Source: Synechococcus sp. CBW1002 (GTDB lineage Bacteria; Cyanobacteriota; Cyanobacteriia; PCC-6307; Cyanobiaceae). From it: DNA of 64,000 nt. Positions 1-64,000 of the stretch are shown piece after piece (position 1 is the stretch's first letter; each line of letters begins with the position of its first letter). The stretch is from contig NZ_CP060398.1 of NCBI RefSeq assembly GCF_015840915.1, positions 1,984,001 to 2,048,000 on the forward strand, written 5' to 3'. The translations under genes and the position numbers were made by a program. Below the pieces are notes generated by a model that was given only the letters and a program-made list of their open reading frames with translations, had not been told where the DNA came from and searched no databases.

Positions 1-2
1 TG

Positions 3-149
3 GAAAGCCTGCTCGACGATCTCAATGCCACCCTGCGCCCCCGCATCGAGAAGCCGGTGCGGGAGCGGCCCTTGCTGGCGGTGGGCATCGCGGCCGGCGT
101 GGGCCTGATTGTGGGTCTGCTGCTCGGTTCGGGGCGGCGCTCGGCATGA
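3..149 (+). CDS. DUF883/ElaB-YqjD-like membrane-anchored protein (3' end only)
   Basis: Partial gene, cut by the window start. The visible 48 codons read a charged stretch (IEKPVRERP) followed by one glycine-rich hydrophobic C-terminal segment (LLAVGIAAGVGLIVGLLLG) and a short basic tail, GRRSA. This is the layout of DUF883 (ElaB/YqjD) proteins, which are held in the inner membrane by a C-terminal helix and in enterobacteria bind ribosomes in stationary phase. Its TGA overlaps the ATG of the next gene (ATGA at 146-149), so the two are translationally coupled, as in yqjD-yqjE pairs. The function in cyanobacteria is not known; the family call is by pattern only. Confidence 0.7.
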   Translation, partial: ESLLDDLNATLRPRIEKPVRERPLLAVGIAAGVGLIVGLLLGSGRRSA

Positions 150-544
150 AGGAGCGGCAGGAGGAACGACGGGAACCCGGCCCGGCCCGGGTGGCGGCCG
201 GCCGGGTGGGGGCCCTACTGACTTCGGTGATGGACCTGCATGTGCGCATCGCGCTGCAGGAGGTCGATCAGGAACGGCGCCGCCTGATCGGTGGTGCGCT
301 GCTGATCAGTGGTGGGCTCACCCTGGTGCTGCTGGCCCTGGTGGCGGCGGAGCTGGCCCTGGTGCTGTGGCTGCATGGAGCCCTGCGCTGGAGCTGGATC
401 CAGGCCGCCCTCGGTGCCGCCAGCATCGATCTGGTGGTGGCGGGATTGTTTCTGCGGGTGGGGGGGCAGTTGCTCAAGGGCCCCTATCTGCCCCAGACCA
501 CGGCCGGCCTGACCCGCACCGGCCGAGCCCTGTTCGGCCGGTAG
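146..544 (+). CDS. Phage holin family III / YqjE-like membrane protein
   Basis: A 132-residue protein with a basic N-terminus, an amphipathic stretch (MDLHVRIALQEVDQE) and two hydrophobic segments at about residues 48-75 and 85-108. This matches the Holin_X/YqjE family (PF07332), small membrane proteins usually encoded just after a DUF883 gene, as here, with a 4-nt ATGA overlap. Despite the family name there is no evidence of a lytic role; these are common chromosomal genes in cyanobacteria. It ends 11 nt from the stop of the convergent rlmL-like gene. Confidence 0.7.
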   Translation: MKERQEERREPGPARVAAGRVGALLTSVMDLHVRIALQEVDQERRRLIGGALLISGGLTLVLLALVAAELALVLWLHGALRWSWIQAALGAASIDLVVAGLFLRVGGQLLKGPYLPQTTAGLTRTGRALFGR

Positions 545-555
545 CGGATCTCGCC

Positions 556-1785
556 TCAGCGGATGTCGTAGTTGAGCCAGCGGCAATCGATGCCGCCGTT
601 GCTCACCGGGATGCGCCGGCTGGCCTTCATGCGCAGGGCACCGGTCAGTTCGGGATTGCCGCTGAGCAGCCACAGGGTCCAGCCGCCGCAGCGCTGCTTC
701 AGCATGGTGCCCAGATCGGCGTAGAGCTGCTCGAGGTCGTCCCGTTCTCCGATCCGTTCGCCGTAGGGCGGATTGCAGACCAGCACTCCCGCGGCTTCCG
801 GGGGCTCGAAATCGCGGACGTCGCCCGCCTGCAGATCCAGCCAGCCGCCCACACCGGCGGCAGCGGCGTTGGTGCGGGCCTGCTCCAGCACGCTCGGATC
901 CTGCTCCCGCCCCACGATCGGAGCCAGTGGATCCCCCTGGGGCCCGTGATCGCGCTGCAGGGCCCTGGCCTGGTCCAGCTCCGTCTCCCAGAGGTCTGGC
1001 TGGAAGTCGGGCCAGCCCTGCAGGGCGAAGCGGCGCGGTGGCCGTCCCGGCCCGCTCAGGCCGGGCGCCCGGCCCAGGGCGAGACAGGCGGCCTCGATCA
1101 GCAGGGTGCCACTGCCGCAGAGGGGATCGGCCAGGGGCACACGGCCATCCCAGCCGGTGAAGCTGATCAGCCCGGCGGCGAGGTTTTCCTTGAGCGGGGC
1201 CAGGCCCATGGCGGCCCGGTAGCCGCGGCGGTGCAGGCTGCCGCCGCTGCCCTCCAGGCTCAGCACCGCCTCGGGCCCGCCGCGGCCCCGAGCGAGATGG
1301 AGGTGAAAGCTGAGGTCGGGCGTTTCCAGGTCCACGGTTGAGCGCTCGCCCCAGTGCTGGCGCTGCCAGTCCACCAGGGCGTTCTTCACCTCCAAAGCGC
1401 TGTAGTGGCTGTGGCTCAGCCCCGGGGCGCGGCCACTGGCATCAACCCGAAAGCGGCAATCGGGCGGCAACCAGAGGGCCCAGTCGGCGGCTTGCTGCAC
1501 CCCGCGGTAAAGATCCTCGCGGCTGCGGCAGGGAAACCGGGCCAGCTCCCGCAGGATCCGGAAGGGCAGCCGGGCCTGCAGGTGTAGGCGGTACAAGGTC
1601 GCCAGGTCGCAGCGCAGCGCCACCGCCCGCTGCAGGGGCTGAACGTCCGTGGCCCCGAGGGCGCTCAGCTCAGCAGCGGCGGGCTGCTCAAGCCCAGGGG
1701 GCACCACCGCTGTGGCGGCGAAGCTGCCGCCGGGCTGGGTTCCGCCAGGGGCGGTTGTCCCCTGGATGGGTTCGGTGATGCCCAC
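556..1785 (-). CDS. THUMP-domain class I SAM-dependent RNA methyltransferase (RlmL N-terminal-like)
   Basis: A 409-residue methyltransferase predicted to modify a guanine N2 in rRNA, by similarity to the RlmL N-terminal half. The N-terminal 160 residues fit a THUMP RNA-binding module (FxATAVVPPGLEQPAAAEL opening), followed by a Rossmann methyltransferase with SAM-binding DPLCGSGTLLIEAA at about 225-238 and the catalytic NPPYGERIGE motif at about 340. The C-terminal half of bifunctional E. coli RlmL (RlmK) is absent, which is normal for cyanobacterial members. It is convergent with the holin-like gene and its start lies about 40 nt from the tmRNA acceptor piece. The first 20 residues are low complexity, so a slightly downstream start is possible. 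Confidence 0.85.
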   Translation of the reverse strand: MGITEPIQGTTAPGGTQPGGSFAATAVVPPGLEQPAAAELSALGATDVQPLQRAVALRCDLATLYRLHLQARLPFRILRELARFPCRSREDLYRGVQQAADWALWLPPDCRFRVDASGRAPGLSHSHYSALEVKNALVDWQRQHWGERSTVDLETPDLSFHLHLARGRGGPEAVLSLEGSGGSLHRRGYRAAMGLAPLKENLAAGLISFTGWDGRVPLADPLCGSGTLLIEAACLALGRAPGLSGPGRPPRRFALQGWPDFQPDLWETELDQARALQRDHGPQGDPLAPIVGREQDPSVLEQARTNAAAAGVGGWLDLQAGDVRDFEPPEAAGVLVCNPPYGERIGERDDLEQLYADLGTMLKQRCGGWTLWLLSGNPELTGALRMKASRRIPVSNGGIDCRWLNYDIR

Positions 1786-1825
1786 GGCGTTGGTGCCCCC
1801 TGCGGACGTCGCTGTGCTGCCACAA

Positions 1826-1902
1826 TGAATGAGTCCGGTTTCGGCCGGACTAGGTGATCCACACCAGTGCTTCGGACAGCGGTTCGATTCCGCTCAGCTC
1901 CA
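1826..1902 (+). ncRNA. ssrA: tmRNA acceptor piece (upstream half of a permuted ssrA)
   Basis: In circularly permuted tmRNA genes the tRNA-like 3' half lies upstream of the mRNA-like half. Here a T-arm with GGTTCGATTCC at about 1880-1890 is followed by CAGCTCC (1895-1901) and discriminator A at 1902. CAGCTCC pairs with GGGGCTG at 1949-1955 (one G-U pair) to rebuild the acceptor stem. A strong hairpin with 7-bp stem AGTCCGG/CCGGACT lies near 1831-1850. CCA is not encoded. The 46 nt between the pieces would be removed by processing. The 5' boundary is approximate. Confidence 0.85.
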
Positions 1903-1948
1903 TTCGCCTTTTTCGTCCTGGCTGCTTGCCGGGATCCGGGCACGTCCC

Positions 1949-2120
1949 GGGGCTGCAATGGTTTCGACGGGGTATGAGGAGGGTGACTGAAGCCTGCTCG
2001 GTAAGAGCAAACCCGTAACAGCGAACAACATCGTTCGTTTCTCCCGTCAAGCTGCCCCTGTGGCTGCCTGACATCTCTAAGGGAGATGGGGTGAGGTCAG
2101 CCTTATCACCCAAATGACCC
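1949..2120 (+). ncRNA. ssrA: tmRNA coding piece with proteolysis tag (permuted ssrA)
   Basis: The piece begins GGGGCTGCAATGGTTTCGAC, the canonical tmRNA 5' consensus. The tag reading frame runs from GCG at 2021 to TGA at 2069-2071 and encodes ANNIVRFSRQAAPVAA, a picocyanobacterial ssrA tag. After the stop, the GGGAGATGGGGTGAGGTCAG region and following bases can form the downstream pseudoknot-like structure. The RNA rescues stalled ribosomes and marks the nascent chain for ClpXP/FtsH-type proteolysis. The 3' boundary is approximate, set before the terminator at 2124. Confidence 0.92.
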
Positions 2121-2123
2121 ATG

Positions 2124-2143
2124 GGCCCTGGAAGGGGCCTTTT
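2124..2143 (+). terminator. Rho-independent terminator of tmRNA
   Basis: A GGCCC/GGGCC stem (2124-2128 with 2135-2139), a 6-nt loop and TTTT at 2140-2143, directly after the tmRNA coding piece. Confidence 0.65.
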
Positions 2144-2284
2144 CAGTAGGTGGGGACTGGGTTTTTGGGTGGTTGATGCCCCCATGATTTCCATCCGTGA
2201 CCAAAGGCGTGACCAAGGGTGGGTGGCGGTTAGCGCTTGGAGCGGCTTGGCGGCCAAGGTGTAGGAGCGCATGGGTGCTCCGTT

Positions 2285-2334
2285 TGTCAGGCGATATCGA
2301 AAACTGAGCCAGAGGCGACACGAAAACTGAGCCA
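2285..2334 (+). repeat. IS21-type terminal repeats (left end of IS21 remnant)
   Basis: Two copies of CGAAAACTGAGCCA (2298-2311 and 2321-2334) lie 9 nt apart, preceded by TG at 2285. Multiple internal repeats behind a TG end are typical of IS21-family termini, and the istA remnant follows downstream. Confidence 0.7.
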
Positions 2335-2494
2335 CCTGGAGGCCGAGCGATCGACGCCAGTGACCGCAGACCAGGGGCCACTGGTCCCGACCGAGACGGA
2401 CACGGCGATGTCCTCAACAGCCGGTGTCGGCTTTGGCATGGCGCCGACCAGGCCGCCCCGTGCACCACGGGGGCAGTCCGGGCTGGAGGGCGCG

Positions 2495-3102
2495 ATGCAG
2501 ACGCCGGAGGAGGTGCTGGTGATGCGTCAGCTGCTGGAGCGGGGCTGGAGCCGTCGGCGGATCGCCGCGGAGCTGGGCATCTCACGCAACACGCTGGATC
2601 GTTACCTGCGGTTGGGTGAGTGGCAGCCATACAGCACGGCCAATCGCCCCGGACAACTGGATGGGCACCGGGAGTGACTGCGGCAGGAACTGCTGAAACA
2701 GAAGGGCATCCGGGTGAGCCTGCGGACGGTGGAGCGCGCGGTGCAGGCCTGGCGGGAGGTGCTGCGGCAGAGCCGCCAGGCGACGGTGCGCTACGAGACT
2801 CGACCAGGCAAGCAGCTGCAGGCGGATTTCGGAGGGCTGTGGGTGCCGATCGGCGGGGTGCGCACCAAGGTGCACCTCTGCGTCCTGACCCTGGGGTACT
2901 CCAGGCGTCAGCTGATCCGGGTGTTCCGCCACCAGCGGCAGCGCCACTGGCTGCAGGCCCTGGAGGAGGCGTTCCGCTTCTGGGACGGGGTGCCTGAGCA
3001 GGTGCTGGTGGACAACGCCAAAGCGCTGATCACGCACCACAACCCCAGGACGGGTGAGCTGGTGATCAACCCGGTGTTCGCCGCCTTTGCCCGCCAGCCG
3101 AG
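2495..3102 (+). pseudogene. istA: IS21-family transposase IstA remnant
   Basis: The reading frame starts with an IstA-like N-terminal HTH (EEVLVMRQLLERGWSRRRIA), meets an in-frame TGA at 2675-2677, then continues in the same frame through the start of the DDE domain (QLQADFGGLWV near 2815-2850, and VLVDNAKALI near 3001-3030). It stops abruptly at about 3100 where the sequence changes to an unrelated minus-strand fragment. Full IstA is about 500 residues, so the C-terminal half and istB are missing. This is a dead element with both a point nonsense mutation and a 3' deletion. Confidence 0.85.
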
Positions 3103-3318
3103 CTGATCGGCGGCGGCGGCAATGGCCTGATCGGCACCGGGTGCGGCGCCATGGAGCAGGCAGCGCACCAGGCGGCCCTGGCTGAGCCGCAGCAGATGGA
3201 CCGCGATCCGCGGCGGTGGCCAACGCAGCGCACGACCACCGGCGGCGATGATCACCAGCTGAGTGATGCGGGGTAAAGCAGGCGGCGCCCAAGCGGCGGT
3301 ATGGGAGAGCAGAACCAT
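3100..3318 (-). pseudogene. Possible SLOG/DUF2493-like protein fragment
   Basis: The minus-strand frame reads RITQLVIIAAGGRALRW followed about 30 residues later by LLHGAAPGADQAIAAAADQL. An N-terminal beta strand with a glycine-rich turn and a later HGAAxGAD motif is the pattern of DUF2493/YspA SLOG proteins, nucleotide-related domains common on phages and plasmids. The frame runs into the IS21 remnant at about 3100, so the C-terminus is lost. The call rests on two short motifs and is tentative. Confidence 0.4.
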
Positions 3319-3767
3319 GGCAAAGAAAGACCGGAATGCAAACAGCGCTCCAGGGGGTGGGGCCACGGCGCTGCGCTCCCCCAGAGCACGCCCTTATCTT
3401 AGCAGTACAAAGGTGCTGAAGCCAGTGGCGGCAGGGATTCTGGGGCCGGCTTCAGGGATCATCACGGATCAGAATTGATGCTTCCAGCAGGCAACACGAA
3501 TGGCTGACTCCGCCTCGCTCATGGCAACACAGCAACTCGGGTTCGACGCCAAAGCTGCACCTTCCATCCCCCACAGCAGGCCTCCAGTGACAGCGCCCCC
3601 GCAGCCGCGGGACGAGCACTGGGCAACTGGAACTCCCGCCAGCATTCCCGGCGGCGGCAAGGACAACAAGATCACGCGAGCGCCAGGGTCGGCGACCGCG
3701 CAGCGGCCTCGCCGACTCGCGCAGCCCTGGCGCCGTGTGACATCCTCAGCCACCGACGCCGGGTGGC
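3319..3767. other. No gene recognised
   Basis: About 450 nt between the SLOG-like fragment and the left end of the IS1182 remnant. Open frames exist but show no recognisable domain or convincing ribosome binding site; they look like chance frames in GC-rich DNA. Confidence 0.5.
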
Positions 3768-4362
3768 TAGGAGCCTGTCGCGCATAGATCTACAGCGCGC
3801 TCTCCACAGACGCCCCTAAATCTGCCCAGATCCCAGTGACTGCAATGGATCTGCTCGATAAAATGGGGCATGGCCAAGTCCAAAACCTTCCGCCCCTGGC
3901 AGCCTGACCAGAGCACCCTGCTGCCGCCGTCGCCCAGGGAGTGGCTGTCGGATGACCATCAGGTGTACTTCCTGCTGGATCTGGTCGATGAGCTGGATCT
4001 ATCGGCCATCCTCATCCCTGCTCAAGCCAAAGATCCCCGCGGGGAGAAGGGCTTTGATCCGCGGATGTAGCCGCAGGCTTCCGCGCAGCGGTTGACGATG
4101 CTTTTGCTCTACGCCTACTGCGTGGGCACCGTCTCCTCCCGCAAGATCGAGCGTGCCTGCTACGAGGATCTGGCGTTCCGCGTGCTGACCGGTAATCAGC
4201 AACCTGACCACAGCCGTATCAGTGAATTCCGGCGCCGCAACCTTGATGCCCTCAAAGGTCTGTTCATTCAGATCCTGCGGCTGTGCCAGAAGGCCGGCAT
4301 GGTGAGCCTGGGCCATGTAGCCCTCGATGGCACCAAGGTGCAGGCCAGTGCCTCCAAACACA
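3768..4362 (+). mobile_element. IS1182-family element copy 1, truncated
   Basis: The left end (GCTAGGAGCCTGTCGCGCAT from about 3768) is shared, in inverted orientation, with the end of the complete copy at 57081. The shared sequence continues through CTGCCCAGATCCCAGTGACT. Homology to the intact copy stops at about 4362, so roughly two thirds of the element is missing. Confidence 0.85.
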
Positions 4363-4364
4363 AG
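3870..4364 (+). pseudogene. IS1182-family transposase remnant
   Basis: Nearly identical to the first 160 residues of the intact transposase at 55430-56977 (KTFRPWQPDQSTLLPPSPREWL start; RKIERACYEDLAFRVLTGNQ; HVALDGTKVQA). Compared with that copy, about 24 nt are inserted after the DPRM codons, beginning with an in-frame TAG at 4068-4070; the frame is kept beyond it. After KHK at about 4362 the sequence is unrelated. Inactive by both a stop codon and a 3' deletion. Confidence 0.9.
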
Positions 4365-4647
4365 ACACTCCTATGGACTGTCAAGCCCCCGGACGCTCCG
4401 GCTGAGCGCCATCGAGGTGGCAGTGCTGACCAGCTCAGCCACGATGGCCGTGAACCAGCGCTGGCCACGCCGTGGAACCCGTCACCACCTCCAGCGAGCT
4501 GCTGCTGTGGGAGGCCATCGACCAGGTCCGTAGGGACTCCTGAACAATCCAGATCCATTGCGCCGCAGCTGGTCTCAAGCATGAGAAACCGCTAAAGTGG
4601 CCGTGAATCAGGCAATCCGTGATTGCCTTTACTCCTGATCGTTCCAT
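4365..4647. other. Unassigned junction DNA
   Basis: About 280 nt between the broken IS1182 and the IS5 remnant. One short plus-strand frame ends VTTSSELLLWEAIDQVRRDS and stops at about 4542; this could be the C-terminal tail of a lost gene, but nothing upstream stays in frame. Confidence 0.35.
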
Positions 4648-5056
4648 ATGTACCGGAGGCACAATAACGGTCAGATCTCAATCAAGGAGTTCCACCTGCC
4701 ATTTGGCGGCACACTTGATCCCGAGAATCGCTGGGTTCAACTGGAGGGGCTGATCCCATGGGATGAGCTGGAAGAAACCTATGCCCCTCAATTCAGCGCC
4801 ACAATTGGCGCTCCAGCCAAATCAGTGAGAATGGCCTTTGGTGCTCTCTACATCAAACAGAAGTTAGGGCTCACCGACGAAGAGACAGTCCATCAGATCA
4901 GAGAGAACGCCTATATTCAGTTCTTTCTCGGCTTTGCGGGCTACACAGCTAAGGCACCGTTTGATGCCTCGATGATGGTGCACTTTCGCAAGCGTTTTTC
5001 TGACGAGGATCTGCGCCGTATCAACGAGCTGGTGGTGCAGCGCGGCAAAGAGATCC
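4648..5056 (+). pseudogene. IS5-type (DUF772) transposase N-terminal remnant
   Basis: The frame encodes the DUF772 helical domain found at the N-terminus of IS5/IS1182-type DDE transposases (FGALYIKQKLGLTDEETVHQ, then the ENAYIQFFLGF and MMVHFRKRF blocks). It is cut at 5057 by the terminal repeat of IS66 copy 1; the last residues of the open frame belong to IS66. The catalytic DDE part is absent on the other side of IS66, so the insertion was followed by a deletion or rearrangement. Confidence 0.85.
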
Positions 5057-6772
5057 GTATCCGTTCAGGGGCCGTGACGCAGCCGCGCAGCATTCACCGC
5101 CCTTGATCGCTGATCACCAAGCGACCACAGACACCACGATCGATGACGGCCGGCTCAGGGATTCGGCAACAGCGATGGCATCTCACCGCCGCGATGATGG
5201 GCGATCAAGGCCTGCTCCAGGAACTGCCAGATATCACGGCCCTGTTGCCGCAGGCTGGTGGTGACCGTGAGCAACCTGCTGCGGCAGATTGCACCCTGGC
5301 GGGATTGGACGCCATGGCTGATCTTGCGCTGAATCACCGAATGGCGCAGGGCACGCTCGGCTGCGTTGTTGGTGGGCTCGATCCCTTCAATCTCCAGGAA
5401 GGTCCAGAGGCCATCGCTCACTTGCAGCAACTGATGGCAGGTACGCACCGTCTTGGCCCACGGCGTTCGCTCGCCGCGCTGGCAGCCCAGCTCCACAACC
5501 CGCTGCAGCGTGCCCACAAACGCCTGGCGGATCGGCCGACAGCCCTGCTGCAACGTGGACCAGTCGATCGTTCCGTCTTTGTAGCGGTGCCACTGGGCAA
5601 ACAGCTGCTGCTGCAGGCCCAGCAGCTCCGCTCCAATCTCACCGCTGGCGCCCTGACGGTCAGCGATGGCAGTGAGATCGCGGATCACGTGCGCCCAGCA
5701 CAGCTGGCGCTGCTCCAGCGGGAGATGGTTGTAGGCGGAGAAGCGATCGCTCACCACAATTCCGCCAAAGGCATTCCCGAGCAGGTCGATCGCGGCGGCA
5801 GCCGAGCGGCTCAGGCTCTGCAAGAACACTGTCACCCCCATGGCGGTCACCATGACCCACTCCCAGCCGCGCCGGCCATCGGGGTTGCCCCCATCGGCAT
5901 TACCGGTGGGGGCACCGGTTTCATCGACATAGACCACCGACTGCTGACGGGCAAACGCAAGGGCCTCCTGCATGGGCTGCTCCAGTGCTGCACTCAAGCG
6001 CTGGCGGATAGTGGCCATCGCTCCCCGGCTGATCTGTACCCCCAGCAGCTGATCCAGCAGCGCCTGGGTCTTGCTGAAACTCAACGGGAAGGCACTACCC
6101 AGCAGACCCACCAGAGCACTGAGCCGGGGACCGTAATGGCTTACTTCCACCTCCGCCGGTAACGAGGCACAGGTGCTGGTGGAACAGCAGGGGCAGACCA
6201 GGCGGTGCAGCCGGTGCTCGATCACCAGAGGCGTGATCGGTGGAATCTCGATCACCTGGTGCCTCAAGGGCTCGGGATCCTGACCCTGTAGCAACGTGCC
6301 GCAGCGGCGGCAGGCCTGGGGGTGGTGCTCGACCACCTCATCCACCCGCTCGATCGGCAGCAGCTCCGGCCCAGATCCGGGATGGCCCGGCTGGCCGCCG
6401 CGCTTGCGGCCACTGCCCTTGCGTCGTTCGGGCGGCTTAAACCCCTGGCCATCACTGGAGGGAGGCTTGGAAGAATTTCGGGAGCTGCGGCCGATCCGCT
6501 CGCGCAGATGGGCCAGTTCGGTCGCCAGGGCGGTGAGCTGGATGCGGAGCTGCTCGATCTCCTGTTGCTGCCTCTGGCACTGACTGACCAGCTCAAGAAA
6601 TCCAGCCTTCACTCCCACCGGGGTGGCGGCCCAATCGGCTTCTGAAATCCCGGCCGGTGGGGTGGTCATCGCAAGGAGTCTCTTACTGAGATGCAACCAG
6701 GAATCAAGCCACCGTCAAGGGTTCAGCAAGCCCGATGTTCGTTGCGAGCTGTCCCGACTCCTGAACGGGTAC
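5057..6772 (-). mobile_element. IS66-family element copy 1 (ISBst12-like, transposase only)
   Basis: A 1716-bp element with ends GTATCCGTTCAGGGG (5057) and CTCCTGAACGGGTAC (ending 6772). It is nearly identical to the copy at 41827-43540, in opposite orientation. Only tnpC is present, without tnpA/tnpB. The 8 nt on each side (AGAGATCC and AGATCGGC) do not match, so unlike copy 2 this copy no longer has its target duplication; the left flank is an IS5 gene and the right flank a recombinase gene. Confidence 0.92.
5155..6696 (-). CDS. IS66-family transposase TnpC (copy 1)
   Basis: A 513-residue DDE transposase that cuts and joins IS66 ends. Domains in order: N-terminal leucine-zipper-like coiled coil with Q/E-rich heptads (about 35-70), the SSRNSSKPPSSDG linker, a Cys4 zinc-binding region (CRRCGTLL and CPCC), then the DDE domain with VVYVDETGAP, GIVVSDRFSAYNHL and the C-terminal EGIEPTNNAAERALR glutamate motif. 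It differs from copy 2 in only a few residues (for example CCSTS versus CCTTS and LRQQG versus LRQEG), which indicates recent duplication. It appears full length and potentially active. Confidence 0.95.
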   Translation of the reverse strand: MHLSKRLLAMTTPPAGISEADWAATPVGVKAGFLELVSQCQRQQQEIEQLRIQLTALATELAHLRERIGRSSRNSSKPPSSDGQGFKPPERRKGSGRKRGGQPGHPGSGPELLPIERVDEVVEHHPQACRRCGTLLQGQDPEPLRHQVIEIPPITPLVIEHRLHRLVCPCCSTSTCASLPAEVEVSHYGPRLSALVGLLGSAFPLSFSKTQALLDQLLGVQISRGAMATIRQRLSAALEQPMQEALAFARQQSVVYVDETGAPTGNADGGNPDGRRGWEWVMVTAMGVTVFLQSLSRSAAAAIDLLGNAFGGIVVSDRFSAYNHLPLEQRQLCWAHVIRDLTAIADRQGASGEIGAELLGLQQQLFAQWHRYKDGTIDWSTLQQGCRPIRQAFVGTLQRVVELGCQRGERTPWAKTVRTCHQLLQVSDGLWTFLEIEGIEPTNNAAERALRHSVIQRKISHGVQSRQGAICRSRLLTVTTSLRQQGRDIWQFLEQALIAHHRGGEMPSLLPNP

Positions 6773-7638
6773 AGATCGGCAGTGGCGAGATCAAGCCAAC
6801 GACCTGGACCAACACGTATGTCCGCCGCATGCGATTGATCCTGGCTGCGGTCGATCGTTGCCAGACACCGGTGCAGCTCCTCGAGGCCATCACCGCTCCC
6901 TGGGCGAATCAGCCTGGGTGCAGGGGACGGCAGCTTCAGGTGCAGCAGACCGCTGCACTCCTGCGCTGGGGTGTTGATACGGGCCGTCTCCCTGCAACCT
7001 GGGCACCCCCTCTTGATCTGACTCCCTATGTGGGCAGACGGCGAGAGACGACCTCCGTGACAACGCCACTGACGGTGGACGAAATTCAATCGTTGGTGGA
7101 GGCGATTCCTGATCCCAAGTGGCGCTACGCGTTTCAGCTGCTCTCCGCCTATGGATTGCGCCCGGAGGAACTGCAGCACCTTGAAGTCCGCAACGGGCGT
7201 CTTTGGTGCAACTACTCCAAGGTGTCCAGTCGGGGCAAGACAGAGCCACGGCCGCTGCGGTTGTTGCCCTGCGATCCGTGGGCTGCTGCCTGGAATCTGG
7301 AGGCCACCTTCCGCTCGGATCGCCTCCCCCCAATGAAACCGGGCCTGGGTGCCGATTCAATGGGCCTCTACATGCGCCGCCGTGCACTCTGGCGCGAGCT
7401 GCGGCGTCGCTACGAAGAACAGGGCGAGAAGTTAGTGCTCTACTCCTGCCGCCATGCCTATGCACATCGGGCCCATACCCTCTGCCCGATGCTGCCCACC
7501 AAATTCGTCGCGGCGGCCATGGGGCACAGCCTGGAGACGCACCTTGCCGCCTACAGCCGCTGGATCGGAGATGACGAGGTGGATGCCGCATTCGAGCGGG
7601 CATCGCAGCGGATGGAGCAGGACCTCCGCGCAGGATGA
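6773..7638 (+). pseudogene. Tyrosine recombinase (phage-type integrase), N-terminus replaced by IS66
   Basis: About 288 residues downstream of the IS66 end. An N-terminal SAM-like core-binding helix bundle (TTWTNTYVRRMRLILAAV onward) is followed by a catalytic domain with the first arginine in SAYGLRPEEL, a YSCRHAYAHRA box, the AAMGHS block and the nucleophile region LAAYSRW. The catalytic residues expected of the family can be traced, but the native start is lost: the open frame begins inside IS66. This was probably the integrase of a genomic island. It lies 37 nt from hipA, whose stop faces it. Activity is doubtful without a native promoter and start. Confidence 0.8.
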
Positions 7639-7674
7639 CGTGCCTCGCGGTGCTCGCGATTGAGCTGCTCAGGG

Positions 7675-9018
7675 TTAACTGAGCTGCTTCTCCAGACGCT
7701 CGGCAGAGCCCTGCAGTCCATCAAGGATCGCGCCGGCCAATGGCTCCGGAAAGCCGCTGGGAAGCTCCTGCTGCACCGTGGCGACCACCTCGGGGGTTCG
7801 GGCCACCAGGTCGGCCACCAAAGCCTCGGCCTCGGCGCCCAGCCCCATCCGGCTGGCGGTGCTGATCAGATGACGGAGTTGCACCTGCATGGGCTTGCTG
7901 GTGCGGCTCTTGGTCCCATGCCAGGCCATCGCCAGGCGCAGCTCCTGCTCGGGCCATTGGCCGGCTGCCTTGCCGATCACCGGCCAGGCCGAGAGCACGT
8001 CGTACAGCGGGGTGAGTCGGTAGCTGCCGCCCGGCAGCAGGAAGAGGCTGAAGTTCTTGGCGTGGCCGTCGATCGCTCGCAGCATCCAGAACAGCACCTG
8101 GGCCTGAAAGAAGCAGCGCAGATCCTCTGCTGCCTGGGCGGACTGGGCGAGCAGCTCGGCGATGGCCACCATGCCCGGACCGCCCTGGTTTTCGTATTTC
8201 TGCTCCGGCGGCGTGCCGGTGGCCTGGCAGAAGTCCTCGACCGGCAGACGCAGCCAGTGGTTGCCGCCTGGATGCAGCCGCCGATCAAAGCGCTCCACGA
8301 TCAGACAGCGCTGGCCGTCAAAGCTGGCCAGCGTGCTGGCAGCCATCGGCAGGCCGTAGGCCGCCAGGATCCGGCCACAGAGCCACTCGTTCTCCACCGA
8401 AGAGGAGAAGTCGATCTGGCCGCTGCCCACCCGGCCCATCGGCAACTTGAACAGATGGGTGGTGGGGGTGCTGCCCTGGGGACGGCACCACCGGTTTTGA
8501 TGCCAGAGCAGGGCTGTTTTCTCCTGGGCTCCGGCGATCGAGAGGCGCAGTTCCCCTTCGGCGCCGGCCGTGTCTCCCGGCAGCGGTTCTGCCACCACTC
8601 CCCGCAGCAGGCGGCCGATGGCTTCATCCGAGAGCGGGGTGGCCTCGATGCGATCCAGGCCGGCGGGTTCTTCCTCAGGGGGCAGGAGCTGCACCGCTCC
8701 GGCGCAGTCGCGCCCCACAGCCTCCAGCAGCTCAAAGGCGCTGGTGCCCCGCAGCGAGAACCGCCGCTGCAGCCGCCGAAGGATGGTCTCGTTGTCGGGG
8801 AGCAGGTTGGCGAACCATTGCTCCACCATTTCCCCTCGCAGCGGAGGCGTGCCGAGGCCAACCGGCAGCGAGAGCGAGAGGGGCCGGAACTGAGGTGAGA
8901 CCAGCCAGGCGGCGTCGTAGTGGAACTCCTGCGGGCCCCGTCCCGGTACGCGCCATTCCCCCACCCGCTCGCCGTTCATCCAGACGGCCAGCTGCCGCGT
9001 GTGGCTGGGGCGGCCCAT
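7675..9018 (-). CDS. hipA: HipA-family serine/threonine kinase toxin
   Basis: A 447-residue type II toxin kinase. In E. coli HipA phosphorylates GltX and triggers growth arrest. Visible parts: N-terminal subdomain (LAVWMNGERVGEW), the ATP-binding glycine loop in LSIAGAQEKTALL at about 160, HLFKLPM, and the catalytic segment DGHAKNFSLF at about 318 followed by YDVLSAW (Mg-binding Asp). Start chosen at 9018 because it overlaps the stop of hipB in an ATGA, the usual arrangement. The long upstream extension of the frame overlaps hipB and is not coding. Confidence 0.93.
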   Translation of the reverse strand: MGRPSHTRQLAVWMNGERVGEWRVPGRGPQEFHYDAAWLVSPQFRPLSLSLPVGLGTPPLRGEMVEQWFANLLPDNETILRRLQRRFSLRGTSAFELLEAVGRDCAGAVQLLPPEEEPAGLDRIEATPLSDEAIGRLLRGVVAEPLPGDTAGAEGELRLSIAGAQEKTALLWHQNRWCRPQGSTPTTHLFKLPMGRVGSGQIDFSSSVENEWLCGRILAAYGLPMAASTLASFDGQRCLIVERFDRRLHPGGNHWLRLPVEDFCQATGTPPEQKYENQGGPGMVAIAELLAQSAQAAEDLRCFFQAQVLFWMLRAIDGHAKNFSLFLLPGGSYRLTPLYDVLSAWPVIGKAAGQWPEQELRLAMAWHGTKSRTSKPMQVQLRHLISTASRMGLGAEAEALVADLVARTPEVVATVQQELPSGFPEPLAGAILDGLQGSAERLEKQLS

Positions 9019-9287
9019 CACCACTCCGCCGGTTCCGTGCGGCGCCGGCGGGGCCGCACCACCAGCTCCAGATCCAGGGCGGCGAGGATGAGCAGCAACC
9101 GCTCCAGGGTGAAACGGCCGGGATTGAGCTCCAGGGCCGAAAGTCGTGCCTGGCTGATGCCACCGGCCTTCTGCGCCAGGACCGACTGACTGAGACCGCA
9201 CTGACGGCGCAGGGCGATCAGCAGCTGCGCCAGCTGGGATGGGGCACGGATGACCACCTCCTCCTCAGCGGCCTGGACAGAGGACAC
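9018..9287 (-). CDS. hipB: HipB-family antitoxin, Xre-type HTH
   Basis: An 89-residue DNA-binding antitoxin and autorepressor. Central HTH_XRE motif (LIALRRQCGLSQSVLAQKAG, then ISQARLSALELNPGRFTLERL) and a C-terminal hydrophobic strand (LLLILAALDLELVVRPR) as in HipB, which forms the dimer core. It is the first gene of hipBA, overlapping hipA by 4 nt. Autoregulation is expected; the operators should lie in 9288-9380, where I see no clear inverted repeat by eye. Confidence 0.92.
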   Translation of the reverse strand: MSSVQAAEEEVVIRAPSQLAQLLIALRRQCGLSQSVLAQKAGGISQARLSALELNPGRFTLERLLLILAALDLELVVRPRRRRTEPAEW

Positions 9288-9380
9288 AGCACTTGGATTC
9301 TGAGTATTCCCAGGCTACTTGCAATCCGCGTAACCGCAATCCAGTCGGAAAACAAGTGAACAGGGTGCTTCTGCGAGGGC

Positions 9381-10655
9381 TCAGCGTTCCAGCAGCTGCC
9401 AGAAGCTCCACTTCTGCGCGAAGGCCTCCCGCAATCGCCCCACAAAGCTGTTGTGGCTCTCAAAACCCTGCCAGTCGTCGATGCGGGCCTCCAGCCGCTC
9501 GCACTGCCGCAGGTTCTCGGCGGCGTAGCGGTAGCGCTTGGAGCGGCCCATCGACAGGGCGAACACCACCATGGAGCGCAGCAGCAGGCTGGCGGCCACA
9601 GGATGGTCGGCGCTGAGGCGCTCAGCTGCAGGTTCGACGATCTCATAGGCATCGCCATCCCAGTCGTGGCAGTGCTCGATCACGTAGCGAGCCGCGCGGG
9701 GCAGGCTGGGCCAGAAGACAAGGAACTGCAGCGCCGCCAGCGGCAAGGGATGCTGCTCTGCCGCCGCCAGGGCCTGCTCCTCGGCCTCCACATCGGCGAA
9801 GTCATCCAGCCGCTGCAGGTACTCGCGCAGCACTGGAATCGAGAGGGTTTTGGAGAAGACCTGCCAGCGGTGCTGCTGCGCCTCCTCGCAGCGACCCAAG
9901 GCCTCGAGCACAGCAATGCGGGTGGCGTGCCACGACTCGGCCTCCATGATCTGGCTCGCCTTGGCGGCATGGTCCAGCACCGTCAGGGCCTGCTCGGCCC
10001 GACCGCCTCGGAGCAGATGGCCGGCCACCTCGGCGGCGGTGTCGGGCCAGGTGAGCTGGGAGGGCTCGAACAGCTCCAGATAGCCATCCAGGTCGCCACG
10101 GCCCTGGGCAAGCTGCTCCATGGTGTAGCGATCGACGCCACCCCGCTCCAGCAGCGCCTCAAACAGCAGCGTGGCCGTCGCCACCGACACATTCAGCGAC
10201 TGCACCATGCCCCGCATCGGGATGAACACCGCCTGATCCATCAGGGCGGTGGCGGCAGCGCTCAGACCCCATTTCTCCGCCCCGAGCACGAAGGCGCAGG
10301 GGCCGGTGAAATCGCAGTCGCGGTAGTCGCGCGCCTCCACACCCAGGTTGGTGCCATACAGCCTGAAGCCCCCCGCCTTCAGGTGCTCCACGGCGGTGCC
10401 GATGTCGGCGTGGTCATGCAGCGGCACCCAGCGCTGGCTGCCCTGGGCGGTGCTGTTGGCGGTGCTGTTGAACGTGCGCGGCCGGCCACTCAGGCTCACC
10501 GCATGGGCCTCCAGCACCCCCACGGCATCGCAGCTGCGCAGAATGGCCGACAGGTTATGGGGCTTCTCCACATGCTCCACCAGCACGGTCAGATCAGACA
10601 TGCGTTGGTTCAAAACCGTCTTCAGGCGCTCGAATCGACGGGGAAGCAATGGCAT
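9381..10655 (-). CDS. trmH: TrmH-like tRNA 2'-O-methyltransferase fused to a DUF6880-type helical repeat domain
   Basis: About 424 residues from the start at 10655 (MPLLPRRFERL), the usual cyanobacterial TrmH start. Residues 1-170 are a SpoU/TrmH knot methyltransferase that would methylate G18 of tRNA: EKPHNLSAILRSCDA (motif 1), CAFVLGAEKWGLS (motif 2) and the knot MRGMVQSLNVSVATATLLFE (motif 3). The C-terminal TrmH extension is replaced by about 250 residues of alpha-helical repeats rich in AEE/AAE, ending SFVGRLREAFAQKWSFWQLL, which fits DUF6880. A short NSTA duplication occurs in NSTANSTAQG, encoded by a near-perfect 12-nt repeat near 10450. The catalytic half looks intact. See the finding on the fusion. 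Confidence 0.85.
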   Translation of the reverse strand: MPLLPRRFERLKTVLNQRMSDLTVLVEHVEKPHNLSAILRSCDAVGVLEAHAVSLSGRPRTFNSTANSTAQGSQRWVPLHDHADIGTAVEHLKAGGFRLYGTNLGVEARDYRDCDFTGPCAFVLGAEKWGLSAAATALMDQAVFIPMRGMVQSLNVSVATATLLFEALLERGGVDRYTMEQLAQGRGDLDGYLELFEPSQLTWPDTAAEVAGHLLRGGRAEQALTVLDHAAKASQIMEAESWHATRIAVLEALGRCEEAQQHRWQVFSKTLSIPVLREYLQRLDDFADVEAEEQALAAAEQHPLPLAALQFLVFWPSLPRAARYVIEHCHDWDGDAYEIVEPAAERLSADHPVAASLLLRSMVVFALSMGRSKRYRYAAENLRQCERLEARIDDWQGFESHNSFVGRLREAFAQKWSFWQLLER

Positions 10656-10754
10656 GATGGGCTGATCAGCGGCCTCAAGAAGGGGGGGATTCCTACCGAT
10701 CACATCGTGAAATGGATCTTGCTGGCAGGTTTCTGAGTGTCTAAATTTGTGATT

Positions 10755-11816
10755 TCACCATTCGCATTCATCGCCGGAGTTGCAGGGATAGATTTTGTAG
10801 CCCTCTCCAATAAGCTTTGGAGTGTCGCTGTTGTCAATCATCCATTTGTCGAGTCGCAAAACATATTTGTTAGGGCTTTCTAGAAAGAGTCCGGCGAAGT
10901 AGATTTCAACAAAAGGAGGCCAGCCTTTTCCGCTGACCCCAGGCTCGTTATCAGCATAGCATTTCCAGCCGTATTTCACCCCATAGGAATCCATGCTTGG
11001 CGATGTGAAATTTGCGTTCGGCATGCTGGAGTCCTGTTCGCAGACCCATGGGTAGAGGGCAAAGCTGAAGGTATGGATCTTGCCTTTGACGTTGTCATAT
11101 GGATTGCCGGATTTGTGAATGGCCATGATCTTGTCGCAGACAGGTTGGTACCAGGGCCGAGCATTGCCTGGGCCAGCGCCGCAAATAGCCCCACTGCGTA
11201 CGTCGTCACCCAATCCATACCAGCCAGCCCAGTAACGCATCTGTCCAAAGGTTGTCTTGGAGTTGGGGTGGGTGAAGGTGCAGTGATTGCGTCCATGGGG
11301 ACCTTTTAGGCAGCCTGGTTGAGTATTGCCCCCGTCAAATCGCTCAATATATTTGATATCTCCAAAGCAATCGGGTTGAATTCCCGCGCCGTCGCAGTTG
11401 TGGAAGACCCAATAGTCTTTTCGATTGCTTTTCGGAAAGCTAGCCCACGTTCGAGCACCCATGTTCCATTGGGCTCCAGCCACGATATCTTCATAGGGAC
11501 TGCCTCCGCACACTGGTTTCAGGACTGGATTTTGATCGAGATTGAACTGGAATGGTCGATAAAAGAATGGAGAACAGCTGGTATCACTCGCGCCTTCTCC
11601 ACCGCCCCCGCAAAAGTTGGTGAGTTTGGTCACCGGTCCATTCGGTGCAGGAATATGAGCCCAGCAAAAACCTTGCCCTAGACCGCTGATTAATGCTGGG
11701 GATGGTGATGATTTCGATGGTTCAAAGATTTTGTTGGTCTCAGATGGAATGGCAGGGGGCAGTAAGGTGAGGCTTGAACCAAGTCCGGCCAATAATGTGT
11801 TCAGCATTCCATTCAT
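10755..11816 (-). CDS. Cys-rich, probably secreted protein of unknown function
   Basis: A 353-residue protein I do not recognise. The N-terminus is weakly hydrophobic (MLNTLLAGLGSSLTLLPPAIP), fitting a signal peptide or anchor. The remainder holds about 16 cysteines and many Trp/Tyr/Gly/Asn residues, with no long helices, suggesting a disulfide-stabilised extracellular fold. Base composition is clearly lower in GC than the neighbours, with A/T-ending codons, which suggests recent transfer. It is divergent from the ATL gene; upstream (11817-11860) is AT-rich with an AATCATAATC stretch that could serve as a -10 region. Confidence 0.65.
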   Translation of the reverse strand: MNGMLNTLLAGLGSSLTLLPPAIPSETNKIFEPSKSSPSPALISGLGQGFCWAHIPAPNGPVTKLTNFCGGGGEGASDTSCSPFFYRPFQFNLDQNPVLKPVCGGSPYEDIVAGAQWNMGARTWASFPKSNRKDYWVFHNCDGAGIQPDCFGDIKYIERFDGGNTQPGCLKGPHGRNHCTFTHPNSKTTFGQMRYWAGWYGLGDDVRSGAICGAGPGNARPWYQPVCDKIMAIHKSGNPYDNVKGKIHTFSFALYPWVCEQDSSMPNANFTSPSMDSYGVKYGWKCYADNEPGVSGKGWPPFVEIYFAGLFLESPNKYVLRLDKWMIDNSDTPKLIGEGYKIYPCNSGDECEW

Positions 11817-11903
11817 GAACTCACGCTCTGATTATGATTCTTTTCAAGGAATGATCTGTGAATGCTTGGATTCCGAAACCGCTTCGGAAGCAAGAGGAGT
11901 GTG

Positions 11904-12293
11904 ATGACGGCAGCGTTTGACTCCCGTGTTCATGCGGTTGTGGCCACAATCCCTTCTGCACGGTTGGCGACCTACGGCCAGGTGGCCGACTGGATCGGTG
12001 CCTATGGCTGCGCCCGCCAGGTGGGCTGGGCCTTGCGGCGGCTCACCCTTCCATCGCCGATCCCCTGGCACCGGGTGGTGAATGCCCGGGGCCGGGTGGC
12101 GATGAGCCTCAGCCGTGAGGGATCCGACTGGATGCAGCGTCAGATGCTGATCGCCGAGGGCATTCCCGTCGACGACGAGGGGCGTCTGCCCCTGAAGCGC
12201 TTCCTCTGGACGCCGGAGCCGCAGGCGATCCGCGGAGCGCTAGCTCTGGAGCTCCCCCGTCCACCCGATCGCATGGCTGAATCGCATGGCTGA
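11904..12293 (+). CDS. Alkyltransferase-like (ATL) protein, MGMT DNA-binding-domain family
   Basis: 129 residues from the ATG at 11904, chosen over 11862 because AGAGGAG lies 5-6 nt upstream. It has the MGMT C-terminal DNA-binding fold (IPSARLATYGQVADWIG, winged helix). The active-site PCHR motif reads PWHRVV, so the alkyl-acceptor cysteine is replaced by tryptophan: this is an ATL protein, which flips and binds O6-alkylguanine and hands it to nucleotide excision repair rather than repairing it. Its end overlaps the start of rsmB by 8 nt, so the two are probably cotranscribed. Confidence 0.9.
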   Translation: MTAAFDSRVHAVVATIPSARLATYGQVADWIGAYGCARQVGWALRRLTLPSPIPWHRVVNARGRVAMSLSREGSDWMQRQMLIAEGIPVDDEGRLPLKRFLWTPEPQAIRGALALELPRPPDRMAESHG

Positions 12294-13674
12294 CGCCGCT
12301 GCCGACACTGTGGACACCGCCACCGGGCTGGGGCCGCGCCGGGTCGCCTGGGAGGTGCTGGAAGCGGTGGCGGCCGGCGCCTATGCCGATGTGGCGCTGG
12401 AGCGGGCCCTGCGCGGTGCCGGTCTCTCTGCTACGGATCGTGGTCTGGCCACGGAGCTGGCCTATGGGGCGATCCGGCGTCGCCTCTGGCTCGACGCCTG
12501 GCTGGATCGGCTTGGCAAGGTGCCCGCCCGCAAGCAGCCGCCCCGGCTGCGCTGGCTCCTGCACGTGGGCCTCTATCAGCTCTTCTGGATGGAGCGGATC
12601 CCGGCCGCCGCTGCGGTGCACACCACGGTGGAGCTGGCCAAGCAGCATCGTCTGGCGCGGCTGGCGCCGGTGGTGAATGGTCTGCTGCGGGCTGCCCTGC
12701 GGGCCCAGGCGGCGGGCGACACCCTGGCGCTGCCCGCCGATGCGGCGGAGCGCCTGTCGCTACAGCAGTCGCTGCCGCTGTGGTTCTGCCAGGAGTTGCT
12801 GGCCTGGGCCGACGGCGAGTGGAGCCAGGCGCTCGCCATGCCCGCGGTGGAGCGCATCGCTGCCGCCTCTAATCAGGTGCCGCCCCTGGATCTGCGCGTC
12901 AACCGCCTGCGCAGCACGCCGGCTCTTGTGTCGGCAGCCCTGGACGCTGCCGGGCTCGAGATCCGGCCGATTGCGGGGTGCCCCGATGGATTGCAGGTGC
13001 TCGGATCCGCTGGTGATCTGCGCCAGTGGCCCGGCTATGCCGAGGGGCATTGGTGTGTGCAGGACCGGGCCGCCCAGTGGGTGGCGCCCCTGCTGGAGCC
13101 CCGGCCCGGCGAGCGGCTGCTCGATGCCTGTGCCGCACCCGGCGGCAAAGCCACCCATCTGGTCGAGTTGATCGGTGATCGCGGCGAGGTGTGGGCGGTG
13201 GATCGTTCCGCCGGTCGCCTGCAGCGAGTGGCCGCGAATGCGGCCCGGCTCGGTTGCGCGTCTGTGAACGCGCTGGCGGCCGATGCCTGCGAGCTGCTGC
13301 GGCAGCGCCCCCAGTGGCGCAGTGCGTTTCAACGCATCCTGCTCGATGCGCCCTGTTCCGGTCTCGGCACCCTGGCCCGCCATGCCGATGCCCGCTGGCG
13401 TGTCACGCCCGACTCGATCGCCGCACTGCTGCCGCTGCAGGCGCGCTTGCTGGAGGCGATGCTGGCGTTGCTCGCTCCCGGTGGCCGGCTGGTGTATGCC
13501 ACCTGCACGATCCACCCGGCGGAGAACCAGCACCAGATCGCTGGTTTGCTCGCCGCCCATCCCGAGCTGACGTTGGTGTCGGAGCAGCAGCGCTGGCCCG
13601 ATCCCGATGGTGGCGATGGCTTCTATGCGGCGGTGATCACCGCACCGGGAATCACTGCACCGGCAGGGGCCTGA
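12286..13674 (+). CDS. rsmB: 16S rRNA (cytosine-C5-967) methyltransferase RsmB
   Basis: A 462-residue enzyme that methylates C967 of 16S rRNA with SAM. The N-terminal NusB-like RNA-binding domain covers about 1-140 (TDRGLATELAYGAIRRRL). The Rossmann domain has motif I DACAAPGGKATHL at about 280, motif IV DAPCSGLGTLARH and the catalytic-cysteine motif VYATCTIHPAEN near 400. Full length for the family. Coupled to the upstream ATL gene; its end overlaps the convergent PBP gene by 23 nt. Confidence 0.95.
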   Translation: MADAAADTVDTATGLGPRRVAWEVLEAVAAGAYADVALERALRGAGLSATDRGLATELAYGAIRRRLWLDAWLDRLGKVPARKQPPRLRWLLHVGLYQLFWMERIPAAAAVHTTVELAKQHRLARLAPVVNGLLRAALRAQAAGDTLALPADAAERLSLQQSLPLWFCQELLAWADGEWSQALAMPAVERIAAASNQVPPLDLRVNRLRSTPALVSAALDAAGLEIRPIAGCPDGLQVLGSAGDLRQWPGYAEGHWCVQDRAAQWVAPLLEPRPGERLLDACAAPGGKATHLVELIGDRGEVWAVDRSAGRLQRVAANAARLGCASVNALAADACELLRQRPQWRSAFQRILLDAPCSGLGTLARHADARWRVTPDSIAALLPLQARLLEAMLALLAPGGRLVYATCTIHPAENQHQIAGLLAAHPELTLVSEQQRWPDPDGGDGFYAAVITAPGITAPAGA

Positions 13675-15697
13675 AGTACTCGTCCACCGGGGGGCCTCCT
13701 GCTGGGGCCACGTCGCGCGGTGGCGGTGCCTGCCGGGGCGCCGGTTCGGGGGCGGTCGTTTCGGGTTTCGGGTCCCAGATACTCGGGTCCGGGTCGACCT
13801 CATAGCCCCGATACGGCACCTCCCGGGGTTGCTGGGCCTGCTTCGGTGGTTGCGCCTTGCTACCCGGCTTTTTGAAGCTGCGTTTGAGAACGGGTTTGGG
13901 TGGGAAGTTCTGCACCGGAAACTGACCCTTGATCTTGGTCATGAACCGGCCCCAGGCCCAGGCGGCTTCACCGCTGTTGCTCTTGGTGTCACGGTTGTTG
14001 TCATGGCCGAACCAGACGGCCGTGGTGAGCTGGGGAATCGAACCGATGAACCACAGATCACGGGCGCCTTCCGAGGTGCCGGTCTTGCCGGCCACGGGGC
14101 GATCATCGAGCCTGGCGGCGGCGCCGGTGCCGCCTTGCACCACCCGTTGCAGCATCCAGTTCATGGCATCAGCCACATCGCTGTCGACCGCTCGGCGGCC
14201 GCGATCCCCATCCACACGGCGGCTCCAGATCACCTCACCCCCCGGGCCGCGGATCTCCTCGAAGGCCACCGGTTTCACATACACCCCGCGGTTGGCGACC
14301 GCCGCGTAGGCCGCCGCCATGTCGAGAATCGTCTGTTCGTAGGCGCCGATGGCCATCGGATAAAACTTGCCTAAGGGCCGGGTGGTGCCGATCCCGAGCT
14401 TGTTGGCCATCGTGATGATCGGATCGAAGCCCAGCTTCTCCTGCAGCTGCACCGCCACGGTGTTGAGCGAGTTCTTCAGGGCATCGGCCAGGGAGATCCG
14501 GCCGAAATATTTGCTGCCGAAGTTCTTCGGGCAGTAGCCACCCCAGCAGCGGGGGGAATCGTTGAAGATGTCTTCCGGCTTGACACCGGCCTCGATCGCC
14601 GCGGCATAGGGGAAGAGCTTGAAGGTGGAGCCTGGAGAGCGCAGCGCCTGGGTGGCTCGGTTGAACTGGCTGGTGTTGAAATCCTTGCCTCCCACCATCA
14701 CCCGCACCAGACCGGTGCCCGGTTCGATCGACACGAGCGCCCCCTCCGTGCCATTGGGAGCGAACTGTTTCACCACCTGGCGGCCCTCGTTCTGCCAGGC
14801 GAGGTTGAGGCTGGTGCGGATCTGCAGACCGCCCACCTCGAGCTGCTCGGGGGTGAGGAGCGTGGGCAGCTGCTGCGCCACCCAGCTGCTGAAATAGGGG
14901 GCGGCGCTGTTGAAGTATTTCGGCGTCGCCGGTTTGAGATCGAGTGGCGCCAGGCGCGCCGCCGCCGCTTCACCGGCCGTGATGAAGCCGGCCTGCTGCA
15001 TGCGATCGAGCACGATCGAGCGCCGCTCCAGGGCCAGATCGGGGTTCACCAGCGGTGAATACACCGATGGCGCCGGCGGTAAACCGGCGATCAGGGCCGC
15101 CTCCGGCAGGGTGAGCTGATCCGGTTGCTTGGAGAAATACACCCAGGCGGCATCGGCGACGCCATAGGCACTCGAGCCCAGATACACGAAATTGAGGTAT
15201 TGCTCGAGGATCTGCTCCTTGCTGAGCTGGCGCTCGAGTTTGTAGGCCAGGGTCGCTTCCTTCAGCTTCCGGGTGATCGTGCGGTCCTGGCTCAGGAACA
15301 CCATGCGGGCCAGCTGCTGGGTGATCGTGCTGGCGCCTTCACGCACGGAGCCCTGGCGCAGGTTCGTCACCACGGCCCGGCCGATGCCCCAGAGATCCAC
15401 GCCCTTGTGCTCGAAGAAACGTCGATCTTCCGCAGCCACGAAAGCCTGCTTCACCAGCTCAGGCATCTGCCCCGGAGCGATCTTCTCCCGCGTCGCAGGG
15501 CCCAGCTTCTGGATCACCTGGCCATCACTGGAGAGCAGGGTGAGGGTTCCGGGGCGATTGAAGCGGGCGATGCCGCGGGCATCGGGCAGGGTGGCATCGA
15601 GGGCCTGGGTGATCACAGCCTGGCTCAGGGCCACGCCGATGCCGATGAAGCCGGCAGTCGCGCCGACCAACACCCAGTGACGGCGACGGCGTTTCAC
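13652..15697 (-). CDS. Class A penicillin-binding protein (PBP1A-type glycosyltransferase/transpeptidase)
   Basis: A 681-residue bifunctional peptidoglycan synthase in the cytoplasmic membrane. N-terminal basic residues plus one membrane anchor (about 8-30). GT51 domain with EDRRFFEHKGVDLWGI and the GASTITQQLARM motif; penicillin-binding domain with SxxK in SPGSTFKLF, SxN in KNSLN and KTGTS near residue 560. The C-terminal 60 residues are proline-rich and low complexity. All catalytic motifs are present. Its start overlaps the stop of the truncated chlG (ATGA at 15694-15697), so it was probably transcribed behind chlG. Confidence 0.95.
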   Translation of the reverse strand: MKRRRRHWVLVGATAGFIGIGVALSQAVITQALDATLPDARGIARFNRPGTLTLLSSDGQVIQKLGPATREKIAPGQMPELVKQAFVAAEDRRFFEHKGVDLWGIGRAVVTNLRQGSVREGASTITQQLARMVFLSQDRTITRKLKEATLAYKLERQLSKEQILEQYLNFVYLGSSAYGVADAAWVYFSKQPDQLTLPEAALIAGLPPAPSVYSPLVNPDLALERRSIVLDRMQQAGFITAGEAAAARLAPLDLKPATPKYFNSAAPYFSSWVAQQLPTLLTPEQLEVGGLQIRTSLNLAWQNEGRQVVKQFAPNGTEGALVSIEPGTGLVRVMVGGKDFNTSQFNRATQALRSPGSTFKLFPYAAAIEAGVKPEDIFNDSPRCWGGYCPKNFGSKYFGRISLADALKNSLNTVAVQLQEKLGFDPIITMANKLGIGTTRPLGKFYPMAIGAYEQTILDMAAAYAAVANRGVYVKPVAFEEIRGPGGEVIWSRRVDGDRGRRAVDSDVADAMNWMLQRVVQGGTGAAARLDDRPVAGKTGTSEGARDLWFIGSIPQLTTAVWFGHDNNRDTKSNSGEAAWAWGRFMTKIKGQFPVQNFPPKPVLKRSFKKPGSKAQPPKQAQQPREVPYRGYEVDPDPSIWDPKPETTAPEPAPRQAPPPRDVAPAGGPPVDEYFRPLPVQ

Positions 15698-16335
15698 ATC
15701 GCCTGCGTCAGGGGGCTGTGGCCCACGGCCAGGGCGGTCACCAGCATGCCGAGCACGAGAAAGGGTTGGGCACTGGCCTGATATTTCACGTCAAAAGCAA
15801 CGGGGTCGCGCAGCAGCCAAATGTCCTGAAAGGTGATCTGAGGCACGATCAACAACACCAGCAGCACGGCAGCAAAATGCTGTCCGATTGCGATCAGAAC
15901 AGCAACCATCAGCAACTGGAACCCATCGATCATCCCGGCGCTGATCCAGCTGGCGCGCTCCGTGCCGAACACCACCGGCAGCGACTGCAGGCCCAGAGCC
16001 CTGTCACCCTCCACACTCTTGAAATCGTTCACCACGGCGATGCCCAGCCCCGCCAGGCTGTAGGCCAGGGTGAGCATGGCGGTGGCCCAGGTGAGCTGGC
16101 CGAACAGGGCCTGGCCGGCCCACCACGGCAAAGCGATGTAACTGGCTCCGAGGGCGTAATTGCCGAGCCAGCCATTCTGTTTCAGCTTCAAGGGAGGAGC
16201 CGAATAGATGTAGCTCACGAAGGAGCCGCCGAGGGCGAGCAGCAGCACCACCGGAGTGCTGTGGCCGGCCCAGAGATCGAGACCCCAGGCCACGGCCAGA
16301 CCCGCCAGCAGCAGCACCCAGATCTGCAGCTTCAC
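15694..16335 (-). pseudogene. chlG: Chlorophyll synthase ChlG, N-terminally truncated
   Basis: 213 residues closely matching the C-terminal two thirds of ChlG, the UbiA-type prenyltransferase that attaches the phytyl/geranylgeranyl tail to chlorophyllide a. Homology starts at VKLQIWVLLLAGLA with a GTG codon at 16335. The second Asp-rich motif (NDFKSVEGD) and several membrane helices are present, but about 100 residues, including the first NDxxDxxxD motif needed for catalysis, are missing. Upstream in frame reads GFYTTQRDAALDQ, not ChlG. Since ChlG is essential in a cyanobacterium, an intact copy is expected elsewhere, or this locus was rearranged next to IS256. Confidence 0.85.
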
Positions 16336-16613
16336 CTGGTCGAGGGCCGCGTCCCTTTGCGTGGTGTAAAACCCGAGGCCCGAATGCCCTGACTCAGAGG
16401 GTGAACAGGGTGGAATGACGGGCTGTCATTCCTGAGGTGCAGATGCACCTCGTTTTTCCACGATGAAACGAGACGATTGACTTGTCAAGTCTCTCGTCTG
16501 ATCGCGGCTGTGTTGTGAGCGGCAGGAGTCTTCTATGCAGCCCAGGGGTTACAGCGCCGGCCCCCGGGCGGCGATCGAGGCCGCTGCGCCCTGTGGGGGC
16601 GCTGCCACCTCAA
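16336..16613. other. Junction between truncated chlG and IS256 transposase
   Basis: Contains small inverted repeats (GGTGCAGATGCACC around 16436-16449; AATGACGGGCTGTCATT around 16414-16430) that look like remnants of element ends. No gene recognised and no matching IS256 terminal repeat was found by eye. Confidence 0.45.
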
Positions 16614-17786
16614 TCACCTGGGGCCTGCGTCTTGCACCTCTGCGGCGGCGGCGCTGAGCAGGGCCGGCAGATCCTCCAGCTCCGGGATGGCAGCCATGCT
16701 TTCGGCGGAGAACATGCGGCGGCCTTCCAGCTGCCAATGCTCGTGCTGCTCCAGCAGCACCGCGCCCACCAGGCGGGTGATCGACGCGTCGTTGGGGAAG
16801 ATGCCGACGACGCGGGTGCGGCGCTTGATCTCCTCGTTGACCCGCTCCAGCAGGTTGGTGCTCCAGACCTTCTTCCAGTGAGGCTGCGGGAAGTGACGGA
16901 AGGCCAGCACGTCCTCTCTGGCCTCGTTCATGAGCTCGGTGGCCTTGGGGAAGCGCTCCGCCAGCGAGGCGGCCAGGTCATCCCAGCGGCTGAGGATCTC
17001 TCCGGCATCCTCCTGAGCGAACACCGAGCGCAGGGCGGCGGTGACCATGCCCTGGTGGGCTTTGGGGACGCGCTGGAGAAGGTTGCGGGCGAAGTGGACG
17101 CGGCAGCGCTGCCACACACAGCCCTGCAGCTGGCGCCTGATGGCCTTGGTGAGGCCCACGTGGGCGTCGGAGATCACCAGCTTGACGCCAGTCAGGCCGC
17201 GCTCTTTGAGCGAGGCGAGGAACTCACTCCAGAAGCCCTCGCTCTCGCTGTCGCCCACCTTGAGGCCCAGCAGCTCACGGCGACCATCGGCGTTGACCCC
17301 CATGGCGACGACGACGGCCCTTGAGCAGACCTGCAGGGCCTTGCCCAGCCGGCCGTGGAGGTAGGTGGCATCCAGGTAGACGTAGGCGTAGCCGGACTCC
17401 TGCAGGGGCCGGTTCAGAAACGCCTGAACCTGCTCGTCGATGTCCTGGCAGATGCGACTGACCTGGGATTTGGAGATACCGCTCTGGGATCCCAGGGCGG
17501 CGACCAGGGCATCCACCTTGCGGGTGGAGACCCCACAGATGTAGGCCTCCATGATCACGCCGTAGAGGGCCTGCTCCACCCGGCGACGGGGCTCGAGGAT
17601 CGAGGGCAGGAAGCTGCCAGCCCGCAGTTTGGGGATCAGCAGGTCGATGTCGCCTACCTGGGTGGTCAGACTGCGCGGCCGGTAGCCGTTGCGGTAGCCG
17701 AGCCGCTCCTCGCTGCGCTCATGGCGCTCTGCGCCGAGCACGGCAGCGACCTCCAGCTCGATCAGCTGCTGCAGGCCGTGGCGCAC
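16614..17786 (-). CDS. IS256-family (mutator-type) transposase
   Basis: At least 390 residues from a GTG at 17786; the frame is open to about 17860 and the true start may be slightly upstream (AAIELAPLLDGSSAGELIPE is family-like). Domains: N-terminal helices, the RNGYRPRSLTTQVGDIDL block, DDE catalytic region with YVYLDATYLHGR, VISDAHVGLTKA and the STNLLERVNEEIKRRTR C-terminal glutamate motif. All catalytic acids are present, so it may be active, but its 5' end is abutted by the group II intron and terminal repeats were not found. Confidence 0.9.
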   Translation of the reverse strand: MRHGLQQLIELEVAAVLGAERHERSEERLGYRNGYRPRSLTTQVGDIDLLIPKLRAGSFLPSILEPRRRVEQALYGVIMEAYICGVSTRKVDALVAALGSQSGISKSQVSRICQDIDEQVQAFLNRPLQESGYAYVYLDATYLHGRLGKALQVCSRAVVVAMGVNADGRRELLGLKVGDSESEGFWSEFLASLKERGLTGVKLVISDAHVGLTKAIRRQLQGCVWQRCRVHFARNLLQRVPKAHQGMVTAALRSVFAQEDAGEILSRWDDLAASLAERFPKATELMNEAREDVLAFRHFPQPHWKKVWSTNLLERVNEEIKRRTRVVGIFPNDASITRLVGAVLLEQHEHWQLEGRRMFSAESMAAIPELEDLPALLSAAAAEVQDAGPR

Positions 17787-17865
17787 CAGCTCGGGGATCA
17801 GCTCACCGGCGCTGCTGCCATCCAGTAGCGGCGCCAGCTCAATTGCGGCACGATTGGACGTGGGC

Positions 17866-19735
17866 GTGTGTCACGAGTCAGCAGGTGAAAGCCAAGGCTG
17901 ATGAAACTGCATCGGGGATGGGAGTGTGGCCTCCCGGGATCGGCCTGCAGGGGCTGGTACCAAACCACCCCGTGCTGCTGCGTTCAAAAGACGTGGTGGT
18001 GAGCGACGGGGAAACGGCGGACTGGATCCGTCAGGTGTGCGACGAGAAGGTGAGCGCAAGCGAACCGTTGATGACGCGCCGATATCTATTTCAGACGCTG
18101 CCAAAACGGGAGGCGGCCCAAATCTCCTGGATCAGTGTGGACAGAGCCTGTCTATGGACCACACGGCAGCCGGCGTATAGACGGCACGAGCTCATCGCAG
18201 GCCCTGATGCGGAACGTGAGAACCTGCCATGGAATGCCAAGGGAACATCCCAAGTGGTCACCACCATGAGGGTCAATACCGATGTCTGTGGCAGGGGCGG
18301 AGCAACCCGTAGTAGCGATGATGGGTCTGTAACGGACTCGGAGCCAAGGGGTTGCATCATCCCGTTTGGAGTCTCCCATCAACTGCCTACGGCAGGAGGA
18401 ATGGGATGACAACAGACAAGCCGCTACCGATTACCAAGGTGATGGTCTGGAAGGCCTATCAACAGGTGAAACGGAACGGACAGGCGGCCGGTGTGGATGG
18501 CCAAAGCCTGGACGACTTCAACAAGGATCTGGAGAATAATCTCTACAAACTCTGGAATCGGATGGCATCAGGAAGTTATCTTCCGCCACCAGTTCGGCGT
18601 GTGGAGATTCCCAAATCCGGTGGAGGCGTCAGGCCGCTGGGTATCCCGACGGTTGCTGATCGCATCGCACAGATGGTGGTCAAGCAGGTGCTGGAGCCAG
18701 AGCTGGAGCTGATCTTTGATCAGGATTCCTACGGCTACAGACCGGGCAAGTCAGCGCATCAGGCAGTAGAGGTCTGCCGTCAGCGCTGCTGGAGGTCCAA
18801 CTGGGTTCTCGATCTCGACATCAAGGGGTTTTTCGATGCTATCGATCACGACCTGTTGATGCGCGCGATCAAGGCCCATACCTCCGAGCGCTGGGTGGTG
18901 CTCTACCTGCAACGATGGCTGCAGGCACCGGTTCTGTTGCCGGATGGCACGCTCCATCCCAGGGACCGGGGCACACCGCAAGGTGGTGTCATCAGTCCAC
19001 TGCTGGCCAATCTGTTCCTGCACTATGCGTTTGATGTGTGGATGCGCCGGAGCCACCCGGCCATTGCCTTTGAGCGCTATGCAGATGATGTGATCTGTCA
19101 TTGCCACAGCGAGAAGGAAGCTCGGCGGTTGCTGGAGGCATTGCAGGATCGCTTTGCGTCCTGTGGCCTCCAGCTTCATCCCCAGAAGACCCAGGTGGTC
19201 TACTGCAGGGATAGCAACCGCCGGGCACCGCTTGCTGATGTCACGTTCACGTTTCTTGGTTTCGCGTTTCGGCCACGTGTGTCTCGCAATTCTCGCGGAG
19301 TCATCTACACAGGCTTTTTGCCGGCAGTGAGTCCGCAGGCTCTCCAGCGTATGCGGGAGAGGATTAGGTCGATAGGGCTTCCATCGCTCGTGTATCTGTC
19401 GCTTGAGGAGATCGCTAAAGTGCTGAATCCAGTGATTCGTGGCTGGATTCAGTACTACGGTCGTTTCTATAGGACAGAACTGATCAGGAAGTTGTATCGC
19501 TACCTGGATGACAGAATTGCAGCCTGGTTACGGCAGAAGTACAAAAGGCTGCGGGGTCGTCGGCTCCAAAGCTGGCGAGTACTTGCCAGGATCAGGTCTG
19601 GACATCGTGATCTGTTCGCGCACTGGCGTCGAGTCAGTGAAGTGGCATGTGGATGATGGGAGCCGTATGACGCGAGAGTGTCACGTACGGTTCTGTGAGC
19701 ACCTCGGGGGGAAGTTCCCCGGGGTGACTCGACAT
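17866..19735 (+). mobile_element. Group II intron with encoded reverse transcriptase
   Basis: The 5' end fits the GTGYG group II consensus (GTGTG at 17866). About 540 nt of ribozyme domains I-III/IV precede the RT gene. Domain V is at 19660-19694: AGCCGT at its start, a GAGA-type tetraloop region and the closing ACGGTTCT, as in bacterial group II introns. A domain VI hairpin (about 19695-19733, CCTCGGGGGG/GTTCCCCGGGG) follows, ending near GACAT. The retroelement inserts by retrohoming. The 3' boundary is accurate to a few nt. It sits immediately upstream of the IS256 transposase frame. Confidence 0.85.
18406..19656 (+). CDS. ltrA: Group II intron reverse transcriptase/maturase
   Basis: About 416 residues from the ATG at 18406, which is preceded by GGCAGGAGGA. 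It splices and reverse-transcribes the intron RNA. RT blocks: VRPLGIPTVADRIAQ (RT1-2), QDSYGYRPGKSAHQA, WVLDLDIKGFFD (first catalytic Asp), RGTPQGGVISPLLANL and FERYADDVICHC (the YADD active site). The maturase X domain follows (EEIAKVLNPVIRGWIQYYGRF). No HNH endonuclease domain is visible; it is compact like class C or other En-minus lineages. It lies within domain IV of the intron. Confidence 0.95.
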   Translation: MTTDKPLPITKVMVWKAYQQVKRNGQAAGVDGQSLDDFNKDLENNLYKLWNRMASGSYLPPPVRRVEIPKSGGGVRPLGIPTVADRIAQMVVKQVLEPELELIFDQDSYGYRPGKSAHQAVEVCRQRCWRSNWVLDLDIKGFFDAIDHDLLMRAIKAHTSERWVVLYLQRWLQAPVLLPDGTLHPRDRGTPQGGVISPLLANLFLHYAFDVWMRRSHPAIAFERYADDVICHCHSEKEARRLLEALQDRFASCGLQLHPQKTQVVYCRDSNRRAPLADVTFTFLGFAFRPRVSRNSRGVIYTGFLPAVSPQALQRMRERIRSIGLPSLVYLSLEEIAKVLNPVIRGWIQYYGRFYRTELIRKLYRYLDDRIAAWLRQKYKRLRGRRLQSWRVLARIRSGHRDLFAHWRRVSEVACG

Positions 19736-19829
19736 GGTTCGTCTGGTTGAGGTGGTTCTCGAACCAGGGAAACGGGCCTGCCCACCCCTTGCAACGCCAG
19801 CCGCTGGGCCAGCCACCTGAGGTGCGCGG

Positions 19830-19854
19830 CCCACCCCGGCTACGCCGGGGTGGG
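19830..19854. terminator. Strong GC hairpin, possible bidirectional terminator
   Basis: A perfect 11-bp stem CCCACCCCGGC / GCCGGGGTGGG around a TAC loop, between the group II intron and the stop of the small minus-strand gene at 19868. There is no T-tract, so function is uncertain. Confidence 0.4.
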
Positions 19855-19867
19855 AGTGCCGGGGGAT

Positions 19868-20044
19868 TTACACCAAGCCTTGGGACGCCAGCGCCGCAAT
19901 GACGGCCTGGCGCAGCTGCTCGATGCCGTCCAGCTGCTGGGGCTGAGCCTGCCAGTGGTCCCAGAACTGGCGCCAGCGCTCCGCGCTGAATGGCGCCTGG
20001 GCTGCAGGCGATGGCGGGGATGCAGAGGCGGCGGTGGCGGTCAT
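19868..20044 (-). CDS. Small hypothetical protein next to capsid gene
   Basis: 58 residues, start chosen at 20044 (MTATAASASPPSPAAQ). After a low-complexity Ala/Pro leader it is amphipathic and Trp-rich (AERWRQFWDHWQAQPQ, then IEQLRQAVIAAL). I do not recognise it. It is divergent from the capsid gene and ends next to a strong hairpin. Supported mainly by its amino-acid pattern. Confidence 0.4.
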   Translation of the reverse strand: MTATAASASPPSPAAQAPFSAERWRQFWDHWQAQPQQLDGIEQLRQAVIAALASQGLV

Positions 20045-20125
20045 GGCAGCTGGGCAGTCCTCTGCTGTTGCCGCCTCGGCAATAGCAGGTGACCTGCATG
20101 GGGCCGGGCCCCACCTCTCCCTGTC

Positions 20126-21049
20126 ATGGGCCTCACCCTGATCGAGGCGGCCAAGTACGAAACCCGCCTGGAGCACCTCGCTGTGCTCAAGACCTTTGCG
20201 GAGGGTGAACTGCTGGCACGGCTGCCTTTTCTGAACATCAACGGCAGCGGTCTTTTTTATGCCGCCGAGCAGGAGCTGCCCTCGGTGGGGTTCCGGGCGG
20301 TGAACGAGGGCTACAGCCAGAGCTACGGCGTGATCGACCAGCGGGCTGAGGCGGTGCACCTCTTTGGTGGGGATGTGGATGTGGACCGCTCGATCGTGGA
20401 TCTGATGGGTCCGGAGGCCCGGGCCAGCCAGATCGAAATGAAGATCCGCTCGATGCGCCTCACCCTGGAGGCGACGATCGTGAACGGCGATGCCAGTGCC
20501 GATGCGCGGGCGTTTGATGGCCTGGCCCGGCGGCTGCCGGCGGGCGATGGGATGGCGATCGACAACGGCAACCAGCCGCTGGGCTTTGACCTGCTCGATG
20601 AACTGATCGATGCGGTGGACGGCATGGGCCGGCCCAAGGTGCTGCTGATGGGCCGCGCGATGCGTCGCCAGCTCAATGCCCTGGCGCGCAGCAGCAACTG
20701 CTGCTCCTACGTGGCGGAAACCAACGCCCTGGGGATGACGGTGCATCGCTACCAGGACTGCGAGATCCTGACGGTCGATCGCGACGCCCAGGGCCGTGAG
20801 GTGCTGGGCTATGGCGAGGCGGGCGGCAGCAGCTCGATCTACTGCCTGGCGCTGGGCGATCAGGGGGTGACCGGCCTGCAGGGACCGTTCCAGGGGCGCT
20901 ATGGGATCTCGGTGCGGGATCTGGGGGAGGTGCCGGATGCCCCGGTGTTCCGCACGCGGGTGGATTGGTACGTGGGCTTTGCGGTGCTGCATCCGCGCGC
21001 GGCGGGGCGGCTGCATGGGATCACGCCACCGCTGATCGCAACGCCCTGA
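20126..21049 (+). CDS. HK97-fold phage major capsid protein
   Basis: A 307-residue protein beginning MGLTLIEAAKYE, followed by a region like the E-loop/N-arm of HK97-type capsids (LPFLNINGSGLFY, then VGFRAVNEGYSQSYGV), a P-domain helix (EMKIRSMRLTLEATIVNGD with the FDGL motif) and an A-domain with PKVLLMGRAMRRQLNAL. This arrangement matches major capsid proteins of siphovirus-like elements with the ALTLIEAxK start. It is the head gene of a short plus-strand run (to 22137) with no portal, terminase, protease or tail gene nearby, so it is a remnant or belongs to a satellite-like element. Confidence 0.8.
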   Translation: MGLTLIEAAKYETRLEHLAVLKTFAEGELLARLPFLNINGSGLFYAAEQELPSVGFRAVNEGYSQSYGVIDQRAEAVHLFGGDVDVDRSIVDLMGPEARASQIEMKIRSMRLTLEATIVNGDASADARAFDGLARRLPAGDGMAIDNGNQPLGFDLLDELIDAVDGMGRPKVLLMGRAMRRQLNALARSSNCCSYVAETNALGMTVHRYQDCEILTVDRDAQGREVLGYGEAGGSSSIYCLALGDQGVTGLQGPFQGRYGISVRDLGEVPDAPVFRTRVDWYVGFAVLHPRAAGRLHGITPPLIATP

Positions 21050-21139
21050 TCGCAACGCCTTGATCGCCACACCCTGATCGCTTTGCGCTGACCCGATCCC
21101 GACCCTCAGCCCCCTGATTGCACGTTCCGGAGCTTCTCC

Positions 21140-21589
21140 ATGCCCTCGATTCCCCAGGCCCATCGCGGCAACCCGTTGATTGATGCTGAAACCACCCTGG
21201 TGGGTGTGATCGCCCACGGCGCCCTGCGCCCCGCCCCCAAAAAGTTCGTGAGCGGTGAGGTGGTGCGGTTGAGCACCAAGCTCGATGCGGCGGCACGCTT
21301 CACGCTGGTGGCCAGCCATTCCAGCCATACCGCGGCGGTGACGGTGGATCTGCAGCTGGCACCGCTGCTCATCGACGGTGGCACCGGCACGTTCGTGAGC
21401 GCCGTGAAGGTGTCGCTGCCGGCAGAAGGCGGCCGGGTGGAGGCGTATCTGAATGGGCGTGACATCAGCATCGCCGCCGCCGATCAGACGCGGGTGCAGT
21501 GGCCGTGCATCTGTTTCGCCAAGGCTGTGGTGACGCCCTCGACGCCGGCGGATCTGCACGTGGGCCTGACCGCAACCATCCCTGCCTGA
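21140..21589 (+). CDS. Putative phage head-associated protein
   Basis: 149 residues, directly after the capsid gene on the same strand. Predominantly beta-like sequence (TTLVGVIAHGALRP, VRLSTKLDAAARFTLVAS, AVTVDLQLAPLLI) with no membrane or signal segment. No named family recognised; position and composition suggest a head decoration or completion protein, which is inference from context only. Confidence 0.55.
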   Translation: MPSIPQAHRGNPLIDAETTLVGVIAHGALRPAPKKFVSGEVVRLSTKLDAAARFTLVASHSSHTAAVTVDLQLAPLLIDGGTGTFVSAVKVSLPAEGGRVEAYLNGRDISIAAADQTRVQWPCICFAKAVVTPSTPADLHVGLTATIPA

Positions 21590-21594
21590 TCGCC

Positions 21595-22137
21595 ATGACC
21601 AGCACGACCATCAGCAGCGCCACCCCGATCGATCCGCGCACGGGCTGGGTGCTGCTGCACAAGGGCGAGGAGGAGATCTACGTGTGGGCGGTGCATGCCG
21701 CCGGCTGGCAGGCGCTGGGCTGGAGCATGGGATCAGCGCCGGTGCAGGCGCCTGAACCGGAGCCGGAGCTGCCGATCGCGCCTGAGCCGGAGCAACCGCT
21801 TGCTCCCAGCCCGGAGCTGCCGCTTGAGGACCAGCCGGCTGATGCCGCTGAAACCGACCCCGACTCCGACTCCGACTCCAATTCCGCCTTCGACCGCGAG
21901 CCGGACGCCGAGCACAACGCTGAGGTGGAGCCAGGGCCAGACGCCATCGCTGATCCCGTTGCCGCCGTGCCGGACTTCGGGGCGATGAACAAGGCCGAGA
22001 TCATCGAGCACTGCTCCCGTGACTACGGGGTGCTGCTGGACAGCAGCCTGACCAAGGCCGCCCTGGTGACAGAGGCCGAGGCCCTGGCCGCTGCCGCCCC
22101 CCTTCCGGATGCGCTGGTGGATGACCTGATGCGCTGA
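21595..22137 (+). CDS. Phage-cluster protein with acidic Pro/Glu/Asp low-complexity linker
   Basis: 180 residues, 5 nt after the previous stop. An N-terminal segment of about 45 residues (GWVLLHKGEEEIYVWAVHA) is joined by an acidic linker (PEPEPELPIAPEPEQP, then DSDSDSNS) to a C-terminal SAP-like helix pair (MNKAEIIEHCSRDYGVLLDSSLTKAALVTEA). The linker at nt level is a GAx/CCx-rich repeat. The C-terminal motif resembles the SAP/LEM-like ends seen in phage structural proteins. Role unknown. Confidence 0.55.
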   Translation: MTSTTISSATPIDPRTGWVLLHKGEEEIYVWAVHAAGWQALGWSMGSAPVQAPEPEPELPIAPEPEQPLAPSPELPLEDQPADAAETDPDSDSDSNSAFDREPDAEHNAEVEPGPDAIADPVAAVPDFGAMNKAEIIEHCSRDYGVLLDSSLTKAALVTEAEALAAAAPLPDALVDDLMR

Positions 22138-22357
22138 GCTGCTGGATCCCCTCAGCTGCAGTGGGCCACCTGCAGCTGCTCATTGGCCCCACAAGGTTGA
22201 TGGTGGCGGTGGGGCAAGGGGATCTGAGCCTGCGGCGTTCAAGCCCCCAAGGAGGTCGTCCCAGCTGAACGCAACGGATCTCGCCCAGCGTGCCTTGCCG
22301 AACCTGGCCAACCTCGCCTCCTGAGCGATGGTGCCAATGCCCCCAGAGCGCAGAGAG

Positions 22358-22585
22358 ATGAGCTGGTCGGATCTGGAGCGGTTGGTGGTTGATGCAGAAG
22401 CCAATGCCCAACTCCAGGGCGTCCTGCGCCGTTGCAGCTCCCGCAATGAGCTGCTGCAGACCGCACGCCGGCTGGGCTATCGGGTGACCCAAAACGATCT
22501 GCGCCAGGCCTGGGTGCAGCACCTGCAGGACGCTGAGGCCCAGGAGCTCAGCCAGCTCGAGCCCGCCACTGGCGCACGGCGCTGA
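22358..22585 (+). CDS. Nif11-domain small protein
   Basis: 75 residues from the ATG at 22358 (MSWSDLERLVVDAEAN), preferred over 22328 because the Nif11 domain normally starts at Met-Ser. The sequence follows the Nif11/nitrile-hydratase-leader pattern: acidic helix, LQGVLRRCSSRNELLQTARRLG, then YRVTQNDLRQAW. Such proteins are common in cyanobacteria and often serve as leader peptides of ribosomal natural products. No GG/GA cleavage site with a core peptide follows here, so it is more likely a stand-alone Nif11-like protein. Confidence 0.65.
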   Translation: MSWSDLERLVVDAEANAQLQGVLRRCSSRNELLQTARRLGYRVTQNDLRQAWVQHLQDAEAQELSQLEPATGARR

Positions 22586-22778
22586 GAGCGGGCTGGCTTC
22601 GTACGCTCCAGCGCAGCGGCTCCTCCCAGCCGGCCTCTGGGCAGATCAGATCCCAGCAGCAGCCGATCGGCTGTGGAGCCGGCAGGGAGAACAGCACCAG
22701 CTGCCGGGCGATCTGCACGGGATGACGGCACTGTGGCTTGCGCTGGCGGGACCGGCAGGAAGTGGTGGTGGCTTCCAT
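22548..22778 (-). CDS. Small hypothetical protein
   Basis: 76 residues in the minus frame (start MEATTTSCRSRQ; core ARQLVLFSLPAPQPIGCCWDL and WEEPLRWSVRS). No family recognised. Its tail overlaps the end of the Nif11-like gene on the other strand. Weak support; the remainder of 22586-23035 shows nothing else. Confidence 0.3.
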   Translation of the reverse strand: MEATTTSCRSRQRKPQCRHPVQIARQLVLFSLPAPQPIGCCWDLICPEAGWEEPLRWSVRSQPALSAVRQWRARAG

Positions 22779-23035
22779 GGCGAGCTGGAGAAGAAACGCC
22801 CCCCTCCACGCCCCCAAGCCACGGAGTCAAGGCCACCGCTCAGGTGCTCGTCTTGGCCTTGACGCTGGGGCGCTGCCAGCCCGCCGCCGCTGGTGGCTGC
22901 TGGCTGCGGGGCGGACCATCGGGGACGTGCTCTCCTGCGCCGTGGACCACCGCCACCCAAGGACCGCCTTACCACTGCCTGAGAGGCACAGCAGGGGAAG
23001 AAGCCGGGATCAGGGCTCCTGGCAGGCCCTGGGCA

Positions 23036-23386
23036 TCAGGCCATCTGCAGCCGCATCTCACCAAGCGCCTCACGATCGGCCTCCTGCTGGCAGCGCTGCA
23101 GCAGCTCCTGCTGGGCAAGCAGCCGCTCATCGAGCTCATCCACCCGCGCCAGACATTGCTGGATCGCGGGGATCACCTCCTCTTCCAGGATCGTGATCTC
23201 CTCCTCGCCATAGGGCTGCTCGATCCAGGTGCGGCGCAGCGGCAGCCCCCGCCGCAGCTGCAGGATCCGCTCGATCGCCTTGAGGCTGGATTCGAGCAGC
23301 AGGAACAGATCCTCTTCTGGGCTGCAGAACGCACCTTCCGGTGCGATCCGGCAGAACGGCGAGGCGGCAGCAGTGAGCGTGGCCAT
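23036..23386 (-). CDS. Hypothetical coiled-coil protein of the phage-derived cluster
   Basis: 116 residues from an ATG at 23386 (MATLTAAASPFC). After a short variable start it is strongly helical and acidic (EEDLFLLLESSLKAIERIL, then EEEITILEEEVIPAIQQCL and a Q/E-rich heptad tail). No named domain. It lies on the same strand as the two genes upstream of it and 130 nt from the end of the next. Confidence 0.5.
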   Translation of the reverse strand: MATLTAAASPFCRIAPEGAFCSPEEDLFLLLESSLKAIERILQLRRGLPLRRTWIEQPYGEEEITILEEEVIPAIQQCLARVDELDERLLAQQELLQRCQQEADREALGEMRLQMA

Positions 23387-23516
23387 GGAATCGGCGCCGA
23401 GAGCGGCGCAGCGACGGGACCGATCCCAGCAGGGGCCTGACGCAGGAAGGCCCCAGACTGGAGAGGGCCGGCGCAAGACCCCATGGGGGCCAGCCCATAG
23501 GGGTGGGCAAGCCCGC

Positions 23517-24290
23517 TCAGCTGCAGTGGGCCGCCGCCGCCGCAGCGCGGGCGCCATGGGCGGGGAAGGTGATCACGAACCCCCGCTCGGCCTGGGCGCA
23601 GAGGGGCAGGCCAAAGCGACCGCCGCAGCTGATGCACTGCACCTTGCGGCCGCTGCGACTGGCGGGGCAGGCCACGAACCGCACGCCCTCATGGCGGAAC
23701 ACCGCCGGCGCATCGGATGGCACCACGCAGACCGCCGGGATGCCCTGCCGCACCAACGCCGCCGCCCTGGAGCGGGACTCGGTGGAGGCATTGACCACCA
23801 GCCCCTTGGCCGCTGCCAGCCGGATGGTGGCCTGATTGGCTGGGCCCACCGGGAAGTGGGTGAACGACCAGGCGGCCCGCAGATGCCTGGTCGCGCGAGC
23901 GAGCTGGAGCAGCAGGGCCTGATCGATGCGTAGCGGATCGGCCGGATCGGGCCACTGATCACCGGCGACGCAGTGGCGGAAGAGAATGCCGGCCGGCAGT
24001 GCCATCACCTGGAGGATGAAAGCTGCTGCCGGGAGGCCGCTCTCGCCGCGGCTGAGCCGATCCCAGTGCAGCCGGGTGTGGAAGCCCGCCTCGGCGTAGC
24101 AGCCCTGATCGCCAGCCAGGGGGCAGCTGGAGGGGCAAGTGTGACGGCTGGTGCTGGAGACGGCGATCGGGCCGGTTTTGCCGTTGTCCGATGGGAAGGA
24201 CAGGGAGGCACGGTGGGACTCGGCAGCAGCCACAGGAGGGGTGACGCAGGACCCGCCCTGCAGCCGCGCCGATAGGCAAGGGCCAGCCAC
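23517..24290 (-). CDS. DUF7227-like Cys-rich phage/plasmid protein
   Basis: Up to 257 residues; the true start may lie nearer residue 25. The conserved part has SKTGP-like NGKTGPIAVSSTSRHTC followed by PSSCPLAGDQGCYAEAGF, then LHWDRLS, and a C-terminal CxxC pair in CISCGGRFGLPLC. This spacing is typical of a widespread, uncharacterised family on phages and plasmids (DUF7227). The clustered cysteines suggest metal binding, which is an inference. Confidence 0.6.
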   Translation of the reverse strand: MAGPCLSARLQGGSCVTPPVAAAESHRASLSFPSDNGKTGPIAVSSTSRHTCPSSCPLAGDQGCYAEAGFHTRLHWDRLSRGESGLPAAAFILQVMALPAGILFRHCVAGDQWPDPADPLRIDQALLLQLARATRHLRAAWSFTHFPVGPANQATIRLAAAKGLVVNASTESRSRAAALVRQGIPAVCVVPSDAPAVFRHEGVRFVACPASRSGRKVQCISCGGRFGLPLCAQAERGFVITFPAHGARAAAAAAHCS

Positions 24291-24538
24291 CAGCGAATGG
24301 CGGAGCGCAGCGGAGCCCGACGTCCAGCCCTGCTGGCTGGTGAAACCCTTGCCAAGGCGCGGAGCATGGAAGGGCCTGCGGCACCGACCTCAAAGCGCAG
24401 CCGATCGTCCGCGGCACATCAGCGCTGCTGCGATCGATGGCCGCGGTTGTGCGATTGGTTGCCCGGCCCTGTCACCTTCTGCGCTGGCGAAGTGGGCCGG
24501 CCAGATCAGGCTGTTGGGCAGCACTTTCAGCCACCGCC

Positions 24539-24694
24539 ATGCTCCGTATTCAAGGCGACCGCGACAGCCTCCTGGCAGCCCTCGCTGCCCACTCGGCCGA
24601 CCAGCAACTGCAGATCCCGCTCATGCTCAAGCCGCTGGTGCGGCCAATCCGCTGCCGGCCTCGGCCGCTGCCTGAACGGCTCTGGCAGAAATAG
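24539..24694 (+). CDS. Very small open frame, doubtful
   Basis: 51 codons (MLRIQGDRDSLLAALAAHS then LMLKPLVRPIRCRPRPLPE). It faces the sigma factor gene. The arginine/proline-rich second half looks like noise in GC-rich DNA, but the first 30 residues have helical character. No family. Confidence 0.2.
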   Translation: MLRIQGDRDSLLAALAAHSADQQLQIPLMLKPLVRPIRCRPRPLPERLWQK

Positions 24695-24704
24695 AGGAAG
24701 GGCC

Positions 24705-25307
24705 TCAGCCCCCGCCGACCAGCTGCTGCCGCAGGGCAGCGATGGCCTTCTTCTGGCCCCGCATCACCGACATGGCGCTGATCTCCAGCCGCTCCGCCGC
24801 AGCCCGCAGCGACAGGCCCTCAAGGACTGTGAGCCTCAGGGCTGTGGCCTGGGCGGCGGGCAGCTGATCGACCAGCTGCTCCAGCGCCAGGCCATGGATG
24901 GCCTCGCTGATGGCCGGCTCGGGCTGTGGAGCGGCCAGCTGATCGAGCAGGCAGGGCTCGCCATCAACGCTGGCATCAAGGCTGAGGTGCCGCAGCGGGC
25001 ATTCACCCTGCTCGTGCAGGCGGCGCGGCACACGCACCAGCCGCACGCGATCGCGCAGGTGATGCTGCAGGGCCCCGGTGATGCAGCGGCGCAGATAGGG
25101 CGCAGCGGGCTCATCGGCTCTGCAACGAGGAGCGGAGCGAACCAGGGCCTCGCGGGCCACCTGGATCAGATCCTCCCGCTCCACCAGCGGGAACAGGCGC
25201 CGGGCGGCGGCAGCGGCAATGGAATCAGCGAGAGGCAGGTGCTCCAGCACCAGGGCATCACAGGCCTTGAGGGCCGAGCGGCTGAGGGAGGAAGCGGGGG
25301 AAGCCAT
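24705..25307 (-). CDS. Sigma-70-family RNA polymerase sigma factor
   Basis: About 200 residues from the ATG at 25307. Region 2-like segment (VLEHLPLADSIAAAAARRL, then EREDLIQVAREALVRSA with AAPYLRRCITGALQHHLRD) and region 4-like HTH (ALRLTVLEGLSLRAAAERLEI then MSVMRGQKKAIAALRQQL). No region 1.1. The size fits SigF-like or phage-associated accessory sigma factors. Its place among phage-derived genes suggests it switches on this cluster, an inference. Confidence 0.8.
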   Translation of the reverse strand: MASPASSLSRSALKACDALVLEHLPLADSIAAAAARRLFPLVEREDLIQVAREALVRSAPRCRADEPAAPYLRRCITGALQHHLRDRVRLVRVPRRLHEQGECPLRHLSLDASVDGEPCLLDQLAAPQPEPAISEAIHGLALEQLVDQLPAAQATALRLTVLEGLSLRAAAERLEISAMSVMRGQKKAIAALRQQLVGGG

Positions 25308-25560
25308 CGGCAGGACGGCGAAGAACCCCACCCCCACCGGCTGGCCGCAGCGCCGAGACAAGGACGCCCGACACCGGAGGGCGCATGGCCTGATCCTTGA
25401 CGCGGCGGGAGGACTGGCCGAGGGATCCGGTGGGTGTGCGCCGGATTGCTGGCCATCCCACCTCTCCCCTGCCGCTGCAGGAGAGGTCGAGTCCTGGAGC
25501 AGCCAGACCCCCCGCGACCGCGCCTGAAAGCCGGAGGCAAACGCCTCCGGCCAGGGATGC

Positions 25561-25773
25561 TCAGAGCACCCGCACCTCGGCCTGAGAGCCGAGCACCCTC
25601 TGCTGATTGGAGGCCAGGATCAGGGCATCTTCCCGGGGCACGTAGTGCGGCTGGGCGCAGATGTGCCCCTCGCGATCGAGGAACAGCACCCGCAGTAGCC
25701 GGCCAGCGGCATCAAGGAGATGCACCGAGATGATGCGGATCGGGCAGGAGTGGCTGAGGGAAGTGGCGGCCAT
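25561..25773 (-). CDS. Small hypothetical protein
   Basis: 70 residues from an ATG at 25773 (an ATG 21 nt further upstream is possible). The pattern CPIRIISVHLLDAAGRLLRVLFLDREGHICAQPHYV looks like a short beta-hairpin protein. No family recognised. It precedes the sigma factor gene on the same strand by 250 nt with nothing recognisable between them. Confidence 0.45.
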   Translation of the reverse strand: MAATSLSHSCPIRIISVHLLDAAGRLLRVLFLDREGHICAQPHYVPREDALILASNQQRVLGSQAEVRVL

Positions 25774-25804
25774 GGCTGGGCTGGCGAACGACACAGCCGT
25801 TCAG

Positions 25805-25878
25805 CCCCGGCGCCGCCTGCACCGCGCAAGGGGCGCGTAGCGACTCGCGTCAGCCCTTGCGCGGTGCGCAAGCCGGGG
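25805..25878. repeat. Long inverted repeat (stem-loop)
   Basis: Outer arms CCCCGGC (25805-25811) / GCCGGGG (25872-25878) and inner perfect 14-bp arms GCACCGCGCAAGGG (25819-25832) / CCCTTGCGCGGTGC (25854-25867), with a 21-nt loop. It lies between the divergent genes at 25773 and 26001. Confidence 0.7.
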
Positions 25879-26000
25879 CAGGCCGGGTGGCGTGATCGCC
25901 AGTGCCCATGGGCGCCTCCTCGTTGGGTTCCTCCCTTGGAGGATCCGATCTGTAATGCATCCGGCTGGGAGAGAATGACTCGATTGGCAGCGGCCGCCAG

Positions 26001-27341
26001 GTGCCCGAGCCCACGGACTACGGCAGTCTTCAAGCAGCTGTGTCCCTGGACAAGGAGCGCGGCCTTGCCCTTCTGGCCGGGAGGCTTCTGCTGGCGCTGC
26101 TCGAGCTGGCGGTGCCGGTGAAGGTGCAGGTGTTGCAAGACCTCAGGAGCGAAGGCCGCAACATCAGGGCGTATCAACGGGAGGAACCCGATGATCTGCA
26201 CCAGGCCCGCCAGGAGCTGGAGGCACTGCTGAGCCAGATCCAGCCGGAGCCCTACAAGTTCTACGAGCGCTGGGAGGTGCTGCTGAGCAGCGACCGCGGC
26301 ACGCGGCGCACGGGCAGCCTGATTCACGATCTCTGGCGTCATCTGCCCGAGCAGGTGCGGCTGAAGCCAGAGGGTGCCGGTGAGCTGCGCCGCTTCACCG
26401 GATTGCTGCAGGAAACCCGAGGGCTGTGCATCAAGCTCCAGCAGGACCGTCACCACGCCTCCCACTCCAAGGCCGACACGGCCTTTCACTCCCTCTCCTG
26501 GCATGCGGCGGTGTTGCGCCTGGGAGAAATGCCGATGGAACTGCAGGCCAGCGCGCAGATGATCCTGGTGTCGGCCGCCACGATCCCACCTCCAGTGCAG
26601 GCCGGCCTGGAGCAGGCCCTCAAGGTGCTGGGTGGCATCGAAACGCAACCGCTGCTGGGCCATGTGGAGCGGGCCTTCGTGCAACTGGCCGGCGACCGCA
26701 CGGGCCTGGGTGAGCGTTGGCTTGAAATCCATCCCCCGGCCCCCGAAGCAGGTGCTGCCCTGCAGGCTGAGGAGCTCTCGCAGATGCGGGAGGAGCTGGC
26801 GATCCTGCAGGACCGCTTCGCAGAGCTGAGCGGCTCGATCGGGCCGGTGCTCAACCGGCTGGGCGACGACATCGAAGGCATCGGCGCCCAGCTGCGGGAG
26901 CTGCTGGTACTTCAGGCCCAGGCCAACAAAGCTGTGCGTCAAACCGGCGGGGACACTCCGGTGGATGAGGCCACAGCGCTGGCGAGTGTGCAGGCCGCCT
27001 ACCGGGAGCTCCAGGATCTGCGATTCGCCATTGCCCAGGAGATGGGCCAGCTGGAACCAGACTTTCGCTTCTACCACTGCATCATCTACCGGGAGCTGAT
27101 CGTGCAGGCCCTGCGGCAGCAGGTGGTGCGGGTGGAGCAGCTGGTGGAGCTGTCGCGGCAGACGATCCTGCAGAAAACCCTGCGCAGCGGCGGTGACACC
27201 GATCTGGCGGCGCAGCTGGTGGATGAGCAGGCGCAGCGCTTTGGGGAGCGCATCCAGGTGATTCTGGATCGGATCACCTATCCCATGGAGGCAGTGTCTG
27301 TGGCTGATCTTGTGGGCAGAGAGGAGTCAGCGGCTCACTGA
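26001..27341 (+). CDS. Large helical protein of unknown function, convergent with drmC
   Basis: 446 residues, no recognised domain and no membrane segment. Nearly all-helical, with a clear coiled coil around 255-300 (LQAEELSQMREELAILQDRFAELS) and further helices to the end. N-terminal part has LALLAGRLLLALLELAVPVKV, hydrophobic but probably packed rather than membrane-spanning. A His-rich element HHASHSKADTAFHS occurs near 155. The end lies 15 nt from the stop of drmC, so it forms the border of the defence island. Whether it serves DISARM is unknown. Confidence 0.7.
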   Translation: MPEPTDYGSLQAAVSLDKERGLALLAGRLLLALLELAVPVKVQVLQDLRSEGRNIRAYQREEPDDLHQARQELEALLSQIQPEPYKFYERWEVLLSSDRGTRRTGSLIHDLWRHLPEQVRLKPEGAGELRRFTGLLQETRGLCIKLQQDRHHASHSKADTAFHSLSWHAAVLRLGEMPMELQASAQMILVSAATIPPPVQAGLEQALKVLGGIETQPLLGHVERAFVQLAGDRTGLGERWLEIHPPAPEAGAALQAEELSQMREELAILQDRFAELSGSIGPVLNRLGDDIEGIGAQLRELLVLQAQANKAVRQTGGDTPVDEATALASVQAAYRELQDLRFAIAQEMGQLEPDFRFYHCIIYRELIVQALRQQVVRVEQLVELSRQTILQKTLRSGGDTDLAAQLVDEQAQRFGERIQVILDRITYPMEAVSVADLVGREESAAH

Positions 27342-27356
27342 TCGCTTGAGTTCTGG

Positions 27357-28202
27357 TCAACCGATCTCTGGCAGGGGCTGCTCGATCGGCACGAGCGCAG
27401 GCGGCTGCCGCTGGATCAGGCGATCAAAGTGCTGCCACACGGCGTCGGCACGGCTGTTGCCAGGCAGGCTCTGGCCAGGGGGGAAGTGGATGCCGAGCTC
27501 GCAGTTGTCGAGCTGGGCGCTGTCGCTCAGGTTGGCGCTGGTGACCAGCAGCTCGTCGTCGGCCACGCAGCACTTCACGTGAAACACGCTGGGACGCTCG
27601 CGGGCCAGATCCAGAGCGCGCGGATCGAAATAGCCGCGCGGCCGGGGGCGGTCGGGATCCCAGAGGTGTCGCCATGTGTCGTGCACGAAGGCCTGACGCA
27701 GCTGATCGGCCAGCACGGTGCTGCCTCTCGGGCGAGGGATGTTGACCACCATGCGGGCCTCCAGCTCCGGGTTGGAAACCAGCCGCTGTTGCACCCGATC
27801 GAGCAGCTCGGCGATGAAGCCGCCCCGCCAGAGATTGAAGGTGGTAATCAGCAGCCGCTGCTGGCAGCGCTCCACCATCTCGCGGATCAGCACTGCCTGA
27901 TCGCGGGTGATGTCGCCCGCTCCCCCCTGAGGCCCTGACCACACCAGCTCCGCCTGGCCACTGCCCTGGCCCCGGCGTTGCTCCAGCAGCAGCGCAACGG
28001 TGAGCTCCAGGCTCGAGTTGTTGCCCCCCCGCTGACTCCATTGATCCAGCCAGGCGAGCAAGGCATGCCGCAGCTCAGGTCGATCGGAGGCGATCTGGTG
28101 CTGGCTGAGCGCTGCCTCGCCAGGGGTGGCGGGCTGTGACCTGAGGCAGGCCGCCAGGCGCTGCAGTTCGCCGCTGGAGAGGGCCAGCAGGGGCTGGCTC
28201 AT
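27357..28202 (-). CDS. drmC: DISARM protein DrmC, phospholipase D-like
   Basis: A 281-residue PLD-superfamily protein and the last gene of the DISARM run. A single HKD motif is visible at about 212-225 (HVKCCVADDELLVTSANLSD), with the supporting LLITTFNLW strand earlier. One HKD per chain implies a dimeric active site or a structural role. In DISARM of Bacillus, drmC is dispensable for most protection. Overlaps drmB by 4 nt (ATGA at 28199-28202), so they are translationally coupled. Confidence 0.93.
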   Translation of the reverse strand: MSQPLLALSSGELQRLAACLRSQPATPGEAALSQHQIASDRPELRHALLAWLDQWSQRGGNNSSLELTVALLLEQRRGQGSGQAELVWSGPQGGAGDITRDQAVLIREMVERCQQRLLITTFNLWRGGFIAELLDRVQQRLVSNPELEARMVVNIPRPRGSTVLADQLRQAFVHDTWRHLWDPDRPRPRGYFDPRALDLARERPSVFHVKCCVADDELLVTSANLSDSAQLDNCELGIHFPPGQSLPGNSRADAVWQHFDRLIQRQPPALVPIEQPLPEIG

Positions 28203-30151
28203 GGCAGCTGCTCGGGCAAGAAGGCGGCGTCAGCCACATCGAGCGTGGGCACCACGAAGGCGCGATCGAGGAACTGGTTGCGCTGCTCGCAGCTGGTTTC
28301 AGCGATCAGCAGGCAGCCGTGGCAAGCGGCGCCGTGGCTGTAGCGCTTCTCCAGATCGCTCTCGGGCTGGTGCATGGAGCAGAACGGATCGTTGGAGCAC
28401 AGCCGGCCCCGCTCGAGGGCGGCGGCTACCAGCTGGTCACAGCGATCAGCCAGCGACACCAGCCCGCCGAGGGTGCCTTCTGATCCGCTGCCGCTGGTGT
28501 ACAGCAGGATCCCGTATCCCTGGCCCGGGAAGCTGTAGATCCGCTCCTTGATCGCCGAGGCGCCGTAGCCGCATTCCAGCGCCGCTGTGGTGATCAGCAG
28601 GTGGGCCAGGCTGTGCAGCATCAGGTAGGCCTCGCCAGGCCAGTCGAATTCATTGGCCTTGAGGCCGTGGTCGCGGTTCCAGAGCTTGCAAGCCTCACGG
28701 TGCTTGGAGCTGTGCTGCACCACGCCATCGCCCTGGCGCCAGGCCTGCAGCGCTGCTTCGCTCACGCCAAGAAACAGACCTTCGCCGAAGTTCTCGATCG
28801 CGGGTACCCAATCGAGCTCCTTGTTATTGATGTCAGCGCGCTTGGCGCCGATGTCGTGCTGATCGATCGGATCGCCATCCACGCCTTTGACGATCGGCTC
28901 CAGCCGGGTGAAACCGATCAGCGCCATGACCTCGCGCAGACGATGCACCTTGAGCACCCGATCAAAGCGATCGGTGAACCAGGTCGGTTTGCCAGTGAGT
29001 GGCAGGATCTCGGCGTGGAAGGTGCTGGCTGGATCTGAAGATCCGAGCGATGCAGACGGGGCATAGAGCGCCTTGATTTCCTGCAGCTTCAGCGCCGGTT
29101 GCTTCTCGGTGCGGGTGTCGGTGCTGCTGCCGCGCACGGCGTCCAGGATCGCCATCACCTCATGCGCATCACGCTCGCGCAAGGGGGCTGCCAGCCGCTC
29201 CTTGATGAGGTCCATTTCCAGTGCCAGGCTGAGTTTCTCGGCGGTTGTGATCTTCTCGAAATCGCTGAGGTGACTGATGATCAACTGCCGCAGCGGATCC
29301 TCAGCTTCTGGAATTGAGATGGCTCCGACCATCTCCGGGAAGTAGGCATTGCTGGCCGATCGCACCAGCAGCCGGTTGTAGCGGGGTTTGCCCTTCTCAT
29401 CGGTGCAGGGCACGGCATCGGTGCTGAAGTTGCCAAGCCAGGGGCGATGGCCACGGCACTGACCCAGGAGCGAGGCGCCGTTGTCTCCCTTGGTGCTGGC
29501 CAGGGCCTGACGTTTTTTGCATTTGGGGCAGCGCACGTAGATCTCATTGAAGTCGTTGCCGGCGCCCGCCTCATCGAGCCAGAGATCCTCCTGGCAGTTG
29601 CTCCGGGCGCCGCCATGGGCGAAACGATCCCAGTCGATGTCGCTGAGGTGACCGTTGGCGCAGCACTGCACGAAGCGCACGGGCACCACGTCGAGATCTT
29701 GCTTCGTTCCACCGGGTTCCCGCCAGGGCAGCTTGTCTTTCACCAGGCGCTCCTTGTGGATCAGCGGCCGGGTGCGGTAACGCTTGCCGGATTCGTCAAT
29801 GAATGGAGGGAAAGGCTCCTTCTTGGGTTGCGCCACGAACCAGAGCGGAAATTGCGGTGAGCGGATGCCGCTGCTGCTCTTGAATTTCTGCGCAAAGTCG
29901 TCGTCTTCACTGGGGGGGCGCTTGAGCAGCAGGGTGCCCACACCCAATAGGCCGCGCAGCTTGGCGATCAGCCTGGGCTCATCGATGTAACAGCTGTCGT
30001 CGTCGCGGCTGTAATGCCAGAGATTGAGCCCACCGATCACCACGGAACGATCGGGCAGGTCCACCATGGCGCCGGGGCCATAGGTGGTGATCAGCTGGCC
30101 ATGGCGCACTTCGCCCACCGGGTGATTGCTGGTGCCTTGGGGTGCGGGCAT
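28199..30151 (-). CDS. drmB: DISARM protein DrmB (DUF1998)
   Basis: A 650-residue DUF1998 protein, a DISARM core subunit that partners DrmA. N-terminal VGEVRHGQLITTYGPGAMVDLP is the typical family opening. Several Cys pairs (CPKCKK near 205; C-terminal FCSMHQPESD and AACHGCLLIAETSCEQRNQFLDR) form the predicted zinc site of DUF1998, and the HSLAHLLITTAALECGYGASAIKERIY block is the family signature. In the DrmAB complex it supports DNA loading of the helicase. 5 nt separate it from drmA. Confidence 0.95.
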   Translation of the reverse strand: MPAPQGTSNHPVGEVRHGQLITTYGPGAMVDLPDRSVVIGGLNLWHYSRDDDSCYIDEPRLIAKLRGLLGVGTLLLKRPPSEDDDFAQKFKSSSGIRSPQFPLWFVAQPKKEPFPPFIDESGKRYRTRPLIHKERLVKDKLPWREPGGTKQDLDVVPVRFVQCCANGHLSDIDWDRFAHGGARSNCQEDLWLDEAGAGNDFNEIYVRCPKCKKRQALASTKGDNGASLLGQCRGHRPWLGNFSTDAVPCTDEKGKPRYNRLLVRSASNAYFPEMVGAISIPEAEDPLRQLIISHLSDFEKITTAEKLSLALEMDLIKERLAAPLRERDAHEVMAILDAVRGSSTDTRTEKQPALKLQEIKALYAPSASLGSSDPASTFHAEILPLTGKPTWFTDRFDRVLKVHRLREVMALIGFTRLEPIVKGVDGDPIDQHDIGAKRADINNKELDWVPAIENFGEGLFLGVSEAALQAWRQGDGVVQHSSKHREACKLWNRDHGLKANEFDWPGEAYLMLHSLAHLLITTAALECGYGASAIKERIYSFPGQGYGILLYTSGSGSEGTLGGLVSLADRCDQLVAAALERGRLCSNDPFCSMHQPESDLEKRYSHGAACHGCLLIAETSCEQRNQFLDRAFVVPTLDVADAAFLPEQLP

Positions 30152-30156
30152 GACGG

Positions 30157-33100
30157 TCAGCCTCGGGTGGTGGTCTGCAGGCGGTCCTTAAGCAGCAGCG
30201 CAGACGGTTCCACATCGCGCAGGCTGCGATTGGCCTTGAACTGCTTTTCTCGCTCGTCGTCGAGCTCCAGCAACTGGGGATCGAGCGGGGTGCGCAGCAA
30301 CGGTGGCAACACACCGTCTTCCCGGCCGTATTCCATCCGTCCGTGCTTCTGGGCAATCGCACACCAGTCGTCGACGATGTGACGCACCTGCTCCGCCACG
30401 GAGGAGGCCTGGGCATCGGCATCCGCAGGGACATGGACCAGGCCGATGGCCACCCGCCGCCTGAGCGCCTCCGCCACGGCTTCACGAACCTCGGCCAGGG
30501 CCGCCACATCACCGGCACGGCTGGACGGGGTGAGCTGATCACTGAGGTGCCGCGCCAGAGCCACGGTGATGGCGGGCAAGCCCCGCTCCAGAGCACGCTC
30601 CGAGAAGGGGGTGACGCTGGTGGCCTCCACATCGCGGTAGAAGACGTCGTGGCTGTAAGCGAAGTGCTCGTAGTGGGAGCGATCGCGCGGCCGGTTGGGG
30701 TTGAGCAGCACCACCACCAGACCAGGTTTCTCGGAATCCCGGCCCACACGGCTGCTGGCCTGGATGTATTCGGCGGTGGTCTTGGGTTGGCCGAGCATCA
30801 GCATCAGGCCGAGGCGGGTGATGTCGAGACCCACCGAGATCATGTTGGTGGCCAGGGCCACATCCACGCGCTCCTTGTCGTCGAAGCTGCGGGCCAGGCG
30901 ATCCTTGGTGGTGCTCACCTCAGTGGTGGAGACGCGGGAGGTGAGCTCCAGCGGAATGTTGGCGATCTTGCGGTTGGCACTCCGCTCTGCCTTGTCGCCC
31001 AGGCGAACCCGCTCGCCATGGGTGGCGAGCTGGGAGGTGAGTTCCTCTTCGATCAGGCGGCGACTGATGCCCAGCTCCTTGATCGTGTTGAAGTAGCCCA
31101 GCAGGGTCATGTAGGGATCGGCCGGGTTCGGGCCGGGTGTCTCACCGCGTTTGCGCTGAGCGGTGCGCTGCTTTTCGGCAGCCTTCCAGGCCAGCTGGGC
31201 GCCGCTCATCAGGGCCAGTGAGGCGCGCAGCAAGAGAGCCTTCACATTGCGGCCCGGGGCGCTCAGGCCCACATAGAGCCGCCCAGGCACCTGATCGGCC
31301 GGCACCGTGACGGCGAAGAAGGAATCGCGGCGATCGGGGCCGGGGGCGGGAAAGATCGAGGAGTCGTTGCGGCCGAACAGCGCCCGCATCTGCTCACTGG
31401 CGCGGCGCACGGTGGCGGTGGAGGCCACGATCTTGGGCCGCAGACCATCGCGGCTACAGAGCTCATCGATCACGGCCTCGTACAACCCTGCCATGGAGCC
31501 GAGTGGGCCGGAAATCAGGTGCAGCTCGTCCTGAATCACCAGATCAGGCGGATCGAGCCGATCGGCGAGGCGCACGCCCTTGCTGGCGTCGTCGCCATCG
31601 GCGGGGCCGTAGAAGCCCTGGCCATCGAGCACATGGGTGGCCTTGCCGAACAACTTGCCGCTGCGGCCCTCCCAGGGGAGTGAGGCGAATTTGTCGACGG
31701 TGGCGATCAGAAACGACGGCAGGCGGCGATAGATCATGTCGTCGACGGCCACCAGCGGCAGATAGTTGCGGCCGGTGGTGCCCTTGAAGGCGCAGTCGCG
31801 GTTCAGGCAGGCGACACGCAGCTCTTCGGGGTTGTCGCCATCGGGGCGGCCCTGGCGCAAGAGGTTGAACACCCCGGCGGTGCCGCAGGGTCTGGGATCG
31901 AGCAGGGAGCGCTTGCCGAACTCCACGCCGCACCAGGGGCAGGTGTCGATCGGGATCGGCTTGATCGGGGTCTTGCCGTCGTTGTAGGCGCGCACCCGCA
32001 GGCGGGCGGTGGATTCGTTGTTGTTGCCCTTGCCGCCCATGCGGTTGGGGGTGCCGGCCTGGCCCACCCAGAGACCGATCTCAAATGGCCAGCTGCCGAG
32101 CTTTTCCGGTTGCTTCTGGCGCTCGAGTTCGAGGGCGCAGATCAGGGTGGAGGCGCGGCCCAGCTGGTCGAGGGTGAGCAGGCGCAGGGTGTAGCGCATC
32201 AGCACGCTCAGCCCACCGGCCTGCAGGGATCCGCCATGGCGCAGGCGCCTCATCACCAGCGTGAAGGCGGCCAGCCCCAGGTAGGCCTCCGTCTTGCCGC
32301 CGCCGGTGGGGAAGAACAGCAGGTCGACGTTCTCACGCTCGCGCTGGGGATCGACCTGCGGATCATTGGGCCGGGCAATGCCCACCAGATTCATCAGCAG
32401 GAAAGCCAGCTGAAAGGGCCGCCAGGCCGGTGGCCGGAGTGATGGGTCGTCGGCCTTGAGGCCCTGCATCACGCCATAGCGCTGGCGGGCGGCTGCCGCC
32501 ATGGTGCGATTGGCGATGGCGAAGGCGTCGCGGATGTCGGGCTCGGCGAGGGCCTCGATGCCGCGGGCGATGCGCTGGGATTGGCTGCGGGCATTGGCGA
32601 GCAGTTGCTCGGCGGTGGCCTGCTGCTGGGCATTGAGCCCGGCCACGGCGGCCTGCTGCTCGATCCACTCCTGGTAGCGATCCACCAGGGGCATCAGGGC
32701 CGCGCGTATGGCCTCGAAGCCCTGACTGGCCAGGCGGTCGAGCTCCTCCATGGCCAGCTCGCAGCCCACATCGGCGCGGGGCACCACCTTCTCCACAGTG
32801 GCCTGGGGGATCCAGGTGGTGCGCAGGCGTGTGCAGCCGCCATCCGGGGCGGTCTCCACCTCCACGCCCACGTTGTGGCCCACGCCGTACTCGCGGGCAT
32901 CGCGGAACTGCAGGGCATTGACGGCCTCATCCCAGTCGCCGCTGGCACGGCCCGCGTGTGGATCAAGCCGTGCCACGAAGCCCTGGGGACAGCGCAGCTC
33001 CAGCTCGGCCTGGAAGGCCGACTGCTGATCGCGCTCCACGAGGGTGATGGCCTTCTTGCGCTCATTGGTGAGAAAGAGCGTGACGGCCACGGTGCCGGCG

Positions 33101-33795
33101 GCATAGCCCTGGCTGGCGGGTGCCGGGCGGCAATGCCAGCGCAGGTGCAGGCCGTTGCTGTTGGGCCAGGGCCGGCCGGTGAGGCCTCTGGTGGCGGTGA
33201 TCTCGCTGTGGTTGAGGGCCAACGCCTCCTCGTGGGAGGTGCGCTGCCAGATCTGCTGCTCGCGAGATGCCTCGCGCGATCCAGGCTCCTCACGGGCGAT
33301 GCTGGCGGCGGCATCGGGATTGGCTGCCTCGGCGAGCCGGACGTAGTCGCCCCAGCGGGCGATGAGTTGCAGCTCCCCGCCGGGAGGCAGCAGCACACTC
33401 ACGCCGATCGAGGAGGCGAACAGCTGGGGCCTGGCCGGCCCGGATTCGCTATTGCCGCCGTCGTCGCCCGATCCCGGTTTGTACTCGGTGTTGGGCTTCT
33501 TGGGTTTGCGCTGATCGACCCCGTCCACCCCGGCGAAGTCGTCATCGGCTGTGTCGTCGCACTTCAGCGACAGATCGGTTTCGGTGGGCACCAGGAAGCC
33601 GGTGGGGTACCAGCTGCTGGGCAGCCGATCGAGGGCTTCCGAGTCCAATCCCTCACCTTCCGGCCCGAGGGCCTGCAGCACCCGCTGGGTGGGGCCGATC
33701 AGCTCCAGCTCCAGGGCCGTCACGAGCTGATCTCTGACCTCAGCAGAGCCTTGAGGAGGCTCGGATTGGGGGCGCAATACAGAGGTACGGGTCAT
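30157..33795 (-). CDS. drmA: DISARM helicase DrmA
   Basis: A 1212-residue SF2 helicase, the DISARM core motor. The N-terminus has the family opening LELELIGPTQRVL and WYPTGFLVP. Walker A FFPTGGGKTEAYL at about 497, DEAH-type box IQDELHLISGPL at about 755, motif III VASTATVRRA, and motif VI QASSRVGRD near 1016. A Cys cluster (CPWCGVEF, CLNRDCAFKG) suggests a zinc-binding insert. In the literature DrmAB binds and translocates on DNA with 5' overhangs and prevents phage DNA propagation. It normally follows drmMI directly; here 13 kb separate them. Confidence 0.96.
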   Translation of the reverse strand: MTRTSVLRPQSEPPQGSAEVRDQLVTALELELIGPTQRVLQALGPEGEGLDSEALDRLPSSWYPTGFLVPTETDLSLKCDDTADDDFAGVDGVDQRKPKKPNTEYKPGSGDDGGNSESGPARPQLFASSIGVSVLLPPGGELQLIARWGDYVRLAEAANPDAAASIAREEPGSREASREQQIWQRTSHEEALALNHSEITATRGLTGRPWPNSNGLHLRWHCRPAPASQGYAAGTVAVTLFLTNERKKAITLVERDQQSAFQAELELRCPQGFVARLDPHAGRASGDWDEAVNALQFRDAREYGVGHNVGVEVETAPDGGCTRLRTTWIPQATVEKVVPRADVGCELAMEELDRLASQGFEAIRAALMPLVDRYQEWIEQQAAVAGLNAQQQATAEQLLANARSQSQRIARGIEALAEPDIRDAFAIANRTMAAAARQRYGVMQGLKADDPSLRPPAWRPFQLAFLLMNLVGIARPNDPQVDPQRERENVDLLFFPTGGGKTEAYLGLAAFTLVMRRLRHGGSLQAGGLSVLMRYTLRLLTLDQLGRASTLICALELERQKQPEKLGSWPFEIGLWVGQAGTPNRMGGKGNNNESTARLRVRAYNDGKTPIKPIPIDTCPWCGVEFGKRSLLDPRPCGTAGVFNLLRQGRPDGDNPEELRVACLNRDCAFKGTTGRNYLPLVAVDDMIYRRLPSFLIATVDKFASLPWEGRSGKLFGKATHVLDGQGFYGPADGDDASKGVRLADRLDPPDLVIQDELHLISGPLGSMAGLYEAVIDELCSRDGLRPKIVASTATVRRASEQMRALFGRNDSSIFPAPGPDRRDSFFAVTVPADQVPGRLYVGLSAPGRNVKALLLRASLALMSGAQLAWKAAEKQRTAQRKRGETPGPNPADPYMTLLGYFNTIKELGISRRLIEEELTSQLATHGERVRLGDKAERSANRKIANIPLELTSRVSTTEVSTTKDRLARSFDDKERVDVALATNMISVGLDITRLGLMLMLGQPKTTAEYIQASSRVGRDSEKPGLVVVLLNPNRPRDRSHYEHFAYSHDVFYRDVEATSVTPFSERALERGLPAITVALARHLSDQLTPSSRAGDVAALAEVREAVAEALRRRVAIGLVHVPADADAQASSVAEQVRHIVDDWCAIAQKHGRMEYGREDGVLPPLLRTPLDPQLLELDDEREKQFKANRSLRDVEPSALLLKDRLQTTTRG

Positions 33796-33914
33796 GGGGG
33801 CAGTCTTGCAACACCGGGGACGAAATGACTACAGCCGTCGTGCGAAAGACCACGCCGTAATCGAGAAGACCCCCAGAGGAATGACGGCCTCACCAGTCAG
33901 CTGAAAGCCTGTCA
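33796..33914. promoter_or_regulatory. Gap upstream of drmA, possible internal promoter
   Basis: 119 nt separate the helicase stop (33915) from the drmA start. Given the IS insertions upstream, drmA-drmB-drmC would need a promoter here or within the helicase gene. No clear -35/-10 pair is visible by eye. Confidence 0.25.
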
Positions 33915-36900
33915 TCACAGACACTCGCTCTCCAGACGCGTCAACCAGCCAAGCCAATACTCGCTGGCCTTGCTGGGGCTGATCATTGAGACTTCATCAG
34001 GCACTTCTCCATCCACGGCTGCCTTGGCGATATCACGCTTGGAGCGAATTCGATCCAACTTCGATCGGCACCAGCTCCAACGGTCGCCATTGGGAAGATA
34101 GATATCCGTGATGGGAAGATAAATCTTCACTGAATCAAACTCTGTGCCATCTCGATCCAATCGTCCGATGGCCTGTTCGAAATCCGTTGAAGTCCACGGG
34201 AGCTGCAGAAAAATTGCCTGGTTACAAACTGACTGAAGGCCGTCGACACCGGTGCCAGCGCATTGAATGGAAGCCACCAGGACGTCAGCTGATCCCCGGA
34301 TGAACTCATCTAAGGAATCATCAAACCCCGACTCACGGGCTTCTTTATCACCACCGGTGTAGACACTATGGCTGAAGCCATGTTGCTTCAGCCATTGGCA
34401 CAGCGGATCCAGCGTGTTCTTGATGTATGTGATGAAGATTACTGTCTTCTCGCCGTGCTTAAGACAAGCATCCAAGGCGGCGAGCTTTGGCTGCACCAAC
34501 AACTGCTCCACATCGTGGAAGCTCCCGCGTCTGGTGGCGCCAATGATCTGCGGCAGGACCTGTGTGGCATCCACATCCATAAGAACAAGCTCCGTGCGCG
34601 GCAGCTGCCCTGGGTTCATGCGAATGCCGTGCACAATAAAATGCTGATAAAGATTCATGCAGGCATTGAGGTCCATCTCCTCGTCTACGCCATCAAGAGC
34701 CTCTTGGCTCACCAGCTCAATCAGAGAACGCCCTTCAAGCAAGTTGTTGATAACTGGTGTGGCCGACAGACCAAGGACACGCAGCTCACTGTTGAGATTG
34801 CCGGACGTAAATATGAACTGATCCATTAAGTGCCGTCGCTGGCTGGTTTTGTCCCTATCTCGCTGCTTGGCCTGATGGATCTCATCGATAACAATCAGGT
34901 CAGCCCGAAAGCCAAGGCAGAATTCAAGCAGGGATTGCATGAAGTGATTTTGGAATCTCTCATGATTCACAATGACCACATGAGCTCTATCATCAAGCTC
35001 TGGCAGCTGCCAATCATCAGGCTTAATATGGATGACTGCATCGGGGTATGCAGAGCTGAATGTGCGTTGCCAGTTAGAGACCACTCCATTTGGGCAAGAA
35101 ATCAGAATCCGCCTACAACCACAGACTTGAGCCGCAAATACAGCTGAGAGGGTTTTGCCGGTCCCTGTCCCGCTGAGGTTGAGCAGCCTGTAATCTCGCT
35201 TCAGACGAAATGCCACGAGGCGCTGCATGAGCTTTGGTTGCCGTGGACGACCCTTCAGATCGCAGAATCTGTAGCTGGGTGGGATCTCTAGAGAGCGAGC
35301 CCCTTCGTACTCCTCAAGGAAGGAAGACCGCACTTCACTACTGTAAGTATCCGCCTCGACATTCATGGCTTGAAGCCGGTCAATCAAAGCGTCTGCATCC
35401 GCGAAGCAGGCGTCCCAGAGCTTTGCGGTGGCTTTTGCTTTTAAGAACTCGATGCGATCGGCATCTGTAGCAGTGCTTTCTACCACACTCGCGGCTTTGT
35501 CTAACGCTAGAAGGGTTTTAACGGGATCGACGTGCGGTAGATCATCGCTGGAGATCAGGGCAATGTGCTTCTCCTCAGCGAATTCACGCTGCAGCTGCTT
35601 CGAGCGCTTTTGCAGAAGTAGAGCCTCTTTGTCCGCCTGATTTGTTTCGGCCTTCAAGCTGGACCCGAATTCCAGGAGCCCATTGATGGAGTCGACGTCA
35701 TTATTGTCAGCCCAGGCCTGAAGGTCTTCGCGTTTGACCATGCCGGATTGGACCGCATCGACAAGCAAATCAAATGTGCGGCTGAACTTCTCTTTGTCTC
35801 CCCGGTTGATGCCCTGCGCCTGGAATAGTACATAGAGCTCAGAGGAGGTGAGGGCTTCTAGATGTTCCCCTAGATCACGAACAAAGGCCTTGATGTAGGC
35901 CAGTGTAATGTTGGCTGTCGATGATCCTGCGACGAACTGTTTGCCAAAACGGCTGGCCACTTCGCTCCAGTGCAGCTGACCCTGCCGTGTCATTCCGGCG
36001 ATAGGTGAGCCAGGATTCTTGCCAGCATACGGTTCGTCGATCTGCTCTTTGAAGAACTCGTAGATCTGGGCATAGGACGGCATCAGTGACAGGTCTTGAT
36101 TGTGGAACTGATTGACGTCATCCAACAGCTTGGAAAGCTTGTCCTCGGTCCAATAAGTTCGACCACCATTTTCACCCACGAGTTGGCCCTGATACCGGAG
36201 ACCTAGAGTGCGCGCAACTTTGCTCTGGCCACCAAAGTCCTGAACAATTCGGCCCACGCGACGGGGTAGCGATGTCTGTTTGGGCATCGCTGTGGGATGC
36301 CCCAGTGCCGCTGCATGCCGCAAGAGAAACTGCCTTAAGCACTCAAAATCTTTCCAGTAGCAATTCCCCATGGAAAAGCTGCTGTTGCAGATCCATTCGT
36401 AATGCAGATCCCACTCGTTATCTGGAACAGGGATGGCATGTTTCTGATAGATGTCCAGCCGCTGTTTCGGGTTCATTGCCAGGGTCGCGTCCCAGCATTC
36501 CAGATCCTCGTCGCCCTGTGGCTGATCGCCTTTGAATGCAAGACGCCCGAAACGGTCGAGCCAGGACCGAATACTCGCAAGCTGCCTGGCTCTTGCATGC
36601 TCGCTAACGTTGCCTTGGATTCGTGCGGAGAGAGTATCTGGCGCAACACCAATGACGAGGGCCACCCTGTTAAGCAGCTGCCTGACACGCTCTCGGGTGA
36701 CTGGGGGTGCAAGCTGGTCGCCAATGGCTTGATAGGTTGCGCCGCAAGCTCTTCTGATGTAAGAAGACCAGCCCCGATCCGCATCTCTCTTGATACTTCT
36801 CTGAAGGCTATTGATCCAGGACTTCGACGTGCCATCGCCAAGTTCTTGCGCGTAGCGCGCAAGCAAGTGCCGTTTTGATTCCTCCCAGGCAAGATTGTGA

Positions 36901-37106
36901 AGATGATCGTTGAGGAGTGATGGGCCGATTAGTGATTCGATAATTCCAAGGCACTCCCTCAGTATTCTCAGCTCTGTATCCAGTGAGGCCTGGCCATGAA
37001 TGATATCGCTGTTCTGGAGCAATTCCTCAATGGCCTCTTTGAGGTGGGTGCCTTTTATTGGACAGTTCCGGCCCCTGACATCGTTAACCCAGGACGGGTG
37101 GAACAT
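33915..37106 (-). CDS. Large SF2/SNF2-like helicase with sigma-region-4-like HTH (nested-module helicase)
   Basis: About 1063 residues. N-terminal region holds an HTH at about 122-147 (YQAIGDQLAPPVTRERVRQL) strongly resembling sigma-70 region 4. The middle (150-600) is unassigned, with helical stretches. The motor is C-terminal: Walker A GTGTGKT at about 645, IDEIHQAK at about 742, LSATP, ASIQCAGTGVDGL and the arginine-finger motif QAIGRLDRDG near 980. The first 15 codons (MFHPSWVNDVRGRNC) lie inside the IS3 element ending at 37059, so the native start is lost or moved; native sequence begins at IKGTHLKEAIEELL. It is the last gene of the nested module and precedes drmA. No published family name is known to me. 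Confidence 0.85.
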   Translation of the reverse strand: MFHPSWVNDVRGRNCPIKGTHLKEAIEELLQNSDIIHGQASLDTELRILRECLGIIESLIGPSLLNDHLHNLAWEESKRHLLARYAQELGDGTSKSWINSLQRSIKRDADRGWSSYIRRACGATYQAIGDQLAPPVTRERVRQLLNRVALVIGVAPDTLSARIQGNVSEHARARQLASIRSWLDRFGRLAFKGDQPQGDEDLECWDATLAMNPKQRLDIYQKHAIPVPDNEWDLHYEWICNSSFSMGNCYWKDFECLRQFLLRHAAALGHPTAMPKQTSLPRRVGRIVQDFGGQSKVARTLGLRYQGQLVGENGGRTYWTEDKLSKLLDDVNQFHNQDLSLMPSYAQIYEFFKEQIDEPYAGKNPGSPIAGMTRQGQLHWSEVASRFGKQFVAGSSTANITLAYIKAFVRDLGEHLEALTSSELYVLFQAQGINRGDKEKFSRTFDLLVDAVQSGMVKREDLQAWADNNDVDSINGLLEFGSSLKAETNQADKEALLLQKRSKQLQREFAEEKHIALISSDDLPHVDPVKTLLALDKAASVVESTATDADRIEFLKAKATAKLWDACFADADALIDRLQAMNVEADTYSSEVRSSFLEEYEGARSLEIPPSYRFCDLKGRPRQPKLMQRLVAFRLKRDYRLLNLSGTGTGKTLSAVFAAQVCGCRRILISCPNGVVSNWQRTFSSAYPDAVIHIKPDDWQLPELDDRAHVVIVNHERFQNHFMQSLLEFCLGFRADLIVIDEIHQAKQRDRDKTSQRRHLMDQFIFTSGNLNSELRVLGLSATPVINNLLEGRSLIELVSQEALDGVDEEMDLNACMNLYQHFIVHGIRMNPGQLPRTELVLMDVDATQVLPQIIGATRRGSFHDVEQLLVQPKLAALDACLKHGEKTVIFITYIKNTLDPLCQWLKQHGFSHSVYTGGDKEARESGFDDSLDEFIRGSADVLVASIQCAGTGVDGLQSVCNQAIFLQLPWTSTDFEQAIGRLDRDGTEFDSVKIYLPITDIYLPNGDRWSWCRSKLDRIRSKRDIAKAAVDGEVPDEVSMISPSKASEYWLGWLTRLESECL

Positions 37107-37960
37107 GGTTCGGCCTCAGTGTAGACCGCGTGGGGAGTTTTGCCTCCAAGGGAACTGTGAGGTCTTACATGGCAATACCGCCACAGGAAGCGGGCCAGGC
37201 TGATTTCAGCGTCCCAGCCATCGCTGTATGCCCGTAGGTAGACCTCCTCGTACTTGACAGTCCTCCACAGCCGTTCAACAAGGATGTTGTCGTAGCACCG
37301 CTTTCTGCCGGACCAGCTGATCTGGATCCGCTCCCCTTTGAGTCTGGCCACAAAGTCAGCGGACGTGAACTGACAGCCTTGATCGGAGTGGAAGATCTCT
37401 GGCCTACGGCCGCCTCCCAAGGCCATCTCCAGGGCCTCCAGACAGAACTTCGTGTCAAGGCTGTTGGAGAGCCTCCAGCTGAGCACATGCCTGGAATGGA
37501 GATCCATGATCGCCACCAGATAGAGGAACCCTTTCTGCAGAGGGATGTAGGTGATGTCGGTCGCCCAGACCTGATCCACCGACGTGACCTGCGTGAGGTC
37601 CACCAGGCAGGGGAACCGCACGGACGGATCACCTGGAACCGTCGTCCGGGGCTTCTGGTAGATCGCCCGTAATCCCATGCGCCGCATGAGGTTTCGCACT
37701 CGATCTCGGCTGATCGGGATACCATCTTGGGCCAGATAGTCCACCATCCGGCGGCTGCCGCTGCAGGGATCCTCCAGGTAGAGAGCATCGATCCTGGCCA
37801 TGATCCGCAGCGTCGATACACGGACCGGTGTCGGCCGGTAGTACAGCGTGGATCGAGGCAGCCCCAGCAGCGCACACTGCCTGCTGATGCTGAGCTCGGG
37901 GTGGTCGTGATCGACCAGCTTGCGCAGTTCACGGGCATCAGAGCAGTTGAGACTTTTTTT
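37055..37960 (-). CDS. IS3-family transposase OrfB (IS3-B), expressed by frameshift
   Basis: The DDE part (rve domain): VWATDITYIPLQKGFLYLVA with the first Asp, EIFHSDQGCQFTS with the second, and the RKRCYDNILVERLWRTVK region with the catalytic Glu. An HTH_21 region (SRQCALLGLPRSTLYY) precedes. No own start is needed: orfA ends in an A8G slippery run (T-run at 37954-37961 on the plus strand) that would give a -1 frameshift and an OrfAB fusion. Its TAA (37055-37057) lies just beyond the left inverted repeat. Confidence 0.88.
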   Translation of the reverse strand, partial: KKSLNCSDARELRKLVDHDHPELSISRQCALLGLPRSTLYYRPTPVRVSTLRIMARIDALYLEDPCSGSRRMVDYLAQDGIPISRDRVRNLMRRMGLRAIYQKPRTTVPGDPSVRFPCLVDLTQVTSVDQVWATDITYIPLQKGFLYLVAIMDLHSRHVLSWRLSNSLDTKFCLEALEMALGGGRRPEIFHSDQGCQFTSADFVARLKGERIQISWSGRKRCYDNILVERLWRTVKYEEVYLRAYSDGWDAEISLARFLWRYCHVRPHSSLGGKTPHAVYTEAEPCSTRPGLTMSGAGTVQ

Positions 37961-38286
37961 TGAGCCACTCCAGCTCCATCTGCAGCCGTCCGATCTGCTG
38001 GAACAGCTCCGCCTCCTTGGCCTGCCCCTCCTCCTTGTCCTTGGTCTTCTTGCCTCGGGTGAAGAGCTCGCTGGCACCGTCCAGGAGCTGCCGCTTCCAC
38101 TGGCTCACCTGGATCGGGTGGATGGCGTGGTCGGCGGCGATCTCCTGGATCGTCTTGCGGCCACTGATCGCCTCCATGGCGACCCTGGCCTTGAACTCGG
38201 GGCTGTGGGTGCGGCGCTTGCTCATCGGTGGGAGCCCCTTTCAGGGGCGGTACCCCGCCTCAGAGGTTAACGATGGGGCCTGTCCA
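37059..38286 (-). mobile_element. IS3-family element (IS3-B)
   Basis: A 1228-bp element. The ends share TGGACAG, GCCCC and ATCGTTAACC in inverted orientation (37059 onward and the complement of 38286 backward), with small gaps. The flanking bases (TAT and GAA) do not match, so the target duplication is absent. Inserted between the alpha-CTD protein and the helicase; it supplies the present start codon of the helicase frame. Confidence 0.85.
37938..38225 (-). CDS. IS3-family OrfA (IS3-B)
   Basis: 95 residues with the HTH_Tnp_1 motif (RRTHSPEFKARVAMEAISG, then TIQEIAADHAIHPIQVSQWK) that binds the IS ends, followed by a leucine-zipper-like helix (ELFQQIGRLQMELEWLKKK). The frame ends right after the A8 slippery sequence that links it to OrfB. 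Confidence 0.9.
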   Translation of the reverse strand: MSKRRTHSPEFKARVAMEAISGRKTIQEIAADHAIHPIQVSQWKRQLLDGASELFTRGKKTKDKEEGQAKEAELFQQIGRLQMELEWLKKKSQLL

Positions 38287-39694
38287 GAAAAGCCAGACCA
38301 CCTCACTTCTGGGTTATCAGGGTCTCCCGCTAAGCACTTCGCGGCTGTATTGCCGATTAACGCTATGACGGTTTCCCTGCATTGCTTTCGACTGTCTCCA
38401 GCAGGCCGAAAATCTTGATGGGATTCGCTGTGTTGGGACGTAGGCAGATCCAAGTCAGTTAACTGGAATGGAAGCCCGAGGCCAATGGTGGCGAGGGCTC
38501 GACGGAGCCTCTGAATCCCGATTGGACCAAGGTTTCGGATTGCAGAAAGATCAGATTCGGTCTTGCCGGCTAAATCCTCAAGCGTCTTCATCCCGCTACG
38601 CAATAGCGGTCCTAGGACGGGTTGTGGGATTCCCAGATCTTGGAGCGCCGTTGTGACTGATGACAGGCTAGTCGTGCTGTCCTGGTTGTTTGTGGCTGCT
38701 TGTTTTTGTTGGCAATCAGGCTGTGCTATGACTGGAACGGGGAATGGAATTCCCTTCTTCTCGAGTCCTGTGATTAACTCATCAAGGCTCTTCTGCCCAA
38801 AGTTTCTTACGTTAAGCAGATCGTCTTGTTGTTTTTCGGCGAGGTCGGCAACCGTGCGAAAGCCACCGTAATGCAAGGCATTGGTGGCTCGTATCGAGAG
38901 CGATAGCTCTCCGATGGTTATCTTGGGCCAGCTTGGTTTCTCCTGGCTCTGATCAGAGGAAGGTGCCTGGCCTGTTTGTTCACTCTGTAGAGGAACAACG
39001 TCCTCGGCCAAAGGTTCTAGATCAAGACCTGGACCAGAGAGTGGGTTTACTCCGCCGACAGCAAGGTCTTGAGGAGGAAAATCCTCAACCCACGCATCAT
39101 CGGCTGCGCTCCGGGTCTGTCGCTCCTGCAGCGTTTGCCGCACCGCATCGATGCGTCGCCGAAGTTCCTGCCGTTCTGTCGCTAGTTCATCTGGGTCTAT
39201 CGGAAGGATGTCCTGATCGCTGTCGACTGCTGAGGCCTGTTGTTCTTGCTCCTCCCGTATCTGTTCGGCGTCCTCGGCCGCCCGCTGGGCTTCTGCTTCT
39301 CGGGCCAGGCGTTCAGCTTCTGCCCTGGCCTGTCGCTCCTGCTCCTGCCTGAGGCGTTCGGCGTCCTCGGCCGCCCGCTGGGCTTCTGCTTCTCGAGCCA
39401 GGCGTTCAGCCTCTGCCCTGGCCTGGTGCTCTTGCTCCTGCCTGAGGCGTTCGGCTGCCTCGGCCGCCCGCTGGGCTTCTGCTTCTCGAGCCAGGCGTTC
39501 AGCCTCTGCCCTGGCCTGGTGCTCTTGCTCCTGCCTGAGGCGTTCGGCTGCCTCGGCCGCCCGCTGGGCTTCTGCTTCTCGAGCCAGGCGTTCAGCTTCT
39601 GCTCTGGCCTGGTGCTCTTGCTCCTGCCTGAGGCGTTCGGCTGCCTCGGCCGCCCGCTGGGCTTCTGCTTCTCGGGCCAGGCGTTCAGCTTCTG
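38287..39694 (-). pseudogene. Coiled-coil / double alpha-CTD protein, 3' part (separated by IS3-A)
   Basis: Continuation of the gene begun at 41768. It carries about four more 31-residue repeats, an acidic linker, then two RNA-polymerase-alpha-CTD-like HhH modules. Module 1, about 38750-38930: ITIGELSLSIRATNALHYGG, then DLLNVRNFGQKSLDELITGL, very close to RpoA CTD. Module 2, about 38470-38640: LEDLAGKTESDLSAIRNLGP and IQRLRRALATIGLGLP. In RpoA this fold binds UP-element DNA and activators. An internal ATG at 39143 could still give a protein with both modules but without the coiled coil. The present stop at 38241 lies inside IS3-B; without it the frame would end WSGFS. Confidence 0.8.
39258..39694 (-). 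repeat. 93-bp tandem repeats in coding sequence, left block
   Basis: Copies start every 93 nt; the marker GAGGCGTTCG occurs at 39351, 39444, 39537 and 39630, with a degenerate copy near 39258. Each encodes one 31-residue unit of the type RLAREAEAQRAAEAAE plus RLRQEQEHQARAEAE. Continues beyond IS3-A in the block at 41013-41427. Confidence 0.95.
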
Positions 39695-39723
39695 TGGGGT
39701 TCCCCCGGTTTGGTGGACACCGA

Positions 39724-40620
39724 TCAGGGATCCGCGTGGGTTAGTGTACGAGCAGCAATGAACTGCTGCTCGTAATCAATCGGGCTGAGGTAGCTCAGCG
39801 TTGAGTGGCGACGTTCGCGGTTGTAATAGCCATCGATCCAGAAAGCCAGATCACGCTGTAGCCGCTGGGGTGAGATGCGGATCTCGGCGTCATCGTCGAG
39901 CCCCAGTTCGTGCTTGAGGGTGGAGAACAGGCTCTCCACCACCGCGTTATCCCAACAGCAGCCCTTGGCAGACATGCTGCAGGTGATGCCATGGGCCTCC
40001 AGAAGCTCCCGGTAAGCGGTGGCTCTGTACTGGCTGCCTTGATCGGTGTGGATCAGCAGCTGGTCAGGTTCCACCTGGCGCTGACCCAGGGCCCGGTTGA
40101 GGGCCTCCAGCACCAGCGACGCCTCCATGGAGGTGCCCAGGCTCCAGCCGACGACGCGACGACTGAACAGATCCATCCACACCGCCAGGTAGCGCCAGCC
40201 TGAGGTGGTGCGGATGTAAGTGATGTCGCCGGCCCAGCAACGGTTGGGCGCTGGTGGGGTGAAATCCTGCTCAAGCAGGTTCTCAGCCACACCCGTTGCA
40301 CCGCTGGCTTTGCTGCAGGGCCGGAAGGCCCGGCGGGTTTTGGCTCGCAGGCCGGCACGCTGCATCAAGCGGGCAACACGATGACGCCCGATGGGCCGGC
40401 CAGTCGCACGCAGTTCCTGGTGGATCCGCGGCGAGCCGTAGAAGCCACGGTGTTCCTGGAACACCGCCTGGATTTCAGCGGTGATCGCGGCATTCTCTGC
40501 CTGCCGCTGTCCCGGCGGCGCCTGCTGCCTGCGCTTCCAGGCGTAGTAACCGCTGCGGGCTACCCCAAGCCTGCGGCAAAGCCAGGCGATGGGGTGCTGA
40601 TCAGCCAGTTGATCGATCAA
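39724..40620 (-). CDS. IS3-family transposase OrfB (IS3-A)
   Basis: 298 residues: N-terminal HTH_21 (WLCRRLGVARSGYYAWKRR), then the rve/DDE domain with CWAGDITYIRTTSGW, LLIHTDQGSQYRA and CCWDNAVVESLFSTLKHEL (catalytic Asp, Asp, Glu) and the C-terminal RRHSTLSYLSP. All catalytic residues present. Overlaps orfA by 4 nt. Confidence 0.95.
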   Translation of the reverse strand: MIDQLADQHPIAWLCRRLGVARSGYYAWKRRQQAPPGQRQAENAAITAEIQAVFQEHRGFYGSPRIHQELRATGRPIGRHRVARLMQRAGLRAKTRRAFRPCSKASGATGVAENLLEQDFTPPAPNRCWAGDITYIRTTSGWRYLAVWMDLFSRRVVGWSLGTSMEASLVLEALNRALGQRQVEPDQLLIHTDQGSQYRATAYRELLEAHGITCSMSAKGCCWDNAVVESLFSTLKHELGLDDDAEIRISPQRLQRDLAFWIDGYYNRERRHSTLSYLSPIDYEQQFIAARTLTHADP

Positions 40621-40946
40621 GCGAAACCTCTCGGCGGCAGCTGCTCTTTGGCAAAGTGCGCTGCCGCCAGCCTGAAAAAATCCTTTTCCCTCCTGAGCTC
40701 GCGGTTTTCACGGCGGAGCTGCACCAGTTCAGCGCGTTCCTCGCTGGTCAATGGGCCCTGGCCGGAATCACTGAGCTCACCGCGATCGATACGGGCCTGA
40801 CGGACCCACTTGGCCAGGCTGCTCACTGGAATGCCGAGGCGCTGGGCCACAGCAGTGCAGGTCAGACCCTCAGCCAGGCAAAGGGCAACAGCTTCCTCCT
40901 TTTGCTGCGGTGTGAACCGCCGGCGGGCACGGTTGGGGTTGGTCAT
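40617..40946 (-). CDS. IS3-family OrfA (IS3-A)
   Basis: 109 residues with an HTH (RRFTPQQKEEAVALCLAEG, then TAVAQRLGIPVSSLAKWVRQ) and a charged leucine-zipper-like C-terminus (ELVQLRRENRELRREKDFF). Binds the IS ends; coupled to orfB through ATGA at 40617-40620. Confidence 0.94.
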   Translation of the reverse strand: MTNPNRARRRFTPQQKEEAVALCLAEGLTCTAVAQRLGIPVSSLAKWVRQARIDRGELSDSGQGPLTSEERAELVQLRRENRELRREKDFFRLAAAHFAKEQLPPRGFA

Positions 40947-41012
40947 TAATCAACAGTCTGGTGGTGATGGCGTTTCTCTTATCGACCTGTCCACCAAACC
41001 GGGGGAACCCCA

Positions 41013-41427
41013 TTCAGCTTCTGCCCTGGCCTGGTGCTCTTGCTCCTGCCTGAGGCGTTCGGCTGCCTCGGCCGCCCGCTGGGCTTCTGCTTCTCGGGCC
41101 AGGCGTTCAGCTTCTGCCTTGGCCTGTCGCTCCTGCTCCTGCCTGAGGCGTTCGGCGTCCTCGGCCGCCCGCTGGGCTTCTGCTTCTCGAGCCAGGCGTT
41201 CAGCTTCTGCCCTGGCCTGGTGCTCTTGCTCCTGCCTGAGGCGTTCGGCTGCCTCGGCCGCCCGCTGGGCTTCTGCTTCTCGAGCCAGGCGTTCAGCTTC
41301 TGCTCTGGCCTGGCGCTCTTGCTCCTGCCTGAGGCGTTCGGCTGCTTCGGCCGCCCGCCGGGCTTCTGCTTCTCGGGCCAGGCGTTCAGCTTCTGCCTTG
41401 GCCTGGCGCTCCTTATCCGCCTGCTGC
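41013..41427 (-). repeat. 93-bp tandem repeats in coding sequence, right block
   Basis: Same 93-bp unit as the left block; marker GAGGCGTTCG at 41052, 41145, 41238 and 41331. Units alternate between variants (RAAEAAE / RAAEDAE, EHQARAE / ERQAKAE), indicating duplication of small groups of units. Confidence 0.95.
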
Positions 41428-41768
41428 CGCTCGCTTCTTTGCTTGGTGCTGATCTGCGATTTCAGCACTAGAAGAGTGCTGGAGGACGCATTGGGATTTA
41501 AGGCTTGGCCTTCATACTCCTCGAAGAGTTGAGCCAAGCGCTGTTTCAGTACGTCAGTCTTCGGAGGAGGTGCCTTCCAGAGTGACAGCTCATACCAGAT
41601 ATCCAGCAACTTGATGCTGTCACGGCAGGTGACTGCCTCAACAATCTGCTGCTCGATGCGATCCAGGGCAATAGCGTAATCCGTCTCGTGTGAAGCCCCT
41701 GACTTCGACGAGGACCTGAGCAGCCCAAGGGCACGAGCTGTGTTCTTCAGGAAGGATCTCAGGCCCAT
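41013..41768 (-). pseudogene. Coiled-coil / double alpha-CTD protein, 5' part (cut by IS3-A)
   Basis: Start MGLRSFLKNTARALG at 41768. Residues 1-110 form a helical domain of unknown family (ALDRIEQQIVEAVTCRDSIK, then LLDIWYELSLW and LAQLFEEYEGQAL). From about residue 113 the 31-residue R/E/A/Q repeats start, predicting a long straight coiled coil. IS3-A ends the frame after about 250 native residues plus 20 from the IS. Before the IS66 insertion this gene lay about 58 nt after the Hsp70-like gene on the same strand, so they were one operon. Intact length with the 3' part would be roughly 720 residues. Confidence 0.82.
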
Positions 41769-41826
41769 GGACTAACGCTGCTCCGGCTCACTACCCAAAA
41801 CCTCCATCCTGATGCTCAAACCAAAT

Positions 41827-43540
41827 GTACCCGTTCAGGAGTCGGGACAGCTCGCAACGAACATCGGGCTTGCTGAACCCTTGACGGTGGCTTGATTCCT
41901 GGTTGCATCTCAGTAAGAGACTCCTTGCCATGACCACCCCACCGGCCGGGATTTCAGAAGCCGATTGGGCCGCCACCCCGGTGGGAGTGAAGGCTGGATT
42001 TCTTGAGCTGGTCAGTCAGTGCCAGAGGCAGCAACAGGAGATCGAGCAGCTCCGCATCCAGCTCACCGCCCTGGCGACCGAACTGGCCCATCTGCGCGAG
42101 CGGATCGGCCGCAGCTCCCGCAATTCTTCCAAGCCTCCCTCCAGTGATGGCCAGGGGTTTAAGCCGCCCGAACGACGCAAGGGCAGTGGCCGCAAGCGCG
42201 GCGGCCAGCCGGGCCATCCCGGATCTGGGCCGGAGCTGCTGCCGATCGAGCGGGTGGATGAGGTGGTCGAGCACCACCCCCAGGCCTGCCGCCGCTGCGG
42301 CACGTTGCTACAGGGTCAGGATCCCGAGCCCTTGAGGCACCAGGTGATCGAGATTCCACCGATCACGCCTCTGGTGATCGAGCACCGGCTGCACCGCCTG
42401 GTCTGCCCCTGCTGTACCACCAGCACCTGTGCCTCGTTACCGGCGGAGGTGGAAGTAAGCCATTACGGTCCCCGGCTCAGTGCTCTGGTGGGTCTGCTGG
42501 GTAGTGCCTTCCCGTTGAGTTTCAGCAAGACCCAGGCGCTGCTGGATCAGCTGCTGGGGGTACAGATCAGCCGGGGAGCGATGGCCACTATCCGCCAGCG
42601 CTTGAGTGCAGCACTGGAGCAGCCCATGCAGGAGGCCCTTGCGTTTGCCCGTCAGCAGTCGGTGGTCTATGTCGATGAAACCGGTGCCCCCACCGGTAAT
42701 GCCGATGGGGGCAACCCCGATGGCCGGCGCGGCTGGGAGTGGGTCATGGTGACCGCCATGGGGGTGACAGTGTTCTTGCAGAGCCTGAGCCGCTCGGCTG
42801 CCGCCGCGATCGACCTGCTCGGGAATGCCTTTGGCGGAATTGTGGTGAGCGATCGCTTCTCCGCCTACAACCATCTCCCGCTGGAGCAGCGCCAGCTGTG
42901 CTGGGCGCACGTGATCCGCGATCTCACCGCCATCGCTGACCGTCAGGGCGCCAGCGGTGAGATTGGAGCGGAGCTGCTGGGCCTGCAGCAGCAGCTGTTT
43001 GCCCAGTGGCACCGCTACAAAGACGGAACGATCGACTGGTCCACGTTGCAGCAGGGCTGTCGGCCGATCCGCCAGGCGTTTGTGGGCACGCTGCAGCGGG
43101 TTGTGGAGCTGGGCTGCCAGCGCGGCGAGCGAACGCCGTGGGCCAAGACGGTGCGTACCTGCCATCAGTTGCTGCAAGTGAGCGATGGCCTCTGGACCTT
43201 CCTGGAGATTGAAGGGATCGAGCCCACCAACAACGCAGCCGAGCGTGCCCTGCGCCATTCGGTGATTCAGCGCAAGATCAGCCATGGCGTCCAATCCCGC
43301 CAGGGTGCAATCTGCCGCAGCAGGTTGCTCACGGTCACCACCAGCCTGCGGCAAGAGGGCCGTGATATCTGGCAGTTCCTGGAGCAGGCCTTGATCGCCC
43401 ATCATCGCGGCGGTGAGATGCCATCGCTGTTGCCGAATCCCTGAGCCGGCCGTCATCGATCGTGGTGTCTGTGGTTGCTCGTTGATCAACGATCAGGGGT
43501 GGAATGCTGCGCTGCTGCGTCACGGCCCCTGAACGGATAC
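41827..43540 (+). mobile_element. IS66-family element copy 2 with intact target duplication
   Basis: A 1714-bp element from GTACCCGTTCAGGAG (41827) to CCCCTGAACGGATAC (ending 43540). Perfect 8-bp target duplication AACCAAAT at 41819-41826 and 43541-43548. It is inserted exactly at the end of the Hsp70-NERD gene: joining the flanks restores KAFYLV followed by TGA. Opposite in orientation to copy 1. Confidence 0.97.
41903..43444 (+). CDS. IS66-family transposase TnpC (copy 2)
   Basis: 513 residues, with the same coiled coil, SSRNSSKPPSSDG linker, Cys4 and DDE motifs as copy 1 (VVYVDETGAP; GIVVSDRFSAY; EPTNNAAERAL). Nearly identical to copy 1. Since the flanking duplication is perfect, this is a clean, recent insertion and the gene is probably functional. 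Confidence 0.95.
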   Translation: MHLSKRLLAMTTPPAGISEADWAATPVGVKAGFLELVSQCQRQQQEIEQLRIQLTALATELAHLRERIGRSSRNSSKPPSSDGQGFKPPERRKGSGRKRGGQPGHPGSGPELLPIERVDEVVEHHPQACRRCGTLLQGQDPEPLRHQVIEIPPITPLVIEHRLHRLVCPCCTTSTCASLPAEVEVSHYGPRLSALVGLLGSAFPLSFSKTQALLDQLLGVQISRGAMATIRQRLSAALEQPMQEALAFARQQSVVYVDETGAPTGNADGGNPDGRRGWEWVMVTAMGVTVFLQSLSRSAAAAIDLLGNAFGGIVVSDRFSAYNHLPLEQRQLCWAHVIRDLTAIADRQGASGEIGAELLGLQQQLFAQWHRYKDGTIDWSTLQQGCRPIRQAFVGTLQRVVELGCQRGERTPWAKTVRTCHQLLQVSDGLWTFLEIEGIEPTNNAAERALRHSVIQRKISHGVQSRQGAICRSRLLTVTTSLRQEGRDIWQFLEQALIAHHRGGEMPSLLPNP

Positions 43541-45745
43541 AACCAAATAGAATGCCTTGCGCAACCGATCAGGATCCAGGTCGACCCTTGGGCGATCCTG
43601 ACGCCTGGTTTCCATCGCGGTGATGAATGCGGGCAGGGCTGAGACATTCATTAAGTTGGTGCCACAGCCACTGACGCCATCAAGATGGGCGTGGTCTGGG
43701 GCGATCACGAGACAGGCCTTGCTGAACTGAACATCGGGGTATTCGCTCGCCAACCGCCGCAATACATCACCGATGTAGCGGCGACACTGAAGCATGGGGT
43801 TTACTGGGCGCGCCGCAATGACGCGCTCACTCCCGTCAGGGGCGGTGCAGATCCACTGAGAGTTGATGCCACCCGTCCATGTGCCCCTGTAGTTTTTGCA
43901 TTCCATGATATACGCCTCTCCTGATGGAGTAATCAATAGGTGATCTACTTCGTGCAGATGCTGCCCGAGGATGATATTCGATATCAGGTATCCTTCGATA
44001 GCCATGTCTCGCAGGACATTGGCCACTTCGATCTCCAGGTTGTTGTAGCCAGGATTCGGATTCAACTCGATGACTTTCTGTGTTCCCGTGTAGGTGATCG
44101 CAGGGGGAGGCGTTGTTGGGATCACGGCAGGTGCGGCCGACTCATTGAGATCCACGATCACCTGATTGTCGAACAGGCGTATCTGGTTCACGGTGTCGTC
44201 AACCGTAATGCGAAGCTGGCGTTCCGTATCAATCGCAAAGGTGATGCGGTAGCGCTTGTCCCCAACGGGGGCGTTGGGATCCACGGGGATCACCACCAGG
44301 TGGCCGCCTGTTCCTAGGGGGCGAAACTCGTTGGCCACCAAAGGGCCAGGAGTCTCCGTTTCGTTAGCACTATCATCCAGCCGCCGGGGCTGCCGATAGA
44401 GCTCGCCCACGGAGATGCGGATGCCAACCTGTTCTCTGGTCTGACGCCCCGAATTCAGCGCAAAGTCGGAAAGACAGGGGAAGACCGTTCCCTGGCGGAA
44501 CAGTGTCTGGTAGACGAAGTTGCCATTGACGGCCCGAAGCCGGATGGCATAGTCGTGGAGGAGATAGTCGTTCGATACGGGCGCATCGACGCTGCGCAGG
44601 GCACCGAAGACCACAGCAGCAAAACGCTCTTCCTCTGTAGGGGAGTCGGAGAGCTCAAGATCAAGGCCTGAAAAGGCCTCATTGAGAACGGTGCGTATCG
44701 GGGGACAGATGGTGCAGCCACCCACGAGGATCGCGCCACTGATGGAGTTCTGCGCGATGCCTCGGTTTTGGATCTCGGTTGCGGTCTCCTGGACCAGGTC
44801 CTTCAAGGACGATGCAATGGTCGAGTCCGTGATCATCGACGCGAGGTCGGTATTGCGGAACGCCATGTTGATGGTGAGGCCGGCTTGGAGGTCTTCGTAA
44901 GGCTCCAAGGCGCGCTTGCTGAAGCTCAGCTTCTTCTTCACCTTCTCGCCAGCACGAATGGCACGCAGATACGTCTTGCGGTTAAAGGTGGAGGGCGGGT
45001 TGAGGCCCTGGAGTGCAAAGGCTTTCTCGGCGATCAGGTCGTCGATTGTGGAGCCGCCCACAAAGGTGCCTGTCTTGGTGATCAGGCGTGCTTCCTCTGG
45101 TGTGCCGTCACCGGCAAAACCGATGTCAGCGAGAGTGATGTCGGAGGTGGAACCGCCGATGTCCACGATCAGCACACGGCTGCCGAAGGCTTCTTCGCCG
45201 TAAAACAGCGCAGCGGCGGTGGACTCGTCAATCAGGCGAATCGCTTCGGGTTGCAGGTTGGCGCTGAACACTTCCCGCAGCCAGGCGCGATACTCGGAGG
45301 GAGCCTGCACGGGCGCCGTGAGGATCAGGCTGGGGACGTGGCTGCTGCCGAACTCCACCTCCAGTTCCTGCTTGAGGTCGTGGCAGAGAACGCGCACGAA
45401 ATCGGTGCTGGTTTCCAGCAGGCTGCGGTGGCCCTCTTCGCCATGGCGCGCTTGCACAAAGGAGTCGAGCAGCTGACGCTTGAAGTTGCGCCCGTAACGC
45501 CGGTAGGCGTCGGGCCGCTCATCCTCCGAGAGCTTGGCCCAGGCCCGAGCACCCACTTCCGGTCCGTCGTCGGAGTGAAACACTTCCGAGGGCACAAAGG
45601 TGAAGGGTTTTTCCGGGCTCCTGGAGAGCTGGGTGTCGAGCTGGGAGATGCGCGGCAGGTGCAACAGGGCTTCGCGGCCCTCCTGATCACGGGTGGCGAT
45701 CAGGGTGTTGGTGTTGCCGAGGTCAATGGCGAGGTGTTGAAGCAT
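43520..45745 (-). CDS. Hsp70-like ATPase fused to a NERD nuclease-like domain
   Basis: 741 residues. The N-terminal 380 residues are an actin-like Hsp70 nucleotide-binding domain: phosphate-1 LAIDLGNTNTLIATRD, connect-1 IRLIDESTAAALFYGE, phosphate-2 VLIVDIGGSTSDITL, adenosine motif ISGAILVGGCTICPP. Residues about 390-540 are beta-rich with RYRITFAIDTERQLRITVDD, reminiscent of the Hsp70 substrate-binding beta domain; no helical lid. Residues about 565-690 form a NERD domain (EVDHLLITPSGEAYIMECKN), whose D...ExK pattern is that of restriction-type nucleases. The last six residues (VSVQGP) come from IS66; the native end is KAFYLV. Starts 6 nt after the GrpE-like gene. Probably a chaperone-type switch in a conflict system. 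Confidence 0.88.
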   Translation of the reverse strand: MLQHLAIDLGNTNTLIATRDQEGREALLHLPRISQLDTQLSRSPEKPFTFVPSEVFHSDDGPEVGARAWAKLSEDERPDAYRRYGRNFKRQLLDSFVQARHGEEGHRSLLETSTDFVRVLCHDLKQELEVEFGSSHVPSLILTAPVQAPSEYRAWLREVFSANLQPEAIRLIDESTAAALFYGEEAFGSRVLIVDIGGSTSDITLADIGFAGDGTPEEARLITKTGTFVGGSTIDDLIAEKAFALQGLNPPSTFNRKTYLRAIRAGEKVKKKLSFSKRALEPYEDLQAGLTINMAFRNTDLASMITDSTIASSLKDLVQETATEIQNRGIAQNSISGAILVGGCTICPPIRTVLNEAFSGLDLELSDSPTEEERFAAVVFGALRSVDAPVSNDYLLHDYAIRLRAVNGNFVYQTLFRQGTVFPCLSDFALNSGRQTREQVGIRISVGELYRQPRRLDDSANETETPGPLVANEFRPLGTGGHLVVIPVDPNAPVGDKRYRITFAIDTERQLRITVDDTVNQIRLFDNQVIVDLNESAAPAVIPTTPPPAITYTGTQKVIELNPNPGYNNLEIEVANVLRDMAIEGYLISNIILGQHLHEVDHLLITPSGEAYIMECKNYRGTWTGGINSQWICTAPDGSERVIAARPVNPMLQCRRYIGDVLRRLASEYPDVQFSKACLVIAPDHAHLDGVSGCGTNLMNVSALPAFITAMETRRQDRPRVDLDPDRLRKAFYLVVSVQGP

Positions 45746-45751
45746 GGCTGA

Positions 45752-46411
45752 TCACTCCGCACCCACAACAACGGCCTTGCGCACCACGGCATCGCCACGG
45801 AGAAAGCCGATCTGGCGGATGGTGCAGGCATCTCCCTTACTCAACGCAGCAGCGCTGTCGTGATGGCGGGGATCGAAGTGGGTGGCCTCTCCGGGTTCAC
45901 CGATGGGTTCAAGGTCGAGCGGCTCATAGACCGCTTCCAGGGCTGCGGTGTAGACACCCAGACGTTGGAGTTTCTGCTGATCGCTGAGGCTGTCGTCTGC
46001 GAGCAGCGATGGCAACAGGGCCAGGGGGGTCTGCACTGCTTCGAGCACCATCTGCCGCAAGGCATCCGTGGCGAGCGAGGCCTGCTTCGTGGCCCGAGCA
46101 GAGGTGTCAGCGCCCTTGGCAGGCTCTGGGGGGCTCGACGCATCGGGGGCTTCACGATTGGCCAGGGCTCGGACCAGTGCGCCGTAGTGGCTGGCTACGG
46201 CAGAGGCGCCCTGATCCCCCAGATTGAGCGTTGACACCAGGTCGGCCAGGCTTTGCTGCAGCTGCCGCACCTGCTTCAGGCGGTTCTGGGGGAAGAGCTC
46301 GGCGATTTCGGCATCACTGCGAAAGCCGGCAGCCTTGGCCAGCTTTTCGCGGGGTGCCCCTTTGGCCCCACGGGCATTGAGGCCCCGAGCTGACTTCGAC
46401 TTTCTGGCCAT
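45752..46411 (-). CDS. GrpE-like nucleotide exchange factor
   Basis: 219 residues. The C-terminal 60 residues follow the GrpE beta-domain pattern: LEPIGEPGEATHFDPRHHDS (compare G-x-FDPxxHEA), CTIRQIGFLRGDAVVRKAVVVG (compare GYxxxxRVLRPAxVxV). The N-terminus is basic and the middle helical (LKQVRQLQQSLADLVSTL), replacing the long GrpE coiled coil. GrpE releases ADP from Hsp70; here the likely partner is the adjacent Hsp70-NERD protein, 6 nt downstream on the same strand, not the housekeeping DnaK. First gene of the nested module proper. Confidence 0.82.
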   Translation of the reverse strand: MARKSKSARGLNARGAKGAPREKLAKAAGFRSDAEIAELFPQNRLKQVRQLQQSLADLVSTLNLGDQGASAVASHYGALVRALANREAPDASSPPEPAKGADTSARATKQASLATDALRQMVLEAVQTPLALLPSLLADDSLSDQQKLQRLGVYTAALEAVYEPLDLEPIGEPGEATHFDPRHHDSAAALSKGDACTIRQIGFLRGDAVVRKAVVVGAE

Positions 46412-46523
46412 GGCTTGTCGTGGGGGTGGTGTGGTGGTTGGGTTGCAGACAGGACGAGGGCAGGAAGCCTGATCGGCGAGCGAGATCAGGAGCTATCGCC
46501 ACAACTGGCGAGAACGACGAGGG
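46412..46523. promoter_or_regulatory. Gap before the GrpE-Hsp70 module, possible promoter region
   Basis: 112 nt between the HEPN gene and the GrpE-like gene, the longest non-coding gap within this run, so a separate promoter may lie here. No confident -10/-35 or operator is seen by eye. Confidence 0.25.
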
Positions 46524-46754
46524 TCATCGGTTGAGCAGGCGCTGCACGGCCGCCCGCAAGGGCGGCAGATCAGTGGCGACGGTGCGCCAGACACGGGCAA
46601 GATTCACCTTGAGATCGTCATGGATGAGCGCGTCTCTCATGCCGGCAATCTGCCGCCAGGGAATCTCGGGATTGGCAGCCCGAAGGTCGGTGTACTCAGC
46701 GATGCGTTCCAGGCAGTCGCGGATGCTTTCGAGGTAGAGCTGATCCTTACTCAC
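46524..46754 (-). CDS. HEPN-domain toxin (DUF86-like) of an MNT/HEPN pair
   Basis: 76 residues, helical, with the HEPN RNase-type motif in WRQIAGMRDALIHDDLKV (R-x4-H). In characterised HepT/MntA pairs the HEPN protein is an RNase toxin that the MNT partner silences by AMPylation of a tyrosine; here Y20 (RIAEYTDL) could be a site. Shorter than typical DUF86 proteins (about 110), lacking some N-terminal helix. Overlaps the MNT gene by 4 nt. Confidence 0.85.
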   Translation of the reverse strand: MSKDQLYLESIRDCLERIAEYTDLRAANPEIPWRQIAGMRDALIHDDLKVNLARVWRTVATDLPPLRAAVQRLLNR

Positions 46755-47059
46755 AGTGCCAAGGCCTGATCGAGGATCTCGCTACGAATCAGCGGATGCA
46801 GCGTTTCTGCCTCGGTGACGTCCACCGGGCAGTCCAACAGGTCTTCGAGGTCCTGGCGCAGGCTGATCAGCCCTAGCAGAGACTGGTCGGAGGCCAGGTC
46901 AACCAGGAGATCAAGGTCGCTGCCGGCGTGCACCTGCCCCTTGGCGATGGAGCCATAGATCCGCTGGTTGGAGGCGCCATGGCGGTGCGCCACGGCAAGG
47001 ACCTCTGGCCGAAGGGCGTTGTGGCGCTGGCGAATCGTGGTGGCGGGTGCGTGGGTCAT
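46751..47059 (-). CDS. MNT-type minimal nucleotidyltransferase antitoxin
   Basis: 102 residues with the pol-beta nucleotidyltransferase signature IYGSIAKGQVHAGSDLDLLVD (GS-x-DxD) at about 34-54. Expected to neutralise the HEPN partner by nucleotide transfer. The start overlaps the drmMI stop as ATGA, so the toxin-antitoxin pair is translationally coupled to a DISARM gene, and it is followed by the HEPN gene with another ATGA overlap. This tight packing implies co-expression with DISARM. Confidence 0.9.
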   Translation of the reverse strand: MTHAPATTIRQRHNALRPEVLAVAHRHGASNQRIYGSIAKGQVHAGSDLDLLVDLASDQSLLGLISLRQDLEDLLDCPVDVTEAETLHPLIRSEILDQALAL

Positions 47060-50000
47060 AGCGCCAGGCCGATCTGGGCAGTCTGGCCCGACTCGGGCTG
47101 GGGATTGCGGGGTGGCCGCCCGCGGCGCCGACCCGTGCCGCTGCCCCCGGAGCTACTGCCTCCCCGACGACTACCGCCATGCAATCCCTGGGCCACCTCT
47201 TCCTCGTAGCGCTCGGCATTGAGGGCCAGCAGGCGGGCGAGCACGTCGTCGCGCACGGCATCGGGCCAGCGGTAACGCCAGGGCAGCTTGCGGCGACCGG
47301 TGATAGCGCCGTAGGCCTCCAGCTGGCCCTGGAAATCGAGGGCATCGCCAGCATCCGAGAAGAACAACTCGCCGCTGTCGATGCACTCCTGCAGTTCGTC
47401 GGGGAGTTGGGCGTCTTCTTCGGTGTCGAGGTAGTCGAGGCCGAAGCCGCAGCCGGTGGGCACATCGCTCCAGCCGTAGGCCTGCAGCACCGCCTGATCC
47501 ATCTCGCCGTGGAGGCGGCGCAGCTCCAGCAGGCCTGGGCTGGTTTCGGCTGGATCGTGGAAGCGGTTGTAGGTGCTGGTGAGGCCTTCGTTATTGGACA
47601 CCATTAGCTCGGCGCGGAACTGGTGGTAGTGCTCGCCGCTGGTTTCGAGGCTCTGGCGTGTGTCTTCGAGAGTGGGATCGTTAGCGTTGGCGTCGAGCAG
47701 GGCGGCGGGGAAGGGGAAGGTTTCGAAGCAGTCGGAAGGTGTGTAGCGTAGGTCATCCTTCATGGACGAACCTAGAAATCGAGCCCAGAGTTCATGTACA
47801 TCGGACTGACACAACAACATCCATGCCGCTGATTCCAATGCGAAGACCACCATGGCCTCCGAAAAGACAGATGTTGGTGGCATGAAGGCAAGCTGCCAGT
47901 TCGGCTGATGCCTCGCGGTGACGATTACTTTTGCTTTGCCTTCGACGGCTGCATTCAGCTCAGGCCTTGGCCTGATGAATAGCCACCATTTCTGCTTCGC
48001 TCCTTTGTCGTTGACCTTCAGGCGTTCAGGCTTCACCTTGCTTTCCACAATCTGCATCAACTCCGGCCACTCCCGCCGGCACTCCTCCTCACTGCGCTCG
48101 CCGAAGTTGATCACATATCTGTGATGCGCATGCGTGGGGCTGCTGTTCACTTCCTCCCCGCCGATGTAAGGCAAGATCACCTCAGCGTTCTTCGGGTTCT
48201 CACCGATCAACCGCTCCATCGTGGTGATTGGCGAGGGGATGCCGGGCGTGTCGTCGTCGGCCGGGCTGGAGTCGTCGAAGGTGAAGCCCATGCCCAGCAC
48301 GTAGCTGCCCACGAAGCTCTTGCCGGCATTGGCTACTAGCTGCTTCGGATCTTCATGGCCGCCGTTGGCAAACAGGAAGGCCGTGATCTGCTCCACCGGC
48401 CGCCGCTCCAGCAGCTTGGCGCCGGAATAAGCGCCCTTGCGCAGGTGCACCACGCTCACCACCACGGCCGCCACGCCCGGCCACTTGTAGCGCTTGCGGG
48501 CCGCATAGATCGTGCCTCCGTTGAGGCAGATCCAGCGCAGGCCGGTGCTACGCGTGTCGCCCTGGGCGATGGTGTTGGTGGCGATCAGCCCCAGTGATCC
48601 ACTGGGTCGGAGCAGATCGAAACAGCGGCGGAAGAAATGGGCCACGAGATCGGCATTGCCATGGCTCTCGGGGTGCAGCTGCTTGAACCAGTCGAGGATG
48701 CCTTCCGGGCTGCCTTCGGCAATGGTGTTCTTCCCCGCGAAGGGAGGGTTGCCCACGAACACATCAAACCCACCCCGCCCCTCGCGAAACACCTCCGGAA
48801 ACTCCAGCTGCCAGTGAAACGGCGTGATCCCCTTCTCGCCCGCCGCCAACCGCTCGCGGATCTCCTGAACGGAATCCTGTAGCCCATCGTCCGCAAAGGC
48901 GCCACTGAGCATTGCCAGATACACCTGCTGCTTATCGGCGCGTTCTTTCGGCTTCTTGGCATCAAAGAAGGCGGCCACCATCAGATCGCCAACCTGACGC
49001 AGGCCATCTGCGGCCTTGATCTGCTGCAGCAGCAGAGCCTTCTTGCGGTCGTAACTCTCATCCGAGAGGCTGTCTTCGGCAAAGCTGCTTTGCCGGCTGG
49101 TTCCCAGCTGGGCGATGATCTGGTTCTGTTCATTGAACAGAGCGAGTTGCACCTCCTGCATCGCCGCCTGGATCTCCTTCACGGAATACCCCACCAGCGA
49201 ATCGCCGCACTTGAGGGCGTGATCCACAAAGGTGAAGGGCATGTCTTTGCTGAGCGTCACCAGCCAGAGGCTCAGGCGTGCCAGGTTCACCGCAAACGGG
49301 TTCTTGTCCACCCCATACAGGCACTGCTGGGCCACCAGCCGGCGGGCCACGGTGTCTTTGTCGGCGTCCTGCCGGAAGCCCTCGGGGAAGCCATCGCGTT
49401 CCCAGGCCTGCACCAGCCAGCCGGCCAGATAGCGGCACACCGCCACCAGGAAGGCACCGGATCCCATCGCCGGATCGCACACCTTGAGATCGAGGATCTG
49501 CTCCGCCGTGGGCTGGTGGTTGCAGCGCTGCAGCCAGGGGCGGAACGCTTCGGCCACGATCGGTTCGGTGAGCGCCCGCGGGGTGTAGTGGCTGCCGCTG
49601 CGGCGCCGCTCCGCGGTGGGTTGCAGGATCAGTGATCCCGGCTGCAGCCCGCGCGGGGTGTGGGGGGAGAGTTTCTTGTCGAGCGCCAGGCAGAGCTCGG
49701 CGAGGCTGCTGGCGCTTTTCAGCTCCCTTTTCACACTGGCCGGCAGTTTGAGCTTCACGCCGGCCTGTTCATCGAGCCAGCTCTCGCGTTTGCCCGCGCT
49801 CTGAGCGAGCAGCTGATCCGCATTCACCACCACCGTGATCGTGATCTTCTGGCGCGGCGGCCGATACGTAATCCCCACGCTGGGGCCGTGGGCCTGCTCC
49901 ACGCGGAAGCCCATGATCCCCTCGTACACCGAGCCGATCTGCTCCACATCGAGAGCCCGATAGCTCAGCCGCTCGCCATCGAGCCAGAGCAATTTGCTGA

Positions 50001-51246
50001 GCACCTTCTCCACCACGTCGTCGCTGATGGCGGGCAGGTTGCTGAGGATCGCGTCCTGATAGCTGCTGTAGGGATCGCGGCCCTCCAGGAAGGGGTAGGC
50101 ATCGGGATCAAACAGCTCGCCGTGGCGCGCCGGCAGGTAGGCCGGATCGGCGCCGCCGCCGTCGTACACCAGCCGGAACAGGCTCAGCAGCGATGCCCAA
50201 CCGCCGCGCCGATCGCTCATCGCCCCTTGGTGGTCCACCCGCTCCTGGCGCAACCGATCAGCCAGGGCGCTGACGCTGTAGTGCTGCCCGTAGAGCGAAT
50301 CGGCGGGCATCAGCGCTTCGTCTTCCGCGTAGAGCAGGAACACCAGCCGCAGCAACACCGTGATCAGGCCGCCATAGAGCTGCTGTTGGCCCTCATCGCT
50401 GTGGGGCAGATCGCCGAGCACCGTGCGGCCGGCGTCCTGCGCCAGCCGTTCGGCGTCGTCAAAACCCAGCAGCAGTTCCCACAGGGCTTCGAGCACCTGC
50501 TCGGCCAGGCGGGTGCTCACTTCGCTCTGGTTCTTGCGGCTGGCCGCGAGCAGCGCCGGCAGCCGTTGCTCCGGGTTGCCACCGAATAGCCGATCGACCC
50601 CCAGCAACAGCTCCAGGGCGCCGAGCATCGGCCGGCCCGCCACCTCGGCCATCGGCTCCAGGGGCATCGTGAGCCAGCCGCTGGATTCACCTCGCGGCGC
50701 GTGGACCAGGCGCAGATCAGCGCCGTTGAACAGGATGCCGATCGGATGTTCGGTTTCCTTCAGCAGCCGCTCGAAACGCTGTTGCGGCGTGGCATCCCAG
50801 CCGTTGCCGGTGGGATTCCAGGGTTGATCGAAGGCGCGGCCCCATTCGCCCAGGGCGGTGAGGTCGAGCACCAGGGCCTGCAGGCCTTCGCCTTCAAACT
50901 TCGGCACCCCGTGGGTGGGGCGCAGGGTTTCGCCGTATTCGCTCAGCACCACCTCCGGGATGGTCTGAAGCTGATCGGCGCTGAGCAGGTCGGCCTCGCC
51001 CCAATCCAGCAGTTCGGTGGCCAGTTGCCCAAAGCCCGGCACCACCTGGATCGGCTCACCGGCCGCGGTGTCGCGCTCTTCCAGCAGGGCTTCCAGCTGG
51101 CGTTGCCGCGTCGAGAGATAGGCCGTGCCCTGGTTGGGGAACAGCTCGAGTTTGTTGAGCACCGCCGGGGCGACCACCAGGCCCACCGGTTGCACCAGGC
51201 CGAGCCATTGCTCGTGGGTGTGGATGCCGGGAGTTCCGTAAGCCAT
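47056..51246 (-). CDS. drmMI: DISARM N6-adenine DNA methyltransferase DrmMI
   Basis: 1396 residues from MAYGTPGIHTHEQWLG at 51246; the frame is open upstream to 51669 but that part overlaps vapBC and has no family character. It marks host DNA so that DISARM spares it. The N-terminal 500 residues include a REase-like/SSL scaffold as in PglX/BrxX-type enzymes. Methyltransferase motif I DPAMGSGAFLVAV at about 594 and motif IV NPPFAGKN at about 834 (gamma/N6A order). C-terminal target recognition region, then a Gly/Ser/Arg-rich low-complexity tail. Coupled to the MNT gene by ATGA. Confidence 0.94.
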   Translation of the reverse strand: MAYGTPGIHTHEQWLGLVQPVGLVVAPAVLNKLELFPNQGTAYLSTRQRQLEALLEERDTAAGEPIQVVPGFGQLATELLDWGEADLLSADQLQTIPEVVLSEYGETLRPTHGVPKFEGEGLQALVLDLTALGEWGRAFDQPWNPTGNGWDATPQQRFERLLKETEHPIGILFNGADLRLVHAPRGESSGWLTMPLEPMAEVAGRPMLGALELLLGVDRLFGGNPEQRLPALLAASRKNQSEVSTRLAEQVLEALWELLLGFDDAERLAQDAGRTVLGDLPHSDEGQQQLYGGLITVLLRLVFLLYAEDEALMPADSLYGQHYSVSALADRLRQERVDHQGAMSDRRGGWASLLSLFRLVYDGGGADPAYLPARHGELFDPDAYPFLEGRDPYSSYQDAILSNLPAISDDVVEKVLSKLLWLDGERLSYRALDVEQIGSVYEGIMGFRVEQAHGPSVGITYRPPRQKITITVVVNADQLLAQSAGKRESWLDEQAGVKLKLPASVKRELKSASSLAELCLALDKKLSPHTPRGLQPGSLILQPTAERRRSGSHYTPRALTEPIVAEAFRPWLQRCNHQPTAEQILDLKVCDPAMGSGAFLVAVCRYLAGWLVQAWERDGFPEGFRQDADKDTVARRLVAQQCLYGVDKNPFAVNLARLSLWLVTLSKDMPFTFVDHALKCGDSLVGYSVKEIQAAMQEVQLALFNEQNQIIAQLGTSRQSSFAEDSLSDESYDRKKALLLQQIKAADGLRQVGDLMVAAFFDAKKPKERADKQQVYLAMLSGAFADDGLQDSVQEIRERLAAGEKGITPFHWQLEFPEVFREGRGGFDVFVGNPPFAGKNTIAEGSPEGILDWFKQLHPESHGNADLVAHFFRRCFDLLRPSGSLGLIATNTIAQGDTRSTGLRWICLNGGTIYAARKRYKWPGVAAVVVSVVHLRKGAYSGAKLLERRPVEQITAFLFANGGHEDPKQLVANAGKSFVGSYVLGMGFTFDDSSPADDDTPGIPSPITTMERLIGENPKNAEVILPYIGGEEVNSSPTHAHHRYVINFGERSEEECRREWPELMQIVESKVKPERLKVNDKGAKQKWWLFIRPRPELNAAVEGKAKVIVTARHQPNWQLAFMPPTSVFSEAMVVFALESAAWMLLCQSDVHELWARFLGSSMKDDLRYTPSDCFETFPFPAALLDANANDPTLEDTRQSLETSGEHYHQFRAELMVSNNEGLTSTYNRFHDPAETSPGLLELRRLHGEMDQAVLQAYGWSDVPTGCGFGLDYLDTEEDAQLPDELQECIDSGELFFSDAGDALDFQGQLEAYGAITGRRKLPWRYRWPDAVRDDVLARLLALNAERYEEEVAQGLHGGSRRGGSSSGGSGTGRRRGRPPRNPQPESGQTAQIGLAL

Positions 51247-51324
51247 CAGCGCACCCCCGCCAGATCGTTCGCGCAACCGAAACGGTTCCATACTGGTGCT
51301 ACCACCGGTGGATCGCTGGTTGCC

Positions 51325-51570
51325 ATGGCCAAAACGCTCACCCTCAAGAACCTGCCCGATGCGCTCCACGCCCGGCTGGCTGCCGCCGCTAAGCGGCATC
51401 GGCGCAGCCTCAACAATGAGGCCATCGTGTGCCTGGAAGCGGGCCTGGCCGCACCCCCCACATCCGTAGAGGAGGAGCTGGCGGAGATCCGAGCCCTGCG
51501 CGAGAGCCTGGGACCCCACAGCTTTAACCCTGAGGCCATCGATGCCTTCAAGCGGGAAGGGCGGCCGTGA
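51325..51570 (+). CDS. vapB: VapB/FitA-type ribbon-helix-helix antitoxin
   Basis: 81 residues from the ATG at 51325. N-terminal RHH DNA-binding motif (TLTLKNLPDALHARLAAAAKRHRRSLNNEAI) and a C-terminal tail for toxin binding. The stop overlaps the GTG start of the PIN toxin. The gene lies antisense to the 5' open extension of drmMI, and its promoter region (51247-51324) is shared with the drmMI start. Confidence 0.88.
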   Translation: MAKTLTLKNLPDALHARLAAAAKRHRRSLNNEAIVCLEAGLAAPPTSVEEELAEIRALRESLGPHSFNPEAIDAFKREGRP

Positions 51571-51968
51571 TCGTTGTGGATACCAACGTGGTGGCCTACC
51601 TGCTGCTGCCTGGCCCCAAAACCGAACAGGCTGAAGCCTTGCGGCGGCACGATCGGCACTGGGCCACACCGCCGCTTTGGCGCAGCGAGTTCCGCAACGT
51701 TCTTACGCAGCATGTTCGCCGTGACTTGCTGAGCCTGCCAGCGGCTCTGGCGCTGATGCAGAAGGCCGAGGTGCTTCTCGCCAGTGAGGAGCAAGCGGTG
51801 GCCTCGGAGCATGTGTTGCATCTGGTGAGTCAGAGCAGCTGCAGTGCCTACGACTGTGAGTTCGTGGCCGTTGCGGAGCAGTTGGGCGTGCATCTGATCA
51901 CGGAGGACCGTGCCCTGCAGGCCGCCTTCCCCGCCATTGCGATGTCCCTGCATCAGGCCACCTCCTGA
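51567..51968 (+). CDS. vapC: VapC-type PIN-domain RNase toxin
   Basis: 133 residues, GTG start at 51567 inside the antitoxin stop (GTGA). PIN motifs: MIVVDTNVVAYLL (first Asp), WRSEFRNVLTQHV (Glu), SAYDCEFVAVAEQLG (Asp) and LITEDRALQAAFP (Asp), the four acids of a Mg-dependent RNase. Its 3' end overlaps the 3' end of drmD by 16 nt, tail to tail. Confidence 0.92.
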   Translation: MIVVDTNVVAYLLLPGPKTEQAEALRRHDRHWATPPLWRSEFRNVLTQHVRRDLLSLPAALALMQKAEVLLASEEQAVASEHVLHLVSQSSCSAYDCEFVAVAEQLGVHLITEDRALQAAFPAIAMSLHQATS

Positions 51969-54900
51969 GGCCAGAGGTAGATCGCACCGGCGGGTTCCAC
52001 CCGGTGGGTGCGGAGCTCGAAGGTGCGGCGGATGCGCTCGGGTTCGTGGCTGAGGTCGCTGTCGATGGTCTGCAGGCGCTGCTCCCAGTACTTGCGGTTG
52101 TCCTCCAGCTGGCGGCGTTCTTCCTTGATCCCACCCAGATCGAGCAACAGCTGATCGAGGTTCTCGTTGGTGCGGCTGCGGGTGCTGGTGATCCGCTTGC
52201 GTTGCTCCTCCAGCACCTTGATGAAGCGGGCCACCTCATCGTCGGCGCGTTTGGCCAGCTTGGCGGCCGCGTCCTGGCGGCGTTCCTCCACCTTCTGATC
52301 CAGAGCTTCCCGCAAGTGAGCCACATCCACGCTCAGGTTGTTCTGGAGAGCGGCGCTGATCCCTTCCGGTGCCTCCAGGCGCTGCCGCAGCGACGTCTCC
52401 AGATCCTCCAGGGCGCGACTGGTTTTCTCGCTGCTGAGTTTGCGCAGCCGGCGCTGGGGATCGCTGGGATCCCACTCGGCCGCTACCGCGAGCACTTCAT
52501 CGTGCAGGCGGGAGGCGCCATGGCCGTAGAGGCTCAGGCGAGCCAGGATCACGAGCTTGGCGGTGTCATCGGCCGTGCCCACCACTGCGGCGCGGCTGAG
52601 CGCATCGCTCTGGAAGCCGCGCATCAGGAAGCGGTTGAGCAAGCGCATCACCAGCGGATGCTCCAGATGCAGGTGCACGCGATCGGCATTCACCTCCTGC
52701 GGATCGCGGAACACCACCGGCTGCAGCTGGGTGTCCTGCCGCCATTGCCAGAGCTTCTGCCCCGGCTGGCGCGGCGGTCGCAGGGCATCAAGTACATCGC
52801 CCCAGGCCGCTTCCCCGCCCGGAAGCTCGGTGGCGCTGGGGAACTCCCAGATGGCCCGTTCGGGATCCTGCGCTGCCTGCTGGGGATCGCGCGGCTGCAG
52901 CGCCAGGGTCTGCTGGCCGTGGCGCTCACCGGTGATCTGCAGGCTGGTGTTGAGCGCGTCGCGGAACTGCTCTGTAGAGAAATGCAGCCACTTGCGAGAG
53001 CGCTCCAGGTAGCGCTCCAGCGTTCCCACCTGTTTCTCCAGGGCCTCCTTGCGTTCGCGGCTGCCCTCCAGTTCCTCCTCCAGGAGCACCTGGGTGAGCC
53101 GGAAGTCATCCTCCTGATCCAGCCCCTTGATCTCGGCGATCGTGTGCGCCAGGGCGGTGGGGTTGATGCCCTTGGCCAGCAGGTCGTTGAGCTTGCGGAT
53201 CACCACCGGCGGCAGGCAGCCCAGTTCGCTGCGGATCTGATCGGTCTTGCGCACCACCGTGTCGAGCACTGTGTCTTCCGGGCGCTGGGGCAGCACGAAG
53301 TAGTGGCAATACACCTGCGGTGATCGTTGCAGGGTGCGATCAATCCGGCCGTTGCGCTGCTCCATCCGCCCCGGGTTCCAGGGCACGTCGAAATGCACCA
53401 GCCGTTTGCAGTGGTTCTGCAGGTTCACGCCCTCCCGCGCTGCATCGGTGGCGATCAGGATCCGCAGGGGGTCACTTTCCGGTGGGCTGTTGAAGCTGCG
53501 CTTGATCGCTTCGCGCCGTTCATCGCCGATGCCGCCATGGAAGGTGGCGATGCGGGCTTCGGCCTGATCGCTTTCGGCGATCAGCTCGCGCACCCGGCGC
53601 TCCAGCCAGTCCTTGGTGTCGGCGTATTCCGTGAAGATCAGCAGGCGTTCGTTGCTCCACGGGGCCCCCGGCTGCCCCAGCTGCGGGCAGAGGTGGTCGC
53701 GGATCAGCTGCTCGAGGCGGTGCACGCGGCTGTCGGGCTCGTAGCGCGCCTCCTGGGCGATCGCTTGCATCTGGCGCAGCAAGGCCCATTCCTCCTCGCT
53801 GGCCTCCAGTGCCGAGGCCAGGGCGGCTTCGTGCTGGGCGTCGGCTTCCTTGAGCAGGTCCTCTTCGTTGCCGTCGGCGCGTTCGTCGTCGCCATCGATG
53901 GAGCCTTGCAGCAGATCGAGGGCATCCAGACGCACCTGGCGCCGTTGTTCCGCTTTGGCCGCGCGTTTCTCCAAGGTGTGCATGTGCACGCTGAGGGTGC
54001 GATCAAAGGCGGCAATCGAGCTGAGCAGGCGTTTCTGCAGGTTGGAGATCACCAGATTTTCGGCCGCCCGTTCGCGCTTGCCGGCGGCAGCGAGCCGTTG
54101 GTTGCGCAACTCCCGGTAGCGGCTGAGCAGCTCGGCCAGCTGAAGTTCGGGGTTGTCGCTCGGCAGGCCATCGATCACCTCGGGGGTCACCAGCCGCTGC
54201 GGCAGGTCCACACCGATCTGCCGCAGGTCTTCCTTGAGCCTGCGCACCATCACGTCTTCCAGGTCTTGCTTGCGCACGGCCACGCCGCGGCAGAAGCGGG
54301 TGGGATCGAGGATCTCGAGCAGGGCGGAGAAGCTGTTGCTGTGGCCGTTGTGGGGTGTGGCGGAGAGAAACAGCTTGTGCTCGAACCGCCCGGCCAGATC
54401 GCGCATGGCACGGGTGAGCTTGGAATCGATCGCGAACTTGGAGCCACTCGCCGGTGCGGCGTTGTGGGCCTCATCGAGGATCAGCAGCGCCTGTTTGCCT
54501 TCATCGCCGAGCCAGTCGCGCAGCGGGCCGGCATAGGCCTCATCGCGCACCAACGCCTGGCTGAGCACAAACCGGGTGTGGGTGGCCCAGGGGTTGATGC
54601 CCCAGCCCCGCTGGCGGCGCATCTCGGCGATGTACTGGCGGTCCATCACCGCAAAGCCCAGGCCGAAGCGGCTCTCCATCTCCCCCTTCCACTGCAGCAC
54701 CACCGAAGGGGGCGCCACCACCACCACGCGGTGCACCTTCTGGCGCAGCAGCAGCTCGCGCATGATCAGCCCGGCCTCGATCGTTTTGCCGAGACCCACG
54801 TCATCAGCGATGAACAGGCTCACCCGCGGCATCCGCAGCGCCTTGCGCAAGGGCTCCAGCTGGTAGGGCTTCACGTCGATCCCCGCCCGCAGCGGCGCCT

Positions 54901-55219
54901 GGAACAGGCCGGGGTCGGTGCTGGTGACGCAGTTCCAGCGCAGGGTGTTGAGGTAGCTGCCGAACACCTGAGGCTGATCAAAGCCGCGTTGCCCCACCGT
55001 GTCCCAGGTGGTTTCACCCAACACCAGGGCATCCACTTCCCGCTCCCAGAACACCTCCAACCGCTGGCCGTTGGCGTCGTCATCCAGGCAGGCCAGACCA
55101 ACCACCGTGTCCCCCTCGGGGTGCTCGGACGGCTCCACCTTCTCCACCAGCCAGCGGTGGCTGCGGCAGAGGACCACACAGCCCTCACTGGGGATAATTT
55201 TTGGGGAGCTCGATCTCAT
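51953..55219 (-). CDS. drmD: DISARM SNF2-type helicase DrmD
   Basis: 1088 residues from MRSSSPKIIPSEGCVV at 55219; the longer open frame to 55324 has no family character. Class 1 DISARM signature gene. SNF2 motor: DDVGLGKTIEAGLI at about 140, DEAHNAAPASG at about 248, LSATPHNGHSNSF, then the helicase C domain with GVNLQNHCKRLVHFD and EQRNGRIDRTLQ near 622. The C-terminal 350 residues are helical with coiled coils (EEQRKRITSTRSR region). First gene of the DISARM run; the promoter should lie between 55220 and IS1182 copy 2. Confidence 0.95.
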   Translation of the reverse strand: MRSSSPKIIPSEGCVVLCRSHRWLVEKVEPSEHPEGDTVVGLACLDDDANGQRLEVFWEREVDALVLGETTWDTVGQRGFDQPQVFGSYLNTLRWNCVTSTDPGLFQAPLRAGIDVKPYQLEPLRKALRMPRVSLFIADDVGLGKTIEAGLIMRELLLRQKVHRVVVVAPPSVVLQWKGEMESRFGLGFAVMDRQYIAEMRRQRGWGINPWATHTRFVLSQALVRDEAYAGPLRDWLGDEGKQALLILDEAHNAAPASGSKFAIDSKLTRAMRDLAGRFEHKLFLSATPHNGHSNSFSALLEILDPTRFCRGVAVRKQDLEDVMVRRLKEDLRQIGVDLPQRLVTPEVIDGLPSDNPELQLAELLSRYRELRNQRLAAAGKRERAAENLVISNLQKRLLSSIAAFDRTLSVHMHTLEKRAAKAEQRRQVRLDALDLLQGSIDGDDERADGNEEDLLKEADAQHEAALASALEASEEEWALLRQMQAIAQEARYEPDSRVHRLEQLIRDHLCPQLGQPGAPWSNERLLIFTEYADTKDWLERRVRELIAESDQAEARIATFHGGIGDERREAIKRSFNSPPESDPLRILIATDAAREGVNLQNHCKRLVHFDVPWNPGRMEQRNGRIDRTLQRSPQVYCHYFVLPQRPEDTVLDTVVRKTDQIRSELGCLPPVVIRKLNDLLAKGINPTALAHTIAEIKGLDQEDDFRLTQVLLEEELEGSRERKEALEKQVGTLERYLERSRKWLHFSTEQFRDALNTSLQITGERHGQQTLALQPRDPQQAAQDPERAIWEFPSATELPGGEAAWGDVLDALRPPRQPGQKLWQWRQDTQLQPVVFRDPQEVNADRVHLHLEHPLVMRLLNRFLMRGFQSDALSRAAVVGTADDTAKLVILARLSLYGHGASRLHDEVLAVAAEWDPSDPQRRLRKLSSEKTSRALEDLETSLRQRLEAPEGISAALQNNLSVDVAHLREALDQKVEERRQDAAAKLAKRADDEVARFIKVLEEQRKRITSTRSRTNENLDQLLLDLGGIKEERRQLEDNRKYWEQRLQTIDSDLSHEPERIRRTFELRTHRVEPAGAIYLWPQEVA

Positions 55220-55379
55220 GGTTTCACCGCCTGCATCGGCGGGACTGGCATGGGGGTGTGGGGACGCTGCGGCCAGTCTGCCGCTAGGAGTTTGTTGCCA
55301 ATAGAGCAGCGAGCCCCTGGTCACGACGAATCCCGGTGAGGTGAGCTCTGAGGTCTACCTCTCCCGCTGAGCTGGTTCA

Positions 55380-57081
55380 TTGGGGCGAGGTTGACTCAGC
55401 CCTGGCGGCATTGCCAGGGTCTCTACCCCTCATCCCGTCGCTGCTGCCCAGAGCTGCTGCTGTGATCGCCTGTACCGGAACAACTTGAGCAGGTTGTGGG
55501 TGGCAGCGATCAGATGCCATTCACCATCGACCTTCTCCAGGCCCCGCAAGAGAAACCGCCGCAGGCCCCGGCCTTCCTTGATCTGGCCGTTCACCGGCTC
55601 CACGATCGCTTTGCGCTGGGCGTAGATCCTGGATCCCTTCTTGCTTCTGATCTTGCGGGCCATGCGGGTTCTGGCGTCGGCATCTCTGGGCAGCGGTCCT
55701 CGCTGTGGCGGTGGCGGCTTCCCATGCGGCAGACGGCCGGTGGCGATGTAGGCGTCAATGCCAAGGTCCTCACAGTGACCTGCGTTGTCGTCGCTCCAGT
55801 AGCCCGCATCCATCGTCATCACGTCCGGCAGTTCACCGGCGCTGGCGGCGATCCGCTCCAGCATGGGCTCCAGGTGCTCCACGTCCGGTGGCTGGTTGCT
55901 GACGCCCACCGCCACGATCACCTGGTGGTCACTGTCGACCGCCAGCTGGCAGTTGTAGCCCTGCAGGTAGGTGCCGCCGGACTGCATGAGGTGGCTGTCG
56001 GAATCTGTGAAATTCCGTTGGGTCTTGGCCGTCGGTGTGCCGTCAGCCTTTCTCGCCAGACCACGCCTGGGCATCGCGTCAGAGGCGAGTGGCTCCAGAT
56101 CTGGTGGCTCGAGGCCAGCGCTCTCGGCGGCCTCGATGGCTTTGTCCCCCGCCGCTGCTGCCTTTGCCGCTGCGGCTTCCGCTTTCCTGTTCAGCTCGGC
56201 CTGCTCAGGGGCCGATCCATCCGATTCCTCGGCTGCGGTCGCTTTGGCTCTGGCCTTCTCGGCTTCCTCCTGCCGCTGCCGCGCTGCAGCTGCAGCGGTT
56301 TCCGCCTCCATCTCCTTGCGGGCCTGACGGATTTTTGCGAGGCGGCCCTGCTTGTGGCGCAGCTCATCGGGAAGTTCACTGCCCAGGTTTCCTTTGCCGT
56401 AGCGCCGGTCTTCCTGGGCATCCAGGATCTCGGCCTTGCGGATCAAGGCGTTGATTTCCTTCTGGAGCTCCTTCTCCGCCCTGAGCATCCGCTCGTGGCT
56501 CATCGCCTTGTGCTTGGAGGCATTGGCCTGCACCTTGGTGCCATCGAGGGCCACATGGCCCAGGCTCACCATCCCCGCCTTCTGGCACAGGCGCAGGATC
56601 TGAATAAACAGGCCCTTGAGGGCATCAAGGTTGCGCCGGCGGAACTCGCTGATTCGGCTGTGGTCCGGCTGCTGGTTGCCGGTCAGCACGCGGAATGCCA
56701 GATCCTCGTAGCAGGCCCGCTCGATCTTCCTGGAGGAGACGATGCCCACGCAGTAGGCGTAAAGCAGCAGCATCGTCATCATGCGTGGATCGAATCCCTT
56801 CTCTCCGCGGGGGTCCTTGGCCTGAGCGGGTACGAGGATCGCGGAGAGATCCAGCTCATCCACCAGGTCCAGCAGGAAATACACCTGGTGGTCTTCTGAG
56901 AGCCACTCACGCGGTGACGGCGGCAGCAGGGTGGCCTGCTGCGGCTGCCAGGGGCGAAAGGTCTTGCGCTTCTGCATGCCCGAGTGTATCGCCCAGATCC
57001 ATTGCAGTCACTGGGATCTGGGCAGATTGATGGGCGGCTGTGGAGAGACTGGGTGCTGATCTATGCGCGACAGGCTCCTAG
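55380..57081 (-). mobile_element. IS1182-family element copy 2
   Basis: The right end (complement of the CTAGGAGCCTGTCGCGCATA sequence, ending at 57081) matches the left end of copy 1 at 3768. The left end near 55380-55430 could not be fixed by eye. The two copies face each other across 53 kb. Confidence 0.75.
55430..56977 (-). CDS. IS1182-family transposase, complete copy 2
   Basis: 515 residues: N-terminal DUF772 domain (RKIERACYEDLAFRVLTGNQQPDHS), the HVALDGTKVQANASKHK motif (first catalytic Asp), a long Ala/Glu-rich coiled-coil insert (about 190-290), then NCQLAVDSDHQVIVAVGVS, VMTMDAGYWSD (second Asp) and the C-terminal DDE_Tnp block EPVNGQIKEGRGLRRFLLRG with Glu. Appears complete. It sits directly upstream of drmD. 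Confidence 0.93.
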   Translation of the reverse strand: MQKRKTFRPWQPQQATLLPPSPREWLSEDHQVYFLLDLVDELDLSAILVPAQAKDPRGEKGFDPRMMTMLLLYAYCVGIVSSRKIERACYEDLAFRVLTGNQQPDHSRISEFRRRNLDALKGLFIQILRLCQKAGMVSLGHVALDGTKVQANASKHKAMSHERMLRAEKELQKEINALIRKAEILDAQEDRRYGKGNLGSELPDELRHKQGRLAKIRQARKEMEAETAAAAARQRQEEAEKARAKATAAEESDGSAPEQAELNRKAEAAAAKAAAAGDKAIEAAESAGLEPPDLEPLASDAMPRRGLARKADGTPTAKTQRNFTDSDSHLMQSGGTYLQGYNCQLAVDSDHQVIVAVGVSNQPPDVEHLEPMLERIAASAGELPDVMTMDAGYWSDDNAGHCEDLGIDAYIATGRLPHGKPPPPQRGPLPRDADARTRMARKIRSKKGSRIYAQRKAIVEPVNGQIKEGRGLRRFLLRGLEKVDGEWHLIAATHNLLKLFRYRRSQQQLWAAATG

Positions 57082-57154
57082 CGGAAGCAATGCGGCAGCA
57101 GACCAGAAGCAGTTGGAGCCGCGAGTTTCGGATCTATGCACGGGGCGCATACTT

Positions 57155-58030
57155 TCAGCCCTCCAGCTGTTGCAACCTGCCCATCTGCCCCAGCTCCTGG
57201 GCGGTGTGGCGCAGCACTGGGTGCTCCTGCCAGTCGGACAGCAGCGCCAGCCACACCGGACTCTGGGGCCTTGTGGTCAAGGGGCTGCGGCGCAAGGAAG
57301 CCCAGGTGTGTGCCTCCCAATCCGCCACCACCAGCGCCAGGGCACTGCCATGGATCCGGCAGATCCAGTCGTCTGGGGTCTGAAGGCTGTTGCCACCGCT
57401 GCGCAGCGTCAGCCCCAGCTCTCGTAGAAGCCGCCGCAGGCCGGGCGCGACGCCCCGATCTGGCACCAGCACCTCCGGCACGGCACCCACCAGGACTGGC
57501 GCCTCTGGGCAGAACCCCAGGGCCAGGGGCAGCTCCCCCAGCGGCAGCAGCTCCAGCTCCTGGCGGTTGATCCCTGGTGCCTCCTCCAGCTCCAGACCCG
57601 AGAGCAGGGCGCCATCGAGCACGCCCTGACGCACCAGCTCCAGCCAGTTGGCTGCCGCCCGGAACCGCTGGGGGGTGGGCAGCAGCCAGGGGCAGCCCGC
57701 CAGCAGCGGGTGATGGAGAAGATCACTGCCGATGCGAGCCACGCCAGCGGCGAGGCGATGGGCGCGGCAGCCCAGCCGCAGCAGTCGCATCGAGGCCGAA
57801 GTGCCGTAGCCGCAGCCCCAGAGCTGGCGGCGATCGCGCACCAGGCCGAAGTCCTCCGAGAGGATCCGGTAGCGGCGGCTGATGGTGGGCTGGCTGAGCT
57901 GCAGCAGCCGGCTGGTCTGCACGGTGGTGCCGCAGAGCTCCAACAGATCGAGCAGGCGGATGTCGTGCAGCAACTCCGGCAGGCGGTAGTGGGGGGCCTG
58001 GGCCAGCGACGGGGGGCGCGGGGAAGCCAT
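57155..58030 (-). CDS. LysR-like transcriptional regulator
   Basis: 291 residues. N-terminal winged HTH (LLDLLELCGTTVQTSRLLQLSQPTISRRYRIL) fits the LysR HTH, followed by a linker and an effector domain-like part (QGVLDGALLSGLELEEAPG, LGELPLALGFCPEAPVLVG). Divergent from the kinase-WYL gene with 188 nt between, a typical regulator-target layout. The ligand is unknown. Confidence 0.75.
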   Translation of the reverse strand: MASPRPPSLAQAPHYRLPELLHDIRLLDLLELCGTTVQTSRLLQLSQPTISRRYRILSEDFGLVRDRRQLWGCGYGTSASMRLLRLGCRAHRLAAGVARIGSDLLHHPLLAGCPWLLPTPQRFRAAANWLELVRQGVLDGALLSGLELEEAPGINRQELELLPLGELPLALGFCPEAPVLVGAVPEVLVPDRGVAPGLRRLLRELGLTLRSGGNSLQTPDDWICRIHGSALALVVADWEAHTWASLRRSPLTTRPQSPVWLALLSDWQEHPVLRHTAQELGQMGRLQQLEG

Positions 58031-58218
58031 GGGGCGAATGCGGCGCTGGGAGCAGCCTCAGCAGCGCCGGCCACTTTTGAGCGCTTTCCCCTGCGAAATA
58101 GCAAAGCCGCTCAGCAGACCTCAGTGATAGCAACGATCTCTATCTGCTCTTTCGCATGGAGAGGCTTGCCGTTGCATGCCGCTGCCGCCAGGCTGCGGTC
58201 CATGCCTGACTCTCTGCC
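58031..58218. promoter_or_regulatory. Divergent intergenic region, probable regulator-target promoters
   Basis: 188 nt between the LysR-like and the kinase-WYL genes. Contains GCGAAATAGCAAAGC-type sequence near 58096-58112 and is AT-richer than the flanks. Likely to hold both promoters; no operator can be assigned. Confidence 0.35.
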
Positions 58219-60420
58219 ATGCCCTCGACAGCGCCCCTGCGCTGCCACCTGCTGATCGGCCCGCCCGCCAGCGGCAAGACCACCCTGGCCGGCGTGCTGG
58301 CCGAGCTCACCGGTGCCGTGGTGCTCTCCACCGATGTGGTGCGCCACGAGCTCTTTGGCGATGCCGCGGTGCAAGGCCCCTGGCGCGACATCGAGGCCCT
58401 GCTGCACCAGCGCCTCCGGGATGCCGTGGCCGCCGGCATCCCAGTGATCCTCGATGCCACCCATGCCCGCCGCCCCTGGCGCCTGGCGATCACCCAGGCC
58501 CTGAGCCTGCCGGCTCCGGTGGAGTGGATTGGCTGGTGGCTCTACACGCCGCTGTCCACCTGCCTGCAGTGGAACCAGACCCGCAAGCGCCTCGTGCCCG
58601 AGCCGGTGATCCGCGAGATGTCCGCCGCCCTGGCTGATCCGGCCTTTGGCCCCTCTCGGGCGGAGGGCTTCGCGGCAGTGGTGGCGGTGGTGCCCACCCA
58701 CGGCCGCGAGCTGGAGGCCCTGCTGCGCGAAGAACTGGCCCGCCTCGATCACCGCATCCGCTCAGCCCGGAACCGCGAGAAGCGCTTCCAGCTCCACGGC
58801 TATTCGCGCCTCCTGGATCTGGAGCGGCTGCTGCATCTGCTGCGGCTGCTCACCACCTTCCCCGAACTCTCCGCGGCGGACCCCGCCACCCGCGCCGAGC
58901 TGGAGGCGATCGTGTCGCCCCTGCCGGAGGGCGACCTGGCGGATCAGGCCGCCGCCTACCTGCGCCGGCTGCATGGCGAGTGCTACGGCGATCCAGCTGC
59001 CATCCGCTCCGATCTGGCCTGGCTGGAGGCCAACGGCTTCTGCAGCGCCGAGCCCTCCCTGGCGCCGATCCAGCTGGCGCCAACCCCACCCCAGCCGCCC
59101 GCCGGAGCCCCCTGGCGGGGTGGCGTGCATGGTGGCTACCCACCCACTGGCGATGCGCCGGTGTTCGTGCGGGTGTTCACCCTGCTGCGCCATCTGCTGC
59201 AGCAGCCCTTTGATCAGGCCGAGGGTGTGGCGTTGCCGGAGCACCTGATCGAGCGCACCGAGGCCATCCCCGGGGCCTACCTCCCTTCCGAGGCGGCCAC
59301 CCTGCGCAAGGACCTCGAGAAGCTGCTCACCCCCTATGGCTTCCGGCCCCGCAACGACAACGTCCGCCACGGCTATGCCATCGGCACCGCCTTGCTGTCG
59401 GCCCACCGGCTGCGGGAGATCCATGGGGTGGTGAGCCAGGCCGCGGGGCGCCTTGCCGATCCCACCGCCCAGGATCTGCTGCGGGAGCTGGAGCAGCGGC
59501 TCGCCTGGGGAGGAATCACGGTGGACGGCACGGCACCGGTGCGGGCGTTCGCCAACCGCTCGATCGTGAGCAGCGCCCTGGTGCGGCCCGACTCCCTGGC
59601 GGCCGAGCGCCAGGCCGAGGCGCTGGAGACGGCAATTGTGGAGCGGCGCCGCATCGAGCTGGAGCGCTACGCCTCGGTGGGCTCCTTCCCCGGCAGCCCC
59701 CTGGGGAGCTTGCGGGTGTGGCCGCTGCAGCTGCTCTTTCACACCATCGGCTGGTACCTCGTGTTTGAAGAGGACAGCCCCGGCCAGGAGCATGGGTTGA
59801 TCCGCTGCGAACGCCTCGATCGCCTGGCCCTGCGCCGCAGCGAACGCGGCAACCGGCGCAGTGAGGAGGCCCACGCCCAGGGCCTCAAGCGGCTGGAGCT
59901 GTTGCTGCATCACAGCGGCGGCATCTACTTCGGCGACGACCTGGCGGCCCAGCTGCGGTTGTGCCATCCCCGCGGCCGCAGTCGCGAGCGGGAGATGGTC
60001 ACCCTGCGCTTTTGCTGCCAGGGCTGGTGCTTCGCTTTCGTGCGTGAGGGCTTGCAGCGCTACCCGATCGAGCACACCCGCCTCTCGCTCCCCCTGCCTG
60101 GCGACACCTGGTGGCACCACCCCAAGGCACCGCATGTACTGCAGCCCGGCTCGCCGGCCGACAGCCACCCCTATCCGGTGGAGCTGGACCTCCCCAGCTG
60201 GACCGTGGCGGCTGACATCGACCTGCGCACCTGGCTGTTTGCTTTTGGCGCCGGCATCCGCATCGACAGCCCTCAGGCCCTGCGGGATGAGCACCGGCAG
60301 AAGCTGGAGACTGCCTTGGCGGTGTATGAGCAGCCTGAGGAGTCGCACTACAATGTAATGACAGCCAGAGCGGAGGGTCATGGCGCGCGATCAGGTGCTG
60401 CAGCTGCGGGCCTCGGCTGA
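58219..60420 (+). CDS. P-loop (polynucleotide/zeta-like) kinase fused to a WYL domain
   Basis: 733 residues. N-terminal AAA_33-type kinase: Walker A LLIGPPASGKTTLA at about 11-24, STDVVRHELFGD and VILDATHARRPWR (Walker B-like), then a lid region with ARNREKRF. A middle helical region follows (about 200-400). The C-terminus is a WYL ligand-sensing domain: VWPLQLLFHTIGWYLVFEED, LIRCERLDRLAL, and the WYL-CTD pattern WLFAFGAGIRIDSPQAL near 690. WYL domains regulate many defence loci by binding nucleotides or nucleic acid. The end overlaps the start of tacA by 41 nt. Confidence 0.82.
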   Translation: MPSTAPLRCHLLIGPPASGKTTLAGVLAELTGAVVLSTDVVRHELFGDAAVQGPWRDIEALLHQRLRDAVAAGIPVILDATHARRPWRLAITQALSLPAPVEWIGWWLYTPLSTCLQWNQTRKRLVPEPVIREMSAALADPAFGPSRAEGFAAVVAVVPTHGRELEALLREELARLDHRIRSARNREKRFQLHGYSRLLDLERLLHLLRLLTTFPELSAADPATRAELEAIVSPLPEGDLADQAAAYLRRLHGECYGDPAAIRSDLAWLEANGFCSAEPSLAPIQLAPTPPQPPAGAPWRGGVHGGYPPTGDAPVFVRVFTLLRHLLQQPFDQAEGVALPEHLIERTEAIPGAYLPSEAATLRKDLEKLLTPYGFRPRNDNVRHGYAIGTALLSAHRLREIHGVVSQAAGRLADPTAQDLLRELEQRLAWGGITVDGTAPVRAFANRSIVSSALVRPDSLAAERQAEALETAIVERRRIELERYASVGSFPGSPLGSLRVWPLQLLFHTIGWYLVFEEDSPGQEHGLIRCERLDRLALRRSERGNRRSEEAHAQGLKRLELLLHHSGGIYFGDDLAAQLRLCHPRGRSREREMVTLRFCCQGWCFAFVREGLQRYPIEHTRLSLPLPGDTWWHHPKAPHVLQPGSPADSHPYPVELDLPSWTVAADIDLRTWLFAFGAGIRIDSPQALRDEHRQKLETALAVYEQPEESHYNVMTARAEGHGARSGAAAAGLG

Positions 60421-60661
60421 GCAGCGCCAGCTGATTGATCAGGCCGCTGCGGCGGAAGGCATCAGCCGCACCGAATTCATCCTGCGCAGCTGCCAGGAAC
60501 GGGCACGCGATGTGCTCCTGGATCGCACACTGTTCTCCCTCACGCAGGAGCAGACCACGGCCCTGCTGGCTGATCTGGAGGATTCCGGCGCTGCCGCCCA
60601 GGATCAGGCCAGCATCGAGCGCCTGCTCGACCTGCCGCAGCCGTGGCATGCGCCCGCCTGA
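60380..60661 (+). CDS. tacA: DUF1778/TacA-type antitoxin
   Basis: 93 residues, RHH-type (LQLRASAEQRQLIDQAAAAEGISRTEFI) followed by the toxin-binding tail (FSLTQEQTTALLADLEDS and LLDLPQPW). The C-terminal tail blocks the acetyltransferase partner. Overlaps the kinase-WYL gene before it by 41 nt and the toxin after it by 14 nt, so the three may be coexpressed. Confidence 0.9.
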   Translation: MARDQVLQLRASAEQRQLIDQAAAAEGISRTEFILRSCQERARDVLLDRTLFSLTQEQTTALLADLEDSGAAAQDQASIERLLDLPQPWHAPA

Positions 60662-61133
60662 GCCCCTCGGCCCCCAGCATCAGCTGGAAGGCTTCGACTG
60701 CGGCAACACCGCATTGAACCGCTGGCTGCAGCAGCGGGCCCTGGCCAATGAGCGCCAAGGGGTGTCGCGCACCGTGGTGGTCTGCTCAGACGAGGACAGC
60801 AACGTGATCGCCTACGCCTGCCTGTCGGCTGGCGCAATCGTGCTGGCAGAGGTGCCTGGTGCCTTGCGACGCAACATGCCGGACCCGCTTCCCGTTGTAG
60901 TGCTGGGCCGCCTGGCGGTTGACCGACGCCATCAAGGCCAGGGCCTCGGCCGCGCCCTGGTGGCCGATGCGCTGCGGCGCAGCCTGGCCGCTCGGCGCCT
61001 GATTGGCGCCAGAGCCCTGCTCGTGCACGCGATCGATGAGCAGGCGGCTGCGTTCTACCGCTCGCTTGGCTTTCGCCCCTCGCCGCTCAGCGCCTCGACG
61101 TTAATGCTGCAGCTCTCCGAACCAGACGGCTGA
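60648..61133 (+). CDS. tacT: TacT-type GNAT acetyltransferase toxin
   Basis: 161 residues from the ATG at 60648. GNAT fold with FDCGNTALNRWLQQRAL at the start (the TacT/AtaT signature), acetyl-CoA loop RHQGQGLGRAL and AAAFYRSLGFRPSP (catalytic Tyr region). Family members acetylate aminoacyl-tRNA and stop translation. Paired with tacA. Confidence 0.92.
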   Translation: MRPPEPLGPQHQLEGFDCGNTALNRWLQQRALANERQGVSRTVVVCSDEDSNVIAYACLSAGAIVLAEVPGALRRNMPDPLPVVVLGRLAVDRRHQGQGLGRALVADALRRSLAARRLIGARALLVHAIDEQAAAFYRSLGFRPSPLSASTLMLQLSEPDG

Positions 61134-61167
61134 CAACTGCCCTTAAGCCCCCCACACCAGACAGTTC

Positions 61168-61392
61168 ATGGCTTATCCCAACATCGAAGCGATCCTGGAA
61201 GAAGGCGGTGACATCTCGGTCGGACGCGTCGGCCCGATCGACTGCGTGGCCTCCGCCAGCACCAGCTACGACTGTCCGGTGATGTTGGTGCGGCGCGACG
61301 GGGAGAGCTTCGTGGCGCTGCTGCGGAGGCTGGATCGCTCGATCGCCAAAGCCTGGGAGCAGGAGATCACCATTGATGAGGTGAACGGTTGA
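61168..61392 (+). CDS. Small hypothetical protein
   Basis: 74 residues (MAYPNIEAILEEGGDISVG, then CPVMLVRRDGESFVALLRRLDRSIA). No family recognised; looks like a small alpha/beta protein. 34 nt after tacT on the same strand, with weak ribosome binding signals. Confidence 0.5.
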   Translation: MAYPNIEAILEEGGDISVGRVGPIDCVASASTSYDCPVMLVRRDGESFVALLRRLDRSIAKAWEQEITIDEVNG

Positions 61393-61604
61393 GTGGCTTC
61401 AGGGCAGCGAGCTGGCGCTCGTAGGCGGACTGATTCCGCTTTGTTTGGCAGATTCCGGCGACATTGTGAAGATTGCTGCGGATCTGCAGCTCGTTCAGCA
61501 CCCTTCTCGCCTCAGTCGTCATAAGGGGCGATGCCGGAACTATTCACCCCACGCATAGATCCAGCCTCCTTGCCATCGCTGTCACCTGCAGCTGCGTTCC
61601 GAGG

Positions 61605-62324
61605 ATGGAAGCCGATGTGCAGCACGGCATGGTCTTCCTGCCCCCAACCTCCGATTTCCCGCCCGATCCCGAACCTCTTGAACGTGAGGAGCTCAACAGC
61701 ACCTACCTGGAACTGCGCAATTGTTACTCCAGCCTGATGCGAAGCCGCGCCCAGCATCGGCGTCTGGCCAACAAGGCCAAGGATGAAACCGCCCTGCTCA
61801 AGGAACGGATCACGGCCCTCGCCAGTCGCGATCTGCCCCAGCGCAAGGAACTCTATGAGCTCCTGGAGATCGTGACGGCCATCGCCGGTGACATTGAAGA
61901 TGCAGGCGATGATCTGGTGAATGGCTTTAGCCGCTACAAGAAAGGTCGCCATAGCTTTCAAGGTGGCGGGTATATCGGTGATCTCGTCCGTGCAGTGATT
62001 CATTTCATCAATCGTTGGGGCCGCACCAAGGACCGCCTCGGCGATCTCAAGCAGAAGCAGCAGGAGCTGATCAACAAGTCGCAGGAGCTTCTGCCGCCAC
62101 CGCCACCCCCCGGCGGCAATGGCAACGGCCACGGACCCGCAGCCGGGACACCCACACCGCCGGGGGACAGTGCGCAGCGACCCATCGACCTGAGCGCCAA
62201 CGGCATTCAGCCCCCACACCCGGCCGAGCCCACAGGCCCTCAGCAGCCACAGCTGAACCTGCCCGATCCAAAGAGCCAGCCGCAGATCCAGGATCAAGCC
62301 AAAGGAGCCGACGACCATGGGTGA
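61605..62324 (+). CDS. Hypothetical helical protein with Pro-rich tail
   Basis: About 239 residues from the ATG at 61605 (an ATG at 61629 is also possible). Helical N-terminal half with a basic coiled coil (LMRSRAQHRRLANKAKDETALLKERITALA), then a DAGDDLVNGFSRYKKG loop and a second coiled coil ending QELLPPPPPPGG, followed by a 70-residue Gly/Pro/Asn-rich linker. No enzyme motif. Its TGA lies a few nt after the ATG of the next gene (8-nt overlap), so they form a pair. Confidence 0.6.
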   Translation: MEADVQHGMVFLPPTSDFPPDPEPLEREELNSTYLELRNCYSSLMRSRAQHRRLANKAKDETALLKERITALASRDLPQRKELYELLEIVTAIAGDIEDAGDDLVNGFSRYKKGRHSFQGGGYIGDLVRAVIHFINRWGRTKDRLGDLKQKQQELINKSQELLPPPPPPGGNGNGHGPAAGTPTPPGDSAQRPIDLSANGIQPPHPAEPTGPQQPQLNLPDPKSQPQIQDQAKGADDHG

Positions 62325-62811
62325 GATCGCCGATACCCTCCGCTCCACCCTGCAGCAGCTGGCCCAGGCCGATGCCCGGCTCTATCGCGGCCTGGCGGAA
62401 GAGCTGGGCGACAGCGCCACGGCAGTCGAGGAACCCCGCGCCCTGATCCAGCCCGAGGGCGGCACACCCGCCACGGAGGCCCAACTCCTTGCCCTGAAGA
62501 ACGACGCCCTGCAGGAGCTCTGTGCCCAGAGGGGCATCAAGGTGCCCAAGCGCCCCAGGAAAGATCTGATGGTGGGCCTGCTGCTGGCCGATCCCAACGG
62601 CCCGCCGCCCCTGTCCCTGCTGCCTCCTCCCAAGACCAAAACCACCGCAGGTGGGAAGGCCGCGGGGAGCAAGGCTGGCGGTGCCGAGCTGCAGGCCCTG
62701 GAGCAGCGCCTCGATCGCCTGGAGCAGCTGGTGCTGCTGATCGCCCAGCAGGTGGGCGTGCCCCATGAGGCGATCGAGCGGCTGCTGTCGCCGGCTGCTC
62801 CAGAGGCCTGA
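62317..62811 (+). CDS. Hypothetical protein with SAP-like motif and coiled coil
   Basis: 164 residues: N-terminal helix (LQQLAQADARLYRGLAEEL), a SAP-like segment (LKNDALQELCAQRGIKVPKRPRKDLMVGLLL), a Pro/Lys linker and a C-terminal leucine-zipper-like helix (LEQRLDRLEQLVLLIAQQV). The SAP-like part could bind nucleic acid. Overlaps the previous gene by 8 nt. Confidence 0.6.
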   Translation: MGEIADTLRSTLQQLAQADARLYRGLAEELGDSATAVEEPRALIQPEGGTPATEAQLLALKNDALQELCAQRGIKVPKRPRKDLMVGLLLADPNGPPPLSLLPPPKTKTTAGGKAAGSKAGGAELQALEQRLDRLEQLVLLIAQQVGVPHEAIERLLSPAAPEA

Positions 62812-62864
62812 GAGAGCAGACAACCCGCGACAGGCGCCCTAGATTCGCTATTCGCGAATGCCGA

Positions 62865-63425
62865 ATGGCCTCTGCGTCCGTGGCCCGCTCACCGTCCAAT
62901 CCCCAGCTCGTCCTGCGTCCGCAGGACCTGGTGGTGCTGCTGCGCCTTGCCCTGGATCCTGGACCCGCGCCCACCTACGCAGCCCTTGGCGCTGAGCTTG
63001 GGATGACGGCCTCAGAAACCCATGCAGCCGTAGAGCGGGCCGTCGCCGCCAGGCTGGCGATCAAGGATGAGGCCGGCAAGCCCGCGGTGGTTCGTGCTGC
63101 CTTGAAAACCTTCGTGCAGCACGGCGCTCGCTACTGCTTTCCCGCCACACAGGGCGGGCTCAGCCGCGGTCTTCCCACCGGCTACGCCGCCTCCCCCCTC
63201 AACGCGCAGATCCGGCCGGGCAACGACCCTCCACCGGTGTGGCCGTGGAAGAAGGGAACAGCCCGCGGCATCGCCTTCCACCCGCTCTATCCCAGTGTTC
63301 CCGAGGCAGCGGAGCGCAACCCGGCCCTGGGGGAGCTGCTGGCCCTGTTCGATGCGGTGCGCGGCGGCAGCGCCCGTGAACAGGCCCTGGCCCTGACGCT
63401 GCTGGACGAGCGGCTGCAGCCATGA
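62865..63425 (+). CDS. Putative winged-helix regulator
   Basis: 186 residues. N-terminal wHTH pattern (LRPQDLVVLLRLAL, then TYAALGAELGMTASETHAAVERAVAARL) and a conserved C-terminal part GARYCFPATQGGLSRGLPTGY and GIAFHPLYPSVPEAA seen in a widespread uncharacterised bacterial regulator family often found next to a nucleotidyltransferase. Overlaps the next start by 4 nt (ATGA at 63422-63425). Confidence 0.6.
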   Translation: MASASVARSPSNPQLVLRPQDLVVLLRLALDPGPAPTYAALGAELGMTASETHAAVERAVAARLAIKDEAGKPAVVRAALKTFVQHGARYCFPATQGGLSRGLPTGYAASPLNAQIRPGNDPPPVWPWKKGTARGIAFHPLYPSVPEAAERNPALGELLALFDAVRGGSAREQALALTLLDERLQP

Positions 63426-63724
63426 ACCCCAACACTGACACCGCGATTAAGGTTGAGGCAACGTCTATGCGGTCGGCGAGAGCCGCTGCCGTCATGACCC
63501 CAGCCGATTCAGCCATTCAGGAGCCGGAAGCTCCCTTCTCCATTCGCCGCCGCCAACGCGGCGGCAGACGAATCGTGGCGGTGAGCAGCTCGGTGAGCGC
63601 GATGGATGCCCTGCGAGCCCGTATCCGTGCCCAGAGCAAAATGGTGGCCGATCACATCGCGGCTGATCCTGAGGCCCAAGCCTTCATTGACGACTGGGCC
63701 ACCCCTGAGCCCATCACCCGCTGA
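63422..63724 (+). CDS. Probable antitoxin partner of the MazF-like gene
   Basis: 100 residues; basic middle (FSIRRRQRGGRRIVAVSSS) and a helical C-terminus (AMDALRARIRAQSKMVADHIAADPEAQAFIDDW) that would wrap the toxin. No named DNA-binding motif. Called an antitoxin by position (8 nt before the toxin), size and composition. Confidence 0.5.
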   Translation: MNPNTDTAIKVEATSMRSARAAAVMTPADSAIQEPEAPFSIRRRQRGGRRIVAVSSSVSAMDALRARIRAQSKMVADHIAADPEAQAFIDDWATPEPITR

Positions 63725-63732
63725 CGACCAGC

Positions 63733-64000
63733 GTGGAGCTCAAGGCTGGGCAGATCGTCACCGTTGACTGGCGCAAGGATCCAGACCACCCCGCCCAGGA
63801 TCCCCAGCCCCCTGAGCCGAACAAGCTCCGGCCGGCTGTCGTGGTGCAGGACATCGAGCTGTTTGACCCCGCTTACCCCACGGTGCTGGTGGTGCCGATG
63901 ACAGGCGACCCAGCCCTGGCGATCCCCGATCTGACGGTGGTGCTGCAGCCCAGTCCCAGCAACGGCTGCAAGAAGGTGAGCGACCTGCTCCCGCAGAGCC
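63733..64000 (+). CDS. MazF/PemK-type mRNA interferase toxin (5' part)
   Basis: Cut by the window end; 89 codons visible from a GTG at 63733. VELKAGQIVTVDWRKDP opening, then KLRPAVVVQDIELF and TVLVVPMTGDPAL: the SH3-like barrel of PemK/MazF endoribonucleases, with the RP-x-VVVQ motif. Preceded by the putative antitoxin. Confidence 0.75.
   Translation, partial: MELKAGQIVTVDWRKDPDHPAQDPQPPEPNKLRPAVVVQDIELFDPAYPTVLVVPMTGDPALAIPDLTVVLQPSPSNGCKKVSDLLPQS

Follow-up and report, generated by a model that had tools for sequence, protein, structure and literature searches.

Does a reading frame that joins the core of a tRNA methyltransferase to a helical repeat domain encode a new two-domain enzyme, or is it a fusion created by recombination? 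This question is raised by a 424-codon frame in a window of 64,000 nucleotides (the whole stretch of DNA analysed) from Synechococcus sp. CBW1002, which the initial annotation had described as TrmH fused to DUF6880-like helical repeats.

A TrmH core joined to half of a DUF6880 protein

Translation and Pfam searches bore out the description of a fusion and the limits assigned to it. The frame at 9381-10655 (− strand) is a single one, opening with ATG at 10655 and containing 0 internal stops, and it carries both domains: SpoU_methylase (PF00588) at residues 22-164 (E = 7.2e-34; 117.4 bits against a cut-off of 29.7) and DUF6880 (PF21810) at residues 176-420 (E = 1e-79; 269.2 bits against a gathering threshold of 27.3). 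The DUF6880 match is not full length and covers only profile positions 227-471 of 472, which correspond to the C-terminal half. The usual TrmH C-terminus was confirmed to have been replaced; at residue 168, following FEAL, the frame parts from TrmH, and about 58 C-terminal residues of an ordinary TrmH are absent. The coordinates of the frame, its parts and its neighbors are listed in Table 1.

Table 1. Features in and around the chimeric frame (window coordinates)
Feature	Position	Strand	Details
IS66 transposase gene	5155-6696		adjoins the integrase remnant
Cyanobium-like segment	6773..10160	.	95.2% nucleotide identity to G297:C32 over 3,388 bp (blastn)
Integrase remnant	6773..7638	+	similarity to G297 starts exactly at 6773; N-terminus missing
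hipA-like gene	7675..9020	−	start approximate; open frame reaches 9201
hipB-like antitoxin	9018..9287	−	89 aa; same segment as DUF6880'
Chimeric ORF	9381..10655	−	424 aa; TrmH core + C-terminal half of DUF6880; open frame and Pfam
DUF6880-derived part (DUF6880')	9381..10160	−	C-terminal half, equivalent to L008 (a 445-aa relative) from about residue 189 to 445; Pfam and alignments
Junction	10151..10160	−	10-bp microhomology GAGGCGCTGC; present in both parents
TrmH-derived part (trmH')	10151..10655	−	residues 1-168; Pfam, blastn and alignments
12-bp tandem duplication	10446..10469	−	two NSTA copies (residues 63-70), FNSTAQGS loop; 4-aa insertion
Marine-Synechococcus-like segment	10151..16344	.	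trmH'-orf353-ATL-rsmB-pbp1a-chlG'
orf353	10755..11816	−	353 aa; 93% identical to the gene beside trmH in G230
chlG fragment	15694..16335	−	5'-truncated, foreign, 213 aa; UbiA profile from position 71
IS with Mutator-family transposase	16345..17786	−	bounds the foreign block; right edge nominal

The term helical repeat was also found to be apt. A structural model of a full-length DUF6880 relative (L008) was all-helical, with a mean pLDDT of 86 and no strands of at least 3 residues, and DUF6880 is confidently predicted by this model to be an alpha-solenoid. Foldseek searches with the model returned generic TPR/solenoid proteins at TM-scores below 0.3, and homology to these is not claimed; the best E value in a profile search of solved structures was 0.03. 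Neither the chimera nor full-length DUF6880 had a match in PADLOC, and a literature search returned no paper with DUF6880 and none in which two of SWIM zinc finger, DUF6880 and PF21810 occur together. DUF6880 is common in this cyanobacterial family (Cyanobiaceae). Compared with its relatives, the chimera has the C-terminal half only, whereas 26 of the 27 aligned relatives span the 445-residue form end to end (L038 covers 2-441; the partial or split loci L028 and L004 were left out of the alignment).

The initial annotation had allowed that close relatives might share this domain order; the fusion was sought in relatives and was absent from all examined. Among the matches listed from 400 family genomes (own included), the window's own gene alone matched residues 1-424; any full-length match would have headed this list, and the other listed matches covered one half only. 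The same gene was again alone in matching at full length in a second draw of 399 order-level genomes (largely the same genomes, own included). A scan of 84,980 species' genomes returned 63 loci, 61 on the TrmH side (starting at residue 1 or 6) and two on the DUF6880 side (residues 171-424), with none covering both halves. When 241 bp of junction DNA were used as a query against 2 genomes of the genus (own included), the other one, G023, matched the trmH part only, and an empty-site comparison in this one genus relative matched about 60 residues of the left marker and 0 of the right, so the site was not located there. A plasmid search with window 6700–16400 gave no match, and no exact junction match was found in viral contigs. 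Judged by the genomes searched, the TrmH-DUF6880 fusion is not an established family architecture.

Two foreign segments and their joint

The claim that hipBA and a broken integrase lie beside the fusion held, and these genes form, together with DUF6880', one 3.4-kb stretch sharing 95% identity with a Cyanobium contig. In this Cyanobium genome (G297), DUF6880 is full length (445 aa), with hipB and then hipA coming after it. Amino acid identities between the window and G297 were 94.5% for DUF6880 (residues 171-424), 97.8% for hipB and 94.3% for hipA. By eye, the G297 integrase sequence continues in frame upstream of the point equivalent to 6773, so the window integrase has lost its N-terminus. 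The hipBA-like pair (7675-9287) adjoins DUF6880 as in Cyanobium G297; hipBA stood beside DUF6880 in none of the other 26 family loci fetched (flanks of up to 1.5 kb).

The TrmH side of the chimera has other relatives. Analysis by blastn against fetched regions revealed 86–87% DNA identity between window 10151–10656 and trmH of G192 and G180, both of genus g34, and 84–87% identity between window 11940–16344 (ATL, rsmB, pbp1a, chlG) and g34 regions. WH7803 was among the close named TrmH matches in the scan of 84,980 species, and we take g34 and WH7803-like genomes to be marine Synechococcus. Window 11862-15697 contains additional, foreign copies of ATL (alkyltransferase-like), rsmB (for a 16S rRNA methyltransferase) and pbp1a, all full length and free of stops, and the native copies are retained. 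In G180 and G192 (L049, L041), the divergent trmH and ATL start codons overlap on one CATG, as judged by eye. The chlG fragment ends at 16344, where the IS begins, and runs for 213 codons without a stop or frameshift; a native chlG is present in L037.

Between trmH' and ATL lies orf353, for which Pfam and NCBIfam gave no convincing match. Of 399 other genomes of the family, 12 had a match to it, including 10 of genus g34, and in four it lay within about 2.5 kb of trmH. A later insertion of orf353 between trmH and ATL, considered because the gene is absent in G180 and G192, was ruled out since G230 carries orf353 beside trmH. G230 is colinear with window 10753–12209 at 92% DNA identity, and several hundred trmH-adjacent bases are missing from the window. 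By these comparisons, orf353 belongs to the same segment as trmH'.

A second, normal trmH had been proposed as a check on the fusion, and one was found. The genome is a single contig of 3,854,122 bases (completeness 99.74%, contamination 0.26%), and its other TrmH, of 229 aa (242-codon open frame), is 79% identical to chimera residues 1–173. It lies at a separate, syntenic locus at about C1:2433–2439 kb, in the order trmH (229 aa)-ATL-rsmB-pbp1a-chlG. At the amino acid level, the window trmH part is 90-92% identical to four g34 relatives compared with 80% to the native copy, and the window rsmB is 88-89% identical to the two closest g34 copies compared with 60% to the native one. Two further proteins of the genome carry DUF6880 (46% and 43% identity), and the SpoU part finds three matches there that are more distant. 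The initial annotation had suggested that an island integrated into trmH might have created the fusion. A fusion within an island is indeed favored; integration into the organism's own trmH was ruled out, since that gene stands undamaged at a separate locus and the window trmH is closer to marine-Synechococcus-type genomes.

The joint itself could be placed to within 10 bp. Read along the gene, the window tracks G192 and G180 up to ...TTTGAGGCGCTGC and then follows G297 from GAGGCGCTGCTGGAG... onward, and the shared GAGGCGCTGC is present in G192, G180, G297 and the window. This 10-mer reads E-A-L in both parents, and the frame was therefore kept open. When 300,000 random joints were drawn per parent pair, the fraction sharing at least 10 bp was 6.7e-5 for G180 and 6.0e-5 for G192. 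Eight distinct 10-mers are common to both parental stretches, so a microhomology site was available and was not unique. Both models place the joint close to the end of a helix (169–191 for DUF6880, 152–172 for the chimera), which makes a foldable protein possible.

State of the TrmH core

According to PMC5372735, the catalytic residues of TrmH in T. thermophilus numbering are Asn35, Arg41, Glu124, Ser150 and Asn152, and initial tRNA binding by the T. thermophilus enzyme involves Lys90, Arg166, Arg168 and Arg176; PMC5372735 and PMC11640301 give initial tRNA binding as the main role of the C-terminal region. All five catalytic residues are kept in the chimera (N34, R40, E127, S153 and N155), as is the equivalent of Lys90 (Lys93). 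The equivalent of Arg166 is lost, with L169 in the chimera at the place of R169 in the aligned TrmHs; the place of Arg168 is taken by R171, an Arg originating from DUF6880, and the positions of Arg176 and the tail come after the joint. R169 and Q170 are found in 65 of 65 distinct TrmHs, namely those in the loci collected up to that alignment, compared with L169 and E170 in the chimera. The same 65 frames all measure 224-231 aa from the TrmH start, and all have a gap at residues 63–66, the insertion that arises from the 12-bp tandem duplication.

Compared with TrmH (PDB 1v2x, 7edc and 1zjr), the chimera is alike in its SPOUT core and all five catalytic positions (1v2x matched residues 7-176 at E = 2.9e-51 in phmmer), and it differs in its replaced tail, the lost Arg166 equivalent and the 4-residue insertion before GSQRW. 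Judged by the initial tRNA-binding residues together with the C-terminal region, the chimera falls outside TrmH, and its score of 181.3 bits against the NCBIfam TrmH equivalog NF008295 lies below the cut-off of 227. A mixed alignment placed TrmH rows on the DUF6880 half and was left out of the modelling; the chimera model, built from TrmH rows only, had a mean pLDDT of 60, with residues 63–74 around the insertion poorly predicted and the DUF6880 part unreliable.

Origin and likely role of the chimera

The best-supported reading of these comparisons is an accident of a known kind; both halves are foreign and the native trmH is untouched. The chimera very probably results from illegitimate recombination in a mosaic island bounded by IS elements, which joined a foreign trmH to DUF6880'; the product probably has no selected role. 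Its origin can be read directly from the DNA, in the relatives of the donors, the joint to within 10 bp, the IS-bounded ends and the intact native trmH. We propose that a trmH of marine-Synechococcus type was acquired horizontally and cut after 168 codons, that the 3' part of a Cyanobium-type DUF6880 gene arrived on the segment with hipBA and the integrase, and that microhomology-type recombination at GAGGCGCTGC joined both segments, with the frame staying open by chance. If translated, the product would consist of a knotted SPOUT core followed by about half an alpha-solenoid; it would presumably bind tRNA weakly or not at all and have little or no Gm18 activity, and the native TrmH would supply Gm18. 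Most likely, the chimera has no TrmH role.

The extent of selection was estimated from dN/dS. Compared with g34, the ratios were 0.06–0.16 for the TrmH core, 0.17–0.19 for rsmB, 0.11–0.13 for pbp1a, 0.18–0.25 for ATL and 0.03–0.05 for the chlG fragment; for the DUF6880 part compared with G297 the ratio was 0.14. As a selection test on the chimera these ratios were rejected as uninformative, the lowest being those of the truncated chlG fragment. Because this 5'-truncated gene is unlikely to work and has the lowest ratio, the substitutions would mostly predate the transfer. The dN/dS values speak neither for nor against function, and a recent arrival is suggested; the stop-free state of the truncated chlG also points to a recent event.

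Some observations go against an accident: the five catalytic residues are kept, 424 codons run without a stop, and the core and DUF6880 part have low dN/dS ratios, compatible with selection. In a functional two-domain methyltransferase, the TrmH core would methylate tRNA or another RNA, with the DUF6880 half-solenoid as a replacement binding arm. The open frame and the intact N34, R40, E127, S153, N155 and Lys93 fit such an enzyme, and SPOUT folds accept C-terminal extensions, as exemplified in PMC5372735 by Mallam's ThiS fusions and Thermoplasma Trm56. Past the open frame and the catalytic residues, however, nothing positive was found for the novel enzyme that the initial annotation had offered as an alternative, and we regard it as unlikely: the fusion occurs once among the genomes examined, the native TrmH makes it redundant, the 4-aa insertion is unique, R169 and Q170 are lost, only half of DUF6880 is present and the TrmH equivalog score falls short (181 against 227). 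That the chimera is expressed and methylates some other RNA, the native TrmH having relieved it of Gm18, seems quite unlikely; if true, it would illustrate a natural change of substrate by a SPOUT enzyme via a single recombination event.

An in silico join between contaminating DNA of marine Synechococcus and of Cyanobium could also place two donors within 10 kb and put the outer borders at repeated IS elements, as found here. Such an assembly artefact is very unlikely given one 3.85-Mb contig of 99.74% completeness and 0.26% contamination, segments that both differ from every sampled genome (95% and 86% identity), and a trmH joint that lies outside repeats and carries a 10-bp microhomology. 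Least likely of all is an old, lineage-specific family architecture with other members unsampled. Just one other genome of the genus was sampled, which leaves room for it, but only the TrmH half of the query across the joint was matched in that genome (G023), the parts of the island are still 86-95% identical to donor relatives, and the adjacent truncated chlG has no stop or frameshift in 213 codons.

Chimeric genes formed by illegitimate recombination in genomic islands are a general phenomenon. The accidental fusion that we favor resembles them in its joint microhomology, foreign segments and IS bounds, and differs only in staying in frame near a helix end. It also resembles SPOUT proteins with additional C-terminal domains (Thermoplasma Trm56 with an HDPD-like domain and the engineered ThiS fusions) in carrying a domain behind the knotted core (PMC5372735); those fusions were tested experimentally, whereas the chimera is a recombination product of a single genome known from its sequence. 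It provides a well-resolved case of an apparently novel domain architecture arising in one genome from two foreign segments, one 10-mer and a lucky frame, and cautions against taking single-genome fusions as new enzymes. It gives no clue to the function of DUF6880. An active chimera would provide a natural test of the dependence of SPOUT methyltransferases on the C-terminal tail.

The IS that bounds the foreign block is not confined to the window. The same IS and a reverse transcriptase/maturase gene also occur near C1:2586–2590 kb of the genome, and window 16344-19892 and L038:3173-6832 share the arrangement of a Mutator-family IS followed by a group II intron-type reverse transcriptase/maturase gene in these two genomic places. 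The two copies are 88% and 98% identical in their two parts, and the second lies directly beside a native DUF6880 gene (L003).
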